Positions 1-64,000 of a stretch of 64,000 nt of DNA are shown one piece after another. How positions within the stretch are numbered: the stretch's first letter is position 1; each line of letters opens with the position of its first letter. The DNA is from Halomicroarcula saliterrae (GTDB taxonomy: Archaea; Halobacteriota; Halobacteria; Halobacteriales; Haloarculaceae), in contig NZ_JAMQON010000001.1 of assembly GCF_031624395.1 (NCBI RefSeq), positions 1,240,001-1,304,000 of the forward strand. The letters run 5' to 3'. The notes under the pieces were generated by a model that had not been told where the DNA came from, did not search any database, and saw nothing but the letters and a program-made list of their open reading frames with translations. The position numbers were made by a program, and so were the translations under genes.

Positions 1-413
1 GGCTGCCCGAGACCGGGGACGCGACCGACGCCGAGCTGGCCTGGGCCGACGGGTCGTGGTCGCCGCCGGAACGGGTCGTCGACCGTCTGGGAGCGCCTTC
101 GCCGCCGATGCGGGTGTCGTTCGACGGCCCAGAGACGGCGGGCGAGGACGACCCACGGCTCACCGTCGCGGTCACCAACGAGGGAAACGCGCCCGGTTGG
201 TTCGTCCTCGCCCTCAATCGTCAGGGCCCGCTGTCTGCCTCAGCCCCGGTAGCGCGCATCGCCGGCGAGCTGACCGCGGGGGCGACGACGACGCGGACGC
301 TCGACGCCGTACCGCCCGAAGACGGCCGCGCCACGCGGTATCGACTCGACGGCCCCGGGCAGGAGAACGACCTGACCCACGAGATAGCGCCGGCCGAATC
401 GGACGAGGGCTGA
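1..413 (+). CDS. C-terminal part of an unknown protein (5' end outside window)
   Basis: An open frame enters from the left edge (first complete codon at base 3) and stops with TGA at 411-413, giving about 136 residues. No signal or membrane segment is visible in this part. The last ~100 residues (LTVAVTNEGNAPGWFVLALN and onward) read like a beta-sandwich in which alternating hydrophobic strands follow an Asn-Glu-Gly turn, as in extracellular Ig-like/CARDB-like domains. That fold assignment is my inference. It ends in an acidic tail (PAESDEG). The function cannot be judged without the missing N-terminus. Confidence 0.7.
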   Translation, partial: LPETGDATDAELAWADGSWSPPERVVDRLGAPSPPMRVSFDGPETAGEDDPRLTVAVTNEGNAPGWFVLALNRQGPLSASAPVARIAGELTAGATTTRTLDAVPPEDGRATRYRLDGPGQENDLTHEIAPAESDEG

Positions 414-499
414 TACGGAGTGTCGTAGCCCCTTCCCGGTCTCGCCAGTGCCGGCACGGCGGGCACTGGGACACAGTACGACGCCCCGTATGACTCCCG

Positions 500-1042
500 C
501 TACGTCGAGACGGCCTCGTCGTCTTTCTCGACCACCTCGTCGCGCTTGCGGTCGACCCACAGCGCGACGGGCCAGTCCTCCATCCGGTATGGCGAGGCGC
601 CCTCCAGCATCTCGACCCGGGCGACGGGGTCCGAGGGCATCGCGACGAGCCCCTCGTGGCGCTCGTCGCCGACGGACTCGATCGTGTGACGCGCGCCGCC
701 GGGGACGTAGACTGACTGCCGTGGTTCGATGTCGAGCACCTGGTGGCTCCCGTCCTCGCGTTCGAGCGTGTACCGGGCCGTACCGCCCAGCGAGAGCGCC
801 ACCTCGTCGAAGGCGGGCGTGTGGGTGTGCCAATCGATGGTCGCGCCGGGCGCCATCTCGAAGTAGAGCAGCTTGAACTCGTTCGTGATGACCAGCGGGT
901 AGGTCAGCACGTCGTCGCCGCCCTGCTCGAAGTGGGTCACCGCGTCCCAGGCGACCTTGTACATGGTCTGGTCGGGCAGGTGAGTGTGGTCGATGGACTG
1001 CGGTGTCAGCTCCGGTCGGTCGTCGTCTGGCGTGTCAGTCAT
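500..1042 (-). CDS. Cupin-domain protein
   Basis: 180 residues; soluble single-domain cupin. The metal-binding cupin motif 1 is visible as G66, H72, H74 and E80 (WHTHTPAFDE), and the motif 2 histidine is probably H119 in GGARHT, so a 3-His/1-Glu metal site is complete. Cupins of this size are dioxygenases, isomerases or sugar/small-molecule binding proteins; the substrate is not predictable here. The gene stands alone between an unrelated upstream gene on the other strand and a divergent small ORF at 1144. The start ATG at 1042 is the only good one. Confidence 0.85.
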   Translation of the reverse strand: MTDTPDDDRPELTPQSIDHTHLPDQTMYKVAWDAVTHFEQGGDDVLTYPLVITNEFKLLYFEMAPGATIDWHTHTPAFDEVALSLGGTARYTLEREDGSHQVLDIEPRQSVYVPGGARHTIESVGDERHEGLVAMPSDPVARVEMLEGASPYRMEDWPVALWVDRKRDEVVEKDDEAVST

Positions 1043-1143
1043 GGACCGGGAGGGGGTACTCGCAACCGATTGAAAGGTGTTCGGCCCAGCGGGGCCCAGG
1101 ACCGGCGAAAGTAATATTCGTCCGATGTCCGATGGAAGAAACG

Positions 1144-1362
1144 ATGGCGACCATCGAGTTGACGACCGGCGACATCAGGAGTCACGAGCGCATCGAACTC
1201 AGGAGCGGCTACGTCTTCGCCTACAGTGGCGGCGAGGGCAGGCAGTGGGGGGAAATAGAACGCGTCTATCCGGTGAGCAGCGTCGTCGAGATAGACCCCG
1301 GCGAGAGCAAGATACAGGGGGCGCCCCCGGCGGGCGACGGTATGTCGTTCGTGCCCGAGTAG
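1144..1362 (+). CDS. Small conserved-looking protein of unknown function
   Basis: 72 residues, no membrane segment, no recognised domain; a beta-rich pattern (IELRSGYVFAYSGG, then EIERVYPVSSVVEI) suggests a small beta-barrel or SH3-like fold (inference). A TATA-like element (GTAATATT, 1111-1118) lies about 28 bases before the ATG at 1144, which fits a leaderless transcript and decides this start; an in-frame ATG at 1132 is the alternative. It converges with the ZIP-like gene, whose stop is three bases downstream. Confidence 0.65.
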   Translation: MATIELTTGDIRSHERIELRSGYVFAYSGGEGRQWGEIERVYPVSSVVEIDPGESKIQGAPPAGDGMSFVPE

Positions 1363-1364
1363 CC

Positions 1365-2237
1365 TCAGGCAGCGACGGCGAAGTACGCCACCACGACGGC
1401 CGCCGCGCCGACGATGGTCGAACCGACGGCGTGGGTCCGCAGTTCGTCGAGCAGGTCGTGGGAGTGCTCGTGGAGCGAGCAGACCTCGTCGATCTCGCTG
1501 CCGGCCTCGCAGTTCGGGAGGAAGTCCATCGCCACGTGGAGGAAGATACCGGCGGCGAAGCCGAAGACGACGGCGTTGACCGCGGGCGTCGCGGGGACCG
1601 GGAGCAGCGCCGACGGGATGGCGGTCAGACCGACGCCGGCGGCCGGGAGCAAGAGCGCGGTCGCGGCGCGGTCGTTCCTGACCAGACGGCGCGCGGCCGC
1701 ATAGCCCGCGGGCCCCTTGTGCGAGACGATAGCCAGACCCAGCAGAAGGCCGAGTTCCGGCATCGAGGCGTAGACGAGGCCGATAATGAGCCCCGCCGAC
1801 AGCGCGTGGGCGGTGATAGCCGCCGTCGTCGTGTCGAGGCCGGTGTCGATGTGGGTCAGCCGATGGCCGACGGTGTGGGTGCCGTAGCCGGCGACGATGC
1901 CGGCGGCGATACCGATACCGCCCAGTCGGGGCGTCCCGGCGGCGGTGCCAAGTCCCATCGCCTGCGGGACGAGGAACATCGCCGCCGAGGTGACCATCGC
2001 GCCGCTGGCCAGCCCGTACCCCCAGACGAGGCGGTGCGGGCTCGTCTCCGCCGCGCGGGCACCGAGCCACGCGCCCAGACCCATCGCGGCGAAGGCTACC
2101 CAGGAGATAACGAGAACCTTCCGGGCACCGCCGGTGACGGCCAGCGCCGACAGCGCGGCCAGCGCGACCACGCTCGCGAGCCCCAGGAGCGAGTATCGCC
2201 CCAGGTTATTAAAAACAGATTCGTTGTTAATAGCCAT
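1365..2237 (-). CDS. ZIP-family metal transporter-like membrane protein
   Basis: 290 residues with about eight hydrophobic segments; resembles ZIP (SLC39) divalent-metal transporters. The pair of helices that normally carries the metal ligands is recognisable as AHALSAGLIIGL (H144) and SHKGPAG (H172), the latter in the place of the usual HN-x-PEG motif but with Ala for Glu, so metal coordination may differ. A short His/Cys/Glu-rich loop (SLHEHSHD and neighbours) follows near the C-terminus. A TATA-like ATTTATTGG at 2257-2265 about 25 bases before the start supports leaderless initiation at 2237. Confidence 0.75.
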   Translation of the reverse strand: MAINNESVFNNLGRYSLLGLASVVALAALSALAVTGGARKVLVISWVAFAAMGLGAWLGARAAETSPHRLVWGYGLASGAMVTSAAMFLVPQAMGLGTAAGTPRLGGIGIAAGIVAGYGTHTVGHRLTHIDTGLDTTTAAITAHALSAGLIIGLVYASMPELGLLLGLAIVSHKGPAGYAAARRLVRNDRAATALLLPAAGVGLTAIPSALLPVPATPAVNAVVFGFAAGIFLHVAMDFLPNCEAGSEIDEVCSLHEHSHDLLDELRTHAVGSTIVGAAAVVVAYFAVAA

Positions 2238-2277
2238 TAGTCGTTACAACCGTGCTGTTACCAATAAATCCGTCGGT

Positions 2278-2964
2278 CTACCGGTTGCTTCGGCGGTAGT
2301 CGCCCCAGTCCAGCACGGCGCCGTCCAGTTCGTTCGGCGGCGCTTCGGTGAGTGCCCACAGCACCATCTCCGCCACGTCCGCGGGGTCCCGGCCGCCCTC
2401 GCCCGAGAGGTCGGTGCCGACGTTGCCCGGGTCGACCGCGCCGACGGCGGCGTCGATATCGGCGGCAAACCCCCGGACGACGGCCTCTGCGGCGGCCTTC
2501 GAGATGGCGTAGGAGCCGTAGCCGGGCATTCCGTTCCGCGCGACGGCGCCGGTCGGGACGACGACGCGGGCGTCCCCGGCGAGGTGGGGCACGGCCTCCC
2601 GTATCGTGACGAACACGCCGCGGGCGTTCGTCCGCATGTGGTCGTCGAAGGCCGCGTAGGACTCCTCGGGCAGCGGCGTCTCGCCCGGGGTACCGTGGTA
2701 GACGCCGGCGTTGGCGACGACGCCGTCGATAGCCCCGCCGACTTTGGTCGCTCGCTCCATGAGGTGTTCCACGTCCAGTTCGTCGCGCACGTCGGCCCGG
2801 ACGGCCGTGACGGTACCGCCGTCGCCAGTGAGTTCACCGACGTCCAGCGCGTCGGCGTCGCGGGCACAGCCGACCGCGTGTCCGCCCGCCGCCGCGACCG
2901 CCCGAGTGACCTGCTTGCCGATGCCGCGGCTCGCGCCCGTCACGACCACTGTCGCGTCGTCCAT
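2278..2964 (-). CDS. Short-chain dehydrogenase/reductase (SDR)
   Basis: 228 residues, classical SDR length. The Rossmann nucleotide motif TGASRGIG lies at residues 9-16, the NAG motif follows near residue 85, and the catalytic YxxxK is present (YAISK). The normally conserved catalytic Ser upstream of it falls in VVPTGAVAR, so Thr (or nothing) replaces Ser, which may alter activity. Substrate unknown; NAD(P)-dependent oxidoreduction of a carbonyl or alcohol is the family activity. The gene is a single unit, head-to-head with the carotenoid operon that begins at 3198. Confidence 0.85.
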   Translation of the reverse strand: MDDATVVVTGASRGIGKQVTRAVAAAGGHAVGCARDADALDVGELTGDGGTVTAVRADVRDELDVEHLMERATKVGGAIDGVVANAGVYHGTPGETPLPEESYAAFDDHMRTNARGVFVTIREAVPHLAGDARVVVPTGAVARNGMPGYGSYAISKAAAEAVVRGFAADIDAAVGAVDPGNVGTDLSGEGGRDPADVAEMVLWALTEAPPNELDGAVLDWGDYRRSNR

Positions 2965-3162
2965 ACCCGTTCAACGGGGTCGAGTCACATCGCCGTTACT
3001 ACTGATATCTGCGTGACACTAACCGGGATTTCTGGACTGATGCGGTCCTGAACCTCCTGAACAGGCCGGTATCGGAGATTACCAGCCCGGGAGAGACTCT
3101 CGGGCAGAGCGGGAGCTGAGACCGGTCCCTGCTCCGGTCTGACACACCAACCCAGTTTGGCG

Positions 3163-3172
3163 CGGCTTTATT
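3163..3172 (+). promoter_or_regulatory. TATA-box candidate for the bacterioruberin operon
   Basis: GGCTTTATTG lies about 28-35 bases upstream of the crtD-type start at 3198, the normal archaeal spacing for a leaderless or very short-leader transcript. No Shine-Dalgarno sequence is needed for the first gene. Inferred from position and composition only. Confidence 0.45.
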
Positions 3173-3197
3173 GTCGCTCCGGGACCGAGAGGGGATA

Positions 3198-4685
3198 ATG
3201 AGTGACCTGTCCGGAGACGAGATTGTCGTGGTGGGTGGCGGGTTCGGCGGCCTCTCGGCGGCCTGCTATCTGGCCGACGCCGGCGCGGACGTACGAGTCG
3301 TAGAGAAGAACGAGCAGGTCGGGGGCCGAGCCTCCCGGCTCGAAGCGGAGGGGTTCACCTTCGACATGGGTCCGTCGTGGTATCTGATGCCCGACGTGTT
3401 CGAGCGGTTCTTCGCGTACTTCGGCAAGGAGCCCGGCGACTTTTACGACCTCGAACGGCTGGACCCCCACTACCGCATCTTCTTCAAGGACGGCGACCGG
3501 CTCGACGTGACCGGTAACAACGACGAGATGGCCGAGCTGTTCGAGTCGTACGAACCCGGCGCCGGCGAGGCCTTCGACGAGTACCTGGCGACCAGCGAGG
3601 AGCACTACGAGACGGCGATGAACAAGTTCGTCTACGAGGACCGCTCGGAGCTGCGCGACTGGGTCGACCTCGACGTGATGACCGCCGCGCCCATCGGCCT
3701 CCAGCTGCTGGGGTCGATGCAGGGCCACGTCTCCGACTACTTCGACCACCCGAAGCTCCAGCAGATCATGCAGTACACGCTCGTCTTCCTCGGTGGCTCC
3801 CCGAAGAACACGCCGGCGCTGTACAACATGATGAGCCACGTCGATTTCAACCTCGGCGTCTACTACCCGGACGGTGGTATCGGCGCTGTCGTCGACGCCC
3901 TCGTCGAACTCGGCGAAGGGATGGGCGTGACCTACGAGACCGACAGCGAGGTGACCGAGATAACCCGACGCAAGGACGGGTTCCTCGTCGAGACGGTCAC
4001 CGGCGACAGCTACCACCCCGACCAGGTGGTCGTCAACGCCGATTACGCCCACGCCGAGCGGGAGCTGCTGCCCGACCACGAGCGACAGTACGACGACGAC
4101 TACTGGGACAAGCGGACGTACGCCCCCTCCGCCTTCCTCATGTACATGGGCGTCGAGGGCGACGTGGACCCGCTGGCCCACCACACCCTCGTCCTGCCGA
4201 CCGACTGGGAGCCCCACTTCGACGACATCTTCGAGGAGCCCGACTGGCCCGACGAGCCCGCCTACTACCTCTGTGTGCCCAGCGAGACCGACCCCTCCGT
4301 TGCGCCGGAGGGCCACTCGAACCTGTTCGTGCTCGTCCCCATCGCGCCGGGGCTGCACGACGAGGACCGGATTCGCGATGAGTACCGCGAGAAGATTCTG
4401 GCCGACATCGCCGAACACACGGGCGTCGACCTCCGCGACCGCATCGTCTACGAGAAGCAGTTCGCCGTCTCGGACTTCGGCGACCGGTACAACGCCACGG
4501 AGGGGACGGCACTGGGGCTGGCCCACACGCTGCGCCAGACCGCCCTCCTGCGGCCGAACAACCGTTCCTCGGCCGTCGACGACCTCTACTTCACCGGCTC
4601 CTTTACGACGCCCGGCGTCGGCGTCCCGATGTGTCTCATCAGCGGCGAACACACCGCCAAACGACTCATCGACGACCAGCAATGA
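3198..4685 (+). CDS. crtD: Carotenoid 3,4-desaturase / phytoene desaturase family (CrtD-type)
   Basis: 495 residues; FAD-dependent amine-oxidase/phytoene-desaturase family. The dinucleotide motif VVGGGFGGLSAA is at residues 9-20, followed by an E-x-x-x-x-x-GG-R FAD signature (VEKNEQVGGRAS), and a C-terminal FAD segment (GSFTTPGVGVPM). In haloarchaea the desaturase that sits next to the lycopene elongase and the hydratase is the CrtD enzyme that introduces the 3,4 double bonds during bacterioruberin synthesis; lycopene formation is usually done by other paralogues. That assignment rests on context: the next two genes overlap it by ATGA. The ATG at 3198 is preferred over one at 3171 because of TATA spacing. 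Confidence 0.85.
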   Translation: MSDLSGDEIVVVGGGFGGLSAACYLADAGADVRVVEKNEQVGGRASRLEAEGFTFDMGPSWYLMPDVFERFFAYFGKEPGDFYDLERLDPHYRIFFKDGDRLDVTGNNDEMAELFESYEPGAGEAFDEYLATSEEHYETAMNKFVYEDRSELRDWVDLDVMTAAPIGLQLLGSMQGHVSDYFDHPKLQQIMQYTLVFLGGSPKNTPALYNMMSHVDFNLGVYYPDGGIGAVVDALVELGEGMGVTYETDSEVTEITRRKDGFLVETVTGDSYHPDQVVVNADYAHAERELLPDHERQYDDDYWDKRTYAPSAFLMYMGVEGDVDPLAHHTLVLPTDWEPHFDDIFEEPDWPDEPAYYLCVPSETDPSVAPEGHSNLFVLVPIAPGLHDEDRIRDEYREKILADIAEHTGVDLRDRIVYEKQFAVSDFGDRYNATEGTALGLAHTLRQTALLRPNNRSSAVDDLYFTGSFTTPGVGVPMCLISGEHTAKRLIDDQQ

Positions 4686-5563
4686 GCACCGTGACGGACC
4701 GTCTCAGCACCGTGCTGCCGGGCGAGGAGAGCCGTCCCGGCTACCTGTTCTGGCTCTCTCGCCCGCGCTTCTGGCTCTACCAGGGCGGTCCGGTAGTGGT
4801 GGCGGTGACCTACGCCGCAGATTCCCCCGGCGAGCTGTTCTCGCCGCTGGCCGTCGCGCTCTTTCTGTACTTCACCATCCCGGCGAACGTCTTCCTGTAC
4901 GGCGTCAACGACGTCTTCGACCGCGACATCGACCAGATCAACCCGAAGAAAGACGAGGGGCGCGAGGTCAGCTACCGCGGGGACCGCGTCGTCGTCGCGG
5001 CCATCGCGGCGTCGGGGCTGCTGGCCGCCGGTTTCCTCCTCTTCTTACCGCCGCTGGGCGTCGTCGCCCTGTTCGCGTGGGCCGCTCTCTCGGTCGAGTA
5101 CTCCGCCCCGCCGCTGCGGTTCAAGACCACGCCGTTTCTGGACTCGCTGTCGAACGGGCTGTACATCCTCCCCGGCGTCGTCGCCTACGCCGCCATCGAA
5201 GGGGTCGCGCCGCCGCTGTCGGCCGTCGCCGGCGCGTGGCTCTGGACCATGGGGATGCACACGTTCTCCGCGATTCCCGACATCGAGCCCGACCGCGAGG
5301 CCGGTATCCGGACCACCGCGACGGTCCTGGGCGAGTCGAACACCTACTACTACTGCGTGATGTGCTGGCTCACGGCGGCGTTCGTCTTCACCTTCACCCA
5401 CTGGGTGTTCGGCGCACTCCTGCTGGTGTACCCCGGGCTCGTCTTCGGTATCCTCGCTATCGGCGTCGACATCGACGAGGCCTACTGGTGGTATCCGGCC
5501 ATCAACACGCTCGTCGGAATGGCCTTTACCCTCGTCGGCCTGTGGGTGATGCTGTATGGCTGA
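4682..5563 (+). CDS. lyeJ: UbiA-type prenyltransferase, probable lycopene elongase/1,2-hydratase
   Basis: 293 residues with about eight membrane helices. Both prenyl-diphosphate Asp-rich motifs of UbiA enzymes are present: NDVFDRDID near residues 76-84 and DIEPDREAG near residue 200. In haloarchaea the UbiA member flanked by crtD and cruF adds C5 isoprene units to both ends of lycopene and hydrates the 1,2 bonds, giving the C50 chain of bacterioruberin. The start ATG overlaps the crtD stop (ATGA at 4682-4685) and the end overlaps cruF by eight bases, so the three genes are translationally coupled. Confidence 0.88.
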   Translation: MSTVTDRLSTVLPGEESRPGYLFWLSRPRFWLYQGGPVVVAVTYAADSPGELFSPLAVALFLYFTIPANVFLYGVNDVFDRDIDQINPKKDEGREVSYRGDRVVVAAIAASGLLAAGFLLFLPPLGVVALFAWAALSVEYSAPPLRFKTTPFLDSLSNGLYILPGVVAYAAIEGVAPPLSAVAGAWLWTMGMHTFSAIPDIEPDREAGIRTTATVLGESNTYYYCVMCWLTAAFVFTFTHWVFGALLLVYPGLVFGILAIGVDIDEAYWWYPAINTLVGMAFTLVGLWVMLYG

Positions 5564-6416
5564 GGGGTGGTCGATGCCGCGCGACCGCGAGGCGGCGACC
5601 ACGCGCCTCGACGCGCTCGTCCGTGAGCACCGCTTTACTATCTCCGTCGTCTTCCCCGTCGTCGGCGCGGTGACGCTGCTCGCCAGCGCGGAGCTGCCGC
5701 TCCCGTCGTGGGCGGCGTTCAACCCCTTCTTCGTCCTCTTCGGGACGCTGGTGATGCGCCTGCCGCTGGTCGCCGGCGTCGGCCCGCTGCTCGACCGCCG
5801 GGCGACGCTCGCGCTCGTGGCGCTTGCGGCCTACTCCTACGCTATCGAGCTTCTCGGCGTCCGCACGGGCTGGCCCTACGGCGAGTTCTCCTACGGCGTC
5901 GACCTCGGGCCGATGCTGTTCGGGGAGGTCCCGCTGGGGCTGCCCGTCTTCTTCTTCCCGCTGGTGTTGAACGCGTATCTGCTGGTCCTGCTCCTGCTGG
6001 GGGAGCGTGCCGAGTCGACCCTGCCGCGGCTGCTGGCGACGCTCGCGACGGTAATTCTCGTCGACCTGGTGTTGGACCCCGGCGCCGTCGCCATCGGTTT
6101 CTGGGAGTACGAGGCGGCGCAGTTCTACGGCGTCCCGTGGTCGAACTACGGCGGCTGGCTGCTTTCCGGGACCGTCGCGGTCGTGCTCTTCGACCTCGGC
6201 TTCGACCGCGCGGGGCTGCGGCGCCGACTCGCCGAGTGTGAGTTCATGCTCGACGACCTGGTGAGCTTCGTCCTGCTGTGGGGCGGCATCAATCTGTTCT
6301 ACGCGAACTGGGTCCCCGTGGGGCTGGCCGCGCTGCTGGGGGCCGGGCTGGTGCGGACCGAGCGCTTCGATTTCGACCTCTCGGAGACGCGTCTCGGCCG
6401 TGCTGTCTGGCGGTAG
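5556..6416 (+). CDS. cruF: CruF-family carotenoid C50 hydratase (bisanhydrobacterioruberin hydratase)
   Basis: 286 residues, about seven to eight membrane helices (residues 20-270), DUF422/CruF family by its pattern: GVRTGWPYGEFSYG and the later GFWEYEAAQFYGVPWSNYGG are characteristic. CruF of haloarchaea hydrates the psi ends (2'' and 2''' positions) of bisanhydrobacterioruberin to yield bacterioruberin, completing the pathway begun by the two upstream genes. Its start is inside the end of the prenyltransferase gene. A membrane location fits a lipid-soluble substrate. Confidence 0.85.
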   Translation: MAEGWSMPRDREAATTRLDALVREHRFTISVVFPVVGAVTLLASAELPLPSWAAFNPFFVLFGTLVMRLPLVAGVGPLLDRRATLALVALAAYSYAIELLGVRTGWPYGEFSYGVDLGPMLFGEVPLGLPVFFFPLVLNAYLLVLLLLGERAESTLPRLLATLATVILVDLVLDPGAVAIGFWEYEAAQFYGVPWSNYGGWLLSGTVAVVLFDLGFDRAGLRRRLAECEFMLDDLVSFVLLWGGINLFYANWVPVGLAALLGAGLVRTERFDFDLSETRLGRAVWR

Positions 6417-6470
6417 ACACGCGGTTCCGCGAGCCGTGCCGTTTTCCGACTCGCCCCCGAAAACCGCCCG

Positions 6471-7589
6471 ATGACAGCGCTTTTTTCCCCGCTCTCCCTG
6501 CGGGAGACGACGATACCGAATCGCGTGATGGTCTCTCCGATGTGCCAGTACTCCTGTGACTCCCGCGACGGCGTCGCGACCGACTGGCACCACACCCACC
6601 TGACCTCCCGCGCCGTCGGCGGTGCCGGGCTGGTGATGACCGAAGCGACGGCTGTCGAGGGCCGCGGTCGCATCTCCCCGGAGGACCTGGGCATCTGGAA
6701 CGACGCACAGGCGACGGCGCTCGAACGGACGACCGAGTTCATCCGCGACCAGGGGAGCGTCCCCGGTATCCAGCTCGCCCACGCCGGTCGGAAGGCGTCG
6801 ACCAGCCGACCGTGGGACGGTCACGACCCGCTCGGAATCGACGAGGGCGGCTGGGAAGTCGTCGGTCCGAGCGGCGAGCCCTGGCCCTACGAGGACGCCG
6901 AAGCGCCGCCGACCCAGCGGCTCACGCAGGACGGCATCGAAGGCGTCATCGACTCCTTCCGCGACGCCGCCGAGCGCGCTCTGGACGCCGGCTTCGAGGT
7001 CGCGGAGGTCCACGCCGCCCACGGCTACCTCCTCCACGAGTTCCTCTCGCCGGTGACGAACCACCGCGAGGACGACTACGGCGGCGACTTCGAGGGCCGG
7101 ACGCGGCTGACCCGGGAGGTCACCGCAGCCGTGCGCGAGGTCTGGCCCGACGACAAGCCCGTCTTCGTGCGCATCTCCGCGACCGACTGGCTCCCGGACC
7201 GGGACTCCTGGACCGTCGCGGACTCGGTCCGACTGACCGACCAGCTCGCCGAGGTCGGGGCCGACCTCATCGACGTGAGCGGCGGCGGCATCTCGCCCGA
7301 GTCGTGGCCCGAGGACACCGGACCGAACTATCAGCTCCCGTACGCCGAGCGAATCCGCCGCGAGGCCTCGAACCCGAGCGGCGAAGCCGACATCGCCGTC
7401 GGCGCGGTCGGCGGTATCACCACGCCCGAGCAGGCCGACGCAATCGTCGCGAACGGGCGGGCCGATATGGCTATCGTCGGCCGCGAGCATCTCCGGGACC
7501 CCTACTTCGCGATGCACGCCGCGGAGCAACTGGACGCGACCGACGAGATAGCGGGGCCGCCCCAGTACCGACGCGGGTTCGGGTTCTGA
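6471..7589 (+). CDS. Old yellow enzyme family ene-reductase (YqjM-like)
   Basis: 372 residues, one TIM barrel binding FMN. The thermophilic-like/YqjM subclass is indicated by Cys25 in MVSPMCQYS (which tunes the flavin), the substrate-binding His pair in VHAAHGYLLHEFLSP, and the phosphate-binding region AVGGITTPEQAD followed by GREHLRDPYFA. These enzymes use NAD(P)H to reduce activated C=C bonds; the natural substrate is unknown. It begins 54 bases after cruF on the same strand and could share its transcript, but no pathway link is evident. Confidence 0.9.
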   Translation: MTALFSPLSLRETTIPNRVMVSPMCQYSCDSRDGVATDWHHTHLTSRAVGGAGLVMTEATAVEGRGRISPEDLGIWNDAQATALERTTEFIRDQGSVPGIQLAHAGRKASTSRPWDGHDPLGIDEGGWEVVGPSGEPWPYEDAEAPPTQRLTQDGIEGVIDSFRDAAERALDAGFEVAEVHAAHGYLLHEFLSPVTNHREDDYGGDFEGRTRLTREVTAAVREVWPDDKPVFVRISATDWLPDRDSWTVADSVRLTDQLAEVGADLIDVSGGGISPESWPEDTGPNYQLPYAERIRREASNPSGEADIAVGAVGGITTPEQADAIVANGRADMAIVGREHLRDPYFAMHAAEQLDATDEIAGPPQYRRGFGF

Positions 7590-7592
7590 GCC

Positions 7593-7910
7593 CTAGCTGA
7601 CGGCGACGATGGTTTCGTACGTCCGGTTCTGGTACCGGACGTACCGGTTGTCGGCGAACGCGTCGTCGTCGACGTCGGGCGGAATCTCGACCGTCTCGGT
7701 CGTGTTGCGTGCCCGCTCGAACAGGTCCTGTTGTGCCGGTGAGAGCTCGGTGAACGCGACGGTCTCGTTTTCGGGAACAGTCCCGTCGGCCGGCTCGATA
7801 TCGAGAAACGCGGCACTGCCCCGAGAGCTCTGGCCGGCGAGGGAGACGTAGGCGCCGGTCACGAGGAGCACTAGCAGACACCCGAGACCGAGCCAGTGGC
7901 GACGGCGCAT
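7593..7910 (-). CDS. Small membrane-anchored protein of unknown function
   Basis: 105 residues from the ATG at 7910 (an in-frame ATG at 7931 would add seven Arg-rich residues). It starts with a basic stretch (MRRRHW) and one hydrophobic segment, roughly residues 5-25, followed by an acidic soluble domain outside the membrane containing FTELSPAQQDLFERA. That segment resembles short motifs seen in haloarchaeal surface-anchored proteins but I do not recognise the family. It converges with the old yellow enzyme gene (three bases between stops). Confidence 0.65.
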   Translation of the reverse strand: MRRRHWLGLGCLLVLLVTGAYVSLAGQSSRGSAAFLDIEPADGTVPENETVAFTELSPAQQDLFERARNTTETVEIPPDVDDDAFADNRYVRYQNRTYETIVAVS

Positions 7911-7980
7911 ACGGGGTCGTCGACCACGCACGTCATACCGTTTCTGGACGGTGAAACGCGGACTGAGCGACGGCTCCCGG

Positions 7981-8982
7981 TTACACCGAATCGAGGTCGA
8001 GGTCGACGGCGTACCAGTCGAGCACCAGCAGGAAGACGGCGCCGGCGACGGCCGCCCCGGCGAAGGTGGTCAGGACCTCCGTGGTGAAGCCGCCGGACGT
8101 CGCTTTCTGCGTCTCGACAATCGGCGCCCGCAACGCGCCGACGACCAGCGCGACGAGAAAGGCCATCGTCGCCGCCCGGTTCCGGTCCAGCGCGCGACGG
8201 ACCACGCGGGAGACGGTGAACAGGCCCACGAACCCCCCGGCGATGAACGTGACGACGACGAGCCCGTCGTCGAGCAGTTGTCCCGTCGACGCCCCGGTGA
8301 CGACGGCGAACAGCGCGTCGACGAACTGCCTGAGCGTGTCGGACATGTATTTGTACTGCCCGAGGATGATGAGCAGGAGCGAGCCGGAGACGCCGGGCAG
8401 TATCATCGCGCTGACGGCGACGGCCCCGGCGGCGAAAACCACCAGCAGGCTGTTGCTTTCGAGGAAGGATACCTCCCCCGATAGCAGGAACGCGACGGCG
8501 AACCCCACGACCCCGGCGGCGAGCTGAAAGCCCGAGTCGAACGAGAGTTCGCGCAACAGGACGACGGCGGAGACCGCGATGAGCCCGAAGAAGAAGCCAA
8601 AGAGCAGCGCCGGCGCGCTGTCGCTCAGCTCCGAGACCGCACGCGTGATAAGGACCACCGCGATACCGACGCCCGTCACGAGCGCGAGCCCGAACCAGCC
8701 GTCGACCTCGTCGAAGATACGGAGCGCCCCCCGGAAGTCGAACCCGCCGTCGAGCGGCGTCAACGACTTCAGGAGCGTCACGAGACGCTCCGGCGTGATG
8801 GCGTTTATCATCGCGATGAGCCGACCGTAGATGCCGGCGATGAGCGCTATCGTCCCGCCCGAAACCCCCGGCACGGCGTCGGCACTACCCATACAGATAC
8901 CGATGGCGAACGTCCGCGCCCACTCTCTGATGGGCGGGACAGAACCACTGAGTGTCGGTAGCTTCTCCGGCGACGTTGTCAT
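7981..8982 (-). CDS. DUF368 membrane protein, candidate polyprenyl-phosphate transporter
   Basis: 333 residues, about nine to ten membrane helices. The two inverted signature loops of DUF368 are visible: DAVPGVSGGT (residues 35-44) and ILPGVSGS (about residue 195). In bacteria, DUF368 proteins (PopT) recycle undecaprenyl phosphate across the cytoplasmic membrane. In an archaeon the equivalent cargo would be dolichyl phosphate used for S-layer and archaellin N-glycosylation; that is inference from the family. The gene is monocistronic, with a 70-base gap to its neighbour. Confidence 0.85.
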   Translation of the reverse strand: MTTSPEKLPTLSGSVPPIREWARTFAIGICMGSADAVPGVSGGTIALIAGIYGRLIAMINAITPERLVTLLKSLTPLDGGFDFRGALRIFDEVDGWFGLALVTGVGIAVVLITRAVSELSDSAPALLFGFFFGLIAVSAVVLLRELSFDSGFQLAAGVVGFAVAFLLSGEVSFLESNSLLVVFAAGAVAVSAMILPGVSGSLLLIILGQYKYMSDTLRQFVDALFAVVTGASTGQLLDDGLVVVTFIAGGFVGLFTVSRVVRRALDRNRAATMAFLVALVVGALRAPIVETQKATSGGFTTEVLTTFAGAAVAGAVFLLVLDWYAVDLDLDSV

Positions 8983-9055
8983 TGCCCCAAGCTACCGCCA
9001 TCGCTCTCAAATCTCTTGTGGAGTTTCCCGTCGCTTACGGCGGACGTCGAGAGCG

Positions 9056-9325
9056 CTAGCGACCGGGAGCAGACGTGTTCAAAGCGGGTCCCTCGACGAC
9101 GAGGACGCCGTTGTGGAGCGACGCGGTCCCGCCGCTATCGGGCAGTGCCACGTCGAACTCCGTCCGGACCATCGGCGTGTCGAGGGCGATGATAGCGGTG
9201 TCGTCGACGACCTCCGCGGTCACTGCCTCGTCGTTCACCGGGTGGAGGTCCACGGCGACCGTCCAGCCGTCGTCGTGGTCGGTGCGAGAGACGTGTAGTT
9301 CGGCGGCGTCGTGTGCGGTGTCCAT
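9056..9325 (-). CDS. Small Hsp20/CS-like beta-sandwich protein
   Basis: 89 residues from the ATG at 9325 (an upstream in-frame ATG at 9376 gives a less likely basic N-terminus). The pattern of strands (WTVAVDLHPV, AIIALDTPMV, TEFDVALPDSG, ASLHNGVLVVEGP) matches the alpha-crystallin/CS fold, in which a final LHNGVLVV strand is characteristic. No IxI tail is present, so oligomerising chaperone activity is uncertain. Length is close to small haloarchaeal Hsp20-related proteins. Confidence 0.6.
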   Translation of the reverse strand: MDTAHDAAELHVSRTDHDDGWTVAVDLHPVNDEAVTAEVVDDTAIIALDTPMVRTEFDVALPDSGGTASLHNGVLVVEGPALNTSAPGR

Positions 9326-9458
9326 CAGACAGACAGAGGTACGGGACCGAACCGCATAGCGTACCGGTTGGCCCATGACGAACCGAACGGGACGGGGGAC
9401 CGCCCCGGCCGCCGTGCCAGACTCCGGCCGACGCCGCTCACATATCGTCCTGTGTCCC

Positions 9459-10004
9459 CTACCGTCGACTCCAGAGCGGTGCCGACAGCCCCTCGGGCTG
9501 TTCGTCGGCGTCGGGCGCGGGAATCGGAGCGGGGACGGCGTAGGCGAGCGTGACTGCCGCCCCGCCGGCCAGTAGCAACACCGCGTTCGCCGTCGGCGAG
9601 CTGGCCCGAACGATGTCGAGCGAGTACACCGTTCCCAGCGCCGGAAACAGCGCCTGAACGCCCATCGGCGTGATGACGTCTCCGACGAGGTGGCTCACGA
9701 GGCTGCCGACGCCGATGAGATAGCCCACGAGGGCGTGCTCCGCCCCGAGCCCGTGTAAGCGACGGTTAGCCAGCAGGGCCAGCACCGGGACGAGGAGCCC
9801 GAAGACGGCAGCGAAGAGGAGCGTGTGTGTCACACCGCGGTGGACGAGCCCCGGCAACAGCTTGTCGATGTCCGGGAGCAGCGACAGGGAGACGGCGACA
9901 CAGAGACACTCCGCGCAGGCCTGTCCCCGCCCGGTCAGCCGGAACCAGCATGCAAGCGGCGCGAACAACAGCGCGGTAAGCCCCACGTGACCAGGCGGAT
10001 ACAT
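9459..10004 (-). CDS. YdjM-like (DUF457) membrane-bound metal-dependent hydrolase
   Basis: 181 residues with four to five membrane helices. The family signature is present: HVGLTALLFAPL at the N-terminus (His6), SLLPDIDKLLP (Asp pair), HRGVTHTLLFA and GSLVSHLVGDVITPMG, which together supply the His/Asp residues expected to hold a metal ion at the membrane face. The substrate of this family is unknown; E. coli YdjM is LexA-regulated. It is a single gene; about 220 bases of unassigned sequence lie upstream, up to the next gene's stop. Confidence 0.8.
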   Translation of the reverse strand: MYPPGHVGLTALLFAPLACWFRLTGRGQACAECLCVAVSLSLLPDIDKLLPGLVHRGVTHTLLFAAVFGLLVPVLALLANRRLHGLGAEHALVGYLIGVGSLVSHLVGDVITPMGVQALFPALGTVYSLDIVRASSPTANAVLLLAGGAAVTLAYAVPAPIPAPDADEQPEGLSAPLWSRR

Positions 10005-10225
10005 CGTCTTACTGGTTCGGAAATGGCGGGTTAACAGTTATTACCAGATGGATGCGGTTTCATCGTGCTCGGGGTGGCAGGCGTCCGACGGGACGCTGGC
10101 GAGTCCGTCAACGCAGCCAGCGGCTGGATGCCAGCGACGGCGACCTCGTCCGGGGTATGCACGCGTTACCGGACCTATCCCGAGTTCTGTCGGCATGTCG
10201 GCACGGGTATCGAGTGCGGGCGACG

Positions 10226-11542
10226 CTACTGCTGTGGCCCGAGATACCCCCACGCCTGAAGTCGGTCGCCGTCGCCGTTCAGCCAGCGTTCACCGATATC
10301 GTCCCGGTAGTAGCAGTTCGGAAGGGTGATATCGCCGACACGGCTGTACGCCTGCTCACGAGCGGCCTGCATCGTCTCGCCTTTCCCGGTAACGACCAAG
10401 GGCATCCCGCTCTCGCCGGCCGCTCGCCACTGTCCGTCGACGTTCTTCGCGTCCTCGATGTGAATCCCGTCACGACTGTCTGACTCGAACACGACAGCGG
10501 CGTTGCGCGAGTTCTCGGCGTACGTATTCTCGTCGTCGAACGGGAACGGTGGCAGGACGATCCGAACCGCAATCTGGTACCCCGGATGCACTCGCAGATT
10601 CGGGTCGTTCCCGTGTGCGAGGTCGTAGAAGAACTCCCCGGTCGGCGACTCGAACGACTCCGCTTGTAACGCGATCGTCGGGTAGCCAAACCGCGGCGTA
10701 AACTCCAAGGGATATATGCCGGTATCGTTGACGATGCAGTTCAGGTCGATACTGCCGACGTAGCCCTCCTCGGCGAGCCACCCCTCCAGTTTGCCGAGCG
10801 TCTCCTGAAACAGGTGATTCCGGTTCGCCCAGAACATCGAGGTCCCCATCTCACCTGTCGACGGGCCGACGTTTCCCGGAAACAGTTTCTTGTGCTCGAA
10901 GTTGAAATTGACCCGGTCGATAAACGCCTCGCCGTCGAAGAACCCGCAGATAGCGACTTCCACACCGTCGACTTTCCGTTGCAGCTGGAAGCCTTTCATT
11001 CGATGGCCCCACGCCTTCTTGTACGCCGCTAGCACGTCGACGACGTCGCTCCCGTCGTCTTCGCTCCCGACGTAGAGCAGCCGTTTGACGTTCTGAACTT
11101 CCCCGAGCGGTTTGATAACGTACGCTGCGGGGTTCTGCCGGACGAACTCGATGCCCGCATCGAAGCTGTGGAACACTTCGTGGTCGATGGTGTTCACGCC
11201 GTGGTCTTCGAGGACCTCCATCGCGTATCCGCGGTCTTCTTCGAGTCGGTCGGTGGCCGGCGTTCCGCCGACGACGGCCTTCCCGTCGGCGCGCAGGTCC
11301 GCCGCGAGCTGGCCCGTCCCCACGTCGGACCCGACCCAGATGTCGTCGAAGACGATCACGTCGGCCCACCCGACCTCGGCGCGCCAGTCGTCGGTCTTCG
11401 GAACGAACCCGTCGCCGATTTCCCGGTCTGACTCGGCCTCGATGTAGTAGCGCACGTCGTGGCCCTCACGGGACACCTGCCACGCGAGGTCCGTGATGAG
11501 TGCCGCGTCGGCCGAGACAAACAGGAAATTACGAGCTGCCAT
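10226..11542 (-). CDS. PurD-like ATP-grasp ligase (diverged GARS paralogue)
   Basis: 438 residues, the length of phosphoribosylamine-glycine ligase (GARS, PurD). The ATP-grasp core is recognisable: AAYVIKPLGEVQNVK, FQLQRKVDGVEVAICGFFDG, and a metal-binding LEFTPRFGYPT. In true PurD this last motif is normally EFNxRFGDPE, and the N-terminal glycine-rich loop is replaced by NFLFVSADAALITDLAW. The C-terminal AIRC-like domain (about residues 330-430) is retained. I infer an amine- or amino-acid-ligating ATP-grasp enzyme with a changed substrate, although participation in purine synthesis cannot be excluded. Monocistronic. Confidence 0.75.
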   Translation of the reverse strand: MAARNFLFVSADAALITDLAWQVSREGHDVRYYIEAESDREIGDGFVPKTDDWRAEVGWADVIVFDDIWVGSDVGTGQLAADLRADGKAVVGGTPATDRLEEDRGYAMEVLEDHGVNTIDHEVFHSFDAGIEFVRQNPAAYVIKPLGEVQNVKRLLYVGSEDDGSDVVDVLAAYKKAWGHRMKGFQLQRKVDGVEVAICGFFDGEAFIDRVNFNFEHKKLFPGNVGPSTGEMGTSMFWANRNHLFQETLGKLEGWLAEEGYVGSIDLNCIVNDTGIYPLEFTPRFGYPTIALQAESFESPTGEFFYDLAHGNDPNLRVHPGYQIAVRIVLPPFPFDDENTYAENSRNAAVVFESDSRDGIHIEDAKNVDGQWRAAGESGMPLVVTGKGETMQAAREQAYSRVGDITLPNCYYRDDIGERWLNGDGDRLQAWGYLGPQQ

Positions 11543-11680
11543 GCCTGTCTCTCTCGGCGGAGTGACTTCAGTGTGGGTAGCAGTCGGCCGGAAGTGGCGG
11601 CCGACTGGCAGATATCACAGACAGCCGCAGGATTCTCCACCAGAGGAACTGTTTTATCGTTCATCGCGGAAGAGTCGATT

Positions 11681-11953
11681 ATGACACGTGAAGAACTCGC
11701 GACAGCCAGCGACCTGCTCGAATCGGCCGCAAGCGACGCCGACGACGCGGACGCGGCCGACCGGCTCGGCGACCTGGCGGCCCAGCTCGAAACGCTCTCG
11801 ACGGCCGACCGCGGCCCGGACCACGGGCGGCTCGCCCGAATCCAGTCGGCCCTGCACGACCTCGAGGGCGGCGACGGCGAAGACGTCGCCGAGACGCTCT
11901 CGGAAGCCAACGACGCCATCAACGAGTACCGCTCGGACCTCGAAGGCGTCTGA
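11681..11953 (+). CDS. Small helical haloarchaeal protein
   Basis: 90 residues, very acidic and almost fully helical: two antiparallel helices are suggested (residues 2-35 and 45-88) with a conserved-looking turn TADRGPDHGRLARI between them. The family is widespread in haloarchaea but without assigned function as far as I can tell. TATA-like GTTTTATCG at 11650-11658 lies about 26 bases before the ATG, supporting leaderless initiation at 11681. It is divergent from the PurD-like gene and convergent with the YihY-like gene. Confidence 0.75.
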   Translation: MTREELATASDLLESAASDADDADAADRLGDLAAQLETLSTADRGPDHGRLARIQSALHDLEGGDGEDVAETLSEANDAINEYRSDLEGV

Positions 11954-11956
11954 GTC

Positions 11957-13087
11957 TCAGTCGTCGCTCCGGGTGTCGTTCGTGACCGCCTCGTCCGCTC
12001 GCTCGGCGCTCTCGGCGTCCGTGCGAGCCGCGAAGTGTTCGACCAGTTCGTCGTCCGAGACCTCCCATCGGAGCGTGACCAGCCACTGGTTCGTCTCGCC
12101 CTCCGTCGTCGACTGCTCGACGATTTCGACGTCGCCGTCGGGCTTCGGTCGGTCGCCGACCAGCTCCGTCCGCCGGTGGGTGCCCCGTTCGGCCAGTAGC
12201 TCGGTCCGCAGGTCCGCGAGGTAGGCGACTAGCCCGGCGAGGTCGAACGACTCAGTCCGTTCGGTGGCGAAGTGGGCCTCCGTTCGACCGACGCCACCGG
12301 GGCCGCCCATCGAGTGGTGGCCGATGACCGCGTTGACCACCGCACCGAGCAAGAGCACGAGCGCGGAGAAGTAGAGGTAGGTGACGACGACGATGACACC
12401 GCCGAAGAAGTTGCCGGTGCTCGGGTCCGCGACCGAGAGATAGAGCTGGAAGAGCCCCTGCAGCGCCCCCCAGCCGACGGCGGCGACGACCACGCCGGGC
12501 AACACGTCCCGGTAGCCCAGGTCCGAGTCCGGGAACACGTAGTATATCGGGTAGAACGCGACCACGAGCCCGGCAAGCAGCGCGACCGGCGTCAGCCACT
12601 GGCTGTAGGGAATCCGCGCCGTCAGCCCGCCCAGCACGACGCTGGAGCCGACCATCGCAAGGAGCGCGAGGGCGAGGGCGACGAAGACGATCATCCCGTC
12701 TCGGAGCTTGTCCACGAGCGAGTTCGTGTCGACGGTCTCGTATATCTCCGAGAACGCCGTGTCCAGCCCCCGGAATATCTTGAGCGTCCCCCAGACGAGC
12801 ACGAGGAGGCCGATGACGGAGGCTCCGGCACCGTTGGTCTCCCCCTGTAACAGCTGTGTCACGACCTCGGCGATCGGACCCGGGAGCCACGCGACGGCGC
12901 TGCTGAGGAGCTGGTTCTCCAGTCCGATACCGATGGTCGAGAAGACGAGAAAGAGGAGCAGTAACATCGGTGCAAGCGAGATGAAGGCGTGGTAGGCGAG
13001 TGCGGCGGCCATGAAGGAGACGTTCTTCTCGGAGAAGTCCGAGGCGATTCGCTTGCCGAAGTCGATAGCGCCGGACTGTGTGACCAT
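11957..13087 (-). CDS. YihY/BrkB-family inner membrane protein
   Basis: 376 residues. Six membrane helices occupy about residues 30-285; the family hallmark ALAYHAFISLAPMLLL is at residues 28-43, and GLDTAFSEIYE and the late TYLYFSALVLLLGAVVNA segments follow. A charged cytoplasmic tail of about 90 residues (FATERTESFDL onward) ends the protein. YihY/BrkB proteins are broadly conserved but of unknown function; the ribonuclease BN label is a historical error. Start at 13087 chosen because upstream sequence is Arg-rich out-of-family. Confidence 0.82.
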   Translation of the reverse strand: MVTQSGAIDFGKRIASDFSEKNVSFMAAALAYHAFISLAPMLLLLFLVFSTIGIGLENQLLSSAVAWLPGPIAEVVTQLLQGETNGAGASVIGLLVLVWGTLKIFRGLDTAFSEIYETVDTNSLVDKLRDGMIVFVALALALLAMVGSSVVLGGLTARIPYSQWLTPVALLAGLVVAFYPIYYVFPDSDLGYRDVLPGVVVAAVGWGALQGLFQLYLSVADPSTGNFFGGVIVVVTYLYFSALVLLLGAVVNAVIGHHSMGGPGGVGRTEAHFATERTESFDLAGLVAYLADLRTELLAERGTHRRTELVGDRPKPDGDVEIVEQSTTEGETNQWLVTLRWEVSDDELVEHFAARTDAESAERADEAVTNDTRSDD

Positions 13088-13193
13088 GGCCGAACTAGTT
13101 GGCCGATTGAAATGAGTGTGTGATGCGGGTTTGTCTTCGGTCGGTTTCGGGATACCAGCGACTACGTACCACGCCTCGCGGCGCTCGTGGCTC

Positions 13194-14426
13194 TCAGGCT
13201 CCGTCCAGCTCGTCGGCCAGCAGCGGTACGAATGTGCCGATGTCGGTGACCATCCCCACGGCCTGTGCGCTCCCGCGGTCCAGCAGTTGCGTGACCGTCG
13301 CGGGGTTGATATCGACACAGACGACCCGGGTCGTCGACGGGAGGCAGTTGCCGACGGCGACGGAGTGCAACAGCGTCGAGAGCATCAGGACCATATCGGC
13401 CTCGTGAGCCTGCTCGCGGATGGCGTCCTGAGCCTCGACGGCGTCTGTAATCGTGTCCGGGAGGGGCCCGTCGTCGCGTATCGACCCCGCGAGGACGAAC
13501 GGGCGGTCGTTGACGACACACTCGTACATCACGCCGGAGTCGATGGTCCCCGACTCGACGGCGGCCTCGATGCCGCCCTCGCGGATGACCTCGCTGATGG
13601 CGTAGATGTGGTGTTTGTGGCCGTGGCGGGCGTGGTCCAGCGTCTCCGTGTCGACGCCCAGCGAGGTGCCGTAGAGGTCCCGCTCGATGTCGTGGACGGC
13701 GAATCCGTTGCCGGCAGAGAGCATGTCGACGTGACCCTCCCGCACCAGGCGCGCGAGGTCCTCGCGCGCCCCGGAGTGGATGAGCGCCGGGCCACAGACC
13801 GCGAGTATCTCGCCGCCCTCGGCTTTCGTCTCCCGCATCGCCGCGGCTATCTTCCGAATAGTCGATTCCGAGGGCCGTTCCGAGGAGACGCCCCCTTCCA
13901 TGAACCCGAACGCGCCACCCGAGTCGCGGGGTCGTTCCGGCGGTTCGACCCGGATACCGGTGTCGCCAGTGACGATTCGGTCGCCGGCCTCGACCGCGTT
14001 GAGGACTTTCGTGTAGGCCCGGGGCGACCCGTCCGCGCTCCGGCCGACGACAATCGCACAGTCCATCTCCATCCGTTCGACGGCGAGCCACTCGTCCTCG
14101 TAGCGGACGAAGGTAGGGTGGTTCGTCGTCGAGTAGAACCCGTGTGGAACCACCTGGTCGGCCGGGGCAGGCTGGAGCGTCGCGTCCGTCGGGTCCGCCG
14201 GGTTCGCGCCGTTCTGGTGGAGTTCGTGGATAATCGACTGCAGCGTGGCCTCGTCGTCGGCCTCGACGAGCAACCGGGCGTAGGACGCCTCGTCCTTGTG
14301 GCGGCCGATGTCGAACGCCTCGACGGCGAACTCCCCGCCCATGTCCATGATGATGCTGAACGCGGTGCCCATCATCCCGGAGTCGATGATGTGGCCCTCC
14401 AGTTCGACCTCACGAGAGACCGTCAT
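13194..14426 (-). CDS. TIGR00300-family ornithine cyclodeaminase (nickel-pincer cofactor type)
   Basis: 410 residues. Matches the archaeal LOR/SDH-domain family (TIGR00300), whose methanogen member deaminates ornithine to proline and is now grouped with nickel-pincer-nucleotide enzymes. Visible segments: the N-terminal beta domain EVELEGHIIDSGMM, a central HSGAREDLARLV, and a C-terminal Rossmann-like STLLHSVAVGNCLPS plus CVDINPATVTQL. The reaction would feed proline from arginine/ornithine. Cofactor dependence is taken from the family name, not from residues I can verify. Start at 14426 with TATA-like sequence just upstream. Confidence 0.78.
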   Translation of the reverse strand: MTVSREVELEGHIIDSGMMGTAFSIIMDMGGEFAVEAFDIGRHKDEASYARLLVEADDEATLQSIIHELHQNGANPADPTDATLQPAPADQVVPHGFYSTTNHPTFVRYEDEWLAVERMEMDCAIVVGRSADGSPRAYTKVLNAVEAGDRIVTGDTGIRVEPPERPRDSGGAFGFMEGGVSSERPSESTIRKIAAAMRETKAEGGEILAVCGPALIHSGAREDLARLVREGHVDMLSAGNGFAVHDIERDLYGTSLGVDTETLDHARHGHKHHIYAISEVIREGGIEAAVESGTIDSGVMYECVVNDRPFVLAGSIRDDGPLPDTITDAVEAQDAIREQAHEADMVLMLSTLLHSVAVGNCLPSTTRVVCVDINPATVTQLLDRGSAQAVGMVTDIGTFVPLLADELDGA

Positions 14427-14507
14427 GCAAATACTTGGTAACATGAAACAAAGACCGTTGGGGTATGGACCCGTGTACAGATACGTCTCCACCGAGTAGG
14501 GCGGGCA

Positions 14508-15431
14508 ATGACCCGACGCGGGCACGAGAACGACGGCTATCGGCGGTTGTTCGACGGCGACGGGCTCTCCTTCGGTGTCGGGCTGCCCCTCACCGGCGTC
14601 CGGGAGTCGACGCCGGCGGTCGACGCGGAGGTCCGGCTGTCGAAACACGCCGAATCGGTCGGGTTCGACGGGCTCTGGGCCCGGGACGTCCCGACGTACT
14701 GGCCCCGGTTCGGGGACGCCGGCGGGGCCTTCGACACCTGGCCGCTGCTCTCGCACCTGGCGGCACACACCGACGACATCGCGCTGGGCACGTCGAGCGT
14801 CGTCCTGCCGCTGCGCCATCCGATTCACGTCGCGAAATCGGCCGCGACCGTCGACCGGCTCTCTGACGGCCGGCTCGTGGTCGGGGTCGCCTCCGGAGAC
14901 AGAGACCCCGAGTACCCCGCCTTCGGCGTCGACTCCGACGAGCGGGGCCGGCTGGTCCGCGAGAGCGTGTCGGCGCTGCGGGCCATCTGGCGCGAGGAGT
15001 ACCCCGAAATCGAGGGGTCGTGGGGCCGACTCGACGGCGAGCTGGACGTGCTCCCGAAACCCACGACCGAGACGCTGCCACTCCTGCCGACCGGGAACGC
15101 CCGGCAGTCGACCGAGTGGCTCGCCGAACACGGTGACGGCTGGATTTTCTACCACCTCCCGGAGAAGACGCTGCGGTCCTACCTCGACGACTGGCGCGAG
15201 CGAACGAGCCACGAGCCCTTCGTCATGGTCGTGCGTGTCGACCTCGCCGACGACCCGACGGCCGACCCCGAACCGCTTCATCAGGGGTACCGCGCCGGTG
15301 TCGAGTGGTTCCGGGACTACTTCCGCCGGCTCGAATCGCACGGGCTCGACCACGTCATCGTCGGACTCGACGCCGCAGAGCCCCGGCGGGCGCTGACGGC
15401 CTTCGCCACCGACGTCATCGACGAGCTGTGA
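14508..15431 (+). CDS. LLM-class flavin-dependent oxidoreductase
   Basis: 307 residues; luciferase-like monooxygenase TIM barrel. Features of the class are LSFGVGLPLTG at the N-terminus, the conserved TSSVVLPLRHPIHVAKSAATVDRLSDGR block (positions about 95-122) and a phosphate-contact region LLPTGNARQSTEWLAEHGDG. Such enzymes use FMN or F420; haloarchaea make F420, so either is possible. The substrate is unknown. It is divergent from the ornithine cyclodeaminase gene with an 81-base intergenic region. Confidence 0.85.
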   Translation: MTRRGHENDGYRRLFDGDGLSFGVGLPLTGVRESTPAVDAEVRLSKHAESVGFDGLWARDVPTYWPRFGDAGGAFDTWPLLSHLAAHTDDIALGTSSVVLPLRHPIHVAKSAATVDRLSDGRLVVGVASGDRDPEYPAFGVDSDERGRLVRESVSALRAIWREEYPEIEGSWGRLDGELDVLPKPTTETLPLLPTGNARQSTEWLAEHGDGWIFYHLPEKTLRSYLDDWRERTSHEPFVMVVRVDLADDPTADPEPLHQGYRAGVEWFRDYFRRLESHGLDHVIVGLDAAEPRRALTAFATDVIDEL

Positions 15432-15441
15432 GCGCGCTGGC

Positions 15442-15834
15442 TCACTGGCCGCCGCCGTCGACACGACGGTCGACGGCCCACGACAGCGACGGGTCGTCCG
15501 CACAAAGCCGCTCGTAAAACCGCCTGAGTCCAGCTTCGTCCGTCGTCGGTAGGACGTGCAACCGAACGGTCCCGTCCCGCACCGCGACGCGGAACACGTC
15601 GGCGGTGTCCTCGTCGCGAACCAGCCACAGCGGCATCGGCAGGTCGTGGAAGTCGCCGTAGCGGTACGGGCCGGCCGCGAGGATGTCGGTCACGACTGTC
15701 GCCAACTCCGGCTCCGTCCGCTCGGCGTCGGGTATCAGCTCGAACTCCGTACCGCCCTCGTACTCGACTCCGCTGCCGTGTGGGAACCGGCGCGTCGGCC
15801 GGGCCGGTATCGAGAACGAGGGGTCGCTCGTCAT
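15442..15834 (-). CDS. Hypothetical haloarchaeal protein
   Basis: 130 residues from ATG 15834 (ATG 15864 is in frame but adds GRIGPRTQ, unlike the acidic body). No signal or membrane segment. Predicted alpha/beta: GDFHDLPMPLWLVRDEDTAD and TVRLHVLPTTDEAGLRRFYE. The final third resembles a small ligand-binding or regulatory domain but no family is recognised. It converges with the LLM gene (10 bases) and lies head-to-head with the SRAP gene, about 90 bases apart. Confidence 0.65.
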   Translation of the reverse strand: MTSDPSFSIPARPTRRFPHGSGVEYEGGTEFELIPDAERTEPELATVVTDILAAGPYRYGDFHDLPMPLWLVRDEDTADVFRVAVRDGTVRLHVLPTTDEAGLRRFYERLCADDPSLSWAVDRRVDGGGQ

Positions 15835-15925
15835 CTGCGTTCGTGGGCCGATACGTCCGGACACCGTTTAAAGCCGCGGGCGGCGACGCCGAGAGCTTTT
15901 GCCCGCCGGGCTCCTGTCGGGGAGT

Positions 15926-16633
15926 ATGTGTGGTCGCTACAGCCTCTTCGCGCCGCCCGGGGAGATCGAGGCCCGCTTCGACGCGACGTTCGATTTCGAC
16001 TTCGAGGCCCGCTACAACGCCGCGCCCAGCCAGTCCCTGCCGGTCATCACCGACGGTGACCCGGACACCATCCAGCGCATGGAGTGGGGACTGATTCCGT
16101 CGTTCGCCGACGACAGGACGGACCACGGCTACATCAACGCCCGCGCCGAGACGCTGGGTCAGAAGCGCTCGTTCGCCGACGCCTACGACTCCCGCAGATG
16201 TCTCGTGCCGGCCGACGGGATGTACGAGTGGGTCGAGGAGGGCGCGGGCAAACAGCCCTACCGCGTGGCATTGCCCGACGACGAACTCTTCGCGATGGCC
16301 GGGCTCTACGAGCGATGGGAGCCGCCACAGCGCCAGACCGGGCTCGGGGAGTTCGGCGAGAGCGCGGGCGACGACAGCGGCGGACAGGACGAGGTCGTCG
16401 AGACGTTCACCATCGTCACCACCGAGCCAAACGACACCGTCGGGGACCTCCATCACCGGATGGCCGTTATTCTCGACCCCGAGGAGGAGTCGATGTGGCT
16501 GACCGGCGACAGGGACACGGTCGAAGGGCTTCTCGACCCCTACGGCGGCCCGATGCGAACCTACCCCGTCTCGACGGCCGTCAACAGCCCCAGTAACGAC
16601 TCGCCGGGGATTATAGAAGAGATAGAGCTGTAG
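15926..16633 (+). CDS. SRAP/HMCES-type abasic-site DNA-protein crosslink protein
   Basis: 235 residues, SOS-response-associated peptidase (SRAP, YedK/HMCES) family. The catalytic Cys2 (MCGRYSLF) becomes N-terminal after Met removal; INARAET (near residue 72), VPADGMYEW (near 104) and LHHRMAVIL (near 180) supply the Asn, Glu and His of the active site. The family covalently caps abasic sites in single-stranded DNA. An unusual acidic insert of roughly 25 residues (GEFGESAGDDSGGQDE) sits between the strands at about residues 140-160, probably a haloadaptive loop. The ATG at 15926 is dictated by Cys2. Confidence 0.92.
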   Translation: MCGRYSLFAPPGEIEARFDATFDFDFEARYNAAPSQSLPVITDGDPDTIQRMEWGLIPSFADDRTDHGYINARAETLGQKRSFADAYDSRRCLVPADGMYEWVEEGAGKQPYRVALPDDELFAMAGLYERWEPPQRQTGLGEFGESAGDDSGGQDEVVETFTIVTTEPNDTVGDLHHRMAVILDPEEESMWLTGDRDTVEGLLDPYGGPMRTYPVSTAVNSPSNDSPGIIEEIEL

Positions 16634-16639
16634 CGTCGC

Positions 16640-17251
16640 CTACTGGACGCGACCGAACGCCAGCGTACCGCTGATAGATTCGATGTAGGCGTTGACGACC
16701 TGCCCTTCGCGGGCGCCCGAGACGAAGATGGTGTACTTGCCCTTCTCGGCGACGCCGTCGCCCTCGCGGCCGGTGCCGGTGATCTTGACCTCGTAGGTCT
16801 CGCCCTCTTCGAGGGTCGGGGTGTTCTGCTGGGTCGTGTTGCTCGCGCCCTTCGAGACCGGGCGGAAGGCACCACAGGCCTGACAGCGGAGCATGTCCAC
16901 GCCGTCTTCGGTCTTGAGGACGGTGTCGGGCAGGCCACACTCCGAGCAGGTGACGTACTCGGCGACGTAGGCGTCGACGGCGGCCTCGAAGTCGGCGACG
17001 TCGAACGAGCCGTTGTAGCGGGCCTCCCCGCCGTCGAACTGGCCGTTGGTCCCGAACTCCCGCTGGATGGAGCTGTGGAGGTGCTGGGCGTCACGCGAGA
17101 GCGCGTCGGCGATGGCTTCGAGGTTCGTCAGGCGTGTGAACGCGCCGTCCGTCTGGCCCTCCGGGTCCGGGATGGAGAGGCGCTCACCGGCCTCCCGGGG
17201 CTGGTCCGGGAGTACGTCGTACGCTCTGTCGAGTGCGGATTCGTAGTTCAT
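16640..17251 (-). CDS. Translation initiation factor aIF2 beta subunit with C-terminal TRAM domain
   Basis: 203 residues. Residues 1-130 are the aIF2-beta/eIF5 fold with a zinc ribbon (CSEC and CQAC pairs in VTCSECGLPD and MLRCQACGAF). Residues 140-203 form a TRAM domain (GETYEVKITGTGREGDGVAE, then GQVVNAYIESISG), a beta-barrel RNA-binding module. aIF2 delivers Met-tRNAi to the small ribosomal subunit; the TRAM fusion is a known haloarchaeal arrangement and may add RNA contacts. Stop codons of this gene and SRAP are six bases apart (convergent). Confidence 0.92.
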   Translation of the reverse strand: MNYESALDRAYDVLPDQPREAGERLSIPDPEGQTDGAFTRLTNLEAIADALSRDAQHLHSSIQREFGTNGQFDGGEARYNGSFDVADFEAAVDAYVAEYVTCSECGLPDTVLKTEDGVDMLRCQACGAFRPVSKGASNTTQQNTPTLEEGETYEVKITGTGREGDGVAEKGKYTIFVSGAREGQVVNAYIESISGTLAFGRVQ

Positions 17252-17408
17252 ACCCCACAGAAGTGGGTTCGGACCTATAGTCGTTCCGTGATAGTCGCTG
17301 GCAGCGGGGAGCCCGAGAGTCCTGCGCTGCCGGGCGATCGGTCCGGTAAGACGAGGCCACCGAACGTAAGTTCACGATTACAAACCGCTCGTCTCGGTTA
17401 CCAGCGGT

Positions 17409-18449
17409 ATGTTCTCGCGATGGAGACGACGACGGTTCGTGACCGCGACGGCGGCCGTGCTCGGCGGTATCGGGCTCGCAGCGACCACTGATGCCGACGA
17501 CCGAGAGCGCTCGTTCGTGGCCGAGCAGGACGGCGAGTGTCTCCCGGTGGTGCCGTTGACTGGGGACGTGCCCGTCGAGGAGTTCTACGACTGGGGCAGG
17601 GAGGAACGCTCCTGGAGTTCGGAGGGCACCGGGGAGCTCCAGCGGTCCGAAACGAGTCTCCTGTTTCTCTACCGGGGACCCGACGGGCTCAGCCTCGTCC
17701 TGATCCACGACAGAGCGGACGACGGCACCCCGGGCGGTGCCGCCTCGGTCACTGTCGAGGGCGTCCCGGACGGCGCGACGTGGGTCGTCAAGGACGACCT
17801 GTACGACGCCCCTACCAACGTCGACCGGTGGGAGCTCGACGGGACGGTCGTCGAGGCGAACGAGACCGAAGACGGAGATATCGAGGCCGTGCCAGTCGAC
17901 GACCAAGATTCGACGGACGACGAGGAGTCGACCGACGAGGGAACGCCAATGGACGACGAAGAGTCGACCGACGAGGGAACGCCAATGGACGACGAAGAGT
18001 CGACCGAAGACGAGGGAACACCGGCGGACGGTGAAGAGGCGACCGACGACGCTGACGAGCGCACCGACGAGATCGACTGGTGGTGGACCGAGGGGAGGAC
18101 CGACGGGGGCGCGCTCCGCGGGCTCGCGATGGACGACCTCGCCCTCGAAATCGAGATGGCGTTCAACGAGGCCGCCGCGCTGTACGAGGACCCGGACCAC
18201 GGTGAGATAACCACGTGGACGCTGCTGTCCGGCGACACCGACGACCCAGAGCGAACCGAGCTGGACCCCGAGGAGACGCTGACCCTTCGGACCGGAAGCT
18301 ACGACGGGGGAGAGTGCGAGCCCGCGGCGACCGAGGACGCGGATAGCGAGCCGGAAACGGCCGAGGAAGAGGCTACGGCGACTGAGACGGACGATGAAAC
18401 CACTGAGAAAGAGACGGAGCGTGTAGCGACGGACACCGACGGCGACTGA
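17409..18449 (+). CDS. Exported acidic protein with DDEESTDEGTPM repeats
   Basis: 346 residues. N-terminus MFSRWRRRRFVTATAAVLGG looks like a twin-arginine export signal (RRRF followed by a hydrophobic run to about residue 27). A globular part (residues 30-155) contains TSLLFLYRGPDGLSLVLIHD. Then comes an Asp/Glu/Ser/Thr linker built from a 12-residue repeat, a second globular stretch (IDWWWTEGRTDGG to TLRTGSYDGGECE) and an acidic Thr-rich tail, suitable for O-glycosylation and wall attachment by analogy. No enzymatic motif is seen. Confidence 0.7.
   Translation: MFSRWRRRRFVTATAAVLGGIGLAATTDADDRERSFVAEQDGECLPVVPLTGDVPVEEFYDWGREERSWSSEGTGELQRSETSLLFLYRGPDGLSLVLIHDRADDGTPGGAASVTVEGVPDGATWVVKDDLYDAPTNVDRWELDGTVVEANETEDGDIEAVPVDDQDSTDDEESTDEGTPMDDEESTDEGTPMDDEESTEDEGTPADGEEATDDADERTDEIDWWWTEGRTDGGALRGLAMDDLALEIEMAFNEAAALYEDPDHGEITTWTLLSGDTDDPERTELDPEETLTLRTGSYDGGECEPAATEDADSEPETAEEEATATETDDETTEKETERVATDTDGD
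17916..18026 (+). repeat. In-frame tandem repeat (36-base unit, about 3 copies)
   Basis: Two exact-length 36-base units (17916-17951 and 17952-17987, differing at a single base) and a third of 39 bases with more changes encode DDEESTDEGTPM repeats inside the exported acidic protein. Near-identity of the first two copies suggests recent slippage duplication. Confidence 0.9.
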
Positions 18450-18518
18450 GAGCCCCGCGTTCTCAGCTACCCCGCGGAGTCCCAACCGGGTCGAACGCGC
18501 CCGTACACGCCGGGCCGA

Positions 18519-20315
18519 TTATTCGAGGTGGTGGTAGTCCAGCTCGTAGCCGTTGTCCAGGGCTTCCTGGACCTCGGGACCGGGTTCGGCCACGCCGCGG
18601 CTCCGCAGGGAGAGGCCCGCCGTCCCCTCGCTGACGAGGATGTTCTTGCGCCAGTCGGCGTCGGTTCCGGTGTAGTCCGTCCGGTAGTGCGCGCCGCGGG
18701 ATTCGGTCCGTTCGAGCGCCGCCTCCAGCATGGCCTGGGCGATCGGGAGGCTAAAGGAGAGGTCGACGGCGAACTCGAACGCCCTGCTCGTCCGGTCGCC
18801 CTCGACACGCAGGTCCGTCGTCCGCGACCGGAGCGCGTCGAGTTCGGCCAGTCCCTCGCGGAGCGACGACTCGTCCCGGAGGATGCCGGCGTGGTGCCAG
18901 AGAATCTCCCCGAGTTCGGTCAGCAACGCCCGTGGCGTCGCGCCGCCGTCGCTGGCTTCGAGCTCGGCCAGCGCGCTGAACTCCCGCTCGGCGAGGGCGC
19001 GCTGGCCGTCGGTGAGCGTCGGGGGCTCGTCGTCGGCGCGCTCGGCGACGTGTTCGCCGACGAGCTTGCCGATGGCGACCGTCTCGGCCAGCGAGTTCCC
19101 CCCGAGGCGGTTCGCGCCGTGGACCCCCGCGACCGTCTCGCCGACGGCGTAGAGCCCGTCGACGCCGGTCTCGCCGGTCGAGAAGTCGATGTCGACTCCG
19201 CCCATCGAGTAGTGGGCGGTCGGCGCCACCTCCATCGGTTCCTCGGTGATATCCACCCCGAGCGACCCGAACCGCTCGACCATGCTCGGGAGCCGGTCCC
19301 TGATGTACTCGTCGTCGCGGTGGGAGATGTCCAGATAGACGCCGCCGTGCTCGGTGCCCCGTCCCTCGCGTATCTCCTGTGCGATGGCGCGAGCGACGAC
19401 GTCGCGGGCGTCCAGCTCCATCTGGTCGGGCGAGTACCGCTCCATGAACCGCTCGCCCTCGCTGTTGAACAGCCGGCCGCCCTCGCCCCGGACGGCCTCG
19501 GTGACGAGTCTGCCGTCCCACTCGTCGCCGTAGCGGTCGCCGACCATGCCGGTCGGGTGGAACTGGACGAACTCGATGTCCACGAGCCGCGCGCCGGCCC
19601 CCATCGCCAGCGCCGGCCCGTCGCCGTTGTTCTCGTCCTCCCGGGAGGAGTGGCGAGTGTACAGCGCCGACGACCCCCCGGCCGCGAGCACTACGTGGTC
19701 CGAGCGAAAGAGCAGAAACTCACCGGACTCCATGTCGAAGCCGAGGGCCCCGGCGACGCGGTCACCGTCGGTCAGCAGGCGGGTCACCATCACGTTGTCC
19801 CGGTAGGGAATCTCCATGTCCCGGGCTTTCGCGACGAGCGTGTCGAGCATTGCTTCGCCGGTCCGGTCGCCCACGAAGCAGGTCCGGCGAAACGACTGGG
19901 CACCGAAGTAGCGCTGGTTTATCTTCCCGTCCTCGGTCCGGTCGAACGGCATCCCCCAGTCGGCCAGCTCGCGGATGCGGTCGGGCATGTGTTTCGCCGT
20001 CAGCTCCACCGCCTCGGGGTCGTTGATGTAGTGGCCCTCGTCGAACGTGTCGGCCGCGTGGATAGTCCAGTCGTCTTCGGGGTCGAGCGACCCAAGTGCG
20101 GCGTTGATACCGCCGGCCGCCCACGTGGTGTGGGCGTCACCGTGGTCGCTCTTGCCGATGACCAGCGGTTCGACGCCCCGGTCTGCGAGCGCGATTGCGA
20201 CGCGGGCACCCGCGGCGCCCGCACCGACGACCAGTACCGGAACCGACACGGTCTCGTAGTCGATGGTCTCGTCGCTCTCAGCCGTCGCTCCGGCGGTCTG
20301 CAGTCGGTCTCGCAT
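18519..20315 (-). CDS. FAD-dependent succinate/fumarate/aspartate oxidoreductase (NadB/FrdA-like)
   Basis: 598 residues. FAD motif VLVVGAGAAGARVAIAL near residues 26-42, TTWAAGGINAALG, the substrate region FVQFHPTGMVG, the active-site loop GANRLGGNSLAE and a C-terminal helical domain with ESRGAHYRTDY. This combination fits both L-aspartate oxidase (NadB) and the flavoprotein of fumarate reductase. No iron-sulfur or membrane-anchor partner gene is adjacent, which favours a stand-alone oxidase such as NadB, the first step of NAD synthesis, but quinolinate synthase genes are not nearby either. Start at 20315. Confidence 0.8.
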   Translation of the reverse strand: MRDRLQTAGATAESDETIDYETVSVPVLVVGAGAAGARVAIALADRGVEPLVIGKSDHGDAHTTWAAGGINAALGSLDPEDDWTIHAADTFDEGHYINDPEAVELTAKHMPDRIRELADWGMPFDRTEDGKINQRYFGAQSFRRTCFVGDRTGEAMLDTLVAKARDMEIPYRDNVMVTRLLTDGDRVAGALGFDMESGEFLLFRSDHVVLAAGGSSALYTRHSSREDENNGDGPALAMGAGARLVDIEFVQFHPTGMVGDRYGDEWDGRLVTEAVRGEGGRLFNSEGERFMERYSPDQMELDARDVVARAIAQEIREGRGTEHGGVYLDISHRDDEYIRDRLPSMVERFGSLGVDITEEPMEVAPTAHYSMGGVDIDFSTGETGVDGLYAVGETVAGVHGANRLGGNSLAETVAIGKLVGEHVAERADDEPPTLTDGQRALAEREFSALAELEASDGGATPRALLTELGEILWHHAGILRDESSLREGLAELDALRSRTTDLRVEGDRTSRAFEFAVDLSFSLPIAQAMLEAALERTESRGAHYRTDYTGTDADWRKNILVSEGTAGLSLRSRGVAEPGPEVQEALDNGYELDYHHLE

Positions 20316-20397
20316 ACCACAAAGTAGGGTCTGGAGACGGTTAAGGGTCGCGCGCATGCGCGCGAATTGTCGGCTGGCCTCGGGACGGCTGGCGGCG

Positions 20398-20754
20398 TCA
20401 GGCGAACAGCAACAGCGCGTTCGAGACGACGGCCGCGCCGGTGACAGCCCCGAAAAGCGCGAGGAAGACGGCCGCGTTCCGGTCGTCGAGCAGCAGCCAC
20501 CCACAGACCAGCCACACCATCGCGCCGAACTTCACGAGCCACAGACCCACCAGCCCGAACTCCGCGAGTAGCGCCGCGACGACGGCGTTCCCCTCGCGGT
20601 AGCCCGCGGCCAGCCCGACCATCGTCAGGAGGATGTCGGCGACCGTCGTCGCGAGGATGACGGCCCAGAGAACGAGGTGAGTCCGCGTCATCCGTCGCTC
20701 CCGGCGCACTGTCAACAGCGCGTCGTCTGCCTCGGCGGTGGACACCAGCGCCAT
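20398..20754 (-). CDS. Small four-helix membrane protein
   Basis: 118 residues: about 25 charged residues, then three to four hydrophobic helices (THLVLWAVILATTVADILL, then GLVGLWLVKFGAMVWLVCGW, then VFLALFGAVTGAAVVSNALL). The A-D-x-x-x-T pattern in the first helix with a short loop YREGNAVV is typical of a widely distributed haloarchaeal DUF (DUF5658-like, tentative). Function unknown. A shorter start at 20691 (MTRTHLVL) is possible. Confidence 0.7.
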   Translation of the reverse strand: MALVSTAEADDALLTVRRERRMTRTHLVLWAVILATTVADILLTMVGLAAGYREGNAVVAALLAEFGLVGLWLVKFGAMVWLVCGWLLLDDRNAAVFLALFGAVTGAAVVSNALLLFA

Positions 20755-20847
20755 CGTGGTGAGTCAGGGACTCGAACGGTATGAACGCTCGGGCGCAAGC
20801 TCGGCCCGTATCCACACACATATGGGCGCTTGCCCGCTACCCGCTGT

Positions 20848-21375
20848 ATGGTCCAGATCGACCTGACCACCAGTCAGGAGCAGACCCTGACTGCGCTGGT
20901 CAATCAGCACCGCCCGGGGGAGGGGCCGGTCAAGGCACAGACCGTCGCCGACGAGGTCGACCGGAGCCTCGGCACTATCCAGAACCAGATGCAGCGCCTC
21001 TCACAGCTCGGCGTCGTCGAGGGCGTCTCCGGCCCCGCCGGCGGGTACGAGCCCACGGAGATGGCGTTTCAGGCTCTGGGCCGCGAGCCGCTCGACGAGA
21101 CCGCGGCCGTCACCGTCGCCCACGACTACGACCGGCTCGACGTGACCATCGACCAGATACGCTTCAAGAGCGTCCACCACCCCGAGAACTGCCGCGTCGA
21201 GCTCCACCTCCAGCAGTCCGTCGACGGCTTCAGCGTCGGGCAGGCCGTCGCCGCCGGACCGACGCCGCTCTCCGGGCTGGTCGTCGCCGGCACCATCGAG
21301 GCCATCGACGACACGACGAACACGCTGATTCTCGACGTCGCACAGCTGGAAGCCCCGGTCGAACCGCCCGAGTAG
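20848..21375 (+). CDS. HTH transcriptional regulator with C-terminal ligand/unknown domain
   Basis: 175 residues. Residues 5-70 form a winged HTH (LTTSQEQTLTALVNQHRPGEG, then TVADEVDRSLGTIQNQMQRL with recognition helix, and VVEGVSGPAGGYEPT wing), as in Rrf2/MarR-type regulators. Residues 75-170 form a beta-rich domain (VTIDQIRFKSVHHPENCRVE, then GQAVAAGPTPLSGLVVAGTI). No cysteine cluster is visible, so an Fe-S sensor is unlikely. The target is unknown; the nearest divergent gene is the small membrane protein at 20398. An in-frame ATG at 20830 is less likely. Confidence 0.75.
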   Translation: MVQIDLTTSQEQTLTALVNQHRPGEGPVKAQTVADEVDRSLGTIQNQMQRLSQLGVVEGVSGPAGGYEPTEMAFQALGREPLDETAAVTVAHDYDRLDVTIDQIRFKSVHHPENCRVELHLQQSVDGFSVGQAVAAGPTPLSGLVVAGTIEAIDDTTNTLILDVAQLEAPVEPPE

Positions 21376-21376
21376 G

Positions 21377-21622
21377 CTACCCGCCGTGTTTTCGGTACCA
21401 GACGCGCTCTCCGACGGGTGACTCGTCGGCGTCGATGTCCAGGCGACCCAGAAACAGGTCCCTGACCGCGAGCGTCACTGTCAGTTCGACCGACTCGCCG
21501 TCGCGTGGTTCGACGGTCACGACGCAGTGGCCGTCGCGTTCGCCGATGGCGGCGATAGTTCCCACGGACCACCGGTCGACGTGGTGGCTCGGTTCGCGGG
21601 CGTGGATGCGGTCGTGTGTCAC
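21377..21622 (-). CDS. Small beta-rich protein, GTG start coupled to upstream gene
   Basis: 81 residues if it starts at GTG 21622, whose first base is the last base of the upstream TAG stop (TAGTG), a typical reinitiation arrangement; an ATG at 21646 in the same frame is the alternative. Content: HVDRWSVGTIAAIGERDGHCVV then TVEPRDGESVELTVTLAVRDLFLGRL, an OB- or SH3-like barrel by pattern (inference). No function assigned. It converges with the HTH regulator gene, with stops one base apart. Confidence 0.6.
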   Translation of the reverse strand: MTHDRIHAREPSHHVDRWSVGTIAAIGERDGHCVVTVEPRDGESVELTVTLAVRDLFLGRLDIDADESPVGERVWYRKHGG

Positions 21623-21777
21623 TACCGGCCCCACTCGTAGAACCACCAGGCGCTGCCCAGCAGGAGGAGCCCGGCGCCGAGCGCCGACGTGGCTGGTTCG
21701 GGGAACACGAACAGGAGGAAGCCGACGAGCATCATCGTCACCGGCTCGACCTCGTCGAGATAATCGCTGAGTGCCAT
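21622..21777 (-). CDS. 51-residue two-helix membrane protein
   Basis: Short gene: an acidic N-terminus (MALSDYLDEVEP) followed by two hydrophobic helices split by a Pro-Glu-Pro turn (VGFLLFVFPEPATSALGAGL then LLLGSAWWFYEWGR). The stop overlaps the GTG of the next gene. The clean initiation codon, coherent membrane pattern and overlap support it as real; proteins of this sort are common and unannotated in haloarchaea. Function unknown. Confidence 0.65.
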   Translation of the reverse strand: MALSDYLDEVEPVTMMLVGFLLFVFPEPATSALGAGLLLLGSAWWFYEWGR

Positions 21778-21814
21778 GGGTGACTGTCGGCGAGCGGACT
21801 GAAAGAAGTTCCTC

Positions 21815-23080
21815 TCAGGACGAGGGGGACGCCGCGTCGCGGCGGGGGCGGAACTCGATGGGGAACTCCTCGACGCCGTAGATGAACGCGCTCCTGACCG
21901 GCTGGAGTGTCTCGCCCCTCCGCTCGATGTCCGCCGCGCGCTCGAACAGCGCGTTGAGCCCGATTCGGGCCTCCATCCGTGCGAGCGGCGCGCCCAGACA
22001 GTAGTGGGTCCCCCGGCCGAAGCCGAAGTGGGGGTTGGGCGCGCGGTCGATGCGGAACTCGCCGGGGTCCGCGAAGACGTCGCCGTCGCGGTTCGCCGCG
22101 CCGAGCCACGGGACGACGACGTCGCCCGCCTCGATTTCGGTCCCCCGGAGCTCGACCGGCTCCGTGGCGATTCGGGCCAGCGCCTGCACCGGCGAGCGGT
22201 ACCGGAGCACCTCCTCGACCGCGCTCTCGATGGACACCGAGCCGTCCCGCACCCGCTCTAGCGCCGTCGGATGGGCGGTCAGACAGCGCATCGCGTTACC
22301 GATGAGGTTGGTCGTGGTGATGTTGCCGGCGACGAGCAACAGCATACAGAACCCGAGGGCCTCCTCGTGGGTGAGTCGGTCCTCGCTTGCGGCCTCCGCG
22401 ATGACCGTGATGAGGTCGTCCCGCGGCTCCCGCGCTCTGGCGTCGAGTTTCTCCTCGAAGTACTCGGCCAGCTCTTCGCTGGCCTCTTGCTGGCGCTCCT
22501 GGTAGGCCTCCGTCGCCGCCTCGCTGGTGTCGGTCGGCGTCTCGACGAGCGTCTCGGACCACCTGCGGAACTGCGGGCGGTCCTCGCTCGGTACGCCGAG
22601 TAGCTCCGCGATGACGATGACGGGGAAGGGGTACGCGAAGTCGTCGATGACGTCCATTCGGCCGCCCTCGACGGCGTCGTCGAGCAGGTCGGCGGCGATC
22701 TCCTCGAAGCGTGCGGCCCGCCCCGCGATAGCCCGCGGTCGGAACCAGTCCTCGACGACGCCGCGCAGCCTGTCGTGTCGGTCCCCGTCGGTCAGGAGCA
22801 TCGTCTCCATGATGGGACTCTGTTCGTCCTCGGGGGGCAGGTCGATGGTGCTTGCCAGCCGCGGGTCCGACGAGAAGGTCTCGGGGTCGTCGAGAATCCG
22901 GTCGACGTCGTCGTAGCGGAACACGTCCCAGCACTCCCGGTGGTCGTCGTAGCGGACCGGGTGGTCCTCGCGCATCTCGGCGTACCAGTCGAACGGGTCC
23001 AGCCACGCCTCGCGGGTCGACAGCGCGCTGGGCACGCGTTCGAGTGACTGTGCGTCCCCCTCGTCGGTGGGTGCGCTCAT
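21815..23080 (-). CDS. Cytochrome P450
   Basis: 421 residues, soluble bacterial-type (class I) P450. Heme-binding loop FGFGRGTHYCLG at residues 352-363 with Cys361 as the thiolate ligand; the ExxR motif is in EEVLRYRSP; the I-helix carries VAGNITTTNLIGNA, in which the usual acid of A-G-x-[ED]-T is Ile, though the Thr remains. The substrate is unknown and no ferredoxin or reductase gene is adjacent, so electron donors must be encoded elsewhere. Monocistronic, with a 36-base gap to the 21777 start. Confidence 0.95.
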   Translation of the reverse strand: MSAPTDEGDAQSLERVPSALSTREAWLDPFDWYAEMREDHPVRYDDHRECWDVFRYDDVDRILDDPETFSSDPRLASTIDLPPEDEQSPIMETMLLTDGDRHDRLRGVVEDWFRPRAIAGRAARFEEIAADLLDDAVEGGRMDVIDDFAYPFPVIVIAELLGVPSEDRPQFRRWSETLVETPTDTSEAATEAYQERQQEASEELAEYFEEKLDARAREPRDDLITVIAEAASEDRLTHEEALGFCMLLLVAGNITTTNLIGNAMRCLTAHPTALERVRDGSVSIESAVEEVLRYRSPVQALARIATEPVELRGTEIEAGDVVVPWLGAANRDGDVFADPGEFRIDRAPNPHFGFGRGTHYCLGAPLARMEARIGLNALFERAADIERRGETLQPVRSAFIYGVEEFPIEFRPRRDAASPSS

Positions 23081-23156
23081 ACACTAGTTAGTAATCCGAC
23101 AACTATCAACGTCAGGTCGCGGGTCGGCAAGCCGTTCGTAACTGCGTGCGAACTGG

Positions 23157-23989
23157 CTACTGTCGGGAGTCGAACTCCTGATAGATGACGTGGCCACAGG
23201 CCTTGCAGTGGGACGCGTCGGCGTCGTGGTGGGAGAGCCCGCAGTTCGGGCAGGTGACGGCGACCTTCTCTCTGGAGCGCCACTCCTTGACTATCTTCCC
23301 CGCCTGCCAGGGGATGACGATGATGCCGGTCAGAATCGCGGCGACGGTGACCCAGCGGCCGGCCGCCGTCACGGGAATGATATCGCCGAAGCCGACCGTC
23401 GAGACGGTGACGACGACGTAGTAGAAGGCGTCACCGAAGTTCGCGACGCCGGGGTTGGCGGCGTGCTCGACGCTGTAGAACAGCCCGAGGAGACGAAAAA
23501 GAGCACCAGTACCGTCAGTAGGAGCTTCATCGCTCGCAGCGTGTTGTCGTCTATCGTCCCGAAGAAGAACTCCGCGTCGTCCGTGAACCGATAGAACCGC
23601 AGGACCCGGATCACGCGCAGGACCCGCAGGAAGCCGACGTTGAACGGGACCGCAGTGACCGGCAGGACGACGAGGACGAAGGTCGGGAGGATAGCGACGA
23701 GGTCGACGACGGTGTAGCCGTTGAGCGCCTCCGCGAGACGGTCGGTGGCGCCGTAGAGACGCAACGCGTACTCCACCGCGAAGACGACCCCGATAGCGAC
23801 TTCGAGCCGCCAGAGCAGCGCCGCGGTCCCGGCCGACACCGGGTAGGTCTGGGCGACGTACACCGCGACGAAGACGAGGTTCAGCGCGAGCAGGCCGATG
23901 TCGACTGCTTTACCCAGCGCTGTCTGGTGGTCCAGCAGATAGAAACGGACCTGTTGGCGGAAGTCGCCCTTCTCCGACGAGTCTGCCAT
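23157..23989 (-). pseudogene. Voltage-gated K+ channel gene with a one-base frameshift
   Basis: Read on the minus strand from ATG 23989 the protein has an S1-S4-like region (LNLVFVAVYVAQ, VEYALRLYG, then an Arg-rich S4 LRVLRVIRVLRFYRF) and S5 up to LFFVSSG near 23490, after which the frame runs into nonsense (CSTASS...). Inserting one base there restores LFYSVEHAANPGVANFG, the selectivity filter TVSTVGFGDI, S6 and a C-terminal zinc ribbon (CPNCGLSHHD ... CKACG) ending at 23157. A run of three Gs (CTCGGGCTG on the coding strand) is the likely site. Either the gene is broken or the assembly has an indel; both halves are otherwise intact and well conserved. Confidence 0.85.
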
Positions 23990-24062
23990 CACACACACGC
24001 CCTACTGACAGGCAGCTACGTAGGCGCTCGGGTTCCGGCTCGGTGTCGAACGGTACCCCGAG

Positions 24063-24067
24063 AAAAA
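24063..24067 (-). terminator. Poly-U terminator candidate downstream of cheW
   Basis: Five consecutive T on the coding strand (AAAAA on the plus strand) 10-15 bases past the CheW stop, a typical short haloarchaeal U-tract terminator. The evidence is positional only. Confidence 0.4.
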
Positions 24068-24077
24068 GACGGGGCGA

Positions 24078-25196
24078 CTATTCGTCCTCGGTCGCCGTCG
24101 CCTGCGACAGCGCGTCCTCGGGTTCGACCCAGATGACGAACTGGTCGTACTCCGCCCGGTCGACGACGCCGTTGATGTACTCGGCGTCGACCGGCGGGCG
24201 GTTGACGTCGGACTCGGCGACCGGGACGACCTGTCGGACCTCGTCGACGACCCAGCCGACCGCGCCCTGCTCCTCGAACTGCTCCGGGTCGAAGACGATG
24301 ATGAGGTTCTGTTCGCCCTCGCTCTCGATGTTCATCATCTCCTTGGGTTCGAGGATGGTCGTAATCTGGCCCCGCAGGTCGACGACACCGTCGACGAAAT
24401 CTGGCGTGTTGGGCACCCGCGTGACCGCGCTCCGTTTGACGATCTCCTCGACGTACTCGATGTCCAGACAGTAGTACTCCTCGCCGAGCGCGAACTCGAG
24501 GACGCGCACCACCTCCTCGGACTGGGTCGACCCCTCCTCCATCGCGGCTCGCGCCCCGCCCTCGGTGGACTCGACCGAGGAGGTGGCCATCGCCGCCTCC
24601 AGCAGCTCCCGGTCCGGGAGCTCGACGCCGGTCACGTCCCCGGGCACCGTCGAGGCACCGGTCACGTCCGCCGGGACCGACGGACTGTCCGTCTCGGTCG
24701 CTGCCTCGCTGTCGGTCCCCGCCTCGGCCGTCTCACCGGCGTCCGTTCCCATCACTTCCGCCGCCGACGCGGCGGCTCGCTGGGCGATGGCCTCGGCCTC
24801 GTCGGCCGCCGCGGGCGAGTTCGACGCGTCCGACCGGGAGTCGGTCGCGTCCGTCCGTGTCGACGCGGGCTGTGAGCGCTCCGGCGGTTCCGACGCCGTC
24901 GTGCCGGTCCCCGACGCCGTGGCAGCGTCACTCCCAGTCGTCGCGCGCTCGGTCGCGCCGTCGTTCTCACTCCCGTCCGTCGCGGGTTCGCCGGGCGACT
25001 CCGTCGACGCTGCGTCGTTGCCCGAGCTCGGATGGCCGGAGTCGCTGTCCGACGCCGCCGGTTCGGAGACATCGGTCGACGCCGCTGTCTCGGCCTCCGC
25101 GGTCGCGTCGGACTCCGCCGTTTCGTCGTCGGTACCCCTGTTGCCTTCGCGCATGTTGCGGATGCGCGCTGCTCTGTCCATACGGTCGTCGCTCAT
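24078..25196 (-). CDS. CheW-domain protein with a ~230-residue disordered N-terminus (ParP-like candidate)
   Basis: 372 residues. Residues 1-25 are basic (DRMDRAARIRNMREG); 26-225 are low-complexity Ser/Thr/Asp/Glu/Ala; 230-365 are a CheW/AIF domain (VRVLEFALGEEYYCLDIEYV, then VDLRGQITTILEP, then GWVVDEVRQVVPV). Ordinary CheW is about 150 residues, so the long tail is the oddity. The start ATG overlaps the stop of an upstream ParA-type ATPase by four bases. In Vibrio, ParP couples a CheW-like AIF domain and a disordered tail to the ParA-like ParC to hold chemosensory arrays at the pole; this gene pair has the same architecture, which is an inference of function, not of homology. Confidence 0.85.
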   Translation of the reverse strand: MSDDRMDRAARIRNMREGNRGTDDETAESDATAEAETAASTDVSEPAASDSDSGHPSSGNDAASTESPGEPATDGSENDGATERATTGSDAATASGTGTTASEPPERSQPASTRTDATDSRSDASNSPAAADEAEAIAQRAAASAAEVMGTDAGETAEAGTDSEAATETDSPSVPADVTGASTVPGDVTGVELPDRELLEAAMATSSVESTEGGARAAMEEGSTQSEEVVRVLEFALGEEYYCLDIEYVEEIVKRSAVTRVPNTPDFVDGVVDLRGQITTILEPKEMMNIESEGEQNLIIVFDPEQFEEQGAVGWVVDEVRQVVPVAESDVNRPPVDAEYINGVVDRAEYDQFVIWVEPEDALSQATATEDE

Positions 25197-26086
25197 GCTG
25201 TCACCTCGTTGTAACCGAACTTCCTGTCGAACTCCGCGGCGATGTCGCCGAACACCTCGGCCATGTCACACTGCTCGTCGACGCCGAAGAGGGAGTTGCC
25301 CTCGGTGTAGGCCCGCTGGAGGGCCACCCGTTTCCGGACCTGCCACACCGGGCTGTCCGGAAACGCCGCTTTGAACCACTTCAGCATCGTCTTCGCTTCC
25401 GACGTCGTCTCGATACGGTTGGCGACGACACCGAGCATCTCGACGGTGATGCCGGTCTGCTGTTCGAGCGCGACCATCTGGTCCATCAGCAGTTCGATGG
25501 CCCGCTCGGAGGTCGCCTCCGCCAGCGCCGGCACGAGGACGTGCTGGGCGGCGAAGACCCCGGTGTCGGTCAGGTTCCCGTAGAACGGCGGGGAGTCGAT
25601 GATGACGTAATCGTACCCCGACAGCGTCGACAGCGCCCGGTCCAGCGTGTCCAGCGCGTGCTCGCCCCGGACCATCCCCGGCGTGACGTTGACAGCGAAC
25701 TGCGAGAGCACCGCCGGGTCGACGTCGAGCCCGCGGGCGTTGATGCGGGCCATGAGGTCGGCGATGGTCAGTTCGTGTTCCGCCTGCAGCATGTCGATGT
25801 TCGAGGGGACCACGTCCATCTCCTCGTGTTCGACCACGAGGTCGGACACCACCGCGGGGTCGCCGGTGAGCGCGTCGAACAGCGTCGGCGGCTGCGCGTC
25901 GTAAGCCTCGCCGAGCCCCAGTCCCTCGGTCGCGTTGCCCTGCGGGTCCAGGTCCACGAAGAGGACGTCCCGGCCCCGGTCACTCAACGCACCGGCTACG
26001 TTGATAGCTACAGTCGTCTTGCCGGTCCCGCCCTTCGCGTTGGTCACGCAGATCCGGGCGGGGCCGGTCGTCGAGCCCCGGTTCAT
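25193..26086 (-). CDS. ParA/Soj-family ATPase, coupled to cheW
   Basis: 297 residues. Deviant Walker A KGGTGKTT (residues 15-22, AKGGTGKTTVAINVAG), switch region DLDPQGNAT, Walker B YDYVIIDSPPF. This is the ParA/MinD superfamily, with no MinD-type C-terminal amphipathic helix (it ends in FDRKFGYNEVTA). No ParB gene or parS-like repeat is near; its partner is instead a CheW protein with a long tail, translationally coupled (ATGA at 25193-25196). Such orphan ParA proteins position cargo such as chemoreceptor arrays. Start at 26086 fits a TATA box (TATTTTTATA) at 26121-26130. Confidence 0.92.
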   Translation of the reverse strand: MNRGSTTGPARICVTNAKGGTGKTTVAINVAGALSDRGRDVLFVDLDPQGNATEGLGLGEAYDAQPPTLFDALTGDPAVVSDLVVEHEEMDVVPSNIDMLQAEHELTIADLMARINARGLDVDPAVLSQFAVNVTPGMVRGEHALDTLDRALSTLSGYDYVIIDSPPFYGNLTDTGVFAAQHVLVPALAEATSERAIELLMDQMVALEQQTGITVEMLGVVANRIETTSEAKTMLKWFKAAFPDSPVWQVRKRVALQRAYTEGNSLFGVDEQCDMAEVFGDIAAEFDRKFGYNEVTA

Positions 26087-26120
26087 CGTCGAACTGTCCC
26101 AATCTCGGTCGTCGCCCGGT

Positions 26121-26130
26121 ATAAAAATAC
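26121..26130 (-). promoter_or_regulatory. TATA box for the parA-cheW operon
   Basis: TATTTTTATA on the minus strand, about 35-45 bases upstream of the parA ATG at 26086. The divergent region (26087-26258) also holds an imperfect palindrome GTCGT-CAG-ACGAC at 26196-26208, a possible operator between the two transcription units; operator status is a guess. Confidence 0.5.
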
Positions 26131-26258
26131 GCCCCCGATTATCAAAGTCGTAACTGTGCGTGTTCGGGCGATTTACGCGCATGCGGCCGTGAGCCGTCGT
26201 CAGACGACCGTCAGACCGAGTGCAAGATTTAACTTCGCGTAGTTGAAACAGGGAGACC

Positions 26259-26756
26259 ATGACTATCAACCCGCGCGACTACGACCTCGACGAGCTGCGG
26301 AAGATGGCCCGCCAGCGCGGCGAGCGCTCGGGCGGGCTGGCCGACGGCGACGATGTCCCCGACCCGGCGAACCTGGATATGGGAATGGAGGAGGGAGACG
26401 AGGAGATGCTGGCGGGCAGTTCCTTCCGGTCGGGGCTGTATCGGGAGCTGCTCCCCTTCCTCTCGGGAGAGAGCCGGGAGAAACCGTATCTCGGAGCCCT
26501 ACCGGAGACGTACGCGGCGGAGTTCGTCGTCTTCGAGTGGCTGGAGTTCCTGCTGATGCACTCGGGCTATCAGGGGGCCGACGAGGCGCTGGCCTACTAC
26601 GAGTCCATCGACTGGATTACCGAGGCGGTCCAGTCGGACCTCTCGGACTACCTGCTCGGCATCGACGAATCGGCCACGAACGACGGGAACGACCTCAGCG
26701 TCGACGACCACATGCTGAGTCTCGTCTACATCGCGAAGCTGACTGCCATGACATAG
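26259..26756 (+). CDS. Stand-alone ArlD/E (FlaD/E) domain archaellum-accessory protein
   Basis: 165 residues. N-terminal NPRDYDLDELRKMARQRG resembles the start of haloarchaeal FlaD/E proteins; a variable acidic linker follows (residues 25-60), and residues about 65-163 are an Arch_fla_DE domain: KPYLGALPETYAAEFVVFEW, then LAYYESIDWITEAVQSDL, then VDDHMLSLVYIAKL, all hallmark positions. ArlC/D/E form the cytosolic link between the archaellum motor and chemotaxis via CheF. It is divergent from parA-cheW and upstream of the actin-like gene. TATA-like GATTTAACT at 26226-26234. Confidence 0.82.
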   Translation: MTINPRDYDLDELRKMARQRGERSGGLADGDDVPDPANLDMGMEEGDEEMLAGSSFRSGLYRELLPFLSGESREKPYLGALPETYAAEFVVFEWLEFLLMHSGYQGADEALAYYESIDWITEAVQSDLSDYLLGIDESATNDGNDLSVDDHMLSLVYIAKLTAMT

Positions 26757-26837
26757 CAAGGTCATTCGTGGACCACTATCACTGCTGATTCTTGACGTGA
26801 GGTTATATAGCCGGGCAGCGACAACTGGGCATCGTAC

Positions 26838-27941
26838 ATGAGTGACGACGACGCGGCGGAGGCCGCCGACGAGGACGCGCCGGCGACCTCCGAGGACGAC
26901 GGCACGAACGGGGGGACGGTTCCGGTCGGTGTGAAACTCGGTAGCACTCGGACAGTTATCGCCCTGCCCGACAGCCACGGCACCGAGAACCACATCATCA
27001 AGACGCTGACCTGCATGGCGACCTACGAAGACGCGTTGACGGGCGAGGAGAAGGTGCTCTACGGCGAAGAGGCCGCCCGGGAGTACCCCGACCGCGTCCA
27101 GTACATGCTCCGGTCCGGGCTCCCCGAGGACGAGGACCGTGCGGAGATGACCAAGACGTTCTTCGAGGCGCTCATCGAGGAGAACGACATCCCGGCAAAC
27201 AGCGGCGTCGTCTACGCCATCCCGACCATCGACAACCCGGCCGGTCTGGAGAATCTGAAAGCGGTCATCGAGGACTCGGGCATCGGAATCAGCCTCATGG
27301 AGAGCTATCCGGAGTCGCTGTGTGGCTCCATTCCGGCTTTCGGTGACGAGCTCGAAGCCATCGACGAGATATTCATCTCGGTGAACATGGGGTCGACGAA
27401 CCTCGAAGCCTCGGCGTACCGGCGCGGCGAGCAGCTCGCGCCCTTCACGACCGGCGCGGTGACCGGTAACGAAGTCGACCGCATGATAGCGAACTACGTC
27501 GAAGAGGAGACCCAGGGACGGGTCAACATCGACACCCAGACCGCCCGCGAGTACAAGGAGGGCCACGCGGACTTCCTCGATTTCGAGCCCTTTACCGACA
27601 TCATCCAGCAGCCCGGCGGCGGGACCCACGAGTTCACCATCGAGCGCTCGGTGATGGACGCCGTCGACGAGTACCTCGACGACGCGGTCGACGAACTCGC
27701 CAACACCTTCCTCCCGGAGCTGGCCAACGATTACATGAAGGTGTACCAGCTGGCGCTGGACCGCCCCATCGTCATCACCGGGGGGATGGCCTGCATCCCC
27801 GGTATCGTCGCGGAGTTCGAGAAGCGACTCAGCGAGGAGCTAAACCGGGAAGTCGAGGCGACTGCGGCCGACCAGCCCGACGTGGCGCCCACTATCGGCG
27901 CTCAGCGAATCGCGGCACGGCTCGTCGAGAACAGCGGTTGA
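26838..27941 (+). CDS. Salactin-like actin-fold ATPase
   Basis: 367 residues: an acidic disordered N-terminus (residues 1-25), then an actin/Hsp70-ATPase fold. Phosphate-1 motif VGVKLGSTRTVIA (30-42), phosphate-2 ISVNMGSTNLEAS near 178, adenosine motif ITGGMACIPGI near 312. The second motif has Asn and Ser where actins have DxGGGT, as in other haloarchaeal actin homologues such as salactin of Halobacterium, which forms dynamically unstable filaments growing from the cell poles. TATA GTTATATAG at 26802-26810 precedes it. Its neighbours (ArlD/E-domain, ParA, CheW) fit a polar role. Confidence 0.8.
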   Translation: MSDDDAAEAADEDAPATSEDDGTNGGTVPVGVKLGSTRTVIALPDSHGTENHIIKTLTCMATYEDALTGEEKVLYGEEAAREYPDRVQYMLRSGLPEDEDRAEMTKTFFEALIEENDIPANSGVVYAIPTIDNPAGLENLKAVIEDSGIGISLMESYPESLCGSIPAFGDELEAIDEIFISVNMGSTNLEASAYRRGEQLAPFTTGAVTGNEVDRMIANYVEEETQGRVNIDTQTAREYKEGHADFLDFEPFTDIIQQPGGGTHEFTIERSVMDAVDEYLDDAVDELANTFLPELANDYMKVYQLALDRPIVITGGMACIPGIVAEFEKRLSEELNREVEATAADQPDVAPTIGAQRIAARLVENSG

Positions 27942-28398
27942 GACGGTTCACAGACCGACCGCGGCGCTGTCGTGCGGTCGGGTCCGTCGATTTGCAGCGG
28001 TGACCCTACCGACGCCAGCAGTCGAGCCACCGCGCTATCTTCGGCCCGCTGTCACCGCTGTCCCCACCTGTCGCGGTGAGCGTGGCGAAAACGTCGGTGT
28101 CGATACGGACGGCCGCGCCCGGTTCGGTCCGGCCACCGCTGGCCGACTCCTCATCGTGTGAACGCCCCTGTCGTACGCCTGCCATGGTCCAGCGTTTGTA
28201 GCCATGATACCTAAAGCCAAGTCAGACGCGCGTCTGCCGGTCCCCGGGCCGTTTATTCTTCGCACCCGGGTAATCGCACAACGCGAACCCTCTCTCCCCC
28301 AACGGCCGCAATATTAATCACCGCCGGTGCTATTTTTACAGCCACCTCTCAGAATAGATAGGTGAATATCATACCAATCGGTGATGTAATCGCAACTA
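27942..28398. other. Intergenic region, one doubtful 59-residue ORF and an A+T-rich promoter
   Basis: 457 bases. On the minus strand 28006-28185 an ATG-started 59-codon ORF (MAGVRQGRSHDEESASGG..., ending ARWLDCWRR) shows mostly G/C third bases and a TATA-like TTTAGGTAT upstream, but resembles no family; I rate it doubtful. Bases 28300-28398 are A+T-rich with GCTATTTTTACAG (28330-28342) as a possible promoter for the following large gene and partial inverted repeats around ATCACCG/CGGTGAT. Confidence 0.4.
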
Positions 28399-30240
28399 AT
28401 GGGTCAAATTATCGATTTAAATAGCTGGGAAGAGGGGTTACCCGGCGCACTCACGCGGACCGGAGGGGGTGGGTTACTGTCCAGGGGGTATCTCGCCGAC
28501 CAGCCGGCGGTAGCGCTGGTCGAGGACGCCGAGACGATGCAGTACGTGCTTACGAACCGAAAGAGCGGTGTCGAGGTCGAATCGGCGGACTCGACGTATC
28601 ACGTGAAACCGGACAGCCGCCACCGGACGGTCGTCGTGGCCACCGACCGCAGGCTACTGGTGCTCGTCGGACGCGAGGCGGGGGACGAGCGCACCACTAT
28701 CGAACTGGCCGAGGTCACTGGCGTCGAAGTGAGCGTGGGACGCCGGAACGGCCGGCTCACGGTCAGTCGGGCCGACGACACCACGTGGCGGATACCGACC
28801 GACGCCGACGGGCTCGACGCCGTCGCCGGCTACCTCCGCGACGCGGCCGACGCGTGGCGACACGTCGAGGACCTGCTGGCGTCGGTGGACGCGGACCTCT
28901 CTCTGGCGACCAGACTGTCCGAGACCGGGGAGTACGACCGCGCTCTCTCGACGGCGCGCGGGACACAGGACGACATCGAGGCCGCCCGGTCGATGGCGAT
29001 GCGGTTTAGCACTGAACATCCGGGGAACGCGTTACACGAACGACCCAAGGCGGCCGAGGCGCGCCAGCGAGCGACCGTGGCCGCCGTCCACGTCGCCCGG
29101 GCCAGAGACGCGGCCACGATTGGGGAGCAGCGCTTCGGGGACAGCGACTACGAGGCGGCCCAGGAAGCGTACGAGCGGGCCCGCGAAGCGTACGACTCGG
29201 CGCTGACCGTCGAAGCGGGAGGGCTCGACGACCACAAGCAGATACGGGCAGAACGCGACAAGGCGGCCGCTATCGCCGAGAGAATCCGCGACTCGCCCCT
29301 CCCGGACGCTATCACGGCAGACAGGGCGGCCGTCGCGGCCGACGACCCCGCGACGGCGGCCACGCAGTGGGAGACGGCGCTGGCACGCTATCGGTCGGCG
29401 CTCGACGCCGACGAGCCGGACGACGTCCTCTTCGGGAGCGACCCCGAGCAGATACGGGACCGCATCGGGACCGTCGCCCGGAGCCTCACCGCGGCCCGGC
29501 GGACCGTCGCCGACGACGCCATGGGGGCCGGCGACTGGTACGCCGACGCCGAACAGTACGAGGCGGCACTGGAAGAGTTCGCGGCGGCCGCCGAGGCCTT
29601 CGACGCCGCGCTGGCGACCGCCACGGAGAGCTACCCCGACGCGGTCCCGCATCTGGAGGCCGACCGCGCGGCGCTCCAGCAGCGCATCGACCGCGCGCAA
29701 GCGGCCCTGAACGGCGAGGACCCCGGCGAGGACCGCATTCAGGCCGACGACGAGCCCGAATACGAGCTGTCGGCGACGCTCGGGGAGGTGGACGGCCCGA
29801 CCGCGATAGCGGACGCCATCGCACCGCTGACGACGGACGCGGCGCTGGCGGAGTTACCGGAGTCGACCGCCGAGCGTCTCCAGCGGCTCGACGGCGCCGG
29901 CGTGACGCGGGTCGTCAGCGACGCGCTGGACGCGACGGACTGGTCGACCCGGGCCGCCAGCCCGCGGATGCCGTTCGACCTGCTTGCCACACGCGGCACG
30001 GAACGGATGGGCGTCTTCGTCACGGCCGCAGACAGCGAACTCACCGCCGATGTCGTCGACCAGTGTGCCGGCGTCACCGGCGCGGCCGGCACCGACGCCG
30101 TGATGCTCGCGACCACCGCGACGATTCCGACGCCGGTCGAGGAGTTCGCGGCCGAGCGCGACGCCCGACTCCTGGGGCGCGAGTCGCTGGCCGCCATCGT
30201 CGACACCCAGGGGCTGACGGTCCCGACACCGGTCGAGTGA
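28399..30240 (+). CDS. PH-like / helical-repeat / degenerate Mrr-like protein
   Basis: 613 residues. About 35-150 looks like a bacterial PH/GRAM-type beta domain (TMQYVLTNRKSGVEVE, then TVVVATDRRLLVLVGREAGD, then VTGVEVSVGRRNGRLTV). 160-430 is Ala-rich helical with TPR-like pairs (DYEAAQEAYERAREAYDSAL; EQYEAALEEFAAAAEAFDAA). 500-613 matches an Mrr/RecB-like endonuclease fold (MPFDLLATRGTERMGVFVTA, then GTDAVMLATTATIPTPVEEF), keeping the first Asp but lacking the Gln/Glu-x-Lys of the active site (VFV instead), so probably not a nuclease. Possible membrane-surface scaffold. Confidence 0.78.
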   Translation: MGQIIDLNSWEEGLPGALTRTGGGGLLSRGYLADQPAVALVEDAETMQYVLTNRKSGVEVESADSTYHVKPDSRHRTVVVATDRRLLVLVGREAGDERTTIELAEVTGVEVSVGRRNGRLTVSRADDTTWRIPTDADGLDAVAGYLRDAADAWRHVEDLLASVDADLSLATRLSETGEYDRALSTARGTQDDIEAARSMAMRFSTEHPGNALHERPKAAEARQRATVAAVHVARARDAATIGEQRFGDSDYEAAQEAYERAREAYDSALTVEAGGLDDHKQIRAERDKAAAIAERIRDSPLPDAITADRAAVAADDPATAATQWETALARYRSALDADEPDDVLFGSDPEQIRDRIGTVARSLTAARRTVADDAMGAGDWYADAEQYEAALEEFAAAAEAFDAALATATESYPDAVPHLEADRAALQQRIDRAQAALNGEDPGEDRIQADDEPEYELSATLGEVDGPTAIADAIAPLTTDAALAELPESTAERLQRLDGAGVTRVVSDALDATDWSTRAASPRMPFDLLATRGTERMGVFVTAADSELTADVVDQCAGVTGAAGTDAVMLATTATIPTPVEEFAAERDARLLGRESLAAIVDTQGLTVPTPVE

Positions 30241-30299
30241 GACGCGCTAGCACCGGACGCCGAAGCTTTATTCTCACCGAGAGAGTATAATCAACTATA

Positions 30300-30434
30300 A
30301 TGAACTGTACGCGCTGTGGCGCCAGAATGACGTACAACGACGAGACAACGAAACTGACCGAGTTCGTCTGCCCGCGCTGTCACGAGACGGTCATCGACTG
30401 GAAGCCCGAGGCCCGGAACGTCCGGCTCGCGTAG
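30300..30434 (+). CDS. 44-residue zinc-ribbon protein
   Basis: Too short for most callers. ATG at 30300; two Cys pairs, CTRC (residues 3-6) and CPRC (24-27), separated by 17 residues: a treble-clef/zinc-ribbon micro-protein. TATA-like CTTTATT at 30266 and a second GAGTATAAT at 30283 precede it, and a T-tract at 30466-30471 follows, forming a complete small transcription unit. Function unknown; perhaps an RNA- or DNA-binding adaptor. Confidence 0.75.
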   Translation: MNCTRCGARMTYNDETTKLTEFVCPRCHETVIDWKPEARNVRLA

Positions 30435-30465
30435 CTCGGTCGCCCCCTGCGTGTCGACAGCCCTG

Positions 30466-30471
30466 TTTTTT
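30466..30471 (+). terminator. T-tract terminator candidate after the zinc-ribbon gene
   Basis: TTTTTT 31 bases downstream of the stop at 30434, preceding the convergent FtsZ-like gene. Matches the U-tract terminators typical of haloarchaea; no stem-loop was needed or seen. Confidence 0.5.
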
Positions 30472-30477
30472 CGAGCG

Positions 30478-31389
30478 TCACAGCGTCGTGCTGGTCCCGG
30501 CGTAGCCACAGTCGTCACAGGCTGCCGTCTCTCGCTCGCCCAGCGTGTAGACCGCCACGTGGCCGCCACACCGGGGGCAGTTGTCGCCCGCCGACGGCTG
30601 GCGCGCGTCCCGGACGACGCGGTCGAACACCGGCGTTCGCGTCGAGCCCGCGACGACCTGCGCGTGGACCGCCGAGACGGAGTCCTCGACGGCGACGCCC
30701 CAGATGAGCACGGCGTCGTCCGGGAGCGTGGCCTGGATACCGTCCACGGCGTCGACTGCCGATTCGAGCGTGAGGTCGTCGTCGCCGACGACGTTGACCA
30801 GTACGGCGCTGAGCCCGTCGATGTCCGCGTAGGCCGAATCGAGCGCGTCCTCGACCGCGTGAAGCGTGTCCGCGGCCACGTCGCCGGTACTCGTCGCCTT
30901 ACCGGTCGTTATCGCGGCGGCCTCGCCGTGGTCGAGCACCGTCCTGATGTCCGCGGGGTCGAGGTTGATGACGCCGGGTCGGGCGACGATCTCGTGCAGC
31001 GTCGTCACCACCGAGCGGACGCCCTGACGGTGATGCTCTGGCGGGATGACGACGGTCGCGTCCACGGCCGAGCGGAGCCGGGCGATTTCCCGGGCCGTCG
31101 TGGGGTCCAGGTCCGCCGCGGTCGCCGGTGCGCCGACGACGGCGATTGTCAGCCCCTCGCGCGTCGCCAGCCGGTCGAGCCACTCTGCCGGCGGCACGGT
31201 TCCGTTGCCAAAGTCCGTCGCGAACACCGTGATGGCCGACCGGTCACGCGGCTCCGTCGGAGGCTCGGACAGCGCGGTGATACCCGGGACCTGCCCCAGG
31301 CTCTCCCCGACGGCCGCGAGCCCGCCGTGACCGATGACGACCGAGTGGTGGTGGCCCAGAAACGTGACGGTATCTCCTCGAATAGACAC
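30478..31389 (-). CDS. Shortened FtsZ-like protein with C-terminal zinc ribbon
   Basis: 303 residues (FtsZ is 360-400). T1-like start VVIGHGGLAAVGESLG (17-32); only about 28 residues separate it from ATDFGNGTVPP (57-67), which stands where the GGGTGTG nucleotide loop is; then LTIAVVGAP, AVDATVVIPPEHH and the T7 loop GVINLDPADIRTVL (139-152) with the catalytic N-x-D-x-x-D (142-147) intact; SAVLVNVVGDDDLTLE and AVLIWGVAVED follow in exact FtsZ order. Residues 271-294 are a zinc ribbon (CPRC, CDDC), absent from FtsZ. GTP binding is therefore doubtful but the T7 loop could complete another subunit's active site. Confidence 0.8.
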   Translation of the reverse strand: MSIRGDTVTFLGHHHSVVIGHGGLAAVGESLGQVPGITALSEPPTEPRDRSAITVFATDFGNGTVPPAEWLDRLATREGLTIAVVGAPATAADLDPTTAREIARLRSAVDATVVIPPEHHRQGVRSVVTTLHEIVARPGVINLDPADIRTVLDHGEAAAITTGKATSTGDVAADTLHAVEDALDSAYADIDGLSAVLVNVVGDDDLTLESAVDAVDGIQATLPDDAVLIWGVAVEDSVSAVHAQVVAGSTRTPVFDRVVRDARQPSAGDNCPRCGGHVAVYTLGERETAACDDCGYAGTSTTL

Positions 31390-31467
31390 GGGTTACTCAT
31401 CGTATAACGCCTGAGGACTAAAGTTACACGGGCCAGAGCGCGGAACTCACCCGCGGTAGCCACGCGC

Positions 31468-32778
31468 TCAGTTAAGGCCGTACCCGGAACTGTCGTCCGT
31501 AGCCGCCCGCGACAACAGCTCCCGTTCGGTCGGTGGAAGCGACTCGTCGGCCATCGGAATCTCCCAGTGCCCGAGTTTGCCCAGCATCCGGGTCCGGGAG
31601 CCCTCGACGCCGAGTCGGAGCGTCGGGGCGAGCGTCCCGCCGAAGCGACGGAGCTGCTCCGACTCCGGGAGCTCGGCGATTTCGTCCAGCGTCTCCCCGG
31701 CGAAATCGAAGTAGTTGAAGAAGTTCTGGACCAGCAACTCCCCGTCGTGGGGAAAGACCATCCAGGAGTACGCCTGGAACGGGGCGTTCGCGGGGTTGGT
31801 CACGACCAGTCCGGTGTCGTTGAGCGGGACGTAGTCGCCCCTGAGCTCCTCGGCGACGAAGCCGTAGAGCCCGTCGAACCCGGTGAGGCCCGGCCCGAAG
31901 GTGTGGAGGTGGCTGGAGACAAAGAGGTAGTACAGCCCGTCGCGGTAGACGATGTGGGGCCGTTCCAGCTCCTGGTTGACTCCGACGGCGTCCAGCAACG
32001 GGTCCGCGAGCTCCCAGTCGAGGGGGTCCCCCGTGGGCGAGCGGGCGATACCGACGCTGCCGTTGAACCCCTGCTGTGTTGCGTCGCCGCCGCAGGCTGC
32101 GCTCCCCTCGGGGACGGGTGAGTTCGCCTCGAAGAGCAGCCACGTCTCACCGGTCTCGGGGTCCTCGAAGAACCACGGGTCACGGAAGGTGTAGGTCATC
32201 GCCCGCGACTGGTCCTCGCGTTCGTAGCGCTCCCCGTCGGGCGAAAGCAGTTCGTGGTGGGTCCAGGGGCCGGCCAGCTCGAACCCGTCGTCGGTGTCGA
32301 TACGCCCGCCGGTCGCGCCGACGATACGCTGCGTGTAGGTCAGCTCGCCGGCCGCCTCGTCCCCGGCGGCGGTGTAGAACAGGTAGACGTCGCCGTCGTC
32401 GTACAGCGCTGAGCCCGCCCACTGGCGCTGCCCCAGCGCCGACTCGAACACCGGGCCGCCGTCGGTCCAGTTCCGCCCGTCGGCCGAGTAGAACAGCCGA
32501 ATCGTCGCGACGTCGTGTCGCGCGCCCGGGAGCGTCTCGGAGGGCGCAGTCAGCGAGAAGCAGACGCGATAGCCGTCGACCGTCGCCGGCGTCCCGTCCC
32601 GCTCGCGGAGGAGCCACGTGTCCCAGATGTGCAGATGGGGCATCTGGTCGGTCTCCGGCGGGTAGAACACCGGCGCCACCGTCTCTGCCGTCCGTTCGAT
32701 ACCGCTGGCCTGCTCGCGTGTCCAGCCGGCGCGGGCGCGGAACCCGGGGGCGCCCTCGTCGAGTAACTGCTCGTCCAT
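31468..32778 (-). CDS. GH68 family levansucrase/inulosucrase (fructosyltransferase), no signal peptide
   Basis: 436 residues, five-bladed propeller GH68. Nucleophile Asp53 in HIWDTWLL, transition-state Asp in FRDPWFF (about 199), acid/base Glu in ELERPHIV (about 268); WAGSALYDDGDVYLFYTA and ANAPFQAYSWMVFPHD also match. The family polymerises fructose from sucrose outside the cell, yet here the protein starts directly at MDEQLLDEG with no Sec or Tat signal. TATA AGCCTTATAA at 32801-32810, 28 bases before the ATG, fixes the start as leaderless, so the lack of a signal is not due to mis-annotation. It may act in the cytoplasm or leave by an unrecognised route. Confidence 0.9.
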   Translation of the reverse strand: MDEQLLDEGAPGFRARAGWTREQASGIERTAETVAPVFYPPETDQMPHLHIWDTWLLRERDGTPATVDGYRVCFSLTAPSETLPGARHDVATIRLFYSADGRNWTDGGPVFESALGQRQWAGSALYDDGDVYLFYTAAGDEAAGELTYTQRIVGATGGRIDTDDGFELAGPWTHHELLSPDGERYEREDQSRAMTYTFRDPWFFEDPETGETWLLFEANSPVPEGSAACGGDATQQGFNGSVGIARSPTGDPLDWELADPLLDAVGVNQELERPHIVYRDGLYYLFVSSHLHTFGPGLTGFDGLYGFVAEELRGDYVPLNDTGLVVTNPANAPFQAYSWMVFPHDGELLVQNFFNYFDFAGETLDEIAELPESEQLRRFGGTLAPTLRLGVEGSRTRMLGKLGHWEIPMADESLPPTERELLSRAATDDSSGYGLN

Positions 32779-33028
32779 AAATCCGCATGGAGCAGGACCG
32801 TTATAAGGCTTGGTAGTAGGTACAACGTATGTTGTAAAAGAATTTTTCCGTATCGCGTTCCCGTTTCAGCGGCCTCTGAGCGTCGAGACGGACGTTTCAG
32901 CTCAGTTATGCTGATCGGTAATATCTATGCGTGACAGATGGCCGGGGCTTTTCGGGCGGCCCCAGACAGTACACTCGAATTATATTACTCGCCGATAAGT
33001 TTAATACAATATCAAGTACAGGATACAT
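32779..33028. promoter_or_regulatory. A+T-rich divergent promoter region
   Basis: The 250 bases between the GH68 gene and the Tat-secreted protein are clearly A+T-richer than their surroundings. They hold the GH68 TATA box (minus strand, 32801-32810) and on the plus strand GTTTAATA at 32999-33006, about 27 bases before the GTG start at 33029. The change of composition continues through the next gene, suggesting acquired DNA. Confidence 0.55.
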
Positions 33029-34120
33029 GTGGACCGAAGACAATTCGTGAAAACTGGCGTACTACTGACTGCAGCCGCCGCATATCCCGGTAATGCCGCT
33101 GCGAAAAAAGACGTTAGAAAATTCAAACATCTGGAGAAAGATTACGAAAAGAGAGAGAAGAAAGACGGCGATGCCGACAGAGAGCGGCGACTGGTGAAAT
33201 CCGACGGTGAGATCATCCAGTCGGAGACCGAAGACACGAAATCGGAGATTCCGGAGCTGGACGACTGGGACACGGTTATCTACGACGAAGTCAGGTTCGG
33301 GGGCGGTGAACCGACGAAGTACATCTGCTATCAACAGGAAGATAAGGGGAACCCCGAGTTCAGATTCGATGGGAAGATCTACACGACGGAGTACAAGGTG
33401 GTGAAAGGAGAGCTAAAGGATGCGAAAGAGAAGCGACAAAAACCCGAGGATAGCGCTCCTGCGGAGAGCCAGGGGCCGGAAACTATCCACAGTCACCGGG
33501 CCCGCTCAGGGCGAGTCAGTTCCGGTGAGCAGTATACGATATCGAACGAGCACAGCGGCAGTTTCACGCCGGCCATGTCCGACCACACAGTCATACAGAG
33601 CGCCCCAAAGAGCAAGAAAGACGGGCACGACTGGTGGGAAGGGGTCGCACGGGCAACCATGGACCACACCAGTACAGAGGCGACGCTCGGGATGCTCGTC
33701 TTCGGTGCTGCAGACGTCAAACTCGGGTGGGAGCTCTACGACAACGTGTATATCGACCACGACGGGGAAGTGGAAGTCATCGGCAACGGCCACGTGGAAG
33801 GCGTCTGTTCGTCCGCTGCGGGCGGCGGTCGCGTGACCGGCGGCATCTTCATCCGTGAGGGCCGTTCCGGGAGTATGTATTCGGACATGGACAACGAGTG
33901 GGGTATCGATAGAGGACTGGGTCTGGTGGACGGGTGGGCCGTCGACCGGACCTGGAACGCGGAATTGACCGAGGACGTCACACCCGGACGATACGATGTC
34001 GGCATCCGTTTCTTCGCGAAAGCAGCGGCAGCCACGACGGCAGCTGCACAGGTGTCGTTCGAGAACAGCGGCGCGCCCGGGGGATTCGATTTCGATTACG
34101 TAAATGTTATCCCCCAATAG
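33029..34120 (+). CDS. Tat-exported protein of unknown function in a low-G+C islet
   Basis: 363 residues with a GTG start (33029), dictated by the twin-arginine signal beginning at once (DRRQFVKTGVLLTAAAAYP) and cleavage likely after AAA near residue 25. A Lys/Glu-rich charged region follows (28-150), then a soluble domain with LGMLVFGAADVKLGWELYDN and a Gly-rich beta part ending in GAPGGFDFDYVNVIPQ. No catalytic motif seen. Its codon use is A/T-richer than the rest of the window (for example AAA, GAT, TAT are common), consistent with horizontal transfer. It begins divergently from GH68 and is followed by a small membrane gene. Confidence 0.65.
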   Translation: MDRRQFVKTGVLLTAAAAYPGNAAAKKDVRKFKHLEKDYEKREKKDGDADRERRLVKSDGEIIQSETEDTKSEIPELDDWDTVIYDEVRFGGGEPTKYICYQQEDKGNPEFRFDGKIYTTEYKVVKGELKDAKEKRQKPEDSAPAESQGPETIHSHRARSGRVSSGEQYTISNEHSGSFTPAMSDHTVIQSAPKSKKDGHDWWEGVARATMDHTSTEATLGMLVFGAADVKLGWELYDNVYIDHDGEVEVIGNGHVEGVCSSAAGGGRVTGGIFIREGRSGSMYSDMDNEWGIDRGLGLVDGWAVDRTWNAELTEDVTPGRYDVGIRFFAKAAAATTAAAQVSFENSGAPGGFDFDYVNVIPQ

Positions 34121-34154
34121 ATAGTTCCATAGACATGAACCCGGAGATCCGTCG

Positions 34155-34322
34155 ATGAGAAACTGGCCGTTTTTCGTGGCGGTCTGGTTTGGCAGCTTTA
34201 CCGTGCTTCTCTTCGTCGTGTTACCCAGAGTCCCGCTGTCGGACTGGGTAGTAGCTGACACGTTCATCGCACTGGTTGTCGGTGCGGCCATCGCCGCTGC
34301 AGTAGTGCGTCTTTCGAGGTGA
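34155..34322 (+). CDS. 55-residue two-helix membrane protein
   Basis: ATG at 34155, stop TGA 34320-34322. Two hydrophobic helices (WPFFVAVWFGSFTVLLFVVL and ADTFIALVVGAAIAAAVV) joined by a short loop PRVPLSDWVV. It lies 34 bases after the Tat-exported gene on the same strand and shares its A+T-richer composition, so it may be its partner. Function unknown. Confidence 0.6.
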   Translation: MRNWPFFVAVWFGSFTVLLFVVLPRVPLSDWVVADTFIALVVGAAIAAAVVRLSR

Positions 34323-34482
34323 GCCGGAGAATATTGCCGCCGGCAGACGGTCGGAGACCCACCGGGATTCCCTAAACGAGCGTCTGAAAAGCCAGCGCCT
34401 ACCTGACAGACTCACTGGACTGGTCCGGGGGAGACCCGTGCGAGGCTTCCCAGCGGGTCCCCGCCAGGGGCCACGAGTGCGC

Positions 34483-34716
34483 CTACTCCTCCGTCGACTC
34501 GTCCTGCTCGTATCCCACGCCCTCCGGGCCGGTGATGTCGATCGGTCGAATCCACTCGTACCAGATGTAGAGGACGCCGAGCCCGTACCCCGTCGCCCAG
34601 ACGGCGCTCCCGACCCACGGATACCCCCACTGGCTCAGATACGCGTTTGCCAGGCCGGGGACGATGACGACCGCGGCGATAGTCAACCCGAGGGCGATCG
34701 TGTCGTTGCGGTTCAT
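34483..34716 (-). CDS. Two-helix membrane protein
   Basis: 77 residues: MNRNDTIALGLTIAAVVIVP (helix 1), WVGSAVWATGYGLGVLYIWY (helix 2), then an acidic C-terminal tail containing RPIDITGPEGVGYEQDE. Conserved-looking in haloarchaea; function unknown. It stands divergently upstream of the squalene synthase-type gene, so a shared promoter region is possible, but a role in isoprenoid synthesis is not shown by sequence. Confidence 0.65.
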   Translation of the reverse strand: MNRNDTIALGLTIAAVVIVPGLANAYLSQWGYPWVGSAVWATGYGLGVLYIWYEWIRPIDITGPEGVGYEQDESTEE

Positions 34717-34836
34717 CGCTCTCCCCCCGTCGCGCGCCCGGTGCTCATGCTGGAAGCTACGGTCCTGACGGGTTTAGGCATGGCGTTTCCCGCACAGGGA
34801 GGGGCGGGTTACCTCGGCGACTCCGTAGCCAACCCA

Positions 34837-34844
34837 TTTTTATC
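34837..34844 (+). promoter_or_regulatory. TATA box of the squalene/phytoene synthase gene
   Basis: TTTTTATC about 28 bases before 34873 and 20 before 34864, the two candidate start codons. The spacing to 34873 suits leaderless transcription. Confidence 0.5.
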
Positions 34845-34872
34845 ACAGTATGCCCTAGCCCGGATGACGGGA

Positions 34873-35919
34873 ATGTCTCAGAACCACACTGGCCGGTCGT
34901 CACAAGAAGACATTGCGTGGTGCTACGACGCCGTCCACAGGGTGTCGCGGACGTTTAGCTTGACAATTGCGGAACTCGACGAGCCGATGGCGCGCGATAT
35001 CTGTGTCGGCTATCTTCTCTGCCGTGTCGCCGACACAATCGAGGACGCGGGACACATCCCGCCGGCGGCCCAGTCGGAGCTGCTCCGGCTCTACAGCCGG
35101 ACGCTCGACCCGGACGCCGAGGCGTCCGTCAGGGCGTTCGACGAGGCCGTCGCGGAGTGGCTCCCGGCCACACTCACCGACGACTGGGAAGTCGTCGACA
35201 ACGCCGGCCGCGCGGTCGGCGTCTTCCGCTCGCTGGACAACCACGCGTTAGAGAGCATCCGCGGTCCGGTGCGCGAACTCGTCGACGGAATGGCGATGTT
35301 CGTGGACCGGTACGCCGACGACGGCGGCCTGCGCATCAAGACGCTCGACGAACTCGAAGAGTACTGCTGGTACGCCGCAGGCACCGTCGGGACGCTCGTG
35401 ACGGGACTGGTCTCGCGCGAGGCGACGGAGGAACAGGCCCGACAGATGCGGGAGAACGCCCGCGCGTTCGCGCTCTTGCTCCAGCTCGTCAACGTCGCCA
35501 AGGACGCCGCGACCGATATGGAGGAGGAGAACAACGTCTATCTACCGCTCGAACTGCTCGACGAGGAGGGGCTGGACCACAGCGACGTCGGCGACCCCGA
35601 GAACGTCGAGTCGCTGGTCCCCGTCATCGATCGCGTCACTGCCCGAGCCGAGGGGTATCTCGACGGGGCCCAGACGTGGCTCGAAGCCATGCCGGAGACG
35701 CGGGGCAACACGCTGTCGGCGTGGGCCATCCCGTTCCTGCTCGCCGTCGGCACCATCCGCGAGCTCCGGGAACGGCCCGCCGACGTCATCGAGCAGGGCA
35801 ACGTCAAGATAACGCGCGACGAAGTCCACGCGGTCTGCCAGCAGTTCATCGGCGACGGCTCGCCGGCCATCGGTGACCTCCGCGCCCGGATTCGCCGCCA
35901 GCCGCTCCACGAGTACTGA
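34873..35919 (+). CDS. Head-to-head prenyl synthase, squalene synthase-type (or phytoene synthase)
   Basis: 348 residues. First Asp-rich motif DTIED (54-58) in GYLLCRVADTIED; SRTFSLTIAEL upstream; second Asp-rich motif DAATDMEEE near 210 in LVNVAKDAATD. YCWYAAGTVGTLVTGL sits as in squalene synthases, and the N-terminal SRTF-x-L pattern is closer to those enzymes than to CrtB, so I favour condensation of two farnesyl-PP to squalene; phytoene synthesis cannot be excluded. Squalene is a major membrane lipid of haloarchaea. The start may be 34864 (MTGM) instead. Confidence 0.82.
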   Translation: MSQNHTGRSSQEDIAWCYDAVHRVSRTFSLTIAELDEPMARDICVGYLLCRVADTIEDAGHIPPAAQSELLRLYSRTLDPDAEASVRAFDEAVAEWLPATLTDDWEVVDNAGRAVGVFRSLDNHALESIRGPVRELVDGMAMFVDRYADDGGLRIKTLDELEEYCWYAAGTVGTLVTGLVSREATEEQARQMRENARAFALLLQLVNVAKDAATDMEEENNVYLPLELLDEEGLDHSDVGDPENVESLVPVIDRVTARAEGYLDGAQTWLEAMPETRGNTLSAWAIPFLLAVGTIRELRERPADVIEQGNVKITRDEVHAVCQQFIGDGSPAIGDLRARIRRQPLHEY

Positions 35920-35982
35920 CGACACCCCGCGGACATTCCCACGGACACAACGCTGAAGCCTCGCCTGCTGTAACTCCCCTGC

Positions 35983-36357
35983 ATGGCTGGCTCGCTCGAC
36001 CTGCCCAACGGGGACGAGGTAACGCCCGACGACGTCTTCCTGTACAACGACTACCCCTACCGGCTGGTGTGGCTCGACGACGACACGCACGCCTTCGAGC
36101 TCTGCCCGCTGTACTGGGGCGACAGCGGCATGGATATCCCCTTCCGTGACCGCGAGGCGCTGGTCGACCAGTGGGAACCGGAGTCCCGCGGCCTCCTCTC
36201 GCCCGAGGAGTGGGGCGACTGGCTCGACGCGGCCGCTGACGACCCGCGATTCGACGACGACGAGCTCGCACATCTCGCGGCGAAGCTCCCGACCGACTGG
36301 GAGCCCGAGGACACGGGCGACGACAGCGGCGGTCTCAGGGACCGACTGGGACTGTAG
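35983..36357 (+). CDS. Acidic small protein of unknown function
   Basis: 124 residues, pI very low. N-terminal half holds strands VFLYNDYPYRLVWLDDDTHA and FELCPLYWGDSGMDIPF; C-terminal half is helical and ends disordered (EDTGDDSGGLRDRLGL). No motif for metal or nucleotide. The reading frame, start and codon bias are sound, so I regard it as a real haloarchaeal gene. Function unknown. Confidence 0.7.
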   Translation: MAGSLDLPNGDEVTPDDVFLYNDYPYRLVWLDDDTHAFELCPLYWGDSGMDIPFRDREALVDQWEPESRGLLSPEEWGDWLDAAADDPRFDDDELAHLAAKLPTDWEPEDTGDDSGGLRDRLGL

Positions 36358-36409
36358 GCGCGACCGCGACTCTGCAACCTATTAGGACCCCGGCGGTGTG
36401 GGCCGTCGT

Positions 36410-36760
36410 ATGGAACTCATCTGGCTCGCCGGTGGCGCTGGCGTCCTCGTCCTGTTGCTGGTGGGACTGCTGGTGTGGCGCCGGGGTTCGGCGGACGCCC
36501 GCGCGTCGGAACGCGCCCACAACGAGGCACGGGAGCGCGACCCGCCCGTCGAAATCGGTTCGACCTACGAGTTCGGTATCACCGAGTTCACCGACCACCA
36601 CTCCGGCGACCGCGTCGCGGTCGGCAAGGTCGAAGGATTCGTCCTCTTCACCGAGGACGTGCCGTCGTCCTGTGTGGAAGGCGACGCGATACGCGCCAAG
36701 GTCACCTCGTTCAACCGCGAGCACACCTCCGCCGACGCGACGTACGTCGGCTCAGTCTAG
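36410..36760 (+). CDS. Membrane-anchored TRAM-domain protein
   Basis: 116 residues from ATG 36410. One N-terminal helix (LIWLAGGAGVLVLLLVGLLV), a charged linker with RASERAHNEARERDPP, then a TRAM domain (about 50-116): GSTYEFGITEFTDHHSGDRV and AVGKVEGFVLFTEDVPSSCV, and GDAIRAKVTSFNREH. TRAM domains bind RNA; anchoring one to the membrane is unusual but recurrent in haloarchaea. It converges with the 36757-37320 gene, overlapping by four bases. Confidence 0.72.
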   Translation: MELIWLAGGAGVLVLLLVGLLVWRRGSADARASERAHNEARERDPPVEIGSTYEFGITEFTDHHSGDRVAVGKVEGFVLFTEDVPSSCVEGDAIRAKVTSFNREHTSADATYVGSV

Positions 36761-37320
36761 TACCGCGAAAAGTTCTCGTCAGGGTAGATACGGCCATCGG
36801 CGATGTCGATAACGTCGAGCGTCGCCAGTCGGCTCAGCCGACTGGCAGCCTCGTCCGCCTCCAGACCCAGCTCGACCGCCCGAGCCAGCACCCGCTCTCT
36901 GGTCGGCACGGACTCGACGAGGCCGTCGCTGTCGAGCACCAGTTCCTCCGCGACGATAGCTTTCAGAACCGCGCCGCGCTCGCGCTTCGACGGCGTGCGG
37001 CCGCTCCCGGTCCACTCGACGCTCATCGTCCCGTCGTCGTTGACGTGTGAGACGACGAAGCCGTCGGGCAGCGTCTCGGTCAGCGCCGCCACCAGCGCCG
37101 CCCGGTCCAGCCGCGCGGTGAACCGGTACCGATGCCCGTCCGTCGAGTGGGCGCTCTGGACGACGTTTGCACCCTCCCGTTCGACGGCATCGGTGATGGC
37201 CGCTGCGAGCCGGTCTCCGATTTCGGTCGCCGCCTCGTCGCGCCTGCGGGCCGCGTCGGCCGCCCCGCTCGCCAGTTCCTCGTATTCGTCCATCCGCTCG
37301 TGTAACGGCTGTTCGTCCAT
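36757..37320 (-). CDS. Helical plus winged-helix-like protein of unknown function
   Basis: 187 residues. An N-terminal helix (LHERMDEYEELASGAADAAR), a central alpha/beta part (YRFTARLDRAALVAALTETL, then GFVVSHVNDDGTMSVEWTGS), and a C-terminal winged-helix-like stretch (RVLARAVELGLEADEAASRL and ATLDVIDIADGRIYP). The C-terminal pattern suggests DNA binding or subunit interaction, as inference. No family recognised. Overlaps the TRAM gene's stop by four bases (convergent). Confidence 0.7.
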   Translation of the reverse strand: MDEQPLHERMDEYEELASGAADAARRRDEAATEIGDRLAAAITDAVEREGANVVQSAHSTDGHRYRFTARLDRAALVAALTETLPDGFVVSHVNDDGTMSVEWTGSGRTPSKRERGAVLKAIVAEELVLDSDGLVESVPTRERVLARAVELGLEADEAASRLSRLATLDVIDIADGRIYPDENFSRY

Positions 37321-37417
37321 ACGGGACCTGCCGGTGCCGGGAAATTACGTCTTGTGGCGATCTCAACCGCTGTCTCGATGGCTATATTGAAACTGCTGGG
37401 GGCTGAAACCACCTCAC

Positions 37418-38413
37418 ATGACCGAGGAGTCGTCGAACTACAGGCAAAGCCGTCTCTTCACGACCGACGAGGGGGAGTTCGACGAGCGCCGCGCGAAGGC
37501 GGACGCGCTGCCCATCGAGGACGGTGACGTCGTCGATACGGACGAACTCTCCGACCACCAGCGGTACGTCGAGGGGCGCGGTATCTACGACGAACGCAAC
37601 GACGTGAACGACCTGACGGGTCGGGAGTGGAAGTTCGCGACCAAGTCCGTCCTCCCGGAGCAGTACCCCCCCGATTTCCAGCACGACCTGCGGAGCCAGC
37701 ACGGCGGCCAGAAGCCGCCCCGCCTGTGTCTGGAGCTGATTCGGCGGTTCAGCACGTCGGGCGACCTGATTCTCGACCCGTTCGCCGGCGTCGGCGGGAC
37801 ACTTCTCGGTGCGTCCCTCGCCGAGTACGAGGGCTCGGGCCGTCGCGACGCGATCGGGTTCGAGCGGAACGGCGAATGGGTCGACCTCTATCACGAGGTG
37901 CTCGAAGCCGAAAACGAAGACCGGGCTGACCGTGGTGAGGGTCCCCTCGCCGACCAGGACATGCGCCGGGGCGACTGTCTCGACCTGGTGGACGAACTCG
38001 CGACCGACGCCGTCGATTTCCTGCTGACCGACGTGCCCTACTGGGATATGGACAAGGTGGAACAGACCCGCAACGAGACCGAGACGCGCTCCAGCAAGCT
38101 GGAGGCGTTCGACGGGGACGGCCTGCAGGACAAAGCGGCCTGGCTGGACGATATGGGCCGGAAATTCGAGCAGTTCCGTCGCGTGGTGAAAGACGATGGC
38201 TACGTCGCCGTGTTCATCGGCGATATGTACCGCGAGCAGTCCTACAATATGCTGTCCTCCGAACTCGCCTCGCGCATCGTCGATGCCGGATACACGATGA
38301 AGGCCGATCTCATCTGGTACGACCCCTCGAAGGACCTCCACGTGTACGGCTACCCGTTCTCCTTTATCCCGTCGATGGTCCACCAGAATATTCTGGTCTT
38401 CAGAAACGAGTAG
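37418..38413 (+). CDS. Orphan N4/N6-type DNA methyltransferase-like protein
   Basis: 331 residues. SAM-binding motif I as ILDPFAGVGGTLLGA (about 118-132) and catalytic motif IV as LLTDVPYWDMDK (about 204); in N6/N4-aminomethylases the catalytic tetrapeptide is normally [DNS]PP[YFW], so DVPY is an uncommon variant. Motif I precedes IV. No restriction endonuclease or specificity gene is near, so it is an orphan, either epigenetic or a tRNA/rRNA base methylase with a DPPY-like motif. TATA GCTATATTG at 37381-37389 sits about 33 bases before the ATG. Confidence 0.8.
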   Translation: MTEESSNYRQSRLFTTDEGEFDERRAKADALPIEDGDVVDTDELSDHQRYVEGRGIYDERNDVNDLTGREWKFATKSVLPEQYPPDFQHDLRSQHGGQKPPRLCLELIRRFSTSGDLILDPFAGVGGTLLGASLAEYEGSGRRDAIGFERNGEWVDLYHEVLEAENEDRADRGEGPLADQDMRRGDCLDLVDELATDAVDFLLTDVPYWDMDKVEQTRNETETRSSKLEAFDGDGLQDKAAWLDDMGRKFEQFRRVVKDDGYVAVFIGDMYREQSYNMLSSELASRIVDAGYTMKADLIWYDPSKDLHVYGYPFSFIPSMVHQNILVFRNE

Positions 38414-38822
38414 GGGTACGTGAGCCGTATCTGGCGGCAGGAATGGGTTGGGGAGAAGTTGAACCGAAATCAGACGTGCTCGCTCACTCCGTTCGCTGTG
38501 CGCGACTGATAGGGTTCAACTCCCTGTTCGCCATACAGACACCGCTGGCTCCTCACTTCGTTCGTCGCAGGCGGCGTCAGAAATGGGTTGGGGCGGAGTT
38601 GAACCGGAGCGAGACTCACTGCGTTCGTCTCGCAGGGCTCAACTCCGCCACAACGCTTCGCCTACGCGCCGCTCGCAGGTGAGCGCCGCGAGAATTCAGT
38701 GGGTTGGGGCGGAGTTGAACCGACTGAAGACTCGCTACGCTCGTCTTCCGGGGTTCAACTCCTTGTTCACCATACAGACGCCGCTGGCTCCTCACTCCGT
38801 TCGTCGCAGACGGCGTCAGAAA
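38414..38822. repeat. Nested repeat array built from the tRNA-Val 3' end
   Basis: 409 bases without a gene. The 22-base tRNA-3'-end sequence TGGGTTGGGGCGGAGTTGAA CC appears at 38584-38605 and 38700-38721 exactly, and at 38444-38465 with GAGAAG changes; the genuine tRNA end is 38823-38844. Segments 38512-38605 and 38751-38844 are direct repeats of 94 bases with five differences (offset 239). Each remnant is followed by an inverted copy GGTTCAACTCC, forming large hairpins. Looks like nested attachment-site or duplication debris. Confidence 0.85.
38592..38649. repeat. Nested hairpin with the TCACTGCGTTC loop
   Basis: Outer stem GGCGGAGTTGAACC / GGCTCAACTCCGCC (one mismatch) and inner stem GCGAGAC / GTCTCGC (38609-38633) around the loop TCACTGCGTTC. 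The same loop closes a second hairpin at 47269-47295; a relative with loop TCGCTACGCTC is at 38726-38748. Related loops TCACTNCGTTC also occur at 38484, 38553 and 38792. Confidence 0.8.
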
Positions 38823-38897
38823 TGGGTTGGGGCGGAGTTGAACCGCCGACTTCCTCCGTGTGAAGGAGGTATCATAACCGGACTAGATCACCAACCC
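38823..38897 (-). tRNA. tRNA-Val (anticodon CAC)
   Basis: 75 bases, minus strand. Acceptor GGGTTGG pairs with CCAACCC plus discriminator A; anticodon stem CCTCC/GGAGG with loop TTCACAC giving anticodon CAC (Val); T-arm GGCGG TTCAACT CCGCC. No intron and no encoded CCA. A TATA-like CTTAAAGTAT lies at 38921-38930, about 28 bases upstream of the 5' end. Its 3' end is repeated downstream (array above). Confidence 0.95.
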
Positions 38898-38943
38898 AGC
38901 ACCCGTAGCTATTCGAGCGGATACTTTAAGAATTGCGTTCCGG

Positions 38944-39213
38944 CTACGCCTCGGCGGGCTGTTTCCCGCGGTAGTTCCCAATCCGTTCGCGGGCCTGTCC
39001 GATGGCGGTCTCGGCCTCGCCCTCGGCTCGCTCCTGGAGGGTCTTCAGGTCGGCTTTCACGGCCTCCAGCCGGCTCGGTTCCGGCTCTTCCTCGGCGCCG
39101 GTGAGTTTCCGGAACCGCGCCTCGACCGGTTCGAGTTCCTCTTTGAGCCCTTTGCCCGCAGTCTCGCCGGCGCGCTTGAGGTAGTACCGAGCGTCTTCGA
39201 AGTGTTTGTTCAT
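38944..39213 (-). CDS. Small helical haloarchaeal protein (MNKHFEDARYYL family)
   Basis: 89 residues, all-helical: FEDARYYLKRAGETAGKG, then ELEPVEARFRKLTGAEEE and a final long helix LKTLQERAEGEAETAIGQAR. Charged and coiled-coil-like; resembles a small haloarchaeal family often encoded near translation or stress genes. It lies upstream of the tRNA in the same orientation but with its own stop 46 bases before the tRNA 5' end, so co-transcription is possible. Function unknown. Confidence 0.75.
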   Translation of the reverse strand: MNKHFEDARYYLKRAGETAGKGLKEELEPVEARFRKLTGAEEEPEPSRLEAVKADLKTLQERAEGEAETAIGQARERIGNYRGKQPAEA

Positions 39214-39519
39214 ATCTGTCCTTTCGCAGAGAACAGATATAGCCTTTGTGGCGTGGTTTGTTACCAGCTATCAGGCAAACAAACCCAAATCACGTAGCAG
39301 ACGGGGCGTAACCACGCCTCAGTGTACTCCAGATAGATTTCGAGTGTGGGAACGTGCGTATGGACGGTGTCATCATACCGGAGCACGTCGAGCCCTGACC
39401 CGTGTGTGATAGGCGTCCCGGTGACGTGGAATTCGACGGACCCCGGTGTCGTGTAAACTACTCGCGCTACCGTCGCCGGTGCACGAACTGTTTTCACCGA
39501 CCAACCGATAGCTCGGCGT
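39214..39519. other. Intergenic region without a convincing gene
   Basis: 306 bases. A GTG-initiated 78-codon frame on the minus strand (39261-39497; contains LDVLRYDDTVHTHVPTLEIY) has poor G/C bias at third positions and no TATA box, so I do not call it. The first 90 bases (39230-39310) are A+T-richer. Promoter for the following hydrolase is not clear. Confidence 0.5.
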
Positions 39520-40470
39520 ATGTTCACACGGGTGTCGATTCCGACGCCGTTCCAGGTCGGTGCGGTCAATGCGTACCTCGCGGGCCGGACCGTCGTGGAC
39601 CCGGGTCCCGACAGCGAGGAGGCCTGGTCCCGACTGCTCGAAGCGCTCGAAGCCCGCGAGCTCGCGCCGAGCGATATCTCACAGGTGGTCGTCACCCACC
39701 CCCACCCGGACCACTTCGGGCTGGCCCACCGGTTCCGGGACGCCGGCGCACGGGTGCTGGCCAGTTCCGGCGGGGCAGCCATCATGCGGGACTTCGGCGC
39801 CCGACTGCGCTACGAGCAGTCCTACTTCGTGGACTTCTTCGAGCGCTGTGGCATCTCCAGGGAGACCGCCAGTGCCGTCACACAGCTCCCAGAGGCGTTT
39901 CTACCGTACGCCGAGAGCGTCGAGACAGACCGAGAACTGAACGCCGGTGACACCGTCACAGTGGACGACGAACCCCTGACCGTCGACAGCGTCGCGGGCC
40001 ACGCCGTCGGCGAACTGATATTCTCCTACGACCACGAGGGTGGCCGGGAGGCCATCGTCGGCGACACAGTGCTCGGCGACATCACGCCGAACCCGTTCCT
40101 CCAGCCGCCACCGACCGCGGGCAGCGAGCGACCCCGGGTGCTCCCGGCGTTCAACGAGTCGCTGCGTTGGCTCCGCGAACAGGGCCACGACCGGTTTCTG
40201 ACGGGCCACCGCGAGCCAGTGGAGTCACCGCAGGCGCGCATCGACGCCATCCTCACGGAGCACGACCAGCGAAGCGACGAAGTGGCCGACATCGTCGGGG
40301 AGGGCGCGACGACGCCGGTGGACGTGATGACCGCGCTGTTTGGCGACCTCCCGGCGACGGAGTACTTCGCGGGCATGAGCGAGGCCGTCGGCCATCTGGA
40401 CGTGCTGGAAGCGCGAGAGCGAGTCGAAAAACGGTCGAGCGGCGGCGTGTTCGTCTACGAGCTACAGTAG
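39520..40470 (+). CDS. Metallo-beta-lactamase fold hydrolase with C-terminal winged helix
   Basis: 316 residues. Zinc motif HPHPDH at residues 60-65 (H60, H62, D64, H65) with later metal ligands expected at AGHAVGELI (His) and VGDTVLGDI (Asp) and LTGHREPV. Residues 250-316 resemble the small winged-helix appendage of LACTB2-like/glyoxalase-II-type hydrolases. Those cleave thioesters, lactones, or RNA; the substrate is undetermined. Its end overlaps the convergent nuoN gene by nine bases. Confidence 0.88.
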   Translation: MFTRVSIPTPFQVGAVNAYLAGRTVVDPGPDSEEAWSRLLEALEARELAPSDISQVVVTHPHPDHFGLAHRFRDAGARVLASSGGAAIMRDFGARLRYEQSYFVDFFERCGISRETASAVTQLPEAFLPYAESVETDRELNAGDTVTVDDEPLTVDSVAGHAVGELIFSYDHEGGREAIVGDTVLGDITPNPFLQPPPTAGSERPRVLPAFNESLRWLREQGHDRFLTGHREPVESPQARIDAILTEHDQRSDEVADIVGEGATTPVDVMTALFGDLPATEYFAGMSEAVGHLDVLEARERVEKRSSGGVFVYELQ

Positions 40471-42021
40471 CTCGACGGCGCGGAAGGCGACCTCGGAGAC
40501 GTAGCTGAAGCCGGGAATCAGGAGGACGGTCACGACCGCTGCGGCGACGATAGCGGTGTACAGCCCCGTCGGGTACGACTCGATGGTGCGTTCGCCCGTG
40601 GGCTCCTCGATCCACATCGCCTTGACCACTCTGGAGTAGTAGAACAGGCTGAGCGCGCTGTTGATGATCAGCGCGGCCGCGAGCGACCACGCGCCGACGT
40701 TCAGCGTCGCCGAGAACAGGTAGAACTTCGAGAAGAACCCGCCGCCGATGGGCAGGCCGGCCAGACTGAACAGGAAGACCGTCATCGCCGCACAGGCGAC
40801 CGGTGCCTGCTTGCCCAGTCCGTTGTAGTCCTCGAAGCGTCGGCCGACGCCCCAGTACTCGGCGAGGGCGATAAAGAGGAACGCGCCGGTGTTCATGAAG
40901 CCGTAGACGAGCAGGTGGGCCATCCCGGCGCTCATCGAGAGGGCCATCCCGTCACCGGTGGCGGTCAGTGCGGCCAGTCCGATGAGGACGTAGCCAGCGT
41001 GCCCGATGCTGGAGTAGGCCAGCATCCGCTTGACTTTCTCCTGGGTTGCCGCGGCGAAGTTCCCGACGAACATCGTCGCGATAGCGAGCACCTGGAAGAC
41101 GACGAACCAGTCGATGGCGCCGCCGGTCTCGACGAGCGCACCGATGGGGAAGGCGACGGCGAACGCGCGGAAGGCGATGACGAAGCCGGCGGCCTTCGAC
41201 GCCGACGAGAGGAACGCCGAGATGGGTGCCGGCGCGCCCTCGTAGGCCTCCGGGGCCCAGAACTGGAACGGCACGGCGGCCATCTTGAACGCCAGTCCGC
41301 CGATAATCATCAGGATACCGACGCCGAGGATGGACATCGGCACCGAAGCGCCACTCGCCTGTGCCTCGACGGACCCGTCGACGATTGTCTGGACCGTTCC
41401 AGAGCGGATAGCCGTCGCGACGGCGTCGAACCGCAGGACGCCGGTCGCGGCGTACACCAGCGAGATACCGTAGGCGAACACGGCCGAGGAGACAGCGCCG
41501 ATGAGGAAGTACTTCAGGCCGGCCTCGACGCTTCCCCGGTTCTTCTTCAGGAACGCCACGAGCGCGTACGACGGCAGGGAGATGAGCTCGAAGGCGACGA
41601 AGGCCGTCGCCAGGCTGTTGGCCGCAGCGAGCAGGCTCATCCCCGTCGCCGACAGCAGGACCAGCGAGTAGAACTCCGCCTGGTAGGCGTGCTCGCGGAC
41701 GTAGTCCATGCTGGCCAGCGTCACCAGGGTGGTGACGCTCGCGGTGATGGCCATGAAGAACAGCGCCATCTGGTCGACGACCAGCTGGCCGCCAAAGAGG
41801 ACGGCGCTGCCGGACCCGCCCTGCGCCGTGGGAATACCGGTGCCGCCGTATATCAGGTACACCGCGGCGGCCAGCGAGACGAGCGAACCCGTGACGGCGA
41901 TACCGCCCAGCACCGTCGTGTTCGTGCTGTCCGGGTCGACGCTGTCGGCGAGCAACAGCACCAGCGCTGCCGCGCCAAAGGCCAGCGCTGGCGCAGTCGC
42001 CAGCCACGTCGGGTCGACCAT
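40462..42021 (-). CDS. nuoN: NADH dehydrogenase-like complex I subunit N
   Basis: 519 residues, 14 membrane helices; antiporter-like subunit (Mrp family). Conserved FKMAAVPFQFWAPEAYEGAP, FLKKNRGSVEAGLKYFLIGA (Lys of the proton path), MLAYSSIGHAGYVLIG and the C-terminal KFYLFSATLNVG. Proton-translocating subunit of the membrane arm. Last gene of the nuo operon; stop lies 9 bases inside the end of the convergent hydrolase. Confidence 0.95.
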   Translation of the reverse strand: MVDPTWLATAPALAFGAAALVLLLADSVDPDSTNTTVLGGIAVTGSLVSLAAAVYLIYGGTGIPTAQGGSGSAVLFGGQLVVDQMALFFMAITASVTTLVTLASMDYVREHAYQAEFYSLVLLSATGMSLLAAANSLATAFVAFELISLPSYALVAFLKKNRGSVEAGLKYFLIGAVSSAVFAYGISLVYAATGVLRFDAVATAIRSGTVQTIVDGSVEAQASGASVPMSILGVGILMIIGGLAFKMAAVPFQFWAPEAYEGAPAPISAFLSSASKAAGFVIAFRAFAVAFPIGALVETGGAIDWFVVFQVLAIATMFVGNFAAATQEKVKRMLAYSSIGHAGYVLIGLAALTATGDGMALSMSAGMAHLLVYGFMNTGAFLFIALAEYWGVGRRFEDYNGLGKQAPVACAAMTVFLFSLAGLPIGGGFFSKFYLFSATLNVGAWSLAAALIINSALSLFYYSRVVKAMWIEEPTGERTIESYPTGLYTAIVAAAVVTVLLIPGFSYVSEVAFRAVELL

Positions 42022-43551
42022 CTATGCACCACCTCCGGTGAGCGGGGCAACGGCGTGTTGGATCATATCGAGTGAGAGGTCGGGTGCGACACCGAGCGCG
42101 ATGACGAGCAAGAGCAGGACCGCGAGGGGCGCCACGTCGTGGAACGCGGCGGGGCCGACCTCGTAGTCGGTCTCCAGACGGAAGGCGCCAAAGAGGGTCC
42201 GCTGCATCGCCCACAGCAGGTAGCCGGCGACGATGACGATGCCGAACATCGCCAGTGACGTAAGCACCGGCGCGCTCGCGCCGAGCGTGGCCGCGTCGAA
42301 AGCGCCCTTGAAGATGAAGAACTCGGCGGCGAAGCCGGCCATCAGGGGCAGCCCCATGTAGCCGAACGCGGCCGCGACGAAGATGCCGACCGTCCACGGC
42401 ATCCGGTCGGCGAGGCCGGACATGTCCCCGACCATCCGGGTGTGGGTCGTGTTGTAGATGACGCCGACCGTCATGAACATCAGCCCGGAGATGAGGCCGT
42501 GGGCGACCATCTGGAACGTCGCACCGCCCATCCCGAGCGGGGTGAACGCGACCAGGCCCAGAATCACGTACCCCATCGACGAGATAGAGGAGTACGCGAC
42601 GATGCGCTTGAGGTCACGCTGGGCCAGTGCGAGCATCGCCCCGTAGATGACCGAGACGACGCCGACGATGGCCAGCGGCACGGCGAGTGCGCGAGCGGTC
42701 TCTTCAAGCATCGTGAAGTTGAACCGCAACAGCGCGTAGGTCCCCATCTTCAGGAGGACGCCGGCGAGCATCACCGACACCGGCGTCGGGGCCTCGACGT
42801 GGGCGTCGGGCAGCCACGTGTGCAGCGGGAAGACTGGCACCTTCACCGCGAAGCCGAAGAACATCAGGACGAAGGAAATCGTCGCCAGGCTGTAGCCGGC
42901 GATGGTCGGCAGCCCGGTCGCGGTGCGGAACGCCGTCGCCATCGCGGGCAGGGACAGCGTCGTCAGGTCCGTCGCGAACACGAGGGCGAACAGCCCGGCG
43001 AACATCACCAGGGAGGCGACGTTCGTGTAGACGAAGAACTTGATAGCCGCGTACTTCCGGCGCGGGCCGCCCCACACGCCGATGAGGAAGTACATCGGGA
43101 TGAGCACGCCCTCCCAGAAGACGAACCAGAGGAAGAAATCGAGCGCGGTGAAGACGCCGATGAGACTCACTTCCATCAGAAGCATCAGGCCGTAGAACTG
43201 GGACTGGCGCTCGTCGATGGGCGTCCACGCGGAGACGATGGCCAGCGTCGTCAGGATGGTCGTCAGCGCGAGCAGCGGCATGCTCACGCCGTCGAGTCCG
43301 ACGTAGTACTGGACGGTGTAGTCGCCCAGTTGCAGCCACGGCACCTGCGTCCCGAAGGCGACTCCTTCGGGCGAGAGCAGTGCGTTGCCCGCGCCGTTGT
43401 AGTCCGTCAGGAAGACGTAGTACATGTAGGTCGTCAGCGCGACCGGAATCACGCTGATACCGGCTGCGAGCTTCCCGGCGTAGCGGTCCGGGGCCAGCAT
43501 GACGACGCCGGCTCCGAGCAGCGTGACGAGCAGGAGTGTCTCGACCAGCAT
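42022..43551 (-). CDS. nuoM: Complex I subunit M
   Basis: 509 residues, 14 membrane helices. Proton-translocating subunit with WEGVLIPMYFLIGVWGGPRR (Glu of the first helix-break), FPLHTWLPDAHVEAPTPVSV with MLAGVLLKMGTYALLRFN, and KRIVAYSSISSMGYVILG. Abuts nuoN without a gap (stop of M next to ATG of N); nuoL follows upstream. Confidence 0.95.
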   Translation of the reverse strand: MLVETLLLVTLLGAGVVMLAPDRYAGKLAAGISVIPVALTTYMYYVFLTDYNGAGNALLSPEGVAFGTQVPWLQLGDYTVQYYVGLDGVSMPLLALTTILTTLAIVSAWTPIDERQSQFYGLMLLMEVSLIGVFTALDFFLWFVFWEGVLIPMYFLIGVWGGPRRKYAAIKFFVYTNVASLVMFAGLFALVFATDLTTLSLPAMATAFRTATGLPTIAGYSLATISFVLMFFGFAVKVPVFPLHTWLPDAHVEAPTPVSVMLAGVLLKMGTYALLRFNFTMLEETARALAVPLAIVGVVSVIYGAMLALAQRDLKRIVAYSSISSMGYVILGLVAFTPLGMGGATFQMVAHGLISGLMFMTVGVIYNTTHTRMVGDMSGLADRMPWTVGIFVAAAFGYMGLPLMAGFAAEFFIFKGAFDAATLGASAPVLTSLAMFGIVIVAGYLLWAMQRTLFGAFRLETDYEVGPAAFHDVAPLAVLLLLVIALGVAPDLSLDMIQHAVAPLTGGGA

Positions 43552-45657
43552 TCAGAACCACCCCCCAGCGATACCGAAGACGACGAGCAGTAGCACGAGC
43601 CCCAGCGTCAGCAGCGTCGCGTAGTTGCTGACGACGCCGGACTGGATACGCCGGATGCGGGAGCCACCGAAGAGACTCACGCTGGAGATACCGTTGACCA
43701 CGCCGTCGACGAAGCCCTGGTCGAACTTGTCCATCGCACGAGCGATCGGGTACGTGAACCCGGTCGCGAGCCACACCTGATACTCGTCCTGGTAGTAGTT
43801 GTGCATGAGTAGCGTCTTCACACCGCCGAGTTTGTCCGTATGCTCGACCGGCTCGGGACCGCTGTACAGCGAGCGGGCGACGAGCAGGCCGGCGACTGCC
43901 AGCGCCAGCGAGAGGGCCGCCGAGGCCAGCAGCGTGCCGATGGCGCCCAGCGGTTCGCCCGCCGAGACGCCCCCGACATCGTGGAGCAGCTCCTCGTATC
44001 GGACGAGGCCGGTCCCGAGCTGTGCGGGCCAGCCGCCCTCGTCGGGCCCGTGGAGCCACGCGTGCAGGAAGTCGATGTTCGTGTCGGTGAGCTCCGCGAC
44101 CGGCTTCATGTTGATGAGGCCGACGGTCGCGGCGAGCACGCCGAGGACAGAGAGCGGCCCCTTGACGTTCCAGCCGACCGAGACGGGGTCACGGGCGATG
44201 TCGGTCCGAGGCTCGCCGTGGAAGGTGAGATACACCATTCGGAAGGTGTAAAAGCCGGTCATGAAGACGGCCAGCAGCCCCATCGCGTACGCGAGGAGAT
44301 AGACCGGCCCGAGACCGCCCGAGCTGCCGAGTCCGTGGATAAGCGCCTCGTACAGCACCTCGTCTTTCGACCAGAAGCCGGCGAAGGGGACGATGCCGGC
44401 GAGTGCCAGCGAGCCGGAGAGGAACGTCCAGTAGGTCACCGGCATCCGGTCTTTCAGGCCACCCATGTCCCACATGTTCTCGTTGTGGTGCATGGCGATG
44501 ATGACCGACCCGGCGCCGAGGAAGAGAAGCGCCTTGAACACGGCGTGCGTGGTCAGGTGGAAGACCGCGGCCACGTAGCCACCCGAGCCCAGCGCGAGCA
44601 TCATGTAGCCGTACTGGGAGATGGTGGAGTACGCGAGCACCTGTTTTATCTCCTGTTTGACGACGCCCATCGTCGCCGCGAACAGCGCGGTGAACCCGCC
44701 GACCAGCGCGATGACCGCGAGCGCCGTCGGGGAGATGGCGTAGAAGCCGTACATCCGGGCGACCAGATAGACACCGGCCGCGACCATCGTCGCCGCGTGA
44801 ATCAGTGCCGAGACGGGCGTCGGACCCTCCATCGCGTCGGGGAGCCACGTGTGCAGCGGGAACTGCGCGGACTTGCCGATGACGCCGCCGAGGACGAGCA
44901 GGCCGAGCACCGTGAACCACTGCTGGGCGCCCATGCCGACGGTTTCGAGCATCGCGATGTTCTCGGTCGCGCCCTCGACGATCGCCTCCTCGGCCAGCGC
45001 CGGGAAGCTCTGGGCGACGACCTGACCGCCCTCGGTGATGGGGGCGAACAGGCCGGTCCCGAACGTCGCGAGGATGCCCACGACGCCGATGAGGAAGAAG
45101 TAGTCACCGAATCGGGTGACCAGGAACGCCTTCTTCGCGGCGCTGGGCGGGCCCTCTTCACGGAACCAGAAGCCGATGAGGAGGTACGAACACAGCCCCA
45201 CCAGCTCGAAGAAGATGAAGGCCATCAGGAGGTTGTTGGCCACGACGAAGCCGAGCATGCTCGCCGTGAACAGTCCGAGGCCGGCGTAGTAACGCGGGAG
45301 ACCGGTCTCGCCCTCGTCGTTCATATAGCCCAGCGAGAAGATGTGGACCAGGAAGGAGATGAGGGTGACTATCAGGAGCATGAGCGCCGACAGCGGGTCG
45401 AGCAGCAGGCCAAAGCGGAGCGCGATAGAGTCTACGCCCGCGACCCACGTGTAGACGAACTCGTTGTACGACGTGCTCGTCCCGGTGAAGCCGGCGACGG
45501 TCAGTGTGACCCAGATGGAGAGCAACAGCGACCCACCCGTCGCGGCGATGCCCGCGAGCGCGCCGCCTTTCGGCATGCGCTTGCCCGCGAACAGCGCCAC
45601 GAGGAACGATACGAACGGTAACAGGACAATCGCCGGAGCGTATGTGAATGCAGACAT
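43552..45657 (-). CDS. nuoL: Complex I subunit L
   Basis: 701 residues, the largest antiporter-like subunit with 16 membrane helices and the long lateral helix near the C-terminus. Motifs: FFELVGLCSYLLIGFWFREE, QFPLHTWLPDAMEGPTPVSA, LAYSTISQYGYMMLALGSG. The C-terminal part (DEYQVWLATGFTYPIARAMD) precedes the last helix (LGLVLLLVVFGIAGGWF). ATG 45657 leaves a 2-base gap after nuoK; the ATG at 45666 would overlap nuoK. Confidence 0.95.
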   Translation of the reverse strand: MSAFTYAPAIVLLPFVSFLVALFAGKRMPKGGALAGIAATGGSLLLSIWVTLTVAGFTGTSTSYNEFVYTWVAGVDSIALRFGLLLDPLSALMLLIVTLISFLVHIFSLGYMNDEGETGLPRYYAGLGLFTASMLGFVVANNLLMAFIFFELVGLCSYLLIGFWFREEGPPSAAKKAFLVTRFGDYFFLIGVVGILATFGTGLFAPITEGGQVVAQSFPALAEEAIVEGATENIAMLETVGMGAQQWFTVLGLLVLGGVIGKSAQFPLHTWLPDAMEGPTPVSALIHAATMVAAGVYLVARMYGFYAISPTALAVIALVGGFTALFAATMGVVKQEIKQVLAYSTISQYGYMMLALGSGGYVAAVFHLTTHAVFKALLFLGAGSVIIAMHHNENMWDMGGLKDRMPVTYWTFLSGSLALAGIVPFAGFWSKDEVLYEALIHGLGSSGGLGPVYLLAYAMGLLAVFMTGFYTFRMVYLTFHGEPRTDIARDPVSVGWNVKGPLSVLGVLAATVGLINMKPVAELTDTNIDFLHAWLHGPDEGGWPAQLGTGLVRYEELLHDVGGVSAGEPLGAIGTLLASAALSLALAVAGLLVARSLYSGPEPVEHTDKLGGVKTLLMHNYYQDEYQVWLATGFTYPIARAMDKFDQGFVDGVVNGISSVSLFGGSRIRRIQSGVVSNYATLLTLGLVLLLVVFGIAGGWF

Positions 45658-45659
45658 CG

Positions 45660-45965
45660 TTACCACCTCATCGTCGTCGCTTTCGTCACGTCCACGTCGG
45701 TGAAGTTACGGTACAGAACGAGGATGATGCCGATACCGACCGCCACCTCGGCGGCCGCGATGGCCATCCCGAACAGGGCAAACACCTGACCGGTGAGATT
45801 GCCGTGCTGGAGCGAGAACGCCACGAAGTTGATGTTGGCCGCGTTCAGCATCAGCTCGACCGACATCAGGAAGATGAGCGCGTTGCGCCGCGTCAGCACG
45901 CCGAACAGGCCGATACAGAAGATAGCCGCGGAGAGCAGCAGGTAGGCTTCGGCGGGAACAGCCAC
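45660..45965 (-). CDS. nuoK: Complex I subunit K
   Basis: 101 residues, three membrane helices. Conserved Glu in helix 2 (LIFLMSVELMLNAANINFVA) and in helix 3 (MAIAAAEVAVGIGIILVLYR), both needed for proton transfer in the NuoK family. Overlaps the start of the upstream gene by one base. Part of the contiguous nuo operon. Confidence 0.95.
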   Translation of the reverse strand: MAVPAEAYLLLSAAIFCIGLFGVLTRRNALIFLMSVELMLNAANINFVAFSLQHGNLTGQVFALFGMAIAAAEVAVGIGIILVLYRNFTDVDVTKATTMRW

Positions 45966-46369
45966 TATTCGTCACCTCCGTCGGACGGGGTGCCCCCATC
46001 GGTTGCCACGGCGTCGTCGTCGGTGCCCTCGCTCTGGGTACCGAGGCCGACGTTCTCACCTGCCTCCTCTCGCTTTGCCAGCATCACCGCACCGTCCAGC
46101 GCGGCATCGAGGAGGACACCTATCAGGAGGAACGCGACCAGGAAGCCCTCACCGGGGACGGCCGCCTCACCGTCGTCCATAATGGCGCTGGGTGCGATGT
46201 CGAACATCGCCGCACCCAGGCTCTTCGTGACTGCGGACGACTCCGGAAACCCCGCCGGTGCGGGGAAAGAGGCTGTCACGAACACGGCAGCGAGGACGAC
46301 GAACAGCGCCACAGCGGCGAGTCCGGCGACGTAGTTCCCCTCGGTGTTGAGCCGTGGTTTGTTCGTCAT
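45965..46369 (-). CDS. nuoJ2: Complex I subunit J, second half (split NuoJ2)
   Basis: 134 residues with two helices (NYVAGLAAVALFVVLAAVF and GFLVAFLLIGVLLDAALDGA) and an acidic C-terminal tail. Together with the upstream gene it makes up one NuoJ: the first part carries helices 1-3, this one helices 4-5. Splitting of nuoJ into two genes is usual for haloarchaea. Its ATG overlaps the nuoJ1 stop by four bases (ATGA), ensuring equal translation. Confidence 0.88.
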   Translation of the reverse strand: MTNKPRLNTEGNYVAGLAAVALFVVLAAVFVTASFPAPAGFPESSAVTKSLGAAMFDIAPSAIMDDGEAAVPGEGFLVAFLLIGVLLDAALDGAVMLAKREEAGENVGLGTQSEGTDDDAVATDGGTPSDGGDE

Positions 46370-46635
46370 GGCGTCACCTCGATGGCGGATTCGTCCTCAC
46401 GCGTCAGCATCACGGCGAACGTGATGAGGATGAGAACGCCGCCGACGTAGACGAGGATTTGCATCGTTGCGACGAACGCCGCCATGTTCAGCACGTAGAA
46501 CACGGCGACACTGACCAACGAGACGCCCAGTAACAGCGCTGAATGCCAGACGTCACGGACTAACACGACGCCGGCCGCGCTCCCCACCGTCACCAGAGCG
46601 AACAGCGCGAACGCGATTGACTCGTACAGTGCCAT
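46366..46635 (-). CDS. nuoJ1: Complex I subunit J, first half (split NuoJ1)
   Basis: 89 residues, three helices: YESIAFALFALVTVGSAAGV, then HSALLLGVSLVSVAVFYVLN, then MQILVYVGGVLILITFAVML with the conserved YVGGVLIL (the pi-bulge helix of NuoJ important for energy coupling). Ends with an acidic tail TREDESAIEVTP. ATG 46635 chosen since the upstream ORF part is not NuoJ-like; 192 bases separate it from the zinc-ribbon gene. Confidence 0.9.
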   Translation of the reverse strand: MALYESIAFALFALVTVGSAAGVVLVRDVWHSALLLGVSLVSVAVFYVLNMAAFVATMQILVYVGGVLILITFAVMLTREDESAIEVTP

Positions 46636-46827
46636 CTTACTTGGAGACTCTTGGCGGCGGCCCTTTGAAGATTCCTCTTTCGCCTCGCGCGAGCGAGCGC
46701 GTAACACCCCAGTTGGTTGCCGGAATCTGACTCACGGGGTGGTCGGAGCGTCCCCGCTGCAGTCGACCGGCGCCATCAGACACTGGTCGCGAGTGTCGGC
46801 TGTGTGCCGCGTGGACCGACGAGGGTG

Positions 46828-47010
46828 CTACTCGGCGTAGAAGCGCGCCAGCCCACACTCCGGACAGACGTCACAGGTCAGATAGCTGCCTTTGAGATTG
46901 AGCGCCCCAAGGATACCGCCGGTGGCGTCGATTCGTATCCGTTCGCCGGGTGTGGAGGCCCGGTGGTCGGCCTCCTGCATCGGCACATCACAGTCCGGAC
47001 AAGGAGGCAT
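46828..47010 (-). CDS. 60-residue zinc-ribbon protein inside the nuo operon
   Basis: From ATG 47010 (one at 47037 would prepend PRCPKTPG). Two Cys pairs: CPDC (residues 4-7) and CDVCPEC near residues 47-53, separated by a basic/beta region GERIRIDATGGILGALNLKG. It sits in the operon between nuoI and nuoJ1, on the same strand. Small Zn ribbons here are not complex I subunits; an assembly or regulatory role is a guess. Real by Cys conservation and context, unknown in function. Confidence 0.7.
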   Translation of the reverse strand: MPPCPDCDVPMQEADHRASTPGERIRIDATGGILGALNLKGSYLTCDVCPECGLARFYAE

Positions 47011-47326
47011 ACCGGGCGTTTTCGGACAGCGCGGCACAAGGCGTTGGCCGCAGAGTCGCGGCGGAAACTGACGCGAAAAGCGAACGAACGGCCAAACAGC
47101 CCGCTACTGGTAGTCGATCTCGCCTTCGCCCTCACCGATCGACGCACCGCGGTCAGGCTCTCGGGACTCCAGCGGGTCACTATCCTCCACCTTTTTCTTC
47201 GGCGGGTGACCTCGCGAGCCAGTGGCTCGCTGCGGGCACCACTCCTCGAAAAACGTGGATGAAAGAGGCCGGACTCTCACTGCGTTCGAGTCCGGTGAAA
47301 CCGCGCCTCCGGCGCGGTACGTCGCA
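47011..47326. other. Gap in the nuo operon with duplicated nuoI tail and hairpin
   Basis: 316 bases without a gene inside an otherwise tightly packed operon. Contains the nuoI tail copy (47104-47185), a short T-rich CTTTTTCTT tract (47192-47200 on the plus strand), and a perfect 8-base-stem hairpin CCGGACTC-TCACTGCGTTC-GAGTCCGG at 47269-47295. This might allow partial termination between nuoI and the downstream genes. Confidence 0.7.
47104..47185 (-). repeat. Duplicated 3' tail of nuoI
   Basis: 82 bases matching 47327-47408 (the last 25 or so codons plus stop of nuoI) with four substitutions, offset 223. It would encode DPLESREPDRGASIGEGEGE and the stop, but has no start, so is a non-coding relic. 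A direct repeat of this kind marks a local duplication, with the intervening 141 bases containing a hairpin of the TCACTGCGTTC family. Confidence 0.88.
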
Positions 47327-47788
47327 CTACTGGTAGTCGATCTCGCCTTCGCCCTCACCGATCCACGCACCGCGGTCCGGCTCTCGGGACTCCAGCGGGT
47401 CGATATCCTTGTACCACGGGACGTTCTTGAGCTGCTCTTTGTCGTAGGCGAACTCGTCTTTCGTGTCCGCGGTGAACTCGAAGTTCTGGGTCAGCAGGAT
47501 GGCGTCCGTCGGGCAGACCTCCTCGCACAGCCGGCAGTAGATACACTGGCCGATGTGGAGGTTGTACTGCTCGCCGTTGCGCTGGTCGTCCTGAACGATC
47601 TGGATGGTGTTGTTCGGGCAGACGTTCTCGCACTGGCGACACCAGATACACCGCTCCTGGCTGAACTTGTGGACGCCACGGAAGCGGGGGCTCACCTCGG
47701 GTGTGACGTCCGGGTACTCCACCGTGAACGTCTCCCCGTCGAGGGCGTGTTTCATCGTCGTCGCCATGGATTTCATGATGCCAATCAT
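47327..47788 (-). CDS. nuoI: Complex I subunit I (8Fe ferredoxin-like)
   Basis: 153 residues with two [4Fe-4S] motifs, CIWCRQCENVCP and CIYCRLCEEVCP, that pass electrons toward NuoB. C-terminal tail rich in Glu ends GEGEGEIDYQ and is the part that is duplicated downstream at 47104. The gene follows nuoH by 40 bases and is likely co-transcribed. Confidence 0.95.
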   Translation of the reverse strand: MIGIMKSMATTMKHALDGETFTVEYPDVTPEVSPRFRGVHKFSQERCIWCRQCENVCPNNTIQIVQDDQRNGEQYNLHIGQCIYCRLCEEVCPTDAILLTQNFEFTADTKDEFAYDKEQLKNVPWYKDIDPLESREPDRGAWIGEGEGEIDYQ

Positions 47789-47828
47789 TGTCGGATACCT
47801 CCAGCGGTCGCGGTCGTGAGTGCGGTCA

Positions 47829-48875
47829 TCAGGCGACCACCCCGACGATGACCGCCGTCAACAGCAGGTTCGCCAGCGAGAGCACGAGCATGCCCTTCCA
47901 GCCGATTTCGATGAGCTGGTCGATTCGGACGCGCGGAATCGCCGAGCGGGCCCACTGGGTAAAGAGGAAGACGCCCCAGATTTTGATGAGGAACCAGACG
48001 ATACCCGGCAGCACCGGGCCGGCCGGTCCACCGAGGAAGATGGTGGCGATGATGGCGCCACCGAGGAAGATGTGGATGAACTCGCCGAGGTAGATGAGCA
48101 CGAAGTACACCGAGGAGTACTCGGTCTGATACCCCGCGACAATCTCCGTCGGCGCCTCCGGGATGTCGAACGGGTTGCGGCCGACCTCCGCCAGGTTCGC
48201 GATCATGAACAGCACGAACGCGAAGGGGTTGACGAAGGCGTACCACGACGGAATCGGCCCGACGAGGGTCTGGGACTGGGCCGCGACGATCTCGCTCATC
48301 TGGAGCGAGCCGGCGAAGATGACGACCGACGCGCCGGTGAGGATGAGCGGAATCTCGTAGGCGACGTTCTGTGCGACCGCGCGCAGCCCGCCGAGGAACG
48401 AGTACTTGTTGTTCGACGCGTAGCCGGCCATCACCAGCCCGACAGAGGCCATCGAGGCCGTCGCGAACACGTAGGCCAGTCCGACTTCGGGGTCGGCCAG
48501 ATGGAGGCCGTTCCCCATCGGGATGACTGCGAAGCCAAGCAGCGCCGAACTCGCGATGAGCAGCGGTGCGAGGTCCCACGCGGGGCGGTCGACGCCGTCG
48601 GGGACGATGAGCTCCTTCGAGAGCAGCCGTACCGAGTCAGCCACGATGATGAGCAGCCCGAACGGGCCGATACGGTCGACGGCGATACGGTCGGTGAACG
48701 CGGCCGTTATCTTCCGTTTCGCCCACGGACCGGCGAGGGCCGTGTTGGTCATCATCAGCGTGCCGATGAGGGCCGCGCCGACGAGGCTCGTCAGGATCAT
48801 CACCGGAACGCTGTTGGGGTCGAGACCCGCGAGCTCCGCCAGCGTCTCGGGGAGCGGGGCCGACTCCGGCGCCAT
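47829..48875 (-). CDS. nuoH: Complex I subunit H
   Basis: 348 residues, eight membrane helices; forms the quinone entry site. Conserved NLAEVGRNPFDIPEAPTEIV (charged loop), VAGYQTEYSSVYFVLIYLGE and IGPFGLLIIVADSVRLLSKE. One-base overlap of its start with the nuoCD stop. Typical position after nuoCD since nuoG is absent. Confidence 0.95.
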   Translation of the reverse strand: MAPESAPLPETLAELAGLDPNSVPVMILTSLVGAALIGTLMMTNTALAGPWAKRKITAAFTDRIAVDRIGPFGLLIIVADSVRLLSKELIVPDGVDRPAWDLAPLLIASSALLGFAVIPMGNGLHLADPEVGLAYVFATASMASVGLVMAGYASNNKYSFLGGLRAVAQNVAYEIPLILTGASVVIFAGSLQMSEIVAAQSQTLVGPIPSWYAFVNPFAFVLFMIANLAEVGRNPFDIPEAPTEIVAGYQTEYSSVYFVLIYLGEFIHIFLGGAIIATIFLGGPAGPVLPGIVWFLIKIWGVFLFTQWARSAIPRVRIDQLIEIGWKGMLVLSLANLLLTAVIVGVVA

Positions 48876-50551
48876 CAGCGGTCCACCTCCCCGAGCACGA
48901 TGTCGAGGCTGCCCAGCGAGGCGACCATGTCAGGGATGTACTCGCCCTGGGACATCTCGGGCAGCGTCTGCAGGTTCGAGAAACACGGGCTGCGAATCTT
49001 GAACCGGGCCGGCTTGTCCGTGCCGTCGGAGCGGATGTAGATGCCCAGTTCGCCCTTGGCGGCCTCGACCGCGCGGTAGATCTCCGCGTCCGGGTCCGGA
49101 CGCAGCGTCCGGGGGACGTTGGACTGGATCTCGCGGTCGTCCTCGGGCCACTGTTCGAGCAGGTCGACACACTGCTCGATGATGCGGGCCGACTCCTCGA
49201 CCTCGCGCATCCGGACGAGGACGCGCGAGAAGTTGTCGCAGCCGGTCTCGGTGACGACGTTCCAGTCGAGTTCGTCGTAGTAGCCGTAGGGGTCGTCGCG
49301 GCGGAGGTCGTAGTCGACGCCCGAGCCGCGGGCGACGGGTCCGGTCGCGCCGTAGGACTTGGCCATCTCGGGCGAGAGGACGCCGGTGTCGACACACCGC
49401 ATCTGGAATATCTCGTTGCCCGTGATGAGGTCGTGGTACTCCTCCAGCTTGTACGGGAGATCGTCGAGCATGTCCCGGACCTTCTCGAAGAACTCCTCGC
49501 GGGGCTCGGGCAGGTCCCAGGCGACGCCACCGAGGCGGAGATAGTTGAACATGAGCCGCTGGCCGGTGAGGTCCTCGAGGATGTTCTGGACGACCTCGCG
49601 GTCGCGGAACGCGTACTGGAAGATGGCCGTGAAGTCGCCGAAGACGTCCAGCGCGAAGGTCCCCAGGGCGAGCATGTGCGCGGCGATGCGACACAGCTCG
49701 GCGGACATCGTGCGGATGACCTGCGCGTACTCGGGGACCTCGATGTCCGCGAGGTCTTCGGCGGCCCGCGCGTAGGCCCACTCGTTGAGGATGCCGGCCG
49801 AGACGTAGTCCCAGCGGTCGGGGTACGGCATAATCTGGTGGCGGTAGGTGCCCTGCTGGCACATCTGCTCCTCGCAGCGGTGCAGATAGCCGATGTCGGG
49901 TTCGAGGTCGGCTATCTGCTCGCCGTCCAGCACCGTCTTCACGTGGAGGACGCCGTGCGTGGCCGGGTGGTGTGGCCCGATGTTGACGAACATCGTGTCC
50001 GGGTCGTCCTCGCTGCGCTGGTCACCCTGTAGCGGGTTCGCGTTCTCCCGGAGGGTGACAATCTGGGGCTGGTCCTGATTGTAGTCCTGGGAGAGCGGGT
50101 GGCCCTGCCAGGTCTCGGGCAGGAGAATCCGTCGCAGGTCCGGGTGGTCGTCGTAGTCGATACCGACCAGGTCGTAGGCCTCGCGCTCGTGCCAGGAGGC
50201 GGTGTCGTAGACGCGGGCGCCCGACTGGTTGTGCGGGTCGTCCTTCGGCGAGGGGACGACGACCGACAGCTCCTGTGTCGGGTCGTCGTATTTGCGCAGG
50301 TGGTAGATAGATTCGTAGCGGTCGTCGTACTCCTGGGCCGTCACGCAGGAACAGTGGTCGAAGCCCGCCTGTTCTTTCAGCGTCGAGAGGACGGCCTGCA
50401 CCTCGTCGGGCCGGATGACGAACGCCTCGGCGTTGACGTGGGTCTCGCGGTCGAGCACGTGGCCGCCCAGCAGGTCGGCGAGCGCGTCGTAATCGAGGCC
50501 GTCGTCGGTGACGCCGATTTCGGTCGGTGTGGAGGGTTTCTCTAGACTCAT
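48875..50551 (-). CDS. nuoCD: Fused complex I subunits C and D
   Basis: 558 residues. Residues about 20-160 are NuoC (30 kDa domain: HYLRKYDDPTQELSVVVPSP-like region and ILLPETWQGHPLSQDY); 180-558 are NuoD (49 kDa: NIGPHHPATHGVLHVKTVLD, then DIGYLHRCEEQMCQQGTYRH, with quinone-site His/Tyr). Fusion of C and D occurs in some bacteria and in haloarchaea. ATG 50551 overlaps the nuoB stop by four bases. Confidence 0.93.
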   Translation of the reverse strand: MSLEKPSTPTEIGVTDDGLDYDALADLLGGHVLDRETHVNAEAFVIRPDEVQAVLSTLKEQAGFDHCSCVTAQEYDDRYESIYHLRKYDDPTQELSVVVPSPKDDPHNQSGARVYDTASWHEREAYDLVGIDYDDHPDLRRILLPETWQGHPLSQDYNQDQPQIVTLRENANPLQGDQRSEDDPDTMFVNIGPHHPATHGVLHVKTVLDGEQIADLEPDIGYLHRCEEQMCQQGTYRHQIMPYPDRWDYVSAGILNEWAYARAAEDLADIEVPEYAQVIRTMSAELCRIAAHMLALGTFALDVFGDFTAIFQYAFRDREVVQNILEDLTGQRLMFNYLRLGGVAWDLPEPREEFFEKVRDMLDDLPYKLEEYHDLITGNEIFQMRCVDTGVLSPEMAKSYGATGPVARGSGVDYDLRRDDPYGYYDELDWNVVTETGCDNFSRVLVRMREVEESARIIEQCVDLLEQWPEDDREIQSNVPRTLRPDPDAEIYRAVEAAKGELGIYIRSDGTDKPARFKIRSPCFSNLQTLPEMSQGEYIPDMVASLGSLDIVLGEVDR

Positions 50552-51240
50552 GGCGAGTTGTTCCAGTTGTACCGCATCACGAGGTCGTCCTCGTCGATGT
50601 CGTCGGCGAGCTTCTGGACGATTTCGTCCTGGTCGAGGTCGCCGAACTGCTCTAGCTCGTAGGGCTTGACCGTCACCGGCGAGGACTCGCCGTTGGCGAT
50701 GCGCTCCTGGAGCTTGGCGACGCCGTAGACCAGCGCTTCGGGGCGTGGCGGGCAGCCGGGGACGTGGATGTCGACCGGGATTATCTCCTCGGCGCCTTTC
50801 ACGACGTTGTACCCTTCCTGGAAGGGCCCGCCCGAAATCGTACACGAGCCCATCGAGACGACGAACTTCGGCTCGGGCATCTGGTCGTAGACGCGCTTCA
50901 TGCGCGGGGCGAACTTCGAGACGATGGTCCCCGGCACGATGATGACGTCGGCCTGTCGCGGCGACGCCCGCGGGATGCCGGCCCCGAAGCGGTCCAGGTC
51001 GTGTTTGATCGCGTAGGTGGCGATCATCTCGATGCTACAGCAGGCGATGCCGAACTGCAGCATGAACATCGAGGAGCCCCGGACCCAGTTCATGAACTTG
51101 TCGAACTTGGTCAGGATGAACGGCGTGGAGCCGAAGGCCTCACGCAGCGTCGAGTTGAACCGGTCGTCGGCCCCCTCACCCATCCGGGCCTCCTGGGTCG
51201 ATACGTCCTTCACTGCCGGTGGTGTCTGGTCACTACTCAT
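50548..51240 (-). CDS. nuoB: Complex I subunit B
   Basis: 230 residues. N2 cluster Cys pattern: GIACCSIEM (two adjacent Cys), MGSCTISGG and VPGCPPRPE. Longer N- and C-termini than bacterial NuoB, the N-terminal 40 residues being disordered and acidic. Terminal Fe-S cluster N2 donates to quinone. ATG 51240 overlaps the nuoA stop by eight bases. Confidence 0.95.
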   Translation of the reverse strand: MSSDQTPPAVKDVSTQEARMGEGADDRFNSTLREAFGSTPFILTKFDKFMNWVRGSSMFMLQFGIACCSIEMIATYAIKHDLDRFGAGIPRASPRQADVIIVPGTIVSKFAPRMKRVYDQMPEPKFVVSMGSCTISGGPFQEGYNVVKGAEEIIPVDIHVPGCPPRPEALVYGVAKLQERIANGESSPVTVKPYELEQFGDLDQDEIVQKLADDIDEDDLVMRYNWNNSP

Positions 51241-51646
51241 AGGTGTCTGCCCCTTTCGTGGCGCGCGGACTGCGCACCCATCTGACTGCGCCGTTGCGCC
51301 ATGCCCAGCCGAGCCCGATAGCCAACACGCCGATGAACGCGACCATCGGCAGCAGTGCCTTCGTCATACCGACCGCGCCGACGGCGTCGCGGTAGATGAC
51401 CGTCCACGGGAAGATGAGGACGGTCTCGATGTCGAAGACGACGAACAGCAGCGCGACCATGTAGTACTGGATATTGAACTTGATCTTCTGGCTGCTGCCA
51501 GTCGGCACTTCACCGGACTCGTAGGTGGCGGTTTTGCCTTGTTCGGGAACGCTCGGTCGCAGCAGGCTCGAGACGGCCATCATCGTGATGGGTATCGCGA
51601 GGGCCACGACAGCGAGCGCGCCGATGGCAATCCATGGATTACTCAT
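51233..51646 (-). CDS. nuoA: Complex I subunit A
   Basis: 137 residues, three membrane helices (AIGALAVVALAIPITMMA, then MVALLFVVFDIETVLIFPWT, and a last one TKALLPMVAFIGVLAIGLGW). The conserved Asp/Glu of FDIETVLIFPW lies in helix 2 as in all NuoA. First gene of the operon; preceded by a good TATA box and an internal GGAG (51653-51657 region) six bases upstream, unusual where leaderless starts dominate. Confidence 0.93.
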   Translation of the reverse strand: MSNPWIAIGALAVVALAIPITMMAVSSLLRPSVPEQGKTATYESGEVPTGSSQKIKFNIQYYMVALLFVVFDIETVLIFPWTVIYRDAVGAVGMTKALLPMVAFIGVLAIGLGWAWRNGAVRWVRSPRATKGADTYE

Positions 51647-51684
51647 TCCGGTATCTCCTATCGTGCGAGCGTTAGGAGTACTCG

Positions 51685-51693
51685 CATATAAGG
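51685..51693 (-). promoter_or_regulatory. TATA box of the nuo operon, with a Shine-Dalgarno before nuoA
   Basis: CCTTATATG on the minus strand, centred 42 bases before the nuoA ATG (51646), predicting initiation near 51662 and a leader of about 16 bases. AGGAG lies six bases before the ATG within that leader. This gives an operon promoter with a ribosome site, in contrast to the leaderless genes in the window. Confidence 0.6.
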
Positions 51694-51793
51694 GTTGATA
51701 ACCACCACGGCGCCGGAATTCGGGCGGCTCGGCCTTATCTGTGCGGCGTCTCGAACACCCACGTATGGGAGCCTCAGTGATGGGGCTCCGGAC

Positions 51794-52450
51794 TTATTCC
51801 TCCTCCCTCCAATACTGGTCTTTGAATCCGGGCGTGCCCAGTTCGTGGAGGTCTCGGGAGACATCGCCGACCTCCTCCTGGAGGCGCTGGTGGTACGTCA
51901 CCAGCCGGTCACGCAGTTCCTCGTGCTTGCGCGACAGCATCTGAACGGCAGTCAATGCCGCGTTGAAGGACTTGCCAGCGTCGACGGCCGTGATGGGCGC
52001 ACCCTGTGGCATCCCGATGACCGAGTCGACGGACTTCTCCTGGACGGGCACGCCGATGACCGGGAGCGGGTAGGCGATGCTCGCGGTCATGTTCGGGAGG
52101 TCGGCCGACTTCCCGCCCGCGCCGGCGATGATGACGTCGACCCCGCGGGCCTCGGCCGTCTCGGCGTAGGCGTACATCAGGTCCGGCGTGCGGTGGGCCG
52201 AACAGACGAACGTCTCGAAGGTGAAGCGGGCGTCGGGCGCGTCGGTGTAGTCGGTCTGTTCCGCGAAGTCGAGCTCGTCGGCCAGCGCGGCGTAGGCCCC
52301 GGGCCGTTTCCCCTTGCCGCCGGCCATCGTCGGCAGGTCCGAGTCCGACCCCATGACGATGCCGATGTCGGGCGTCTCGTCGTTCGGGACAGCCATCTCG
52401 GCTTCTTCGTGGAGCTGGTCGATTAGCGACTGCACACTGTCTGCGGTCAT
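51794..52450 (-). CDS. purE: N5-carboxyaminoimidazole ribonucleotide mutase
   Basis: 218 residues. PurE core: IGIVMGSDSDLPTMAGG (substrate loop), VCSAHRTPDLMYAYAETAE with catalytic His, then IIAGAGGKSADLPNMTASIA and IGMPQGAPITAVDAG. An N-terminal acidic helix of 25 residues precedes it. Catalyses carboxyl transfer in purine synthesis. No purK gene is adjacent. Minus strand, separate promoter upstream. Confidence 0.93.
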   Translation of the reverse strand: MTADSVQSLIDQLHEEAEMAVPNDETPDIGIVMGSDSDLPTMAGGKGKRPGAYAALADELDFAEQTDYTDAPDARFTFETFVCSAHRTPDLMYAYAETAEARGVDVIIAGAGGKSADLPNMTASIAYPLPVIGVPVQEKSVDSVIGMPQGAPITAVDAGKSFNAALTAVQMLSRKHEELRDRLVTYHQRLQEEVGDVSRDLHELGTPGFKDQYWREEE

Positions 52451-52543
52451 GGTCGGTCCTGCACGGCCTCGGTCCTAAGCGTATGCGGTTTGGACTGGTG
52501 TCGATGGGGAATCATTTTGTCGAGCGGTCGGGAACGTCCGTCC

Positions 52544-52990
52544 ATGCGACGTAGCTACCGGTACCTGCTGGCTCCGGTCGCCGGGACCGTCGTCGGTGTC
52601 GTGTCGTACATCGGTGTCCTGCCGGTCGTCGATGCCGGACTGGCGGCGCTCGTCACGGTGTTCAACGCCGCCGTATGGACGGTCGCGGTCGGTCTGTACG
52701 CGTCCGTTCACGGCCAACTGAACCGCTCGGGCGCCGGGACAGCCCAGCAGCCCCAGTGGGAAAGCGCGAAAGTCGGCGGTATCAGCGGGGGTGTCGCGTC
52801 GCTGGGGGTCACCGGAACGATGGGGCTGTTCGCTGCAGTCGGCTCGTTCCGGTTCGGCGCCGCGGTCGGACTGTTCGTTTTCGGCGTCGTGATTGCGAGC
52901 ATGGCCGTCGGTATGCTGGCCGTTATCCGCCGGTTCGACGGGCACAGTGGACCGGGGGGCCCCGGGATAGCTGCCGACCCCGCTGACTGA
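52544..52990 (+). CDS. Four-helix membrane protein of unknown function
   Basis: 148 residues with helices YLLAPVAGTVVGVVSYIGVL, then LAALVTVFNAAVWTVAVGLY, then VASLGVTGTMGLFAAVGSFR and AAVGLFVFGVVIASMAVGML, and a short acidic tail. The starting ATG 52544 follows purE divergently by 93 bases. No recognised motif; Gly/Val-rich helices. Function unknown. Confidence 0.72.
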   Translation: MRRSYRYLLAPVAGTVVGVVSYIGVLPVVDAGLAALVTVFNAAVWTVAVGLYASVHGQLNRSGAGTAQQPQWESAKVGGISGGVASLGVTGTMGLFAAVGSFRFGAAVGLFVFGVVIASMAVGMLAVIRRFDGHSGPGGPGIAADPAD

Positions 52991-53036
52991 CCCCGAAAGG
53001 AAAACCCTCTTAGCCCGCGTCCACACACCTGCGTAC

Positions 53037-54305
53037 ATGAGCAACGGGGACGACGAGCCGGCGGACACAGGCGAAACCAGCGACGTGCCTGCGACGACCG
53101 TGAGCGCCGAGGAGCTCCGGGAGCGTCTCGACGAGGCTGAACAGGAACTCGAAGCGGCCGAGACCGAGGCCGCGCTGGACGGCGTCGAGGAGCGGCTGGA
53201 CGCCGTCGAGAGCGACCTCGAAGCCGCCGACCTGCCCGAGCCCGACGAGGACGACGAAGAGGCCGAGGACCCGGCCGACGACATCGAGTCCCGGCTCTCT
53301 GCCCTCCGGGACGACCTCGAAGAACAGCGTGGCCCCTACGCCGAGGACGTCGTCGTCATCATCGAGGACGCACAGGGGACGCTTACCGACAGCGAGTGGA
53401 CCGAAGACGGTGAGGAAGACGCCATGGCAGCCGTCGAGACGTTCCTCGCCGGGGTCACCGACTACGCCGACGCCGACGCGGGGGACGACCTCGACGAGGC
53501 GGCAGACGCACTCGGCACGGTCGCAGCCACCATCGAGTCCGAATCGCTCGACGCCGACGCTGACGCCGAGGCCATCGCGGAGCTGCTCGAAGCGGCCAAA
53601 GCGCTCGAAGACGACCTCGACGCCGCCGAGGTCTGGAGCGACCTCACCGTCCGCGAGCAGCTCGACGCGAAGGGGTTCTACGACATCCTGACCAACGAGA
53701 ACCGCAAGGACTTCCCGCCAGAGTGGAACGCGGCCAAGCTCCATGCCGAGGCGGGGAACCTCGACCTGGTCGCCTTCGCCTTCGACAAGCTCGGCTCGGA
53801 GTTCTACGAGGAGTACACAATCGACATCTTCTACCACCTCGGCAGCGACGCCCAGCCGGTCTTCGAGGAGATGCACGAGCTGGCCCAGAAGCGGAACAAG
53901 GGGCCGATAAAGGTGCTGGGGAAGATCGGCGACGAACGCGCCGCCGAAACGCTCCACGAGTTCATCGAGGGCGACGGTGACCCCGCGCTCCAGAAGGTGA
54001 CGCTCCGTTCACTGGGCGCCATCGGCAGCGAAGAGTCGGTCCAGCCCGTCGCGAACAAGCTCGCCACCGAGAACGACGAGGTTCGCTCGGTGGGCGCCCG
54101 CACGCTCGGGCTGCTGGGCGATACCCGCGCCGTCGAGCCGCTCGCGGACGTACTGGAGAGCGACGACAGCGACGAGGTCCGCGCGTCGGCCGCGTGGGCG
54201 CTCCGCCAGATCGGCACCGCGGACGCCCTCGAAGAGGCCGCACAGTACACCGACGACCGCGCGTACCTCGTGCAGGCCGAGGCCGAGAAGGCCGCTGGCG
54301 CGTAG
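53037..54305 (+). CDS. HEAT-repeat protein with coiled-coil N-terminus
   Basis: 422 residues. Residues 20-210 are acidic and helical, including an early coiled coil (SAEELRERLDEAEQELEAAE, then EERLDAVESDLEAADLPEPD). Residues about 210-420 are HEAT/PBS-lyase-type repeats: KVLGKIGDERAAETLHEFIE, then VTLRSLGAIGSEESVQPVAN, then SVGARTLGLLGDTRAVEPLA, then VRASAAWALRQIGTADALEE. These scaffolds mediate protein-protein contacts; a partner is not evident. The haloarchaeal family is conserved and often annotated as a HEAT repeat protein. Confidence 0.85.
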   Translation: MSNGDDEPADTGETSDVPATTVSAEELRERLDEAEQELEAAETEAALDGVEERLDAVESDLEAADLPEPDEDDEEAEDPADDIESRLSALRDDLEEQRGPYAEDVVVIIEDAQGTLTDSEWTEDGEEDAMAAVETFLAGVTDYADADAGDDLDEAADALGTVAATIESESLDADADAEAIAELLEAAKALEDDLDAAEVWSDLTVREQLDAKGFYDILTNENRKDFPPEWNAAKLHAEAGNLDLVAFAFDKLGSEFYEEYTIDIFYHLGSDAQPVFEEMHELAQKRNKGPIKVLGKIGDERAAETLHEFIEGDGDPALQKVTLRSLGAIGSEESVQPVANKLATENDEVRSVGARTLGLLGDTRAVEPLADVLESDDSDEVRASAAWALRQIGTADALEEAAQYTDDRAYLVQAEAEKAAGA

Positions 54306-54344
54306 GCCGAACCCTTTTGTACGAACGCGGGGCCAGCCCCGCCG

Positions 54345-56021
54345 ATGCGGTTGCCCCGTCTCCTCGTCGTCTCGCTCGTCCTCTGTAGCGTCGCCACCGC
54401 GGGCCTGCTGGGTCCAGCCACGGCCCCCGAGTCCGTTCCGTCACAGCCGGTGGCGGGTGCTCAGTCCCAGCCGCTCACCGACCCCGCGACCGGCGCACGC
54501 GCCAGCGAGCCGACCCTCCACGCCGTCTACCCCGACCCCGTCAGGGGCGGCGACCGCGGCGAGTTCGTCGTCATCGACGTGCCGAACGGCACCGCCCTGG
54601 GCCGCTACGCGCTCACGGACGGCGACACGACGGCCCGCCTTCCGAACCGGACGGCGAGCGGGCGCGTCGCGCTGACAGGCGCCCCCGACGGGGTCCGGAA
54701 CCTGACTGACGCCGCCGTCGTGGGCCTCGACAGCGCGCCGGCACTGGCCAACGGCGGCGACACCGTCACACTCACCCGGAACGGCTCCGCCGTCGCGAGC
54801 GTTCGCTACGCGGACACCGAGGAGGGGGAACTCGGAATCATCGACGGGTCGACAGTCCACTGGCGACCCCTCGGCGCGACCGACCGCCCCGTCGTCACGG
54901 GGCGGGCCGGCGAGGTTCGGGCGTTCACGCTTCCGGATGCCCCGCAGGCGCCCCTGGCACCTGTCCGCAACGCCAGCGACCGGGTGTATCTGGCCGGTTA
55001 CACGCTGTCTTCGTCGCGTGTCGCCGACGCGCTGGTCGCCGCACAGCGCCGCGGCGCCGACGTTCGCGTCCTGCTCGAAGGGGAGCCCGTCGGCGGGCGA
55101 ACCCGCACCGAGGCCCGCACGCTCGACCGGCTGCGCGGGTCAGGCATCGAGGTCCGCGTCGTCGCGGGTCCGCGAGCCCGCTACCGCTACCATCACGCGA
55201 AGTACGCCGTCGCCGACGAGCGGGGGGTCGTCATGACGGAGAACTGGAAGCCGGCGGGGACAGGCGGCCGGAGCAGCCGTGGCTGGGGCGTGGCGACGAG
55301 CCAGCCGCGGGTCGTCGACGGGCTGGCGGCGACGTTCCGCGCCGACGCCGGCTGGCGCGACGCTATCGACTGGCAGAGCTACCGTGCGGGCCGGTCGTTC
55401 CAGCGCGGTGAGCGGGCCAACGGCAGCTATCCCGCACGGTTCGACGCGACGACGATACCGGTCGAGGGGACGGACCTGCTCGTGACCCCGGACAACGCCC
55501 AGAGCGCGCTCGTCGGGGAACTCGACGCCGCGACCGACTCGGTCGATGTCGTCCAGCCGACCGTCGGTGGGTGGGACGAACCCCTGCTGCGAGCGCTCCG
55601 GCGGGCCGCAAAGCGCGGCGTCGAGGTCCGGGTGCTCCTGAGTTCGGCGTGGTACGTCCGCGAGGAGAATCAGCGGGTGGTCGAGCGCTTCGGGTCGTGG
55701 GCCGACCGGACCGGCGCGCCGCTGTCGGCGAAACTGGCGGACCCCGGCGACCGGTACGGGAAGATACACGCCAAAGGCGCCGTCGTCGACGACGACCGCG
55801 TGATCGTGGGGAGTCTGAACTGGAACGAGCAGGCCGCCACGGTGAACCGCGAGGTGCTCCTCGTCCTGCAGGGCACCGCCGCGGCGGACTACTTCGGGCG
55901 CGTGTTCGACGCGGACTGGTCCGGTGGGCAGCCCGCCGTGCCGGTCGGCCTCCTCGCCGCAGTCGTCGGCGCACTGGTGGTCGCCGGACTGGCCGCTCGG
56001 CGGGTACGGTTCGCGTCCTGA
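54345..56021 (+). CDS. Secreted/membrane phospholipase D-superfamily protein
   Basis: 558 residues. N-terminal signal (LLVVSLVLCSVATAGLLG), a beta domain (60-210), two HKD motifs: YRYHHAKYAVADERGVVMTE (near 281) and KIHAKGAVVDDDRVIVGSLN (near 473), and a C-terminal helix (VGLLAAVVGALVVAGLAARR). Two HKDs make one active site hydrolysing phosphodiesters in lipid or nucleic acid. Domain outside the membrane, probably anchored by the C-terminal helix. Substrate unknown. Confidence 0.88.
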   Translation: MRLPRLLVVSLVLCSVATAGLLGPATAPESVPSQPVAGAQSQPLTDPATGARASEPTLHAVYPDPVRGGDRGEFVVIDVPNGTALGRYALTDGDTTARLPNRTASGRVALTGAPDGVRNLTDAAVVGLDSAPALANGGDTVTLTRNGSAVASVRYADTEEGELGIIDGSTVHWRPLGATDRPVVTGRAGEVRAFTLPDAPQAPLAPVRNASDRVYLAGYTLSSSRVADALVAAQRRGADVRVLLEGEPVGGRTRTEARTLDRLRGSGIEVRVVAGPRARYRYHHAKYAVADERGVVMTENWKPAGTGGRSSRGWGVATSQPRVVDGLAATFRADAGWRDAIDWQSYRAGRSFQRGERANGSYPARFDATTIPVEGTDLLVTPDNAQSALVGELDAATDSVDVVQPTVGGWDEPLLRALRRAAKRGVEVRVLLSSAWYVREENQRVVERFGSWADRTGAPLSAKLADPGDRYGKIHAKGAVVDDDRVIVGSLNWNEQAATVNREVLLVLQGTAAADYFGRVFDADWSGGQPAVPVGLLAAVVGALVVAGLAARRVRFAS

Positions 56022-56036
56022 GAAACCGCAGTCGCC

Positions 56037-57950
56037 TCAGATGTCGTCGGGCAGGGCCGTCGAGCTCGCGAGCTCCTCGTCGATTTCCGCGTCGGCCATC
56101 TTCTCGACCAGCGCGTCGATGACCGTCTCGCGCATGCCGGAGACGAACTTGATGGAGCCGACGACGAGGTGGCCGCCGCCGGAGACGCCGCCGCCGGAGA
56201 CCTCCTCGGTCAGTTCGGTGACGTACCGCGGGATGTCGAGTCGGACGCCGTCCGAGCGCAACACCGCGAAGTCCGGCCCGTAGCCGATGGTGATGACGGG
56301 GTCGCCGGTCTCTGCCACCTTCGCGTCGTGAATCTCGCCCGTGGTCTTCCCCGGCGCGGGGTAGGTGAACCGGTAGGCGTGGTTCTCGACGTCTATCTGA
56401 TAGAGGTGTGCGCCGTTGTCCAGGCGCTCGTGTTCGACGTGGTCCATCGCCGCGTCGAGCTGTTCGTCCACGTCGCGTTCGGCCTTCCCGGCCAGGAACT
56501 CGACGAGTTCGCCGTGGCGGTCGCGGTCGTCGCAGTCGACGTTCAACACGTCGGTGATGAGCTGTTCGCCGGAGCTGTAGCGCAGCCAGTGGGTCGCGTA
56601 GTCGAGCGCTTCGCCGATGTCGCGGAGATCGCTCTCGTCGTACCCCTTCTCGTCGGCCAGCGCGAGGTAGTCGGACATCGCCTCGCCCTCGGACCGGTCC
56701 GAGAGGCCGGCGACGGCGGGGACGTGCTGGAGGTCTTCGGTGAGGTCGGGTGCGATCATCCGGGCGAGCTCGACGCACATCATCCCCGTCGTGATGCGGT
56801 AGTCCTCGTCGTGGAGGTAGGGGTTGACGTGCTCGGTGATGAGCGGCTCGACGGCCTCGGGGTCGGGGTGGTGGTGGTCGACGACGACCACGGGGATGTC
56901 GTAGTGTCGCAGGTTCCGGTAGGCCGGCGTGTCCTCCTCGGTCGACCCGTTGTCGAGCATCAGGACCATCGGGAGCTTCTGACCGTGCCGGGTCCGGTCC
57001 TCCAGCGCGAAGTTCAGGTCCCGGGTCACGTCCTCCATCTCGTAGTAGGGGGCCTTGCTCGGCAACCGCTTGAGGAGGTGCTGGGGGGCGTCGTCGTCCT
57101 CGTAGTAGTCTGCGATGAACCGTTCGAGTGCGACCTGCAGCGGGACGCTGGCACAGAGCCCGTCGCCGTCGGCGTGGTGGCGCATCCGAATCGGACGGCC
57201 TTCGAGCACCGTCTTGCGGAGTTCGGTGGCGACCTGCCGGAGGTCGTCCCACAGCTTCTCGAAGGCGGGCCACTCGACGAGCGGGTCGATGTCGGCGGGT
57301 TCGGCCGCCGATTCGAGGGCGTCGTCGATGACCGTTTTCACGCCGGCCGCCTCGTCGCCGTCGAGGCGTGCCAGCGCGTCAACTTCGACCTGGACGCCGC
57401 CGTTGCGTTCCTCGGCGCGGCCGGAGACGCGCACGATGTCGTCTATCTCCACGTCGGGATGGGCGCGAACGCCGGCCTCCTCGAAGGCGGCACACGGGAC
57501 GACGCCGGTGCCGTCGCGGACCTGAAAGATAGTGGGGCCGCCGGTCTGTTTGATCTGGACGACCTGTCCCTCGACGACGACGGTGTCACCGGTCGAGTCG
57601 TCGAGGTCGTCGACGTCGGCGGCGGTCCCGTGGGGGACGTGCTCCGTCTCGAACTCGGTCACCTGGACCTCCTCGAAACTCATATCGCCGTCGGACCGGA
57701 CCTCGCCGAGTTCGACGACGAGCTGGTCACCCTCGTCGTAGGACCCAGTGAGATTCGAGTCGTGGACGAGACCGGAGACGGCATCGGAGAGGTCGACGAA
57801 GACACCGTAGTCGACGACGCCGTTGACCGTCGCCCGATAGCGGGCTCCGACTTCGACATCATCAGCGGTACAGCCGGACGCGAGATCGTAGACGATGGCT
57901 CCCCCGTCGGGAGCCTCGGCACCGTCGTTGGTGCCAGTTGGCGAAGACAT
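56037..57950 (-). CDS. DHH-family phosphoesterase (RecJ-like) with S1 and OB domains
   Basis: 637 residues. An S1 RNA-binding domain (about 30-85: ARYRATVNGVVDYGVFVDLS), an OB-fold (about 118-200: VVVEGQVVQIKQTGGPTIFQ), then the DHH domain (245-460) with RMRHHADGDGLCASV, LMLDNGSTEED, VVVVDHHHPDPEAVEP as metal-binding motifs I-IV, and a DHHA1 domain ending SGGGVSGGGHLVVGSIKF. Archaeal homologues are exonucleases acting with the replicative helicase (GAN) or in RNA turnover. The S1 plus OB arrangement suits single-stranded nucleic acid. Confidence 0.88.
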   Translation of the reverse strand: MSSPTGTNDGAEAPDGGAIVYDLASGCTADDVEVGARYRATVNGVVDYGVFVDLSDAVSGLVHDSNLTGSYDEGDQLVVELGEVRSDGDMSFEEVQVTEFETEHVPHGTAADVDDLDDSTGDTVVVEGQVVQIKQTGGPTIFQVRDGTGVVPCAAFEEAGVRAHPDVEIDDIVRVSGRAEERNGGVQVEVDALARLDGDEAAGVKTVIDDALESAAEPADIDPLVEWPAFEKLWDDLRQVATELRKTVLEGRPIRMRHHADGDGLCASVPLQVALERFIADYYEDDDAPQHLLKRLPSKAPYYEMEDVTRDLNFALEDRTRHGQKLPMVLMLDNGSTEEDTPAYRNLRHYDIPVVVVDHHHPDPEAVEPLITEHVNPYLHDEDYRITTGMMCVELARMIAPDLTEDLQHVPAVAGLSDRSEGEAMSDYLALADEKGYDESDLRDIGEALDYATHWLRYSSGEQLITDVLNVDCDDRDRHGELVEFLAGKAERDVDEQLDAAMDHVEHERLDNGAHLYQIDVENHAYRFTYPAPGKTTGEIHDAKVAETGDPVITIGYGPDFAVLRSDGVRLDIPRYVTELTEEVSGGGVSGGGHLVVGSIKFVSGMRETVIDALVEKMADAEIDEELASSTALPDDI

Positions 57951-58201
57951 TTGCCGTCACTTCGACACTCGGCGGTTTGTACTCTTCGAAATCGCTGGCT
58001 AGCTAAAACCGAATACAGAACGGGAGCCACACTCGACAGTGATTCCGACCGCCAGAAAGCCCCGCCCGCAGCCGGCATGGCCGGGACTGAAAGGGGCCGG
58101 ACTCTCCCGCGGTTATACTCTGAAGAGTGGTGCCCATCAGCAGTATCCTGTTTGAATCCGAGAGCGGAACTCTTAGAACCGGGCCGGACCCACCTCCGAA
58201 C

Positions 58202-58699
58202 ATGGGGCTGTTTCGCTCGGGCGAGATACTCGGCATCGCCGAGTCGGCACTCGAGTTCGCACGTGTCGCGTCCGAGGACTCACATCCGAACGAGTACATG
58301 GGCATGCTGCGCGGCGACAAGGCCCGGAAGGTCGGGCTCGACCGCGACGGCACCGTCCTGACCGACGTGCTGGTCATTCCGGGAACGGAATCGAACCCGG
58401 TGAGCGCGACGGTCAAGACCAGCATGATACCGAACGATATGCGGGCCGCGGGGTCGATTCACTCCCACCCCAACGGCGTGCTCCGGCCCAGCGACGCCGA
58501 CCTGGCCACCTTCGGCCGCGGCGACGTTCACATCATCGTCGGCTACCCGTACGGGCCCGACGACTGGCAGGCCTTCGACAACGACGGCGAGCCCGTCGAC
58601 CTGCCGGTGCTCGACATCGACCCGCCCGAGGAGACGTTCTTCGACTTCGACCAGCACGACATCGACCGGGAGCTACGCGAGGAGGAGTTCGACTCGTGA
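58202..58699 (+). CDS. JAMM/MPN metalloprotease (desampylase-like)
   Basis: 165 residues from ATG 58202. JAMM motif complete: Glu31, then H88-S-H90 with Ser98 and Asp101 ([14 protein letters not shown]). This zinc metalloprotease fold cleaves isopeptide bonds; in Haloferax JAMM1 removes ubiquitin-like SAMP modifiers. Overlap with the next gene by four bases (GTGA at 58696-58699) makes it part of a two-gene operon with a FAD synthase-like gene, a combination without an obvious biochemical reason. Confidence 0.88.
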
Positions 58700-59127
58700 C
58701 ACGCGTCGTCGCGCAGGGGACCTTCGACCTGCTCCACCCCGGCCACGTCCACTATCTCCGGGACGCCGCGGGGATGGGCGACGAACTTCACGTCATCATC
58801 GCCCGCTCGGAGAACGTCACGCACAAGGCGCCGCCAGTGGTGCCGGACGAGCAGCGCCGCGAGATGGTGGCGGCGTTGAAGCCCGTCGACGAGGCCCATC
58901 TGGGTCACCCCGAAGACATCTTCGTCCCCATCGAGCGCATCGACCCGGACGTCATCGCGCTGGGGTACGACCAGCACCACGACGAGGAGCGCCTGCAGGC
59001 GGCGCTGGGTGAGCGGGGCATCGACTGTTCGATTCGGCGGGCCAGCCCGCTGGACCGGTCGGACCCCGACCGACTGCTGTCGACCGGCCGAATTATCGAC
59101 CAGATACTGGCCGAACGGAGCGACTAG
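58696..59127 (+). CDS. ribL: Archaeal FAD synthase-like cytidylyltransferase (RibL type)
   Basis: 143 residues with a GTG start (58696) overlapping the previous stop. Nucleotidyltransferase motif [14 protein letters not shown] (HPGH at 14-17) and a Lys/Gly region [13 protein letters not shown]; the late [13 protein letters not shown]-type segment (LSTGRIIDQ) resembles the ISSSxI motif. Matches the RibL family making FAD from FMN with ATP in archaea. Could instead be a glycerol-3-phosphate cytidylyltransferase relative, but RibL length and motifs fit best; ribH is two genes away. Confidence 0.85.
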
Positions 59128-59618
59128 TCCGTCCCGCGCGTCGATTGGCGGTCCGTCGATTGCTGTGGCGAGGGACTCCCGGTCGGTCCCGCGACGGTGA
59201 TAACCGCCGTCGAGACGACGGTCTCGTCGGACTCGCCGGCCCGGGCTTCGACGGGCAGCGAGTAGTCTCCGGGCGCGGCTTTCGTGCCTATCTCGACGAT
59301 GAACGACCCCGTCACCGTCCCTATTGGGGGCTCCCAGAGCAGTTCCGGCGGATACACCTCCCGGACCGAGGTCGGCCCGGGGTCGAAATCACCCTGTGTC
59401 ACCTGCCAGCCAGCGGGGAGGGCGTCGACGCGGTACGTGACGACACCGACGCCGCGGGCCGTCAGTTCGACACCGACCGCCTGCCCGGGGACTCCCTCGG
59501 CTCCGGTGGTCGTCAGCCCGAACTCGCGTTCGGTTCCCTCGGCGGACCCGCCACAGCCGGCGAGAGAGCTGACCGCCCCACCGACGACCAGAGACAGCAC
59601 CGCACGTCTGCTTGGCAT
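59124..59618 (-). CDS. Tat-exported lipoprotein with beta-sandwich domain
   Basis: 164 residues. N-terminus [20 protein letters not shown] then C21 (lipobox LAGC), a Tat lipoprotein signal. A single Ig-like domain (about 45-140) with [20 protein letters not shown] and [19 protein letters not shown]. Ser/Thr/Pro-rich end likely a linker. Function unknown; perhaps ligand binding at the surface. Converges with ribL with a four-base overlap of stops. Confidence 0.75.
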
Positions 59619-59785
59619 ACCAACCGTTCCGTGTCCCGCGGTGAAAACAGTTAGCTTTCTTATAATATCCTGCTCGGACGCCGCGCTGCTGTCCGCGCTC
59701 TTCGTCTCGGTGCCTGCCCCGTTCGTCGGCGGCTAGTTCCCTATCATCGCTACCGAGTGCTGCGGTAACGCGGCTTTTTCGAGCG

Positions 59786-59822
59786 GAATTTTTATTTATA
59801 TATCTTTTCGAGTGTATAAATA
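59786..59822 (+). promoter_or_regulatory. A+T-rich promoter and tiny leader ORF for the next membrane gene
   Basis: Almost pure A/T (AATTTTTATTTATATATC at 59788-59805) with a second GTATAAATA at 59814-59822. Between it and the gene a 9-codon ORF, ATG 59823 to TGA 59852, overlaps the start ATG at 59849 (ATGA), suggesting translational coupling; an alternative is a GTG start at 59825 in the main frame. Confidence 0.5.
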
Positions 59823-59848
59823 ATGTGCAATATCGCAGGGAAACACCG

Positions 59849-60595
59849 ATGAATCGAGCCACGGTCGAGGACGTTGAATCGCGGGCCTACCGTGTGCTGG
59901 AGTGGGCGCTGATGACGCCGATCGCGTTGCTCGTCTTCGTCTCCATACCGTTGTTGTTGATGGGGGGTCTGATCACGTTGGGGTACATCACCGGTTCAGA
60001 TGTTTTGATAGGCGGTATATATATCGGATTTGGAACTATTTTGTTCTTCAGTTTATTTGTACTTCCCCTCCTCGCGATTGCACTGCTTGGGGCTGGGGCA
60101 CTGACCACCGGTATTGCCGTCTACTCCGATGCCAAGACCCTCGAAACAGCGGATATCGACTGGCAACCGGACCCGAATATGTTCGGGCTCGGTACATTTT
60201 TCTTTCCACCGCTTGCCTTCTACTACCTCTACAAGCGTCACGAACACGTCGCCGACTGGGTCGATACCGGACGGTGGGGCGCTGTCGCCGCGGGGAGTCT
60301 TGTGCTGTCGACGCCGCTCATCGGTACTGGACTGAGCATCGAGATAGCAGCGTACTGGTATCCACACGCGCTGTTTCCCATCACGCTGTTGCTTGCGAGC
60401 CTCGGCGTCATCCTGTTGGCCCCGTTCCCGTACGCCATCTACCGCGATTCGAGCTACGTCCGGCTGAACTCCAGTACGTGGCACCCGAACCCCGGCCTGA
60501 CGCTTGGAGTGGCGTTTGCCTCTATGTTCCTCCTTCCCCCAACCTATCTCCTGTTTGGCGGGTGGTATCTGTACAAACGAAAACAGGCTGTCTGA
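59849..60595 (+). CDS. Multi-helix membrane protein of unknown function
   Basis: 248 residues from ATG 59849. Six to seven helices, including MTPIALLVFVSIPLLLMGGL, then FGTILFFSLFVLPLLAIALL, then YPHALFPITLLLASLGVILL. Twin loops DWQPDPNMFGLGTFFFPPLA and STWHPNPGLTLGVAFASMFL show an internal duplication: a W-x-P-[DN]-P motif followed by a Phe-Pro-rich helix and a YLYKR box (FYYLYKRHEHV, WYLYKRKQAV). Composition is A+T-richer than neighbours. Function unknown. Confidence 0.75.
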   Translation: MNRATVEDVESRAYRVLEWALMTPIALLVFVSIPLLLMGGLITLGYITGSDVLIGGIYIGFGTILFFSLFVLPLLAIALLGAGALTTGIAVYSDAKTLETADIDWQPDPNMFGLGTFFFPPLAFYYLYKRHEHVADWVDTGRWGAVAAGSLVLSTPLIGTGLSIEIAAYWYPHALFPITLLLASLGVILLAPFPYAIYRDSSYVRLNSSTWHPNPGLTLGVAFASMFLLPPTYLLFGGWYLYKRKQAV

Positions 60596-60603
60596 ATGCG
60601 GTG

Positions 60604-61764
60604 TCAGATGAGGTCGTGTTCGGCCAGCCGGTCGACCGCTTCTTCGAGGCGTTCCTTGCTGTTGGCGTAGGAGATGCGGGCGTACCCGGGCGTCCCAAAG
60701 GCCGACCCCGGAACGGTCGCGACCTGTGCCTCCGAGATGGCCTTGTCACACCACTCGGTGTCGTCACCGTCCGGTGCGATTTCGGGCATCATGTAGAACG
60801 CGCCCTGCGGTTCGGGGACGTGGACGCCGTGCTCCTCGAACAGGCCGATGAGGAACTCGCGCCGTTCCGCGAAGGCCTGGCGCATCTCCTCGACTGCCTC
60901 GTCGGTGTTCGTGATGGCCTCGACGCCGGCGTGCTGGACGAAGTTCACCGCACAGGAGACCGAGTGCGAGTGGACCTTGCCCGCCTGGGAGACCAGTTCC
61001 TCCGGCCCGGCGAAGTAGCCGAGCCGCCAACCGGTCATCGAGTAGGCCTTCGAGAAGCCGTTGAGCGTCACCGTGCGGTCTTCCATTCCATCGAGCGTGC
61101 CTAGCGAGACGGCCTCGACACCGTCGTAGGTTATCTCCTTGTAAATCTCGTCGGATATCACAGTGATATCGTGCTCGACGGCGAGGTCGCGCACCCCTTC
61201 GAGCGCTTCCTCGGAGTAGACCGCACCGTGTGGGTTCCCCGGGGAGTTGACGACGAGCAGTTCGGTGTCGTCGGAGACCGCCTCGGCGAGCTCGTCGAGC
61301 GCGCCCTCGAGCTGGAAGTCGTGGGCCGCGGTGTCGACGCGGGTGAGCGAGCCGCCGGCGAGTTTCACCATCGCCTCGTAGGAGACCCACGCCGGGTCCA
61401 GCAGGGCGACCTCGTCGCCGTCGTCGATGACGGTCTGGAATATCTCGTACAGCGCCTGTTTCCCGCCCGGCGTGACGATGACGTTGTCGGCCTCGTACTG
61501 AGTCAGTCCGTCGTCGTGGAGCTTCTCGGCGATAGCCTCCTTCAGTTCCGGGATACCGTTCGAGGAGGTGTAGCCGGTGTGGCCGGCGTCCAGGGCGTCC
61601 TTGGCGGCCTGTTTGATGTTCTCCGGCGTGTCGAAGTCCGGCTCGCCGACGGAGAGGTCGACGACGTCCTCGCCCTCGGCCTCCAGTTCGGCGGCCTTGT
61701 TGCTGATCGCGAGTGTCGCGCTCGGCTCTACTCGTCCGACCCGTGAAGCGAAATCCATAGTCAT
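60604..61764 (-). CDS. Class I/II PLP-dependent aminotransferase
   Basis: 386 residues, fold-type I aminotransferase. PLP Lys in LNGFSKAYSMTGWRLGYFAG; aromatic/Asp pair in NSPGNPHGAVYSEE and VISDEIYKEITYDG; N-terminal NKAAELEAEGEDVVDLSVGE. Aspartate or aromatic/branched-chain amino acid specificity cannot be settled. Start ATG 61764 overlaps the ribH stop (ATGA), so the two are translated together; the pair is a recurrent haloarchaeal arrangement (as I recall; unverified). Confidence 0.9.
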   Translation of the reverse strand: MTMDFASRVGRVEPSATLAISNKAAELEAEGEDVVDLSVGEPDFDTPENIKQAAKDALDAGHTGYTSSNGIPELKEAIAEKLHDDGLTQYEADNVIVTPGGKQALYEIFQTVIDDGDEVALLDPAWVSYEAMVKLAGGSLTRVDTAAHDFQLEGALDELAEAVSDDTELLVVNSPGNPHGAVYSEEALEGVRDLAVEHDITVISDEIYKEITYDGVEAVSLGTLDGMEDRTVTLNGFSKAYSMTGWRLGYFAGPEELVSQAGKVHSHSVSCAVNFVQHAGVEAITNTDEAVEEMRQAFAERREFLIGLFEEHGVHVPEPQGAFYMMPEIAPDGDDTEWCDKAISEAQVATVPGSAFGTPGYARISYANSKERLEEAVDRLAEHDLI

Positions 61765-62165
61765 AGTTTTGCGAGTTCGATGGCGCTCGTGACGGCCGAG
61801 CCACCCTTGTGCGTGCGTGCCTCGGCTTCGTCTTTGCTCATGCCCGGCCCGATGATGCCCAGCGTGACGGGCGTATCACGCGAGAGCGAGACGTCGGTCA
61901 GCCCCCTCGCGGCGGCGTCGGTGATGACCTTGTCGTGGTCGGTGTCGCCTTCGATGACCACGCCGAGCACCGCGACGGCGTCTACGTCGTCCCGGCGTGC
62001 CAGCCGGTCGGCTGCGAGCGGGGTGTCGTAGGCCCCGGGGACCGAGAGTGTATCTGCGATTGTCGCACCCGCGTCGGCCGCGGCCGTGCGAGCTGACTCC
62101 GACATCGCGTCGATGACGTCCCCGTGTTTGTCGTACTGAGCGACGACCAGTCCGAGCTGCACCAT
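61761..62165 (-). CDS. ribH: 6,7-dimethyl-8-ribityllumazine synthase
   Basis: 134 residues, the compact archaeal form. Phosphate-binding SVPGAYDTPLAADRLARRDD, then VAVLGVVIEGDTDHDKVITD (substrate phosphate and catalytic His region), and TLGIIGPGMSKDEAEARTHK. Catalyses the penultimate step of riboflavin synthesis. The stop overlaps the start of the aminotransferase. Together with ribL it shows flavin synthesis genes are near but not in one operon. Confidence 0.92.
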   Translation of the reverse strand: MVQLGLVVAQYDKHGDVIDAMSESARTAAADAGATIADTLSVPGAYDTPLAADRLARRDDVDAVAVLGVVIEGDTDHDKVITDAAARGLTDVSLSRDTPVTLGIIGPGMSKDEAEARTHKGGSAVTSAIELAKL

Positions 62166-62255
62166 ACCTGAGTGGGTGGCGTTCGCACCTAAAGAACTAC
62201 CGTTCCGTGTCGGGAAACCAGAAAGATTCTAATCCCCGCTCGTCTTGCACCCGAC

Positions 62256-64000
62256 ATGGCAACGTCGAGCGGTGTGGTGCCCGCCCTCCAGCAGTTCCGT
62301 CGCCGTGGCGAGTCGTGGCTCCGGACCGACGAGTACGCGACGGTCAAGCTCGTCGTCGGTATCACGCTGCTTGGCCTCGTCTTGCGCCTCCTGTTTCTCG
62401 GCGCCCGGCCCGCTCACTTCGACGAGGGCCGGGTGGCCTACTGGGCGTGGCACTTCGGGGATTCCGGCAGTTTCGCCTACCGATACATCATCCACGGACC
62501 GTTCATCCAGCACGTCGACCGGTGGGTGTTCGCCCTCATCGGCCCGAGCGACTTCGCGATGCGGCTGCCGGTCGCCGTCGTCGGCGGGCTGCTCCCGCTG
62601 TCCGCGCTGCTCTTCCGGCGACATCTCTCGCGGAGCGAGATCGTCGCGCTGGCGGTCCTCTTTACCGCCGACCCCGTCCTGCTGTACTACTCGCGGTTCA
62701 TGCGCAGCGACGTCCTCGTCGCGGCGTTCATGTTCACCGCGTTCGGGCTGCTGGTCCGCCTCTACGACACGCGGAACGCCCGCTACATGTACGCCGCGGC
62801 CGTCTTCCTCGCTCTCGGTTTCGCATCGAAGGAGAACGCGCTCGTCTACGTCGTGACCTGGCTCGGCGCGACCGGCCTCCTGCTGGCGAAGCTGCTGGTA
62901 CTGCCCAACGGGTTCCGGGACGCGATCCTCTTCATCACGGACACGCCCTCGGCCGAGGCGATACGCGACCGCGTCGTCGGTCGGGTGAGAGGCGACGTGA
63001 AACGCGTCGTCGGCCTCGTCCGCTCGTTTCGCGCCCGGCACGACGCCGCCTGGCGCGTCGCCGGCGGCTACGTCGGCCACATCGTCCTCGCGCTCCTGTG
63101 TTTCGGGTTCGTCTCGCTGTTCTTCTACGCGCCGCGCGGAGCCGGCGTCGCCGGCATCGAACACCCCCCGGTCGCGGCCACCGCGCCCGGCTACGTCGGT
63201 TTCTGGGAGGGCATAACGAACCCGTCGCTGTTCGGGCAACTGCTCGGGACGACGACCGAGCGTGTCGTCGACCAGTGGGGCAACTGGCTCGAACCCGCCG
63301 AAGGGAAATCCTTCGACAGCTACCTCAGCCACTTCTGGGTGTTCGTCGACGCGCTGCTGGTGGGGTCACGGGCCGTGGCGGTGCTCGCGGGCCTCGGCTA
63401 CGCCCTCGACCGACTTGGCTACACCCCCCCGCGGCATCTGATTCCGTTCACCTTCTACGCCGGGTTCGTCTCCGTCTTCGGCTACCCGCTCGGGACCGAC
63501 ATCGGCGCCCCGTGGATCGCCGCACACGCGATCGTCCCGCTAGCGGTGCCGGCGGCCGTCGCACTCGCCGCGGTCTTCCGATGGGGGTCGCAGGCGCTGG
63601 CTGCGGGCGATATCAACCGTCTCGGCAGCGCAACCATCGTGCTGGTGTTGCTCTCGGCGCTCGTGGCCCAGTCGGCCGTGGGCCTCGTGTACACGAACAC
63701 GACACAGGACGGGAACCCGCTGGTCCAGTACGCCCAGCCGAACGAAGAGCTGAAAGGCGAGTTAGAGGAGATGAACCGCCTCGCGGCGGCCCACAGCGGG
63801 GACAGCGACGTGCTGGTCTACTACGGGGAGAGCGGGGGCCAGCACGACAACGTCAACGCCTACGTCGGGCCGAACCGGGACGAGTGGGACGAGTCGTGGT
63901 GGAACAACCAGCCGACCTGCATGATGTGGTACAACTCCCTGCCGCTGCCGTGGTACTTCGCCGCGGGCGATATGGACGTAAACTGCGAGAACAACGAGCG
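62256..64000 (+). CDS. Agl23/TIGR03663-like PMT-type membrane protein (3' end outside window)
   Basis: The frame from ATG 62256 remains open to the window edge (581 codons). Multi-helix GT-C protein of the TIGR03663 family, linked to archaeal N-glycosylation. The first extracellular loop has the catalytic-type Asp-Glu pair (RPAHFDEGRVAYW, D56/E57), then LYYSRFMRSDVLVAAFMFTA and FLALGFASKENALVYVVTWL, as in protein-mannosyltransferase-like enzymes. Function of the Agl23 group is only indirectly known (associated with an Agl15-like flippase). Length is normal for the group; the missing end prevents further judgement. Confidence 0.85.
   Translation, partial: MATSSGVVPALQQFRRRGESWLRTDEYATVKLVVGITLLGLVLRLLFLGARPAHFDEGRVAYWAWHFGDSGSFAYRYIIHGPFIQHVDRWVFALIGPSDFAMRLPVAVVGGLLPLSALLFRRHLSRSEIVALAVLFTADPVLLYYSRFMRSDVLVAAFMFTAFGLLVRLYDTRNARYMYAAAVFLALGFASKENALVYVVTWLGATGLLLAKLLVLPNGFRDAILFITDTPSAEAIRDRVVGRVRGDVKRVVGLVRSFRARHDAAWRVAGGYVGHIVLALLCFGFVSLFFYAPRGAGVAGIEHPPVAATAPGYVGFWEGITNPSLFGQLLGTTTERVVDQWGNWLEPAEGKSFDSYLSHFWVFVDALLVGSRAVAVLAGLGYALDRLGYTPPRHLIPFTFYAGFVSVFGYPLGTDIGAPWIAAHAIVPLAVPAAVALAAVFRWGSQALAAGDINRLGSATIVLVLLSALVAQSAVGLVYTNTTQDGNPLVQYAQPNEELKGELEEMNRLAAAHSGDSDVLVYYGESGGQHDNVNAYVGPNRDEWDESWWNNQPTCMMWYNSLPLPWYFAAGDMDVNCENNE

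What the first reader, a model, noticed from the sequence alone, without database searches (positions are those of the whole stretch)
24078..26086. ParA ATPase coupled to a CheW with a long disordered tail: archaeal ParC/ParP-like pair?
The two genes overlap by ATGA. The CheW domain is C-terminal (230-365) and preceded by about 200 residues of low complexity, exactly the plan of Vibrio ParP (disordered tail plus CheW-like AIF domain), whose partner ParC is a ParA ATPase. No ParB or centromere repeat is present, so cargo is more likely a chemosensory array. Family facts come from bacterial ParC/ParP; the archaeal link is inference.
Basis: partly seen in the sequence, partly recalled or inferred. 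Interest (0 to 1): 0.78.

Follow-up and report, generated by a model that had tools for sequence, protein, structure and literature searches.

The report
ParA motor with chemosensory-array adaptor (haloarchaea)
Salt-loving archaea appear to have taken the ParA motor that distributes plasmids and, at least twice, exchanged the plasmid-holding end of its adaptor protein for a chemotaxis (CheW) domain, which predicts a dedicated machine for positioning their chemical-sensing arrays.

Summary
In detail: a ParA ATPase (25193-26086, -) and a 372-aa CheW protein (24078-25196, -) overlap by ATGA; the CheW domain (about 229-371) follows about 200 disordered residues. The pair is conserved, usually with the same -4 overlap, in Haloarculaceae and inside the che cluster of Natrialbaceae. 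The decisive new feature is the N-terminus of this CheW: a basic helix, RAxR(I/L)(R/K)x(M/L)R, in 82/82 distinct ParA-linked CheW proteins, absent from CheW1 and 0/896 neighbouring ORFs, with one match in the 4.2-Mb genome. Plasmid-type haloarchaeal parA genes are followed by small proteins with the same tag and acidic linker but a different C-terminal domain. So this CheW is most simply a plasmid-partition adaptor whose cargo domain became CheW; ParA trees reject a single CheW-linked group (AU p 0.001). Best explanation: a ParA system that positions or partitions chemosensory arrays, working like bacterial ParC/ParP or PpfA/TlpT but of separate, haloarchaeal-plasmid origin. In Haloarculaceae the pair is divergent from an arlD-like gene and often near salactin. 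Function is inferred, not shown. No report of such a pair in archaea was found in the papers searched.

The parts
25193..26086 (-). parA: Soj/ParA-type Walker ATPase, 297 aa, KGGTGKTT deviant Walker A at residues 18-25
   Evidence: Pfam AAA_31 5e-33; AF2 pLDDT 88.9; best structural matches Soj/ParA Z about 33 against MinD 26.6
24078..25196 (-). cheW2 (name used here): adaptor, 372 aa = N-terminal basic helix + disordered acidic linker + CheW domain
   Evidence: Pfam CheW 3.8e-22; AF2 model; conserved architecture in 82 distinct relatives
25193..25196 (-). ATGA start/stop overlap of cheW2 and parA (translational coupling predicted, not tested)
   Evidence: sequence; -4 offset kept in nearly all relatives
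25149..25175 (-). codons of RAARIRNMR (CheW2 residues 8-16): predicted ParA-binding/ATPase-activating peptide
   Evidence: R, A, R, R invariant in 82/82; 0/896 background ORFs; only match in the whole genome; helix 5-16 in the AF2 model
24513..25136 (-). disordered acidic linker of CheW2 (residues 21-228)
   Evidence: composition, low pLDDT; linker length 70-393 aa among relatives
24747..24812 (-). predicted helix inside the linker (residues 129-150), similar A/Q/R-rich stretch in several Haloarculaceae
   Evidence: AF2, alignment A2; function unknown
24084..24512 (-). CheW domain of CheW2 (residues 229-371), predicted array-binding end
   Evidence: Foldseek CheW of E. coli and T. maritima, TM by target 0.82-0.85; groove residues L233, I246, V249, I252
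26087..26258 (.). 172-bp intergenic region between divergent parA and arlD-like gene
   Evidence: no repeat array; divergent arrangement kept in most Haloarculaceae
26259..26756 (+). arlD-like gene (Arch_fla_DE), 165 aa
   Evidence: Pfam 5.5e-29; the genome has only one other such protein, ArlCE in the arl cluster; groups with the small arl-cluster protein of genome G003 (SH-aLRT 93, long branches)
26838..27941 (+). salactin gene, 367 aa (neighbour; link to the pair is synteny only)
   Evidence: PF25229 1.5e-186, NF053533 above cut-off; adjacent in many Haloarculaceae genera, elsewhere in others

Best explanation
parA-cheW2 is a two-gene positioning cassette for chemosensory arrays. ParA-ATP dimers bind the nucleoid non-specifically (inferred from the Soj-type fold). 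CheW2 joins receptor arrays through its C-terminal CheW domain (inferred from the kept receptor groove and the che context). Its flexible tail presents an N-terminal basic peptide (RAxRIRxMR) that binds ParA and triggers ATP hydrolysis (inferred from the known class of ParA activators and from the same tag in plasmid-type adaptors). Repeated binding and release drags, spaces or partitions arrays so that each daughter cell or pole receives one. The adaptor arose by exchanging the cargo domain of a haloarchaeal plasmid-partition adaptor for CheW. Shown here: gene pair, conservation, che context, motif, shared tag, tree pattern. Inferred: DNA binding, ATPase activation, array binding, positioning.
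For: Pair with -4 overlap conserved in Haloarculaceae and Natrialbaceae. In Natrialbaceae it sits beside cheB-cheA, cheY and cheW1, in some with arl genes. All 31 genomes with the pair, of 145, also have a separate CheW-domain match; none of the 25 without a CheW match has it. N-terminal motif in 31/31 ParA-linked CheW2 against 0/896 ORFs and no unpaired CheW, 82/82 in the larger set, single genomic match. Plasmid-type parA operons have the same tag and linker with another C-terminal domain; that adaptor family is on 80 haloarchaeal plasmids. CheW-linked ParAs are not one group: AU p 0.0006 and 0.001; CheW2 domains of the two families are not one clade, p 0.029. ParA is Soj-like. Literature: ParA/MinD activators are modular with a short basic N-terminal extension (PMC7993993); bacterial ParC has a CheW partner and the parC gene overlaps the next gene (PMC10241942); ParP couples array formation and localisation (PMC5706961).
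Against: No experiment. No ParA-CheW2 complex could be modelled. Some Haloarculaceae with CheW lack the pair (G036, G037, G049, G099), so it is not needed for chemotaxis as such. Haloferax needs MinD2 and MinD4 for array placement (PMC11588486), so another system may do this in related cells. Haloarchaea are highly polyploid, which may make nucleoid-based positioning less simple.
Confidence: 0.7

Rival explanations
1. Signal tuning rather than positioning: CheW2 competes with CheW1 for receptors, and ParA, by its nucleotide state, holds CheW2 away from or releases it to the arrays.
For: In Halobacterium a second CheW binds receptors but not CheA and was proposed to compete with CheW1 (PMC3579733); CheW2 here keeps the receptor groove.
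Against: The corresponding arl-linked CheW of Halobacteriaceae-like genomes does not group with the window's CheW2, and no ParA pair was found there; ParA systems with a basic-tag adaptor are generally positioning systems (PMC7993993).
Confidence: 0.15
2. The cargo is the archaellum motor or a common polar hub (ArlD, salactin, arrays together) and not the array alone.
For: parA is divergent from the only arlD-like gene, next to salactin in many Haloarculaceae; ArlD marks the motor pole in Haloferax (PMC6509185, PMC11588486).
Against: In Natrialbaceae and in Halorientalis the pair is not beside arlD or salactin; arrays and archaella are placed independently in Haloferax (PMC6509185); a salactin deletion had no motility phenotype in Halobacterium (PMC10746226).
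Confidence: 0.1
3. The pair still serves DNA partition (chromosome or replicon), with CheW as an incidental oligomerising domain.
For: ParA nests among plasmid-type ParAs; salactin affects DNA distribution at low ploidy (PMC10746226).
Against: Plasmid-type C-terminal domain absent, no repeat array by the operon, location inside che clusters in Natrialbaceae, CheW groove kept.
Confidence: 0.05

Closest known systems
ParC/ParP of Vibrio and ParC-CheW of Halothiobacillus (bacterial chemotaxis-array positioning)
   Same: ParA-family ATPase encoded with a CheW-fold partner; N-terminal ATPase-binding end, long linker, C-terminal array-binding domain (PMC5706961, PMC10241942)
   Different: Here the domain is CheW proper, not P5-like AIF; the ParA belongs among haloarchaeal plasmid-type ParAs; the tag is shared with plasmid adaptors; dependence on a polar landmark such as HubP was not examined
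PpfA/TlpT of Rhodobacter sphaeroides
   Same: ParA-like ATPase and a taxis protein with basic N-terminus acting as ParB analogue (PMC7993993, PMC5706961)
   Different: TlpT is a cytoplasmic chemoreceptor; here the adaptor is a CheW
Haloarchaeal plasmid ParA with small tagged adaptor (no Pfam family; annotated hypothetical)
   Same: ParA about 50-58% identical; -4 gene overlap; same N-terminal tag; acidic linker
   Different: C-terminal domain is a short KNRxxYPLxxxxGL-type domain instead of CheW
MinD2/MinD4 of Haloferax volcanii
   Same: ParA/MinD ATPases that affect placement of arrays and archaella in haloarchaea (PMC11588486)
   Different: MinD class; no CheW-type adaptor gene described in the papers read
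PomX, McdB, ParB, ParG (ParA/MinD ATPase-activating proteins)
   Same: Short basic N-terminal peptide on an otherwise unrelated cargo or scaffold domain (PMC7993993)
   Different: Different cargo: here, by inference, chemosensory arrays of archaea

Membership tests
ParA/Soj ATPases | Deviant Walker A KGGxGKT and ParA fold | tested here: met
   KGGTGKTT/KGGVGKTT in alignment A1; Pfam; Soj/ParA Z about 33
ParA/Soj ATPases | ATP-dependent non-specific DNA binding | not testable with these tools
   A conserved basic VRKR stretch is only suggestive
MinD | C-terminal amphipathic membrane-targeting helix | tested here: not met
   Only about 7 residues follow the last core helix (274-290); C-termini of relatives are short
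ParC/ParP | parA-like gene next to a gene for a CheW-fold partner with N-terminal interaction region and linker | tested here: met
   Gene order and architecture; the interaction itself is not tested
ParC/ParP | AIF domain closer to CheA-P5 than to CheW (PMC5706961) | tested here: not met
   CheW structures rank first with TM by target 0.82-0.85; CheA chains lower; Pfam CheW
ParC/ParP | ATPase falls in the bacterial ParC clade | not tested
   No ParC sequence was fetched; the ParA nests among plasmid-type ParAs in trees that hold haloarchaeal sequences only
ParA/MinD ATPase-activating proteins (basic N-terminal extension) | Conserved short N-terminal peptide rich in positive residues | tested here: met
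ParA/MinD ATPase-activating proteins (basic N-terminal extension) | Stimulates the ATPase | not testable with these tools
   needs biochemistry
Haloarchaeal plasmid ParA adaptors | Tagged N-terminus, acidic linker, -4 overlap with parA | tested here: met
Haloarchaeal plasmid ParA adaptors | C-terminal KNRxxYPL-type domain | tested here: not met
   CheW in its place in the window
CheW coupling protein | CheW fold with hydrophobic receptor groove | tested here: met
   T. maritima L14/V27/I30/V33 correspond to L233/I246/V249/I252 (positions from PMC5706961)
CheW coupling protein | Binds CheA-P5 | not testable with these tools
   no complex prediction available
TlpT/PpfA | Adaptor is a chemoreceptor | tested here: not met
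   only a CheW domain is found in the adaptor

The most novel reading that the evidence does not exclude
Haloarchaea have at least twice turned a plasmid-partition ParA system into a chemosensory-array positioning system by exchanging only the C-terminal cargo domain of a tagged adaptor for CheW (from different CheW lineages), so the N-terminal tag is a portable ParA address; in Haloarculaceae the cassette is part of a polar-organisation locus with ArlD and salactin.
Probability: 0.5. Interest if true: 0.85.

Novelty: new variant of a known kind. Interest (0 to 1): 0.73.

Why it matters
How archaea place and inherit chemosensory arrays is an open question; only MinD2/MinD4 effects in Haloferax turned up in the papers read, with no adaptor known that joins an ATPase to the array. 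This pair supplies both halves with a short, testable interface. It is also a natural domain-swap experiment: one ParA-binding tag with a plasmid-type domain in some operons and CheW in others, showing how a DNA-partition machine may be turned into an organelle-positioning machine outside bacteria.

Tried and rejected
Full-length CheW2 as genome query failed twice; the CheW domain alone worked. Centromere-like repeats: no array outside coding sequence. Pfam on the plasmid-type adaptors: no family reaches its cut-off. Equating the window protein with Halobacterium CheW2 was rejected: the arl-linked CheW of Halobacteriaceae-like genomes has no ParA beside it and does not group with the window's. 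A single CheW-linked group was rejected, though the root is unknown and gains cannot be told from reversals; the third, Haloferacaceae-type case (L062, L181) is on long branches in the CheW tree. Salactin as an obligate part was rejected: present in 71/145 genomes, often far from the pair. The ParAs of L092 and L093 have a partner without the tag. Complex prediction of ParA with the peptide was not possible with the tools. In the structure search of the ParA model, MinD chains also appear with lower Z, as expected for the superfamily.

Full report
Observation. The two genes are as described. ParA runs 26086-25193 and the CheW protein 25196-24078, both on the minus strand, sharing ATGA. Pfam gives AAA_31 (5e-33) and CheW (3.8e-22, residues 232-365). 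Residues 21-225 of the CheW protein are low-complexity, acidic and predicted disordered. The divergent neighbours are an Arch_fla_DE protein and salactin. The genome's che/arl cluster, with its own CheW, CheA, CheB and ArlCE, lies on another contig; gene names there are my reading of Pfam matches, sequence and order.

Conservation. In 145 genomes of the class the ParA has clear orthologues (E below 1e-100) in 22 Haloarculaceae genomes, the window's included, and in G124. In each, the next gene is a CheW with a long tail, nearly always overlapping parA by four bases. In eight Natrialbaceae genomes a second set of ParA-CheW pairs is found; in seven of them, as fetched, cheB and cheA lie beside it and in all eight cheW1 is near. 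Eighty named loci confirm this and give the family names: Haloarcula, Halomicroarcula, Halosimplex, Halapricum, Halomicrobium, Salinibaculum, Halorientalis, Halovenus and Halorhabdus on one side; Natrialba, Natrarchaeobius, Halopiger, Halobiforma, Haloterrigena and Natronorubrum on the other. All 31 genomes with the pair also carry a further CheW match; none of the 25 genomes without a CheW match has the pair. Four Haloarculaceae genomes with CheW lack it.

The N-terminal tag. Every ParA-linked CheW carries RAxR(I/L)(R/K)x(M/L)R, with minor variants, starting at residue 5-20. R, A, R and R are invariant in 82 of 82 distinct proteins, while the linker that follows varies from 70 to 393 residues. 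The strict motif is absent from 896 other ORFs of the same loci and from the starts of unpaired CheWs; its DNA form matches only here in the 4.2-Mb genome (0.02 expected in the window). AlphaFold predicts a helix at residues 5-16, a disordered linker with helices at 129-150 and 196-204, and a confident CheW domain.

Where the tag comes from. Other haloarchaeal ParAs related to this one are followed, with the same -4 overlap, by small proteins with the same kind of tag and acidic linker but a different C-terminal domain (KNRxxYPLxxxxGL). In the first sample the strict tag is in 6 of 14 and a looser form in 10 of 14 of them. That family is on 80 plasmid records, those listed being haloarchaeal and annotated only as hypothetical, and reaches no Pfam cut-off. 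That it serves plasmid partition is inferred from plasmid location and from its place in a parA operon. In ParA trees the Natrialbaceae CheW-linked ParAs group with the short plasmid-type ParAs, and the Haloarculaceae ones fall with a Halococcus ParA that has a non-CheW adaptor. Holding all CheW-linked ParAs together is rejected (AU p 0.0006; 0.001 without long branches). The CheW domains of the two families also do not form one clade (p 0.029). The cargo domain has therefore changed at least twice, in one direction or the other; the groups were compared after the first tree was seen, so the p values are a guide.

Mechanism. The ParA model is Soj-like (Z about 33 for Soj/ParA, 26.6 for the best MinD) and has no membrane-targeting extension. 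The CheW domain resembles true CheW and keeps hydrophobic residues at the four groove positions known from Thermotoga CheW (PMC5706961). ParA/MinD activators are known to be modular, a short basic N-terminal extension on any cargo domain (PMC7993993), and in bacteria ParC works with a CheW or ParP partner (PMC10241942, PMC5706961). The straightforward reading is an array-positioning system. DNA binding, ATPase activation, array binding and positioning were not tested.

Neighbourhood. The Arch_fla_DE gene is one of only two in the genome, the other being the ArlCE-type protein in the arl cluster, and it groups with the small arl-cluster protein of genome G003 (moderate support and long branches), so it is probably ArlD moved out of the arl cluster. 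Divergent arlD-parA is kept in most Haloarculaceae, and salactin follows arlD in many genera but not in Halorientalis or several Halovenus. The salactin paper reported poor synteny and no motility phenotype in Halobacterium (PMC10746226); ParA and CheW are not mentioned there. This is suggestive only.

Known or new. Array positioning by a ParA-family ATPase with a CheW-fold partner is known in bacteria. I found no description of such a pair in archaea in the papers searched; most subscription journals are not held. A Natrialba magadii genome paper describes che loci with paired cheW genes without naming a ParA (PMC3403918). I rate it a new variant of a known kind, of separate origin.

Noticed in passing
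26838-27941 and relatives (L133-L180): Salactin lies next to the arlD-like gene and parA in many Haloarculaceae genera, although the salactin paper reports poor synteny; a possible link of this polar filament to taxis positioning.
   Followed up: partly
26259-26756: ArlD-like gene outside the arl cluster, with an N-terminal DYDLDELRKMARQRGER basic stretch of unknown role.
   Followed up: partly
28399-30240: 613-aa protein with only a weak Mrr_cat match, retained beside salactin in many Haloarculaceae.
   Followed up: no
30478-31389: 303-aa protein with an FtsZ C-terminal domain match (2.7e-8) and a C-terminal zinc ribbon but no match to the FtsZ GTPase domain.
   Followed up: no
24747-24812 (CheW2 residues 129-150): Predicted helix inside the otherwise disordered tail, with similar A/Q/R-rich stretches in several Haloarculaceae; possible second binding site.
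   Followed up: no
L062:10454-11980, L181:6882-8555: CheW2-type proteins of 508-557 aa with the basic tag repeated two or three times and a very divergent CheW domain.
   Followed up: no
L186:6786-7190, L196:6777-7220 and 80 plasmid records: Widespread haloarchaeal plasmid ParA adaptor family, annotated hypothetical and reaching no Pfam cut-off.
   Followed up: partly

What the first reader, a model, noticed from the sequence alone, without database searches (positions are those of the whole stretch)
24078..31389. Candidate polar/cytoskeletal neighbourhood: ParA, CheW, ArlD/E-domain, salactin-like, PH-Mrr-like protein, zinc ribbon, FtsZ-like
Seven genes over 7.3 kb include two filament-type NTPase folds (actin-like, tubulin-like), a positioning ATPase, a chemotaxis adaptor and an archaellum-accessory domain. 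Each is unusual; together they suggest a module organising the cell pole, archaella and chemotaxis. Shared function is inference from adjacency; only the parA-cheW pair is coupled by overlap.
Basis: inference. Interest (0 to 1): 0.75.

Follow-up and report, generated by a model that had tools for sequence, protein, structure and literature searches.

The report
Archaeal actin gene paired with ArlD
In salt-loving archaea the gene for salactin, an actin-like protein that grows filaments out of the cell poles, sits beside the gene for ArlD, part of the swimming motor's switch, in most species that carry it, and in some species inside the motor's own gene cluster, so this actin probably helps organise the swimming pole.

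Summary
The stand-alone ArlD/E-domain protein is best read as ArlD itself, the archaellum switch protein, the only one in this genome, absent from the genome's arl cluster. It lies directly upstream of salactin in 63 of 80 named salactin loci. Haloferax, Halobellus and Halogeometricum have cheY-cheC-cheD-arlD-salactin; two Halovenus-type genomes carry two salactin genes inside the arl operon. All 71 salactin-bearing Halobacteria sampled have ArlD/E-domain genes. ParA and its overlapping CheW form a second, separable linkage to arlD, resembling bacterial ParC/ParP: conserved N-terminal motif, long variable linker, C-terminal CheW domain. The FtsZ-like protein lacks the FtsZ GTP-binding motif and is confined to a Haloarcula subclade here, so it is not part of the module. 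Most likely ArlD, or the polar complex containing it, is the pole-side partner of salactin filaments (inferred, about 0.5). Against: a published salactin deletion in Halobacterium showed no swimming defect, and outside Halobacteria salactin is encoded without ArlD.

The parts
24078..25196 (-). ParA-linked CheW-domain adaptor (372 aa): N-terminal motif RMDRAxRIRxMREGxR, ~210-aa acidic linker, C-terminal CheW domain
   Evidence: Pfam CheW 3.8e-22 at residues 232-365; motif present in 22 of 23 homologues, linker variable; one of three CheW-domain genes in the genome
25193..26137 (-). ParA-type ATPase (start uncertain), 4-bp overlap with cheW
   Evidence: AAA_31 6.5e-33; ParA_partition 86 bits against minD_arch 57 bits, both below the equivalog cut-offs; in 23 of 145 genomes; CheW-domain gene beside it in every locus examined with enough flank
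26259..26756 (+). arlD: archaellum switch protein, N-terminal NPRDYDLDELRKMA motif, linker, C-terminal ArlD/E domain
   Evidence: PF04659 5.5e-29; motif shared with arl-cluster ArlD of Halobacterium and absent from ArlCE, once per genome in relatives; tree; no other ArlD in the genome
26838..27941 (+). salactin, actin-like ATPase
   Evidence: PF25229 1.5e-186, NCBIfam salactin equivalog 599 bits, cut-off 400
26803..26810 (+). TATA-like element about 28 bp before the salactin start, so salactin probably also has its own promoter here
   Evidence: sequence TTATATA; consensus resemblance only
28399..30240 (+). PH / helical (TPR-like) / Mrr-like protein, probably catalytically dead; a passenger in Haloarcula relatives
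   Evidence: bPH_3 and Mrr_cat above cut-off in relatives; model pLDDT 88, PH match TMt 0.65; QxK positions lost; downstream of salactin in 4 of 24 genera
30300..30434 (+). 44-aa zinc-ribbon protein; not part of the module
   Evidence: sub-threshold zinc-ribbon hits; kept downstream of salactin in most Haloarcula
30478..31389 (-). FtsZ-like protein without GTP-binding signature, with C-terminal zinc ribbon; not part of the module
   Evidence: FtsZ_C 2.7e-8; alignment of 13 members lacks GGGTGTG, keeps the NxDxxD loop

Best explanation
The core is a conserved haloarchaeal gene pair, arlD-salactin, joined in Haloarcula relatives by a ParA-CheW pair. ArlD is a component of the archaellum switch/motor base at the cell pole. 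I propose that ArlD, or the polar complex it belongs to, is the pole-side partner of salactin: it nucleates, captures or anchors salactin filaments, which are known to grow out of the poles, and so couples the swimming pole to what salactin moves or holds (archaellum and array placement at new poles, chromosomes at low ploidy, or both). Where present, ParA with its adaptor CheW (basic N-terminal motif contacting ParA, CheW domain inserting into arrays) would position chemosensory arrays at the same pole, like bacterial ParC/ParP. Shown here: protein identities, ArlD assignment, gene-order conservation, separability of the two linkages, placement of salactin in arl/che clusters in several genera, conserved N-terminal motifs. 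Inferred: physical ArlD-salactin contact, ParA-CheW contact, direction of causality.
For: ArlD/E-domain ORF directly upstream of salactin on the same strand in 63 of 80 named loci; family found near salactin in 21 of 24 genera while the next-best genuine neighbour family reaches 9, scattered. ArlD identity: motif shared with arl-cluster ArlD and absent from ArlCE, once per genome, tree, exactly two PF04659 genes in most genomes including this one, own arl cluster arlCE-F-G-H-I-J without arlD. cheY-cheC-cheD-arlD-salactin in Haloferax, Halobellus, Halogeometricum; two salactins inside the arl operon in Halovenus carboxidivorans and SHR40. All 71 salactin-positive Halobacteria carry PF04659 against 42 of 74 negatives. 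parA-cheW beside arlD without salactin in four genomes. ArlD/E domain directly follows a MamK-type actin in two genomes without archaellins. Literature: salactin grows from the poles (PMC10746226); FlaD binds CheF homologues, flaD deletion hardly motile (PMC2666748); ArlCDE near the polar cap (PMC8978795); H. volcanii unit 'ArlD/HVO_1202' co-upregulated with arl/che genes in a csmR mutant (PMC13286277), HVO_1202 being by synteny the salactin gene (inference).
Against: No interaction data. H. salinarum salactin deletion: no motility difference, a DNA-partition phenotype at low phosphate (PMC10746226). In Halobacterium salactin is unlinked to arlD. Outside Halobacteria salactin is not beside PF04659 and 6 of 18 such genomes have no PF04659 match, so salactin does not need ArlD in general. 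Co-occurrence and gene order are confounded by shared ancestry. The ArlD model matches nothing in the PDB.
Confidence: 0.5

Rival explanations
1. Regulatory linkage only: salactin is a general polar DNA-segregation filament, and it sits beside arlD because both are needed in the same growth state (motile rods in early growth), with no physical contact.
For: DNA-partition phenotype and no motility phenotype in Halobacterium (PMC10746226); arlD-salactin in H. volcanii reported as one unit co-regulated with arl/che genes (PMC13286277); separate TATA-like element before salactin here; salactin without ArlD outside Halobacteria.
Against: The ArlD/E domain pairs with a different actin, MamK-type, in a lineage without archaellins; salactin moved into the arl operon separately from arlD in Halovenus carboxidivorans.
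Confidence: 0.3
2. The ArlD-like protein beside salactin is a specialised paralogue devoted to salactin rather than the archaellum ArlD.
For: It lies outside the arl cluster in most genomes; salactin-adjacent sequences do not form a single clade in the tree; Haloferax has a second ArlD-like copy nearby.
Against: Most such genomes have no other ArlD; same N-terminal motif as cluster ArlD; in Haloferax it lies in the arl/che cluster.
Confidence: 0.12
3. Gene order kept only by slow rearrangement; no functional link.
For: All linked genomes belong to one class; salactin neighbourhoods differ within Halobacterium (PMC10746226).
Against: Other neighbours are not retained over the same distances; independent arrangements again place salactin with arl/che genes.
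Confidence: 0.08

Closest known systems
Salactin of Halobacterium salinarum (PMC10746226)
   Same: same family (NCBIfam equivalog 599 bits, cut-off 400)
   Different: there encoded away from arlD, which is in the arl cluster; here and in most other haloarchaea directly downstream of arlD
ArlD (FlaD) of the archaellum switch complex ArlCDE
   Same: C-terminal ArlD/E domain, N-terminal NPxxYDxxELR motif, stand-alone ~160 aa, one per genome
   Different: encoded with salactin and divergently from parA-cheW instead of in the arl cluster
ParC/ParP polar chemosensory-array system of Vibrio (PMC5706961)
   Same: ParA-type ATPase encoded with a protein that has an N-terminal partner region, a long linker and a C-terminal CheW-like domain
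   Different: the CheW domain is ~51% identical to this genome's own CheW, so it is probably an independent haloarchaeal derivation; no functional data
MinD4/MinD2 of Haloferax volcanii (PMC11588486)
   Same: ParA/MinD-family ATPases that place archaella and chemosensory arrays at poles
   Different: this protein scores as ParA-type rather than MinD-type and is restricted to Haloarcula relatives plus one other genome
MamK
   Same: closest actin family to salactin (PMC10746226); reported to interact with the chemoreceptor Amb0994 in magnetotaxis (PMC6056624)
   Different: organises magnetosomes in bacteria; but an archaeal MamK-type actin is followed by an ArlD/E-domain protein

Membership tests
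Salactin | sequence above the NCBIfam equivalog cut-off | tested here: met
   599 bits, cut-off 400
Salactin | dynamically unstable polar filaments | not testable with these tools
   shown only for H. salinarum (PMC10746226)
ArlD | C-terminal ArlD/E domain, no FlaC coiled coil | tested here: met
ArlD | N-terminal NPxxYDxxELR motif shared with arl-cluster ArlD | tested here: met
ArlD | separates from ArlCE in a tree | tested here: met
   ArlCE group 93/91; short alignment, many forks open
ArlD | one clade together with arl-cluster ArlD | tested here: inconclusive
   cluster ArlD group only 70/40 and salactin-adjacent rows not one clade
ArlD | required for swimming | not testable with these tools
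   shown for FlaD in H. salinarum (PMC2666748)
ParC/ParP | ParA ATPase adjacent to a protein with a C-terminal CheW-like domain and long linker | tested here: met
ParC/ParP | conserved N-terminal partner region | tested here: met
   motif in 22 of 23; binding to ParA not tested
ParC/ParP | sequence orthology with Vibrio ParP/ParC | not tested
   no ParP/ParC sequence was compared
FtsZ | GGGTGTG GTP-binding signature | tested here: not met
   absent in all 13 members; present in the genome's FtsZ
FtsZ | T7 loop NxDxxD | tested here: met
   NLDPAD

The most novel reading that the evidence does not exclude
The ArlD/E domain is a general actin-filament partner domain of archaea: it anchors salactin filaments at the archaellum/polar-cap complex in haloarchaea and a MamK-type filament in an archaellum-less lineage, so the archaellum base is an actin-organising centre of the archaeal pole.
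Probability: 0.35. Interest if true: 0.9.

Novelty: new variant of a known kind. Interest (0 to 1): 0.74.

Why it matters
What holds salactin at the poles, and what builds the archaeal polar cap, are open questions; salactin's published context was called uninformative because it was examined around Halobacterium, which keeps arlD in its arl cluster. A conserved arlD-salactin pair, and salactin inside arl operons, gives a named candidate partner testable in H. volcanii, H. salinarum and Haloarcula. Four papers in the held library mention salactin; in the three that are on topic I found no passage linking it to the archaellum. A haloarchaeal ParC/ParP-like pair would be a second, apparently independent origin of ParA-driven chemosensory-array placement.

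Tried and rejected
One seven-gene module: rejected, since FtsZ-like, zinc-ribbon and PH-Mrr genes are local to Haloarcula relatives. FtsZ-like as a cytoskeletal GTPase: G-box lost in all members. An early reading that the FtsZ-like gene next to salactin is unique to this strain was corrected. ParA as MinD4: scores as ParA-type, narrow distribution. A known ParA partner in the Halobacterium taxis interactome: none found in PMC3579733. Salactin-ArlD linkage in the ancestor of all Methanotecta: not supported; there most loci show salactin > coiled coil > MinD-type ATPase instead. Structural relatives of ArlD in the PDB: none at E below 1. Salactin against PDB sequences: none. A motif search for other proteins carrying the ArlD N-terminal motif: none in relatives.

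Full report
Observation. All seven genes exist at the stated coordinates and carry the stated domains. CheW is a C-terminal domain behind ~230 disordered acidic residues; ParA has a deviant Walker A (KGGTGKTT); the actin is salactin by the curated NCBIfam equivalog (599 bits, cut-off 400); the PH and Mrr readings are confirmed on relatives and by a good model, with the Mrr catalytic QxK lost.

Which neighbours matter. I fetched about +/-10 kb around salactin in 60 other genomes of the class, clustered all ORFs, and counted families by genus. The ArlD/E-domain family occurs near salactin in 21 of 24 genera, overwhelmingly upstream on the same strand; the next genuine neighbour family reaches 9 genera at scattered positions; ParA-CheW and PH-Mrr reach 4 each; FtsZ-like 0 in this set. 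A named set of 80 loci gives 63 of 80 with the ArlD/E-domain ORF directly upstream, including Haloarcula, Halomicrobium, Halorientalis, Halorhabdus, Haloplanus, Haloferax, Halobellus, Natronomonas, Halorubrum, Natrinema gelatinilyticum and Actinarchaeum halophilum; the two sets share some genomes. In Halorubrum the two genes overlap by 4 bp. Exceptions include Halobacterium and part of Halovenus; in Halosimplex arlD is 5.5 kb upstream. Gap lengths come from mechanical ORF starts.

The ArlD/E protein is ArlD. Most genomes hold exactly two PF04659 genes, a long ArlCE and one short protein. In this genome ArlCE lies at G000:C7 followed by arlF-G-H-I-J without arlD, so the window gene is the only ArlD candidate. 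Its N-terminal motif NPRDYDLDELRKMA recurs in nearly all salactin-adjacent and ParA-adjacent proteins and in the arl-cluster ArlD of Halobacterium, but not in ArlCE, and occurs once per genome in relatives. A tree separates ArlCE (93/91) from the rest, although 90 columns leave many forks open and the salactin-adjacent rows are not one clade.

Salactin inside motility clusters. In Haloferax larsenii the order is DUF7500-cheY-cheC-cheD-arlD-salactin beside archaellins, a KaiC-like gene and arlCE; Halobellus, Halogeometricum and another genus agree. In Halovenus carboxidivorans and SHR40 the arl operon reads cheY-cheC-cheD-arlCE-arlF-arlG-salactin-arlCE-arlH-salactin-arlCE, followed by further arl genes, while in the former arlD sits with ParA-CheW elsewhere. 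In H. volcanii an 'ArlD/HVO_1202' transcriptional unit is up-regulated with arl/che genes in a csmR mutant (PMC13286277); that HVO_1202 is salactin is my inference from Haloferax synteny and from the H. volcanii control ringing for PF25229.

Co-occurrence. All 71 salactin-positive genomes of the class sample have PF04659, against 42 of 74 negatives (Fisher 8e-12, phylogeny not corrected). Outside the class this breaks: 6 of 18 salactin genomes have no PF04659 match and none of the fetched loci pairs the two.

ParA-CheW. The ParA occurs in 23 of 145 genomes, nearly all Haloarcula relatives, with a CheW-domain gene beside it wherever the fetched flank allowed a check. Without salactin nearby it still lies divergently from arlD in four genomes. 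22 of 23 CheW partners share the N-terminal RMDRAxRIRxMREGxR motif, then a variable acidic linker, then the CheW domain, usually with a 4-bp parA overlap. This is the plan of Vibrio ParP (PMC5706961); that short basic N-termini stimulate ParA ATPases is general knowledge of the ParA field, so the contact is inferred.

Beyond haloarchaea. In one family of the phylum (archaellin content and genome size suggest Archaeoglobales; unnamed by the tools) and one further genome, 11 loci read salactin > coiled-coil protein with N-terminal KWDxLFEEL and C-terminal KSPRIL/L > MinD-type ATPase. In genus g127, without detectable archaellins, a MamK-type actin is followed within 30 bp by an 888- or 1940-aa protein with an N-terminal ArlD/E domain and a long coiled coil. 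These suggest that actin plus ParA/MinD, and actin plus ArlD/E, are recurring partnerships.

Mechanism. Known: salactin grows from poles and aids DNA partition at low ploidy, with no motility change on deletion in Halobacterium (PMC10746226); ArlD is part of the motor-base complex, binds CheF homologues and is needed for normal swimming (PMC2666748, PMC8978795). Inferred: ArlD or its complex is the pole-side partner of salactin. The main rival is shared regulation without contact.

FtsZ-like protein. A 13-member family with FtsZ C-terminal half, T7 loop and zinc ribbon but no G-box: a predicted non-GTPase that might cap or modulate FtsZ; not linked to the module.

Noticed in passing
window 30478-31389; L141, L143, L147, L149; L112-L119: Pseudo-FtsZ family: FtsZ C-terminal half with intact T7 loop, no GTP-binding signature, invariant C-terminal zinc ribbon; sporadic in haloarchaea. 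Could cap FtsZ filaments.
   Followed up: partly
L226-L234, L236, L237: Salactin followed by a coiled-coil protein (N-terminal KWDxLFEEL, C-terminal KSPRIL/L) and a MinD-type ATPase on the same strand in 11 loci outside Halobacteria.
   Followed up: partly
L241:251-3987; L242:4140-11064: MamK-type actin directly followed by an ArlD/E-domain protein with a huge coiled coil, in two genomes without archaellins.
   Followed up: partly
L184:11045-11488, L187:9419-9862, L191:7122-7583: Second, divergent ArlD-like protein near salactin in Haloferax, also with the NPRxYxxxELR motif.
   Followed up: no
window 28399-30240; L163, L175-L177, L180: PH / TPR-like / dead-Mrr protein family downstream of salactin, in two copies in Halorientalis; the PH domain invites comparison with the CheF PH domains.
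   Followed up: partly
L054, L173, L181: Tandemly duplicated arlCE and arlH genes interleaved with two salactin genes in one arl operon.
   Followed up: partly
window 31468-32778: GH68 levansucrase/invertase beside the region, kept next to it in most Haloarcula and Halomicrobium loci.
   Followed up: no

What the first reader, a model, noticed from the sequence alone, without database searches (positions are those of the whole stretch)
30478..31389. Shortened FtsZ-like protein: T7 catalytic loop intact, nucleotide loop degenerate, zinc ribbon added
FtsZ landmarks appear in order (T1-like GHGG, INLDPADIRTVL T7 loop, VLIWG) but the GGGTGTG loop is replaced by DFGNGT and about 40 residues between T1 and T4 are missing. 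A CxxC-CxxC ribbon ends the protein. It might cap or modulate FtsZ filaments, supplying the T7 loop to another subunit but not binding GTP itself.
Basis: partly seen in the sequence, partly recalled or inferred. Interest (0 to 1): 0.72.

Follow-up and report, generated by a model that had tools for sequence, protein, structure and literature searches.

The report
FtsZ relative keeping only its trigger
Some salt-loving archaea carry a shortened cousin of the cell-division protein FtsZ that seems no longer able to hold GTP but keeps, unchanged, the loop that makes a neighbouring FtsZ use up its GTP, and it ends in a zinc-binding module, so it may act as an off-switch for the division ring.

Summary
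The ORF lies on the minus strand (30478-31389, 303 aa) and is a true FtsZ homologue: Pfam FtsZ_C above cut-off, family profile against M. jannaschii FtsZ E 1.5e-34, and a low-confidence model that matches FtsZ chains with Z up to 14.0. It is not a one-off: 25 of 392 genomes searched in its order carry a member, in 5 genera of 3 families, separated from ordinary FtsZ by a wide score gap and forming one clade (100/100). Across 26 aligned members every nucleotide loop is lost or degenerate, yet the T7 catalytic triad N-x-D-x-x-D is invariant (26/26), and so are the four ribbon cysteines (26/26). Only 6 of 131 columns fixed in the hosts' FtsZ1/FtsZ2 stay fixed here, and 3 of the 6 are that triad. 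Purifying selection is clear. All 15 carriers checked also have two full-length FtsZs. Best reading: a one-sided FtsZ subunit that docks on the GTP face of a normal FtsZ, supplies the catalytic aspartates and blocks or resets assembly. Only anatomy and conservation are shown; the mechanism is inferred. Salactin next door is incidental.

The parts
30478..31389 (-). Shortened FtsZ homologue with C-terminal zinc ribbon, 303 aa, GTG start (several relatives begin with ATG at about residue 3)
31213..31389 (-). Residues 1-59: remnant of the nucleotide-binding domain (S1, degenerate T1 'GHGG', S4); T2-T3 region deleted (about 48 aa between T1 and T4)
   Evidence: strands in the model
31198..31215 (-). 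Residues 59-64 'DFGNGT', the place of the lost T4 loop GGGTGTG
30982..31038 (-). Residues 118-136, shortened H7; the T6/H6 segment (about 16 aa) before it is deleted
30946..30966 (-). Residues 142-148: T7 loop NLDPADI with N142, D144, D147 (26/26 invariant)
30652..30918 (-). FtsZ_C (GTPase-activating) domain, residues 158-246, with the VLIWG strand
30499..30579 (-). Residues 271-297: zinc ribbon C271/C274/C291/C294, in the place of the FtsZ C-terminal tail

Best explanation
It is a monophyletic haloarchaeal family of one-sided FtsZ subunits. The face that receives a neighbour (the nucleotide pocket, T1-T6) has been dismantled, and the face that gives (the GTPase-activating domain with the T7 synergy loop) is kept. 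It most likely docks by T7 on the GTP-bearing top face of a normal FtsZ, FtsZ1 rather than FtsZ2, inserts D144/D147 beside the gamma-phosphate and promotes hydrolysis. No further subunit can then add to its own other side. Free GTP-FtsZ would be sequestered and reset, because incoming subunits join through that same top face; filaments would be capped at their GTP-exposing end. The zinc ribbon stands where FtsZ has its anchor-binding tail and would target the protein to a partner. SHOWN: homology, losses, invariant T7 and ribbon, single clade, purifying selection, presence of two intact FtsZs in the carriers checked. INFERRED: GTP-free state, docking, hydrolysis in trans, capping or sequestering, choice of FtsZ1, role of the ribbon.
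For: T7 N, D, D, the T after them, and the W and G of the IWG strand are 26/26. Of 131 columns fixed (29 or more of 30) in the carriers' FtsZ1/FtsZ2, only 6 stay 26/26, 3 of them the T7 triad (chance 5.5e-5 if columns were independent, which they are not). Pocket residues are gone: T6 N 0/26, T4 glycines 2-8 of 26, T2 N 0/26, the R that matches SaFtsZ R143 0/26, the Q that matches Q48 0/26 (mapping to SaFtsZ by motif). In SaFtsZ filaments top-subunit N208, D210 and D213 act on the nucleotide of the subunit below, and incoming monomers are proposed to join by their GTP top face (PMC8936486, passages). dN/dS 0.13-0.52 in 10 pairs. 15 of 15 carriers tested have two full FtsZs besides it; 30 of 30 of those contain GGGTGTG. 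FtsZ1-like over FtsZ2-like residues at 98 diagnostic columns 455:275.
Against: No binding or activity data. The patchy distribution (25 of 392 genomes; clean absence at the same locus in 8 of 8 congeners read) means it is dispensable, so not a core division factor. T7 could be kept for docking alone, or partly for folding. The structure model is weak (pLDDT 57, about 47-53 around T7), so loop exposure is not tested. Many other columns fixed in FtsZ are lost even in the C-terminal domain.
Confidence: 0.5

Rival explanations
1. Adaptor without catalysis: it docks on FtsZ by the T7 face only to bring the ribbon's partner (protein or DNA) to the division ring; GTP hydrolysis is incidental.
For: Ribbon cysteines 26/26 and P-R and Y beside them 26/26 show that the ribbon is as constrained as T7; the ribbon replaces the usual tail.
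Against: A docking-only role does not obviously need both catalytic aspartates kept in 26 of 26 while most other FtsZ-fixed residues drift.
Confidence: 0.25
2. Re-purposed protein with no FtsZ contact: a nucleic-acid- or protein-binding zinc-ribbon protein on an old FtsZ scaffold.
For: Ribbon weakly resembles IS1595 and S27ae ribbons; no conserved neighbourhood with division genes.
Against: Does not explain why N, D and D of T7 are among the few invariant residues outside the ribbon.
Confidence: 0.12
3. The partner is a CetZ rather than FtsZ1/FtsZ2, acting on cell shape or motility.
For: The window's genome has five further tubulin-domain proteins besides FtsZ1 and FtsZ2, taken here as CetZ-like; the locus sits beside archaellum D/E and salactin genes in this genus.
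Against: Sequence is FtsZ-like: FtsZ_C is present, and the residues lean to FtsZ1. Neighbours are the same in genomes without the gene.
Confidence: 0.08
4. Decaying relic of FtsZ.
For: Many lost motifs; patchy presence.
Against: dN/dS 0.13-0.52, invariant T7 and ribbon over deep divergence (28-35% identity among the distant members), open frames in all members read, single clade.
Confidence: 0.03

Closest known systems
Archaeal FtsZ1 (haloarchaeal and M. jannaschii FtsZ)
   Same: Order of elements, H7-T7-FtsZ_C core, NxDxxD loop, IWG strand; profile alignment over positions 4-255
   Different: No T2/T3/T4/T6 elements, no anchor-binding tail (DIDYVE-like), added zinc ribbon, about 300 aa instead of about 350-400
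ARC3 of plant chloroplasts (FtsZ-like-domain protein; the title of a cited paper says it regulates Z-ring assembly through interaction with FtsZ2; seen only as passages and reference titles in PMC4593956)
   Same: Working idea: a non-canonical FtsZ relative with an added domain that regulates true FtsZ
   Different: Plant-specific and fused to other domains; not compared by sequence here; whether its FtsZ-like domain keeps T7 or binds GTP was not checked
MciZ and SulA (bacterial FtsZ inhibitors)
   Same: Act on one end or face of FtsZ (MciZ caps by the bottom, T7-exposing interface: PMC8936486, passage; SulA recalled)
   Different: Small unrelated proteins on the opposite face; the present protein would mimic the T7 side and take the GTP face
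FtsZl families of Makarova and Koonin 2010 (PMC2875224, passages)
   Same: Non-canonical members of the FtsZ-tubulin superfamily with extra domains
   Different: They keep the GGGTG(S/T)G loop, used there as the search signature, which is exactly what is lost here
Alpha-tubulin's T7 acid acting on beta-tubulin's GTP (recalled)
   Same: One partner supplies the catalytic acid to the nucleotide of the other
   Different: Alpha-tubulin still binds GTP

Membership tests
Canonical FtsZ | FtsZ_C domain (PF12327) over curated cut-off | tested here: met
   34.4 bits against 27
Canonical FtsZ | TIGR00065 equivalog cut-off | tested here: not met
   64 bits against 295.2, partial match 79-246
Canonical FtsZ | Tubulin/FtsZ GTPase domain (PF00091) | tested here: not met
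   absent at E 10; the 7 genomic PF00091 places do not include this locus
Canonical FtsZ | T4 loop GGGTG(T/S)G | tested here: not met
   DFGNGT here; the glycine columns kept in 2-8 of 26 members
Canonical FtsZ | T7 synergy loop NxDxxD | tested here: met
   26 of 26
Canonical FtsZ | C-terminal anchor-binding tail | tested here: not met
   a ribbon in its place in all 26; FtsZ1 tails DIDYVE-like, FtsZ2 tails GLDVIR-like
Canonical FtsZ | FtsZ fold | tested here: met
   VIA-align Z 14.0, 214 aligned, rmsd 4.2, top 50 entries all FtsZ; but the model has pLDDT 57
Canonical FtsZ | GTP-dependent polymerisation | not testable with these tools
   needs purified protein
CetZ | CetZ-type C-terminus (no recognisable Pfam C-terminal domain, as stated in PMC9871819) | tested here: not met
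   FtsZ_C present
FtsZl1/FtsZl2 (Makarova and Koonin) | GGGTG(S/T)G signature | tested here: not met
   signature
ARC3-type regulators | sequence relationship to ARC3 | not tested
   no ARC3 sequence was searched

The most novel reading that the evidence does not exclude
A stand-alone GTPase-activating half of FtsZ that works in trans: a family of FtsZ GAPs that seize the GTP face of FtsZ, the opposite face from MciZ (and, as recalled, SulA), and are aimed by a zinc ribbon, possibly to DNA, as a nucleoid-linked brake on haloarchaeal division.
Probability: 0.15. Interest if true: 0.88.

Novelty: new variant of a known kind. Interest (0 to 1): 0.68.

Why it matters
FtsZ hydrolyses GTP only where two subunits meet. 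A natural protein that keeps only the giving half would be a ready-made reagent to separate capping, hydrolysis and nucleation in FtsZ treadmilling. It would be a regulator type acting on the GTP face, and a lead to division control in haloarchaea, where ring regulators beyond SepF are few (the last point recalled).

Tried and rejected
Salactin partnership: the actin homologue about 2.5 kb away suggested a cytoskeletal module. Rejected: all 15 congeners without the gene that were searched also carry salactin, and in the 8 of them whose locus was read the block archaellum D/E - salactin - 613-aa protein - GH68 - squalene/phytoene synthase is present with the FtsZ-like gene cleanly missing. In other genera the neighbours differ: FAD oxidase and T2SSE ATPase in f4 g16, MatE or aminotransferase in g3.

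Operon clue: the GH68 gene just upstream matched in 5 of the 7 carrier stretches given to (L077, L078, L087, L090, L092; not in L079, L080) and in 8 of 8 non-carriers, so it is a local neighbour, not a partner.

Decay: rejected by dN/dS and conservation.

Viral origin or spread: one scan of viral contigs gave only an unrelated protein with a similar ribbon.

Wider spread: 292 class genomes (17 hits, 16 already seen plus G395) and 294 phylum genomes (6 hits, none outside the order), at E 1e-45, so remote versions could be missed.

Origin from FtsZ1 or FtsZ2: the tree gives one clade for the shortened family but long branches meet, so the sister group is not settled; residues lean to FtsZ1. One FtsZ1 (L125) was mislabelled FtsZ2 in my labels; this does not touch the 131-column count, and should change the 98-column comparison only slightly.

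The second structure job was not used.

Papers: the listings of searches showed no description of this family; subscription papers and preprints are not held.

Full report
WHAT IS THERE. The ORF 30478-31389 is on the minus strand and encodes 303 residues. Pfam FtsZ_C matches residues 158-246 above the curated cut-off, while the tubulin/FtsZ GTPase domain PF00091 does not match even at E 10. NCBIfam ftsZ matches 79-246 with E 1.5e-17 but far below its equivalog cut-off. The nearest solved structures by sequence are M. jannaschii FtsZ (E 7.4e-14). The window lies in a 4.2 Mb genome with two full-length FtsZs and five further tubulin-domain proteins. Its close relatives include Haloarcula records (L013 is Haloarcula rara).

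A FAMILY. A single-sequence search found relatives that align into the ribbon. A profile of 15 rows (A1) searched against 392 genomes of the order gives 25 genomes at E 8.3e-69 or better; the next matches are ordinary FtsZ at E 2e-38, a clean gap. The carriers are 8 genomes of the window's genus (27 genomes of it were searched), 6 of g3 and 1 of g9 in the same family, 9 of g16 in family f4, and 1 of g48 in f12. The class sample adds one carrier (17 of 292). The phylum sample shows none outside the order (6 of 294). On a tree of 26 members with 30 FtsZ1/FtsZ2 proteins from carriers, the shortened proteins form one clade (100/100). Inside it g3 (family f1) groups with g16 (family f4) rather than with the window's genus, so transfer, or old paralogy plus loss, is likely (inference).

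ANATOMY. The profile aligns to M. jannaschii FtsZ over positions 4-255 (E 1.5e-34) and to haloarchaeal FtsZ with hhalign probability 99.7. Two segments are missing: about 48 residues between T1 and T4, and about 16 between S6 and H7 (T6/H6). Across 26 members (25 genomes plus L015; L014 left out as partial) the invariant residues are V18, the T7 residues N142, D144, D147 and T150, V198, W230, G231, and in the ribbon C271, P272, R273, C274, Y281, C291, C294, G295. I took the 131 columns that are fixed in at least 29 of 30 FtsZ1/FtsZ2 of the same hosts and asked which are kept: only N232, D234, D237 (T7), V286, W318 and G319 in the numbering of that script are 26/26. The T4 glycines are kept in 2-8 of 26, the T6 asparagine in 0, the T2 asparagine in 0, the H5 arginine in 0. 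If columns were independent, the T7 triad lying among the six survivors has probability 5.5e-5; shared ancestry weakens that number.

FOLD. A model from five sequences has pLDDT 57 and pTM 0.56, too weak for loop geometry. Its strand-helix order fits FtsZ, Foldseek ranks FtsZ chains first (E 1.9e-7), and the second look gives Z 14.0 over 214 residues, rmsd 4.2, with all 50 listed entries FtsZ.

SELECTION AND PARTNERS. dN/dS is 0.13-0.25 in five pairs of the window's genus and 0.39-0.52 in five pairs of the f4 clade, so the gene is maintained. All 15 carriers tested hold exactly two full FtsZs besides the shortened one, and all 30 of these contain GGGTGTG. At 98 columns that tell FtsZ1 from FtsZ2, the family matches FtsZ1 455 times and FtsZ2 275 times.

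CONTEXT. In the window salactin, a 613-aa protein with a weak Mrr-like end, a GH68 enzyme and a squalene/phytoene synthase flank the gene. Eight of eight congeners without it that were read have the same block with the gene absent and no remnant at E 1e-3. Other genera have other neighbours. So the neighbourhood says little about function, and the gene behaves as a single dispensable unit.

HOW IT PROBABLY WORKS. In FtsZ filaments loops T1-T6 of the lower subunit hold GTP, and the T7 aspartates and asparagine of the upper subunit complete the active site; incoming monomers are proposed to join by their GTP-bearing top face (PMC8936486, passages). The family keeps the three side-chain residues named there on the T7 side and none reliably on the pocket side (mapping by motif). 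The T7 acids serve the neighbour's nucleotide, not the protein's own; beta-tubulin, which has a lysine there, shows that the fold does not need the acid (recalled). Selection on them in a protein without a pocket therefore points to action on another subunit. From this follow, as inference, docking on the top face of FtsZ (FtsZ1 preferred), hydrolysis in trans and no onward growth, hence sequestering of monomers and capping of the GTP-exposing end. The ribbon stands where FtsZ carries its anchor-binding tail and probably aims the protein. The main rival keeps the docking and drops the catalysis.

NOVELTY. Non-canonical FtsZ paralogues in archaea have been noted in general (PMC2875224 and PMC9856176, passages), and ARC3 is a precedent for an FtsZ-like regulator (PMC4593956, passages). 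I found no description of a T7-only, ribbon-bearing family in the listings. It is not a canonical FtsZ (PF00091, T4, equivalog score and tail not met) but descends from one. I file it as a new variant of a known kind.

Noticed in passing
window 26259-27941 and 25193-26269: Salactin sits next to an archaellum D/E protein gene in the window and in all 15 congener stretches compared, with a ParA/MinD-like ATPase beside it in several, whereas the salactin paper reports poor synteny within Halobacterium (PMC10746226 passage).
   Followed up: partly
window 28399-30240: 613-aa protein between salactin and the FtsZ-like gene evolves fast (40-64% identity in congeners where salactin keeps 84-93%) and ends in a weak Mrr-nuclease-like match below cut-off (E 0.0099).
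   Followed up: no
window 33029-34120: Protein with a weak Tat-signal match and no other family match; no relative at E 1e-3 in the 15 congener stretches, so perhaps a strain-specific insert in a conserved block.
   Followed up: no
G289:C1:2350385-2356118 (L089 covers it): In one g3 genome the shortened gene lies about 5 kb from a full-length FtsZ1-type gene.
   Followed up: no
window 31468-32778: GH68 levansucrase-type gene just upstream on the same strand, with a GH32 enzyme on the other side in several congeners: a fructan cluster in the same block.
   Followed up: no
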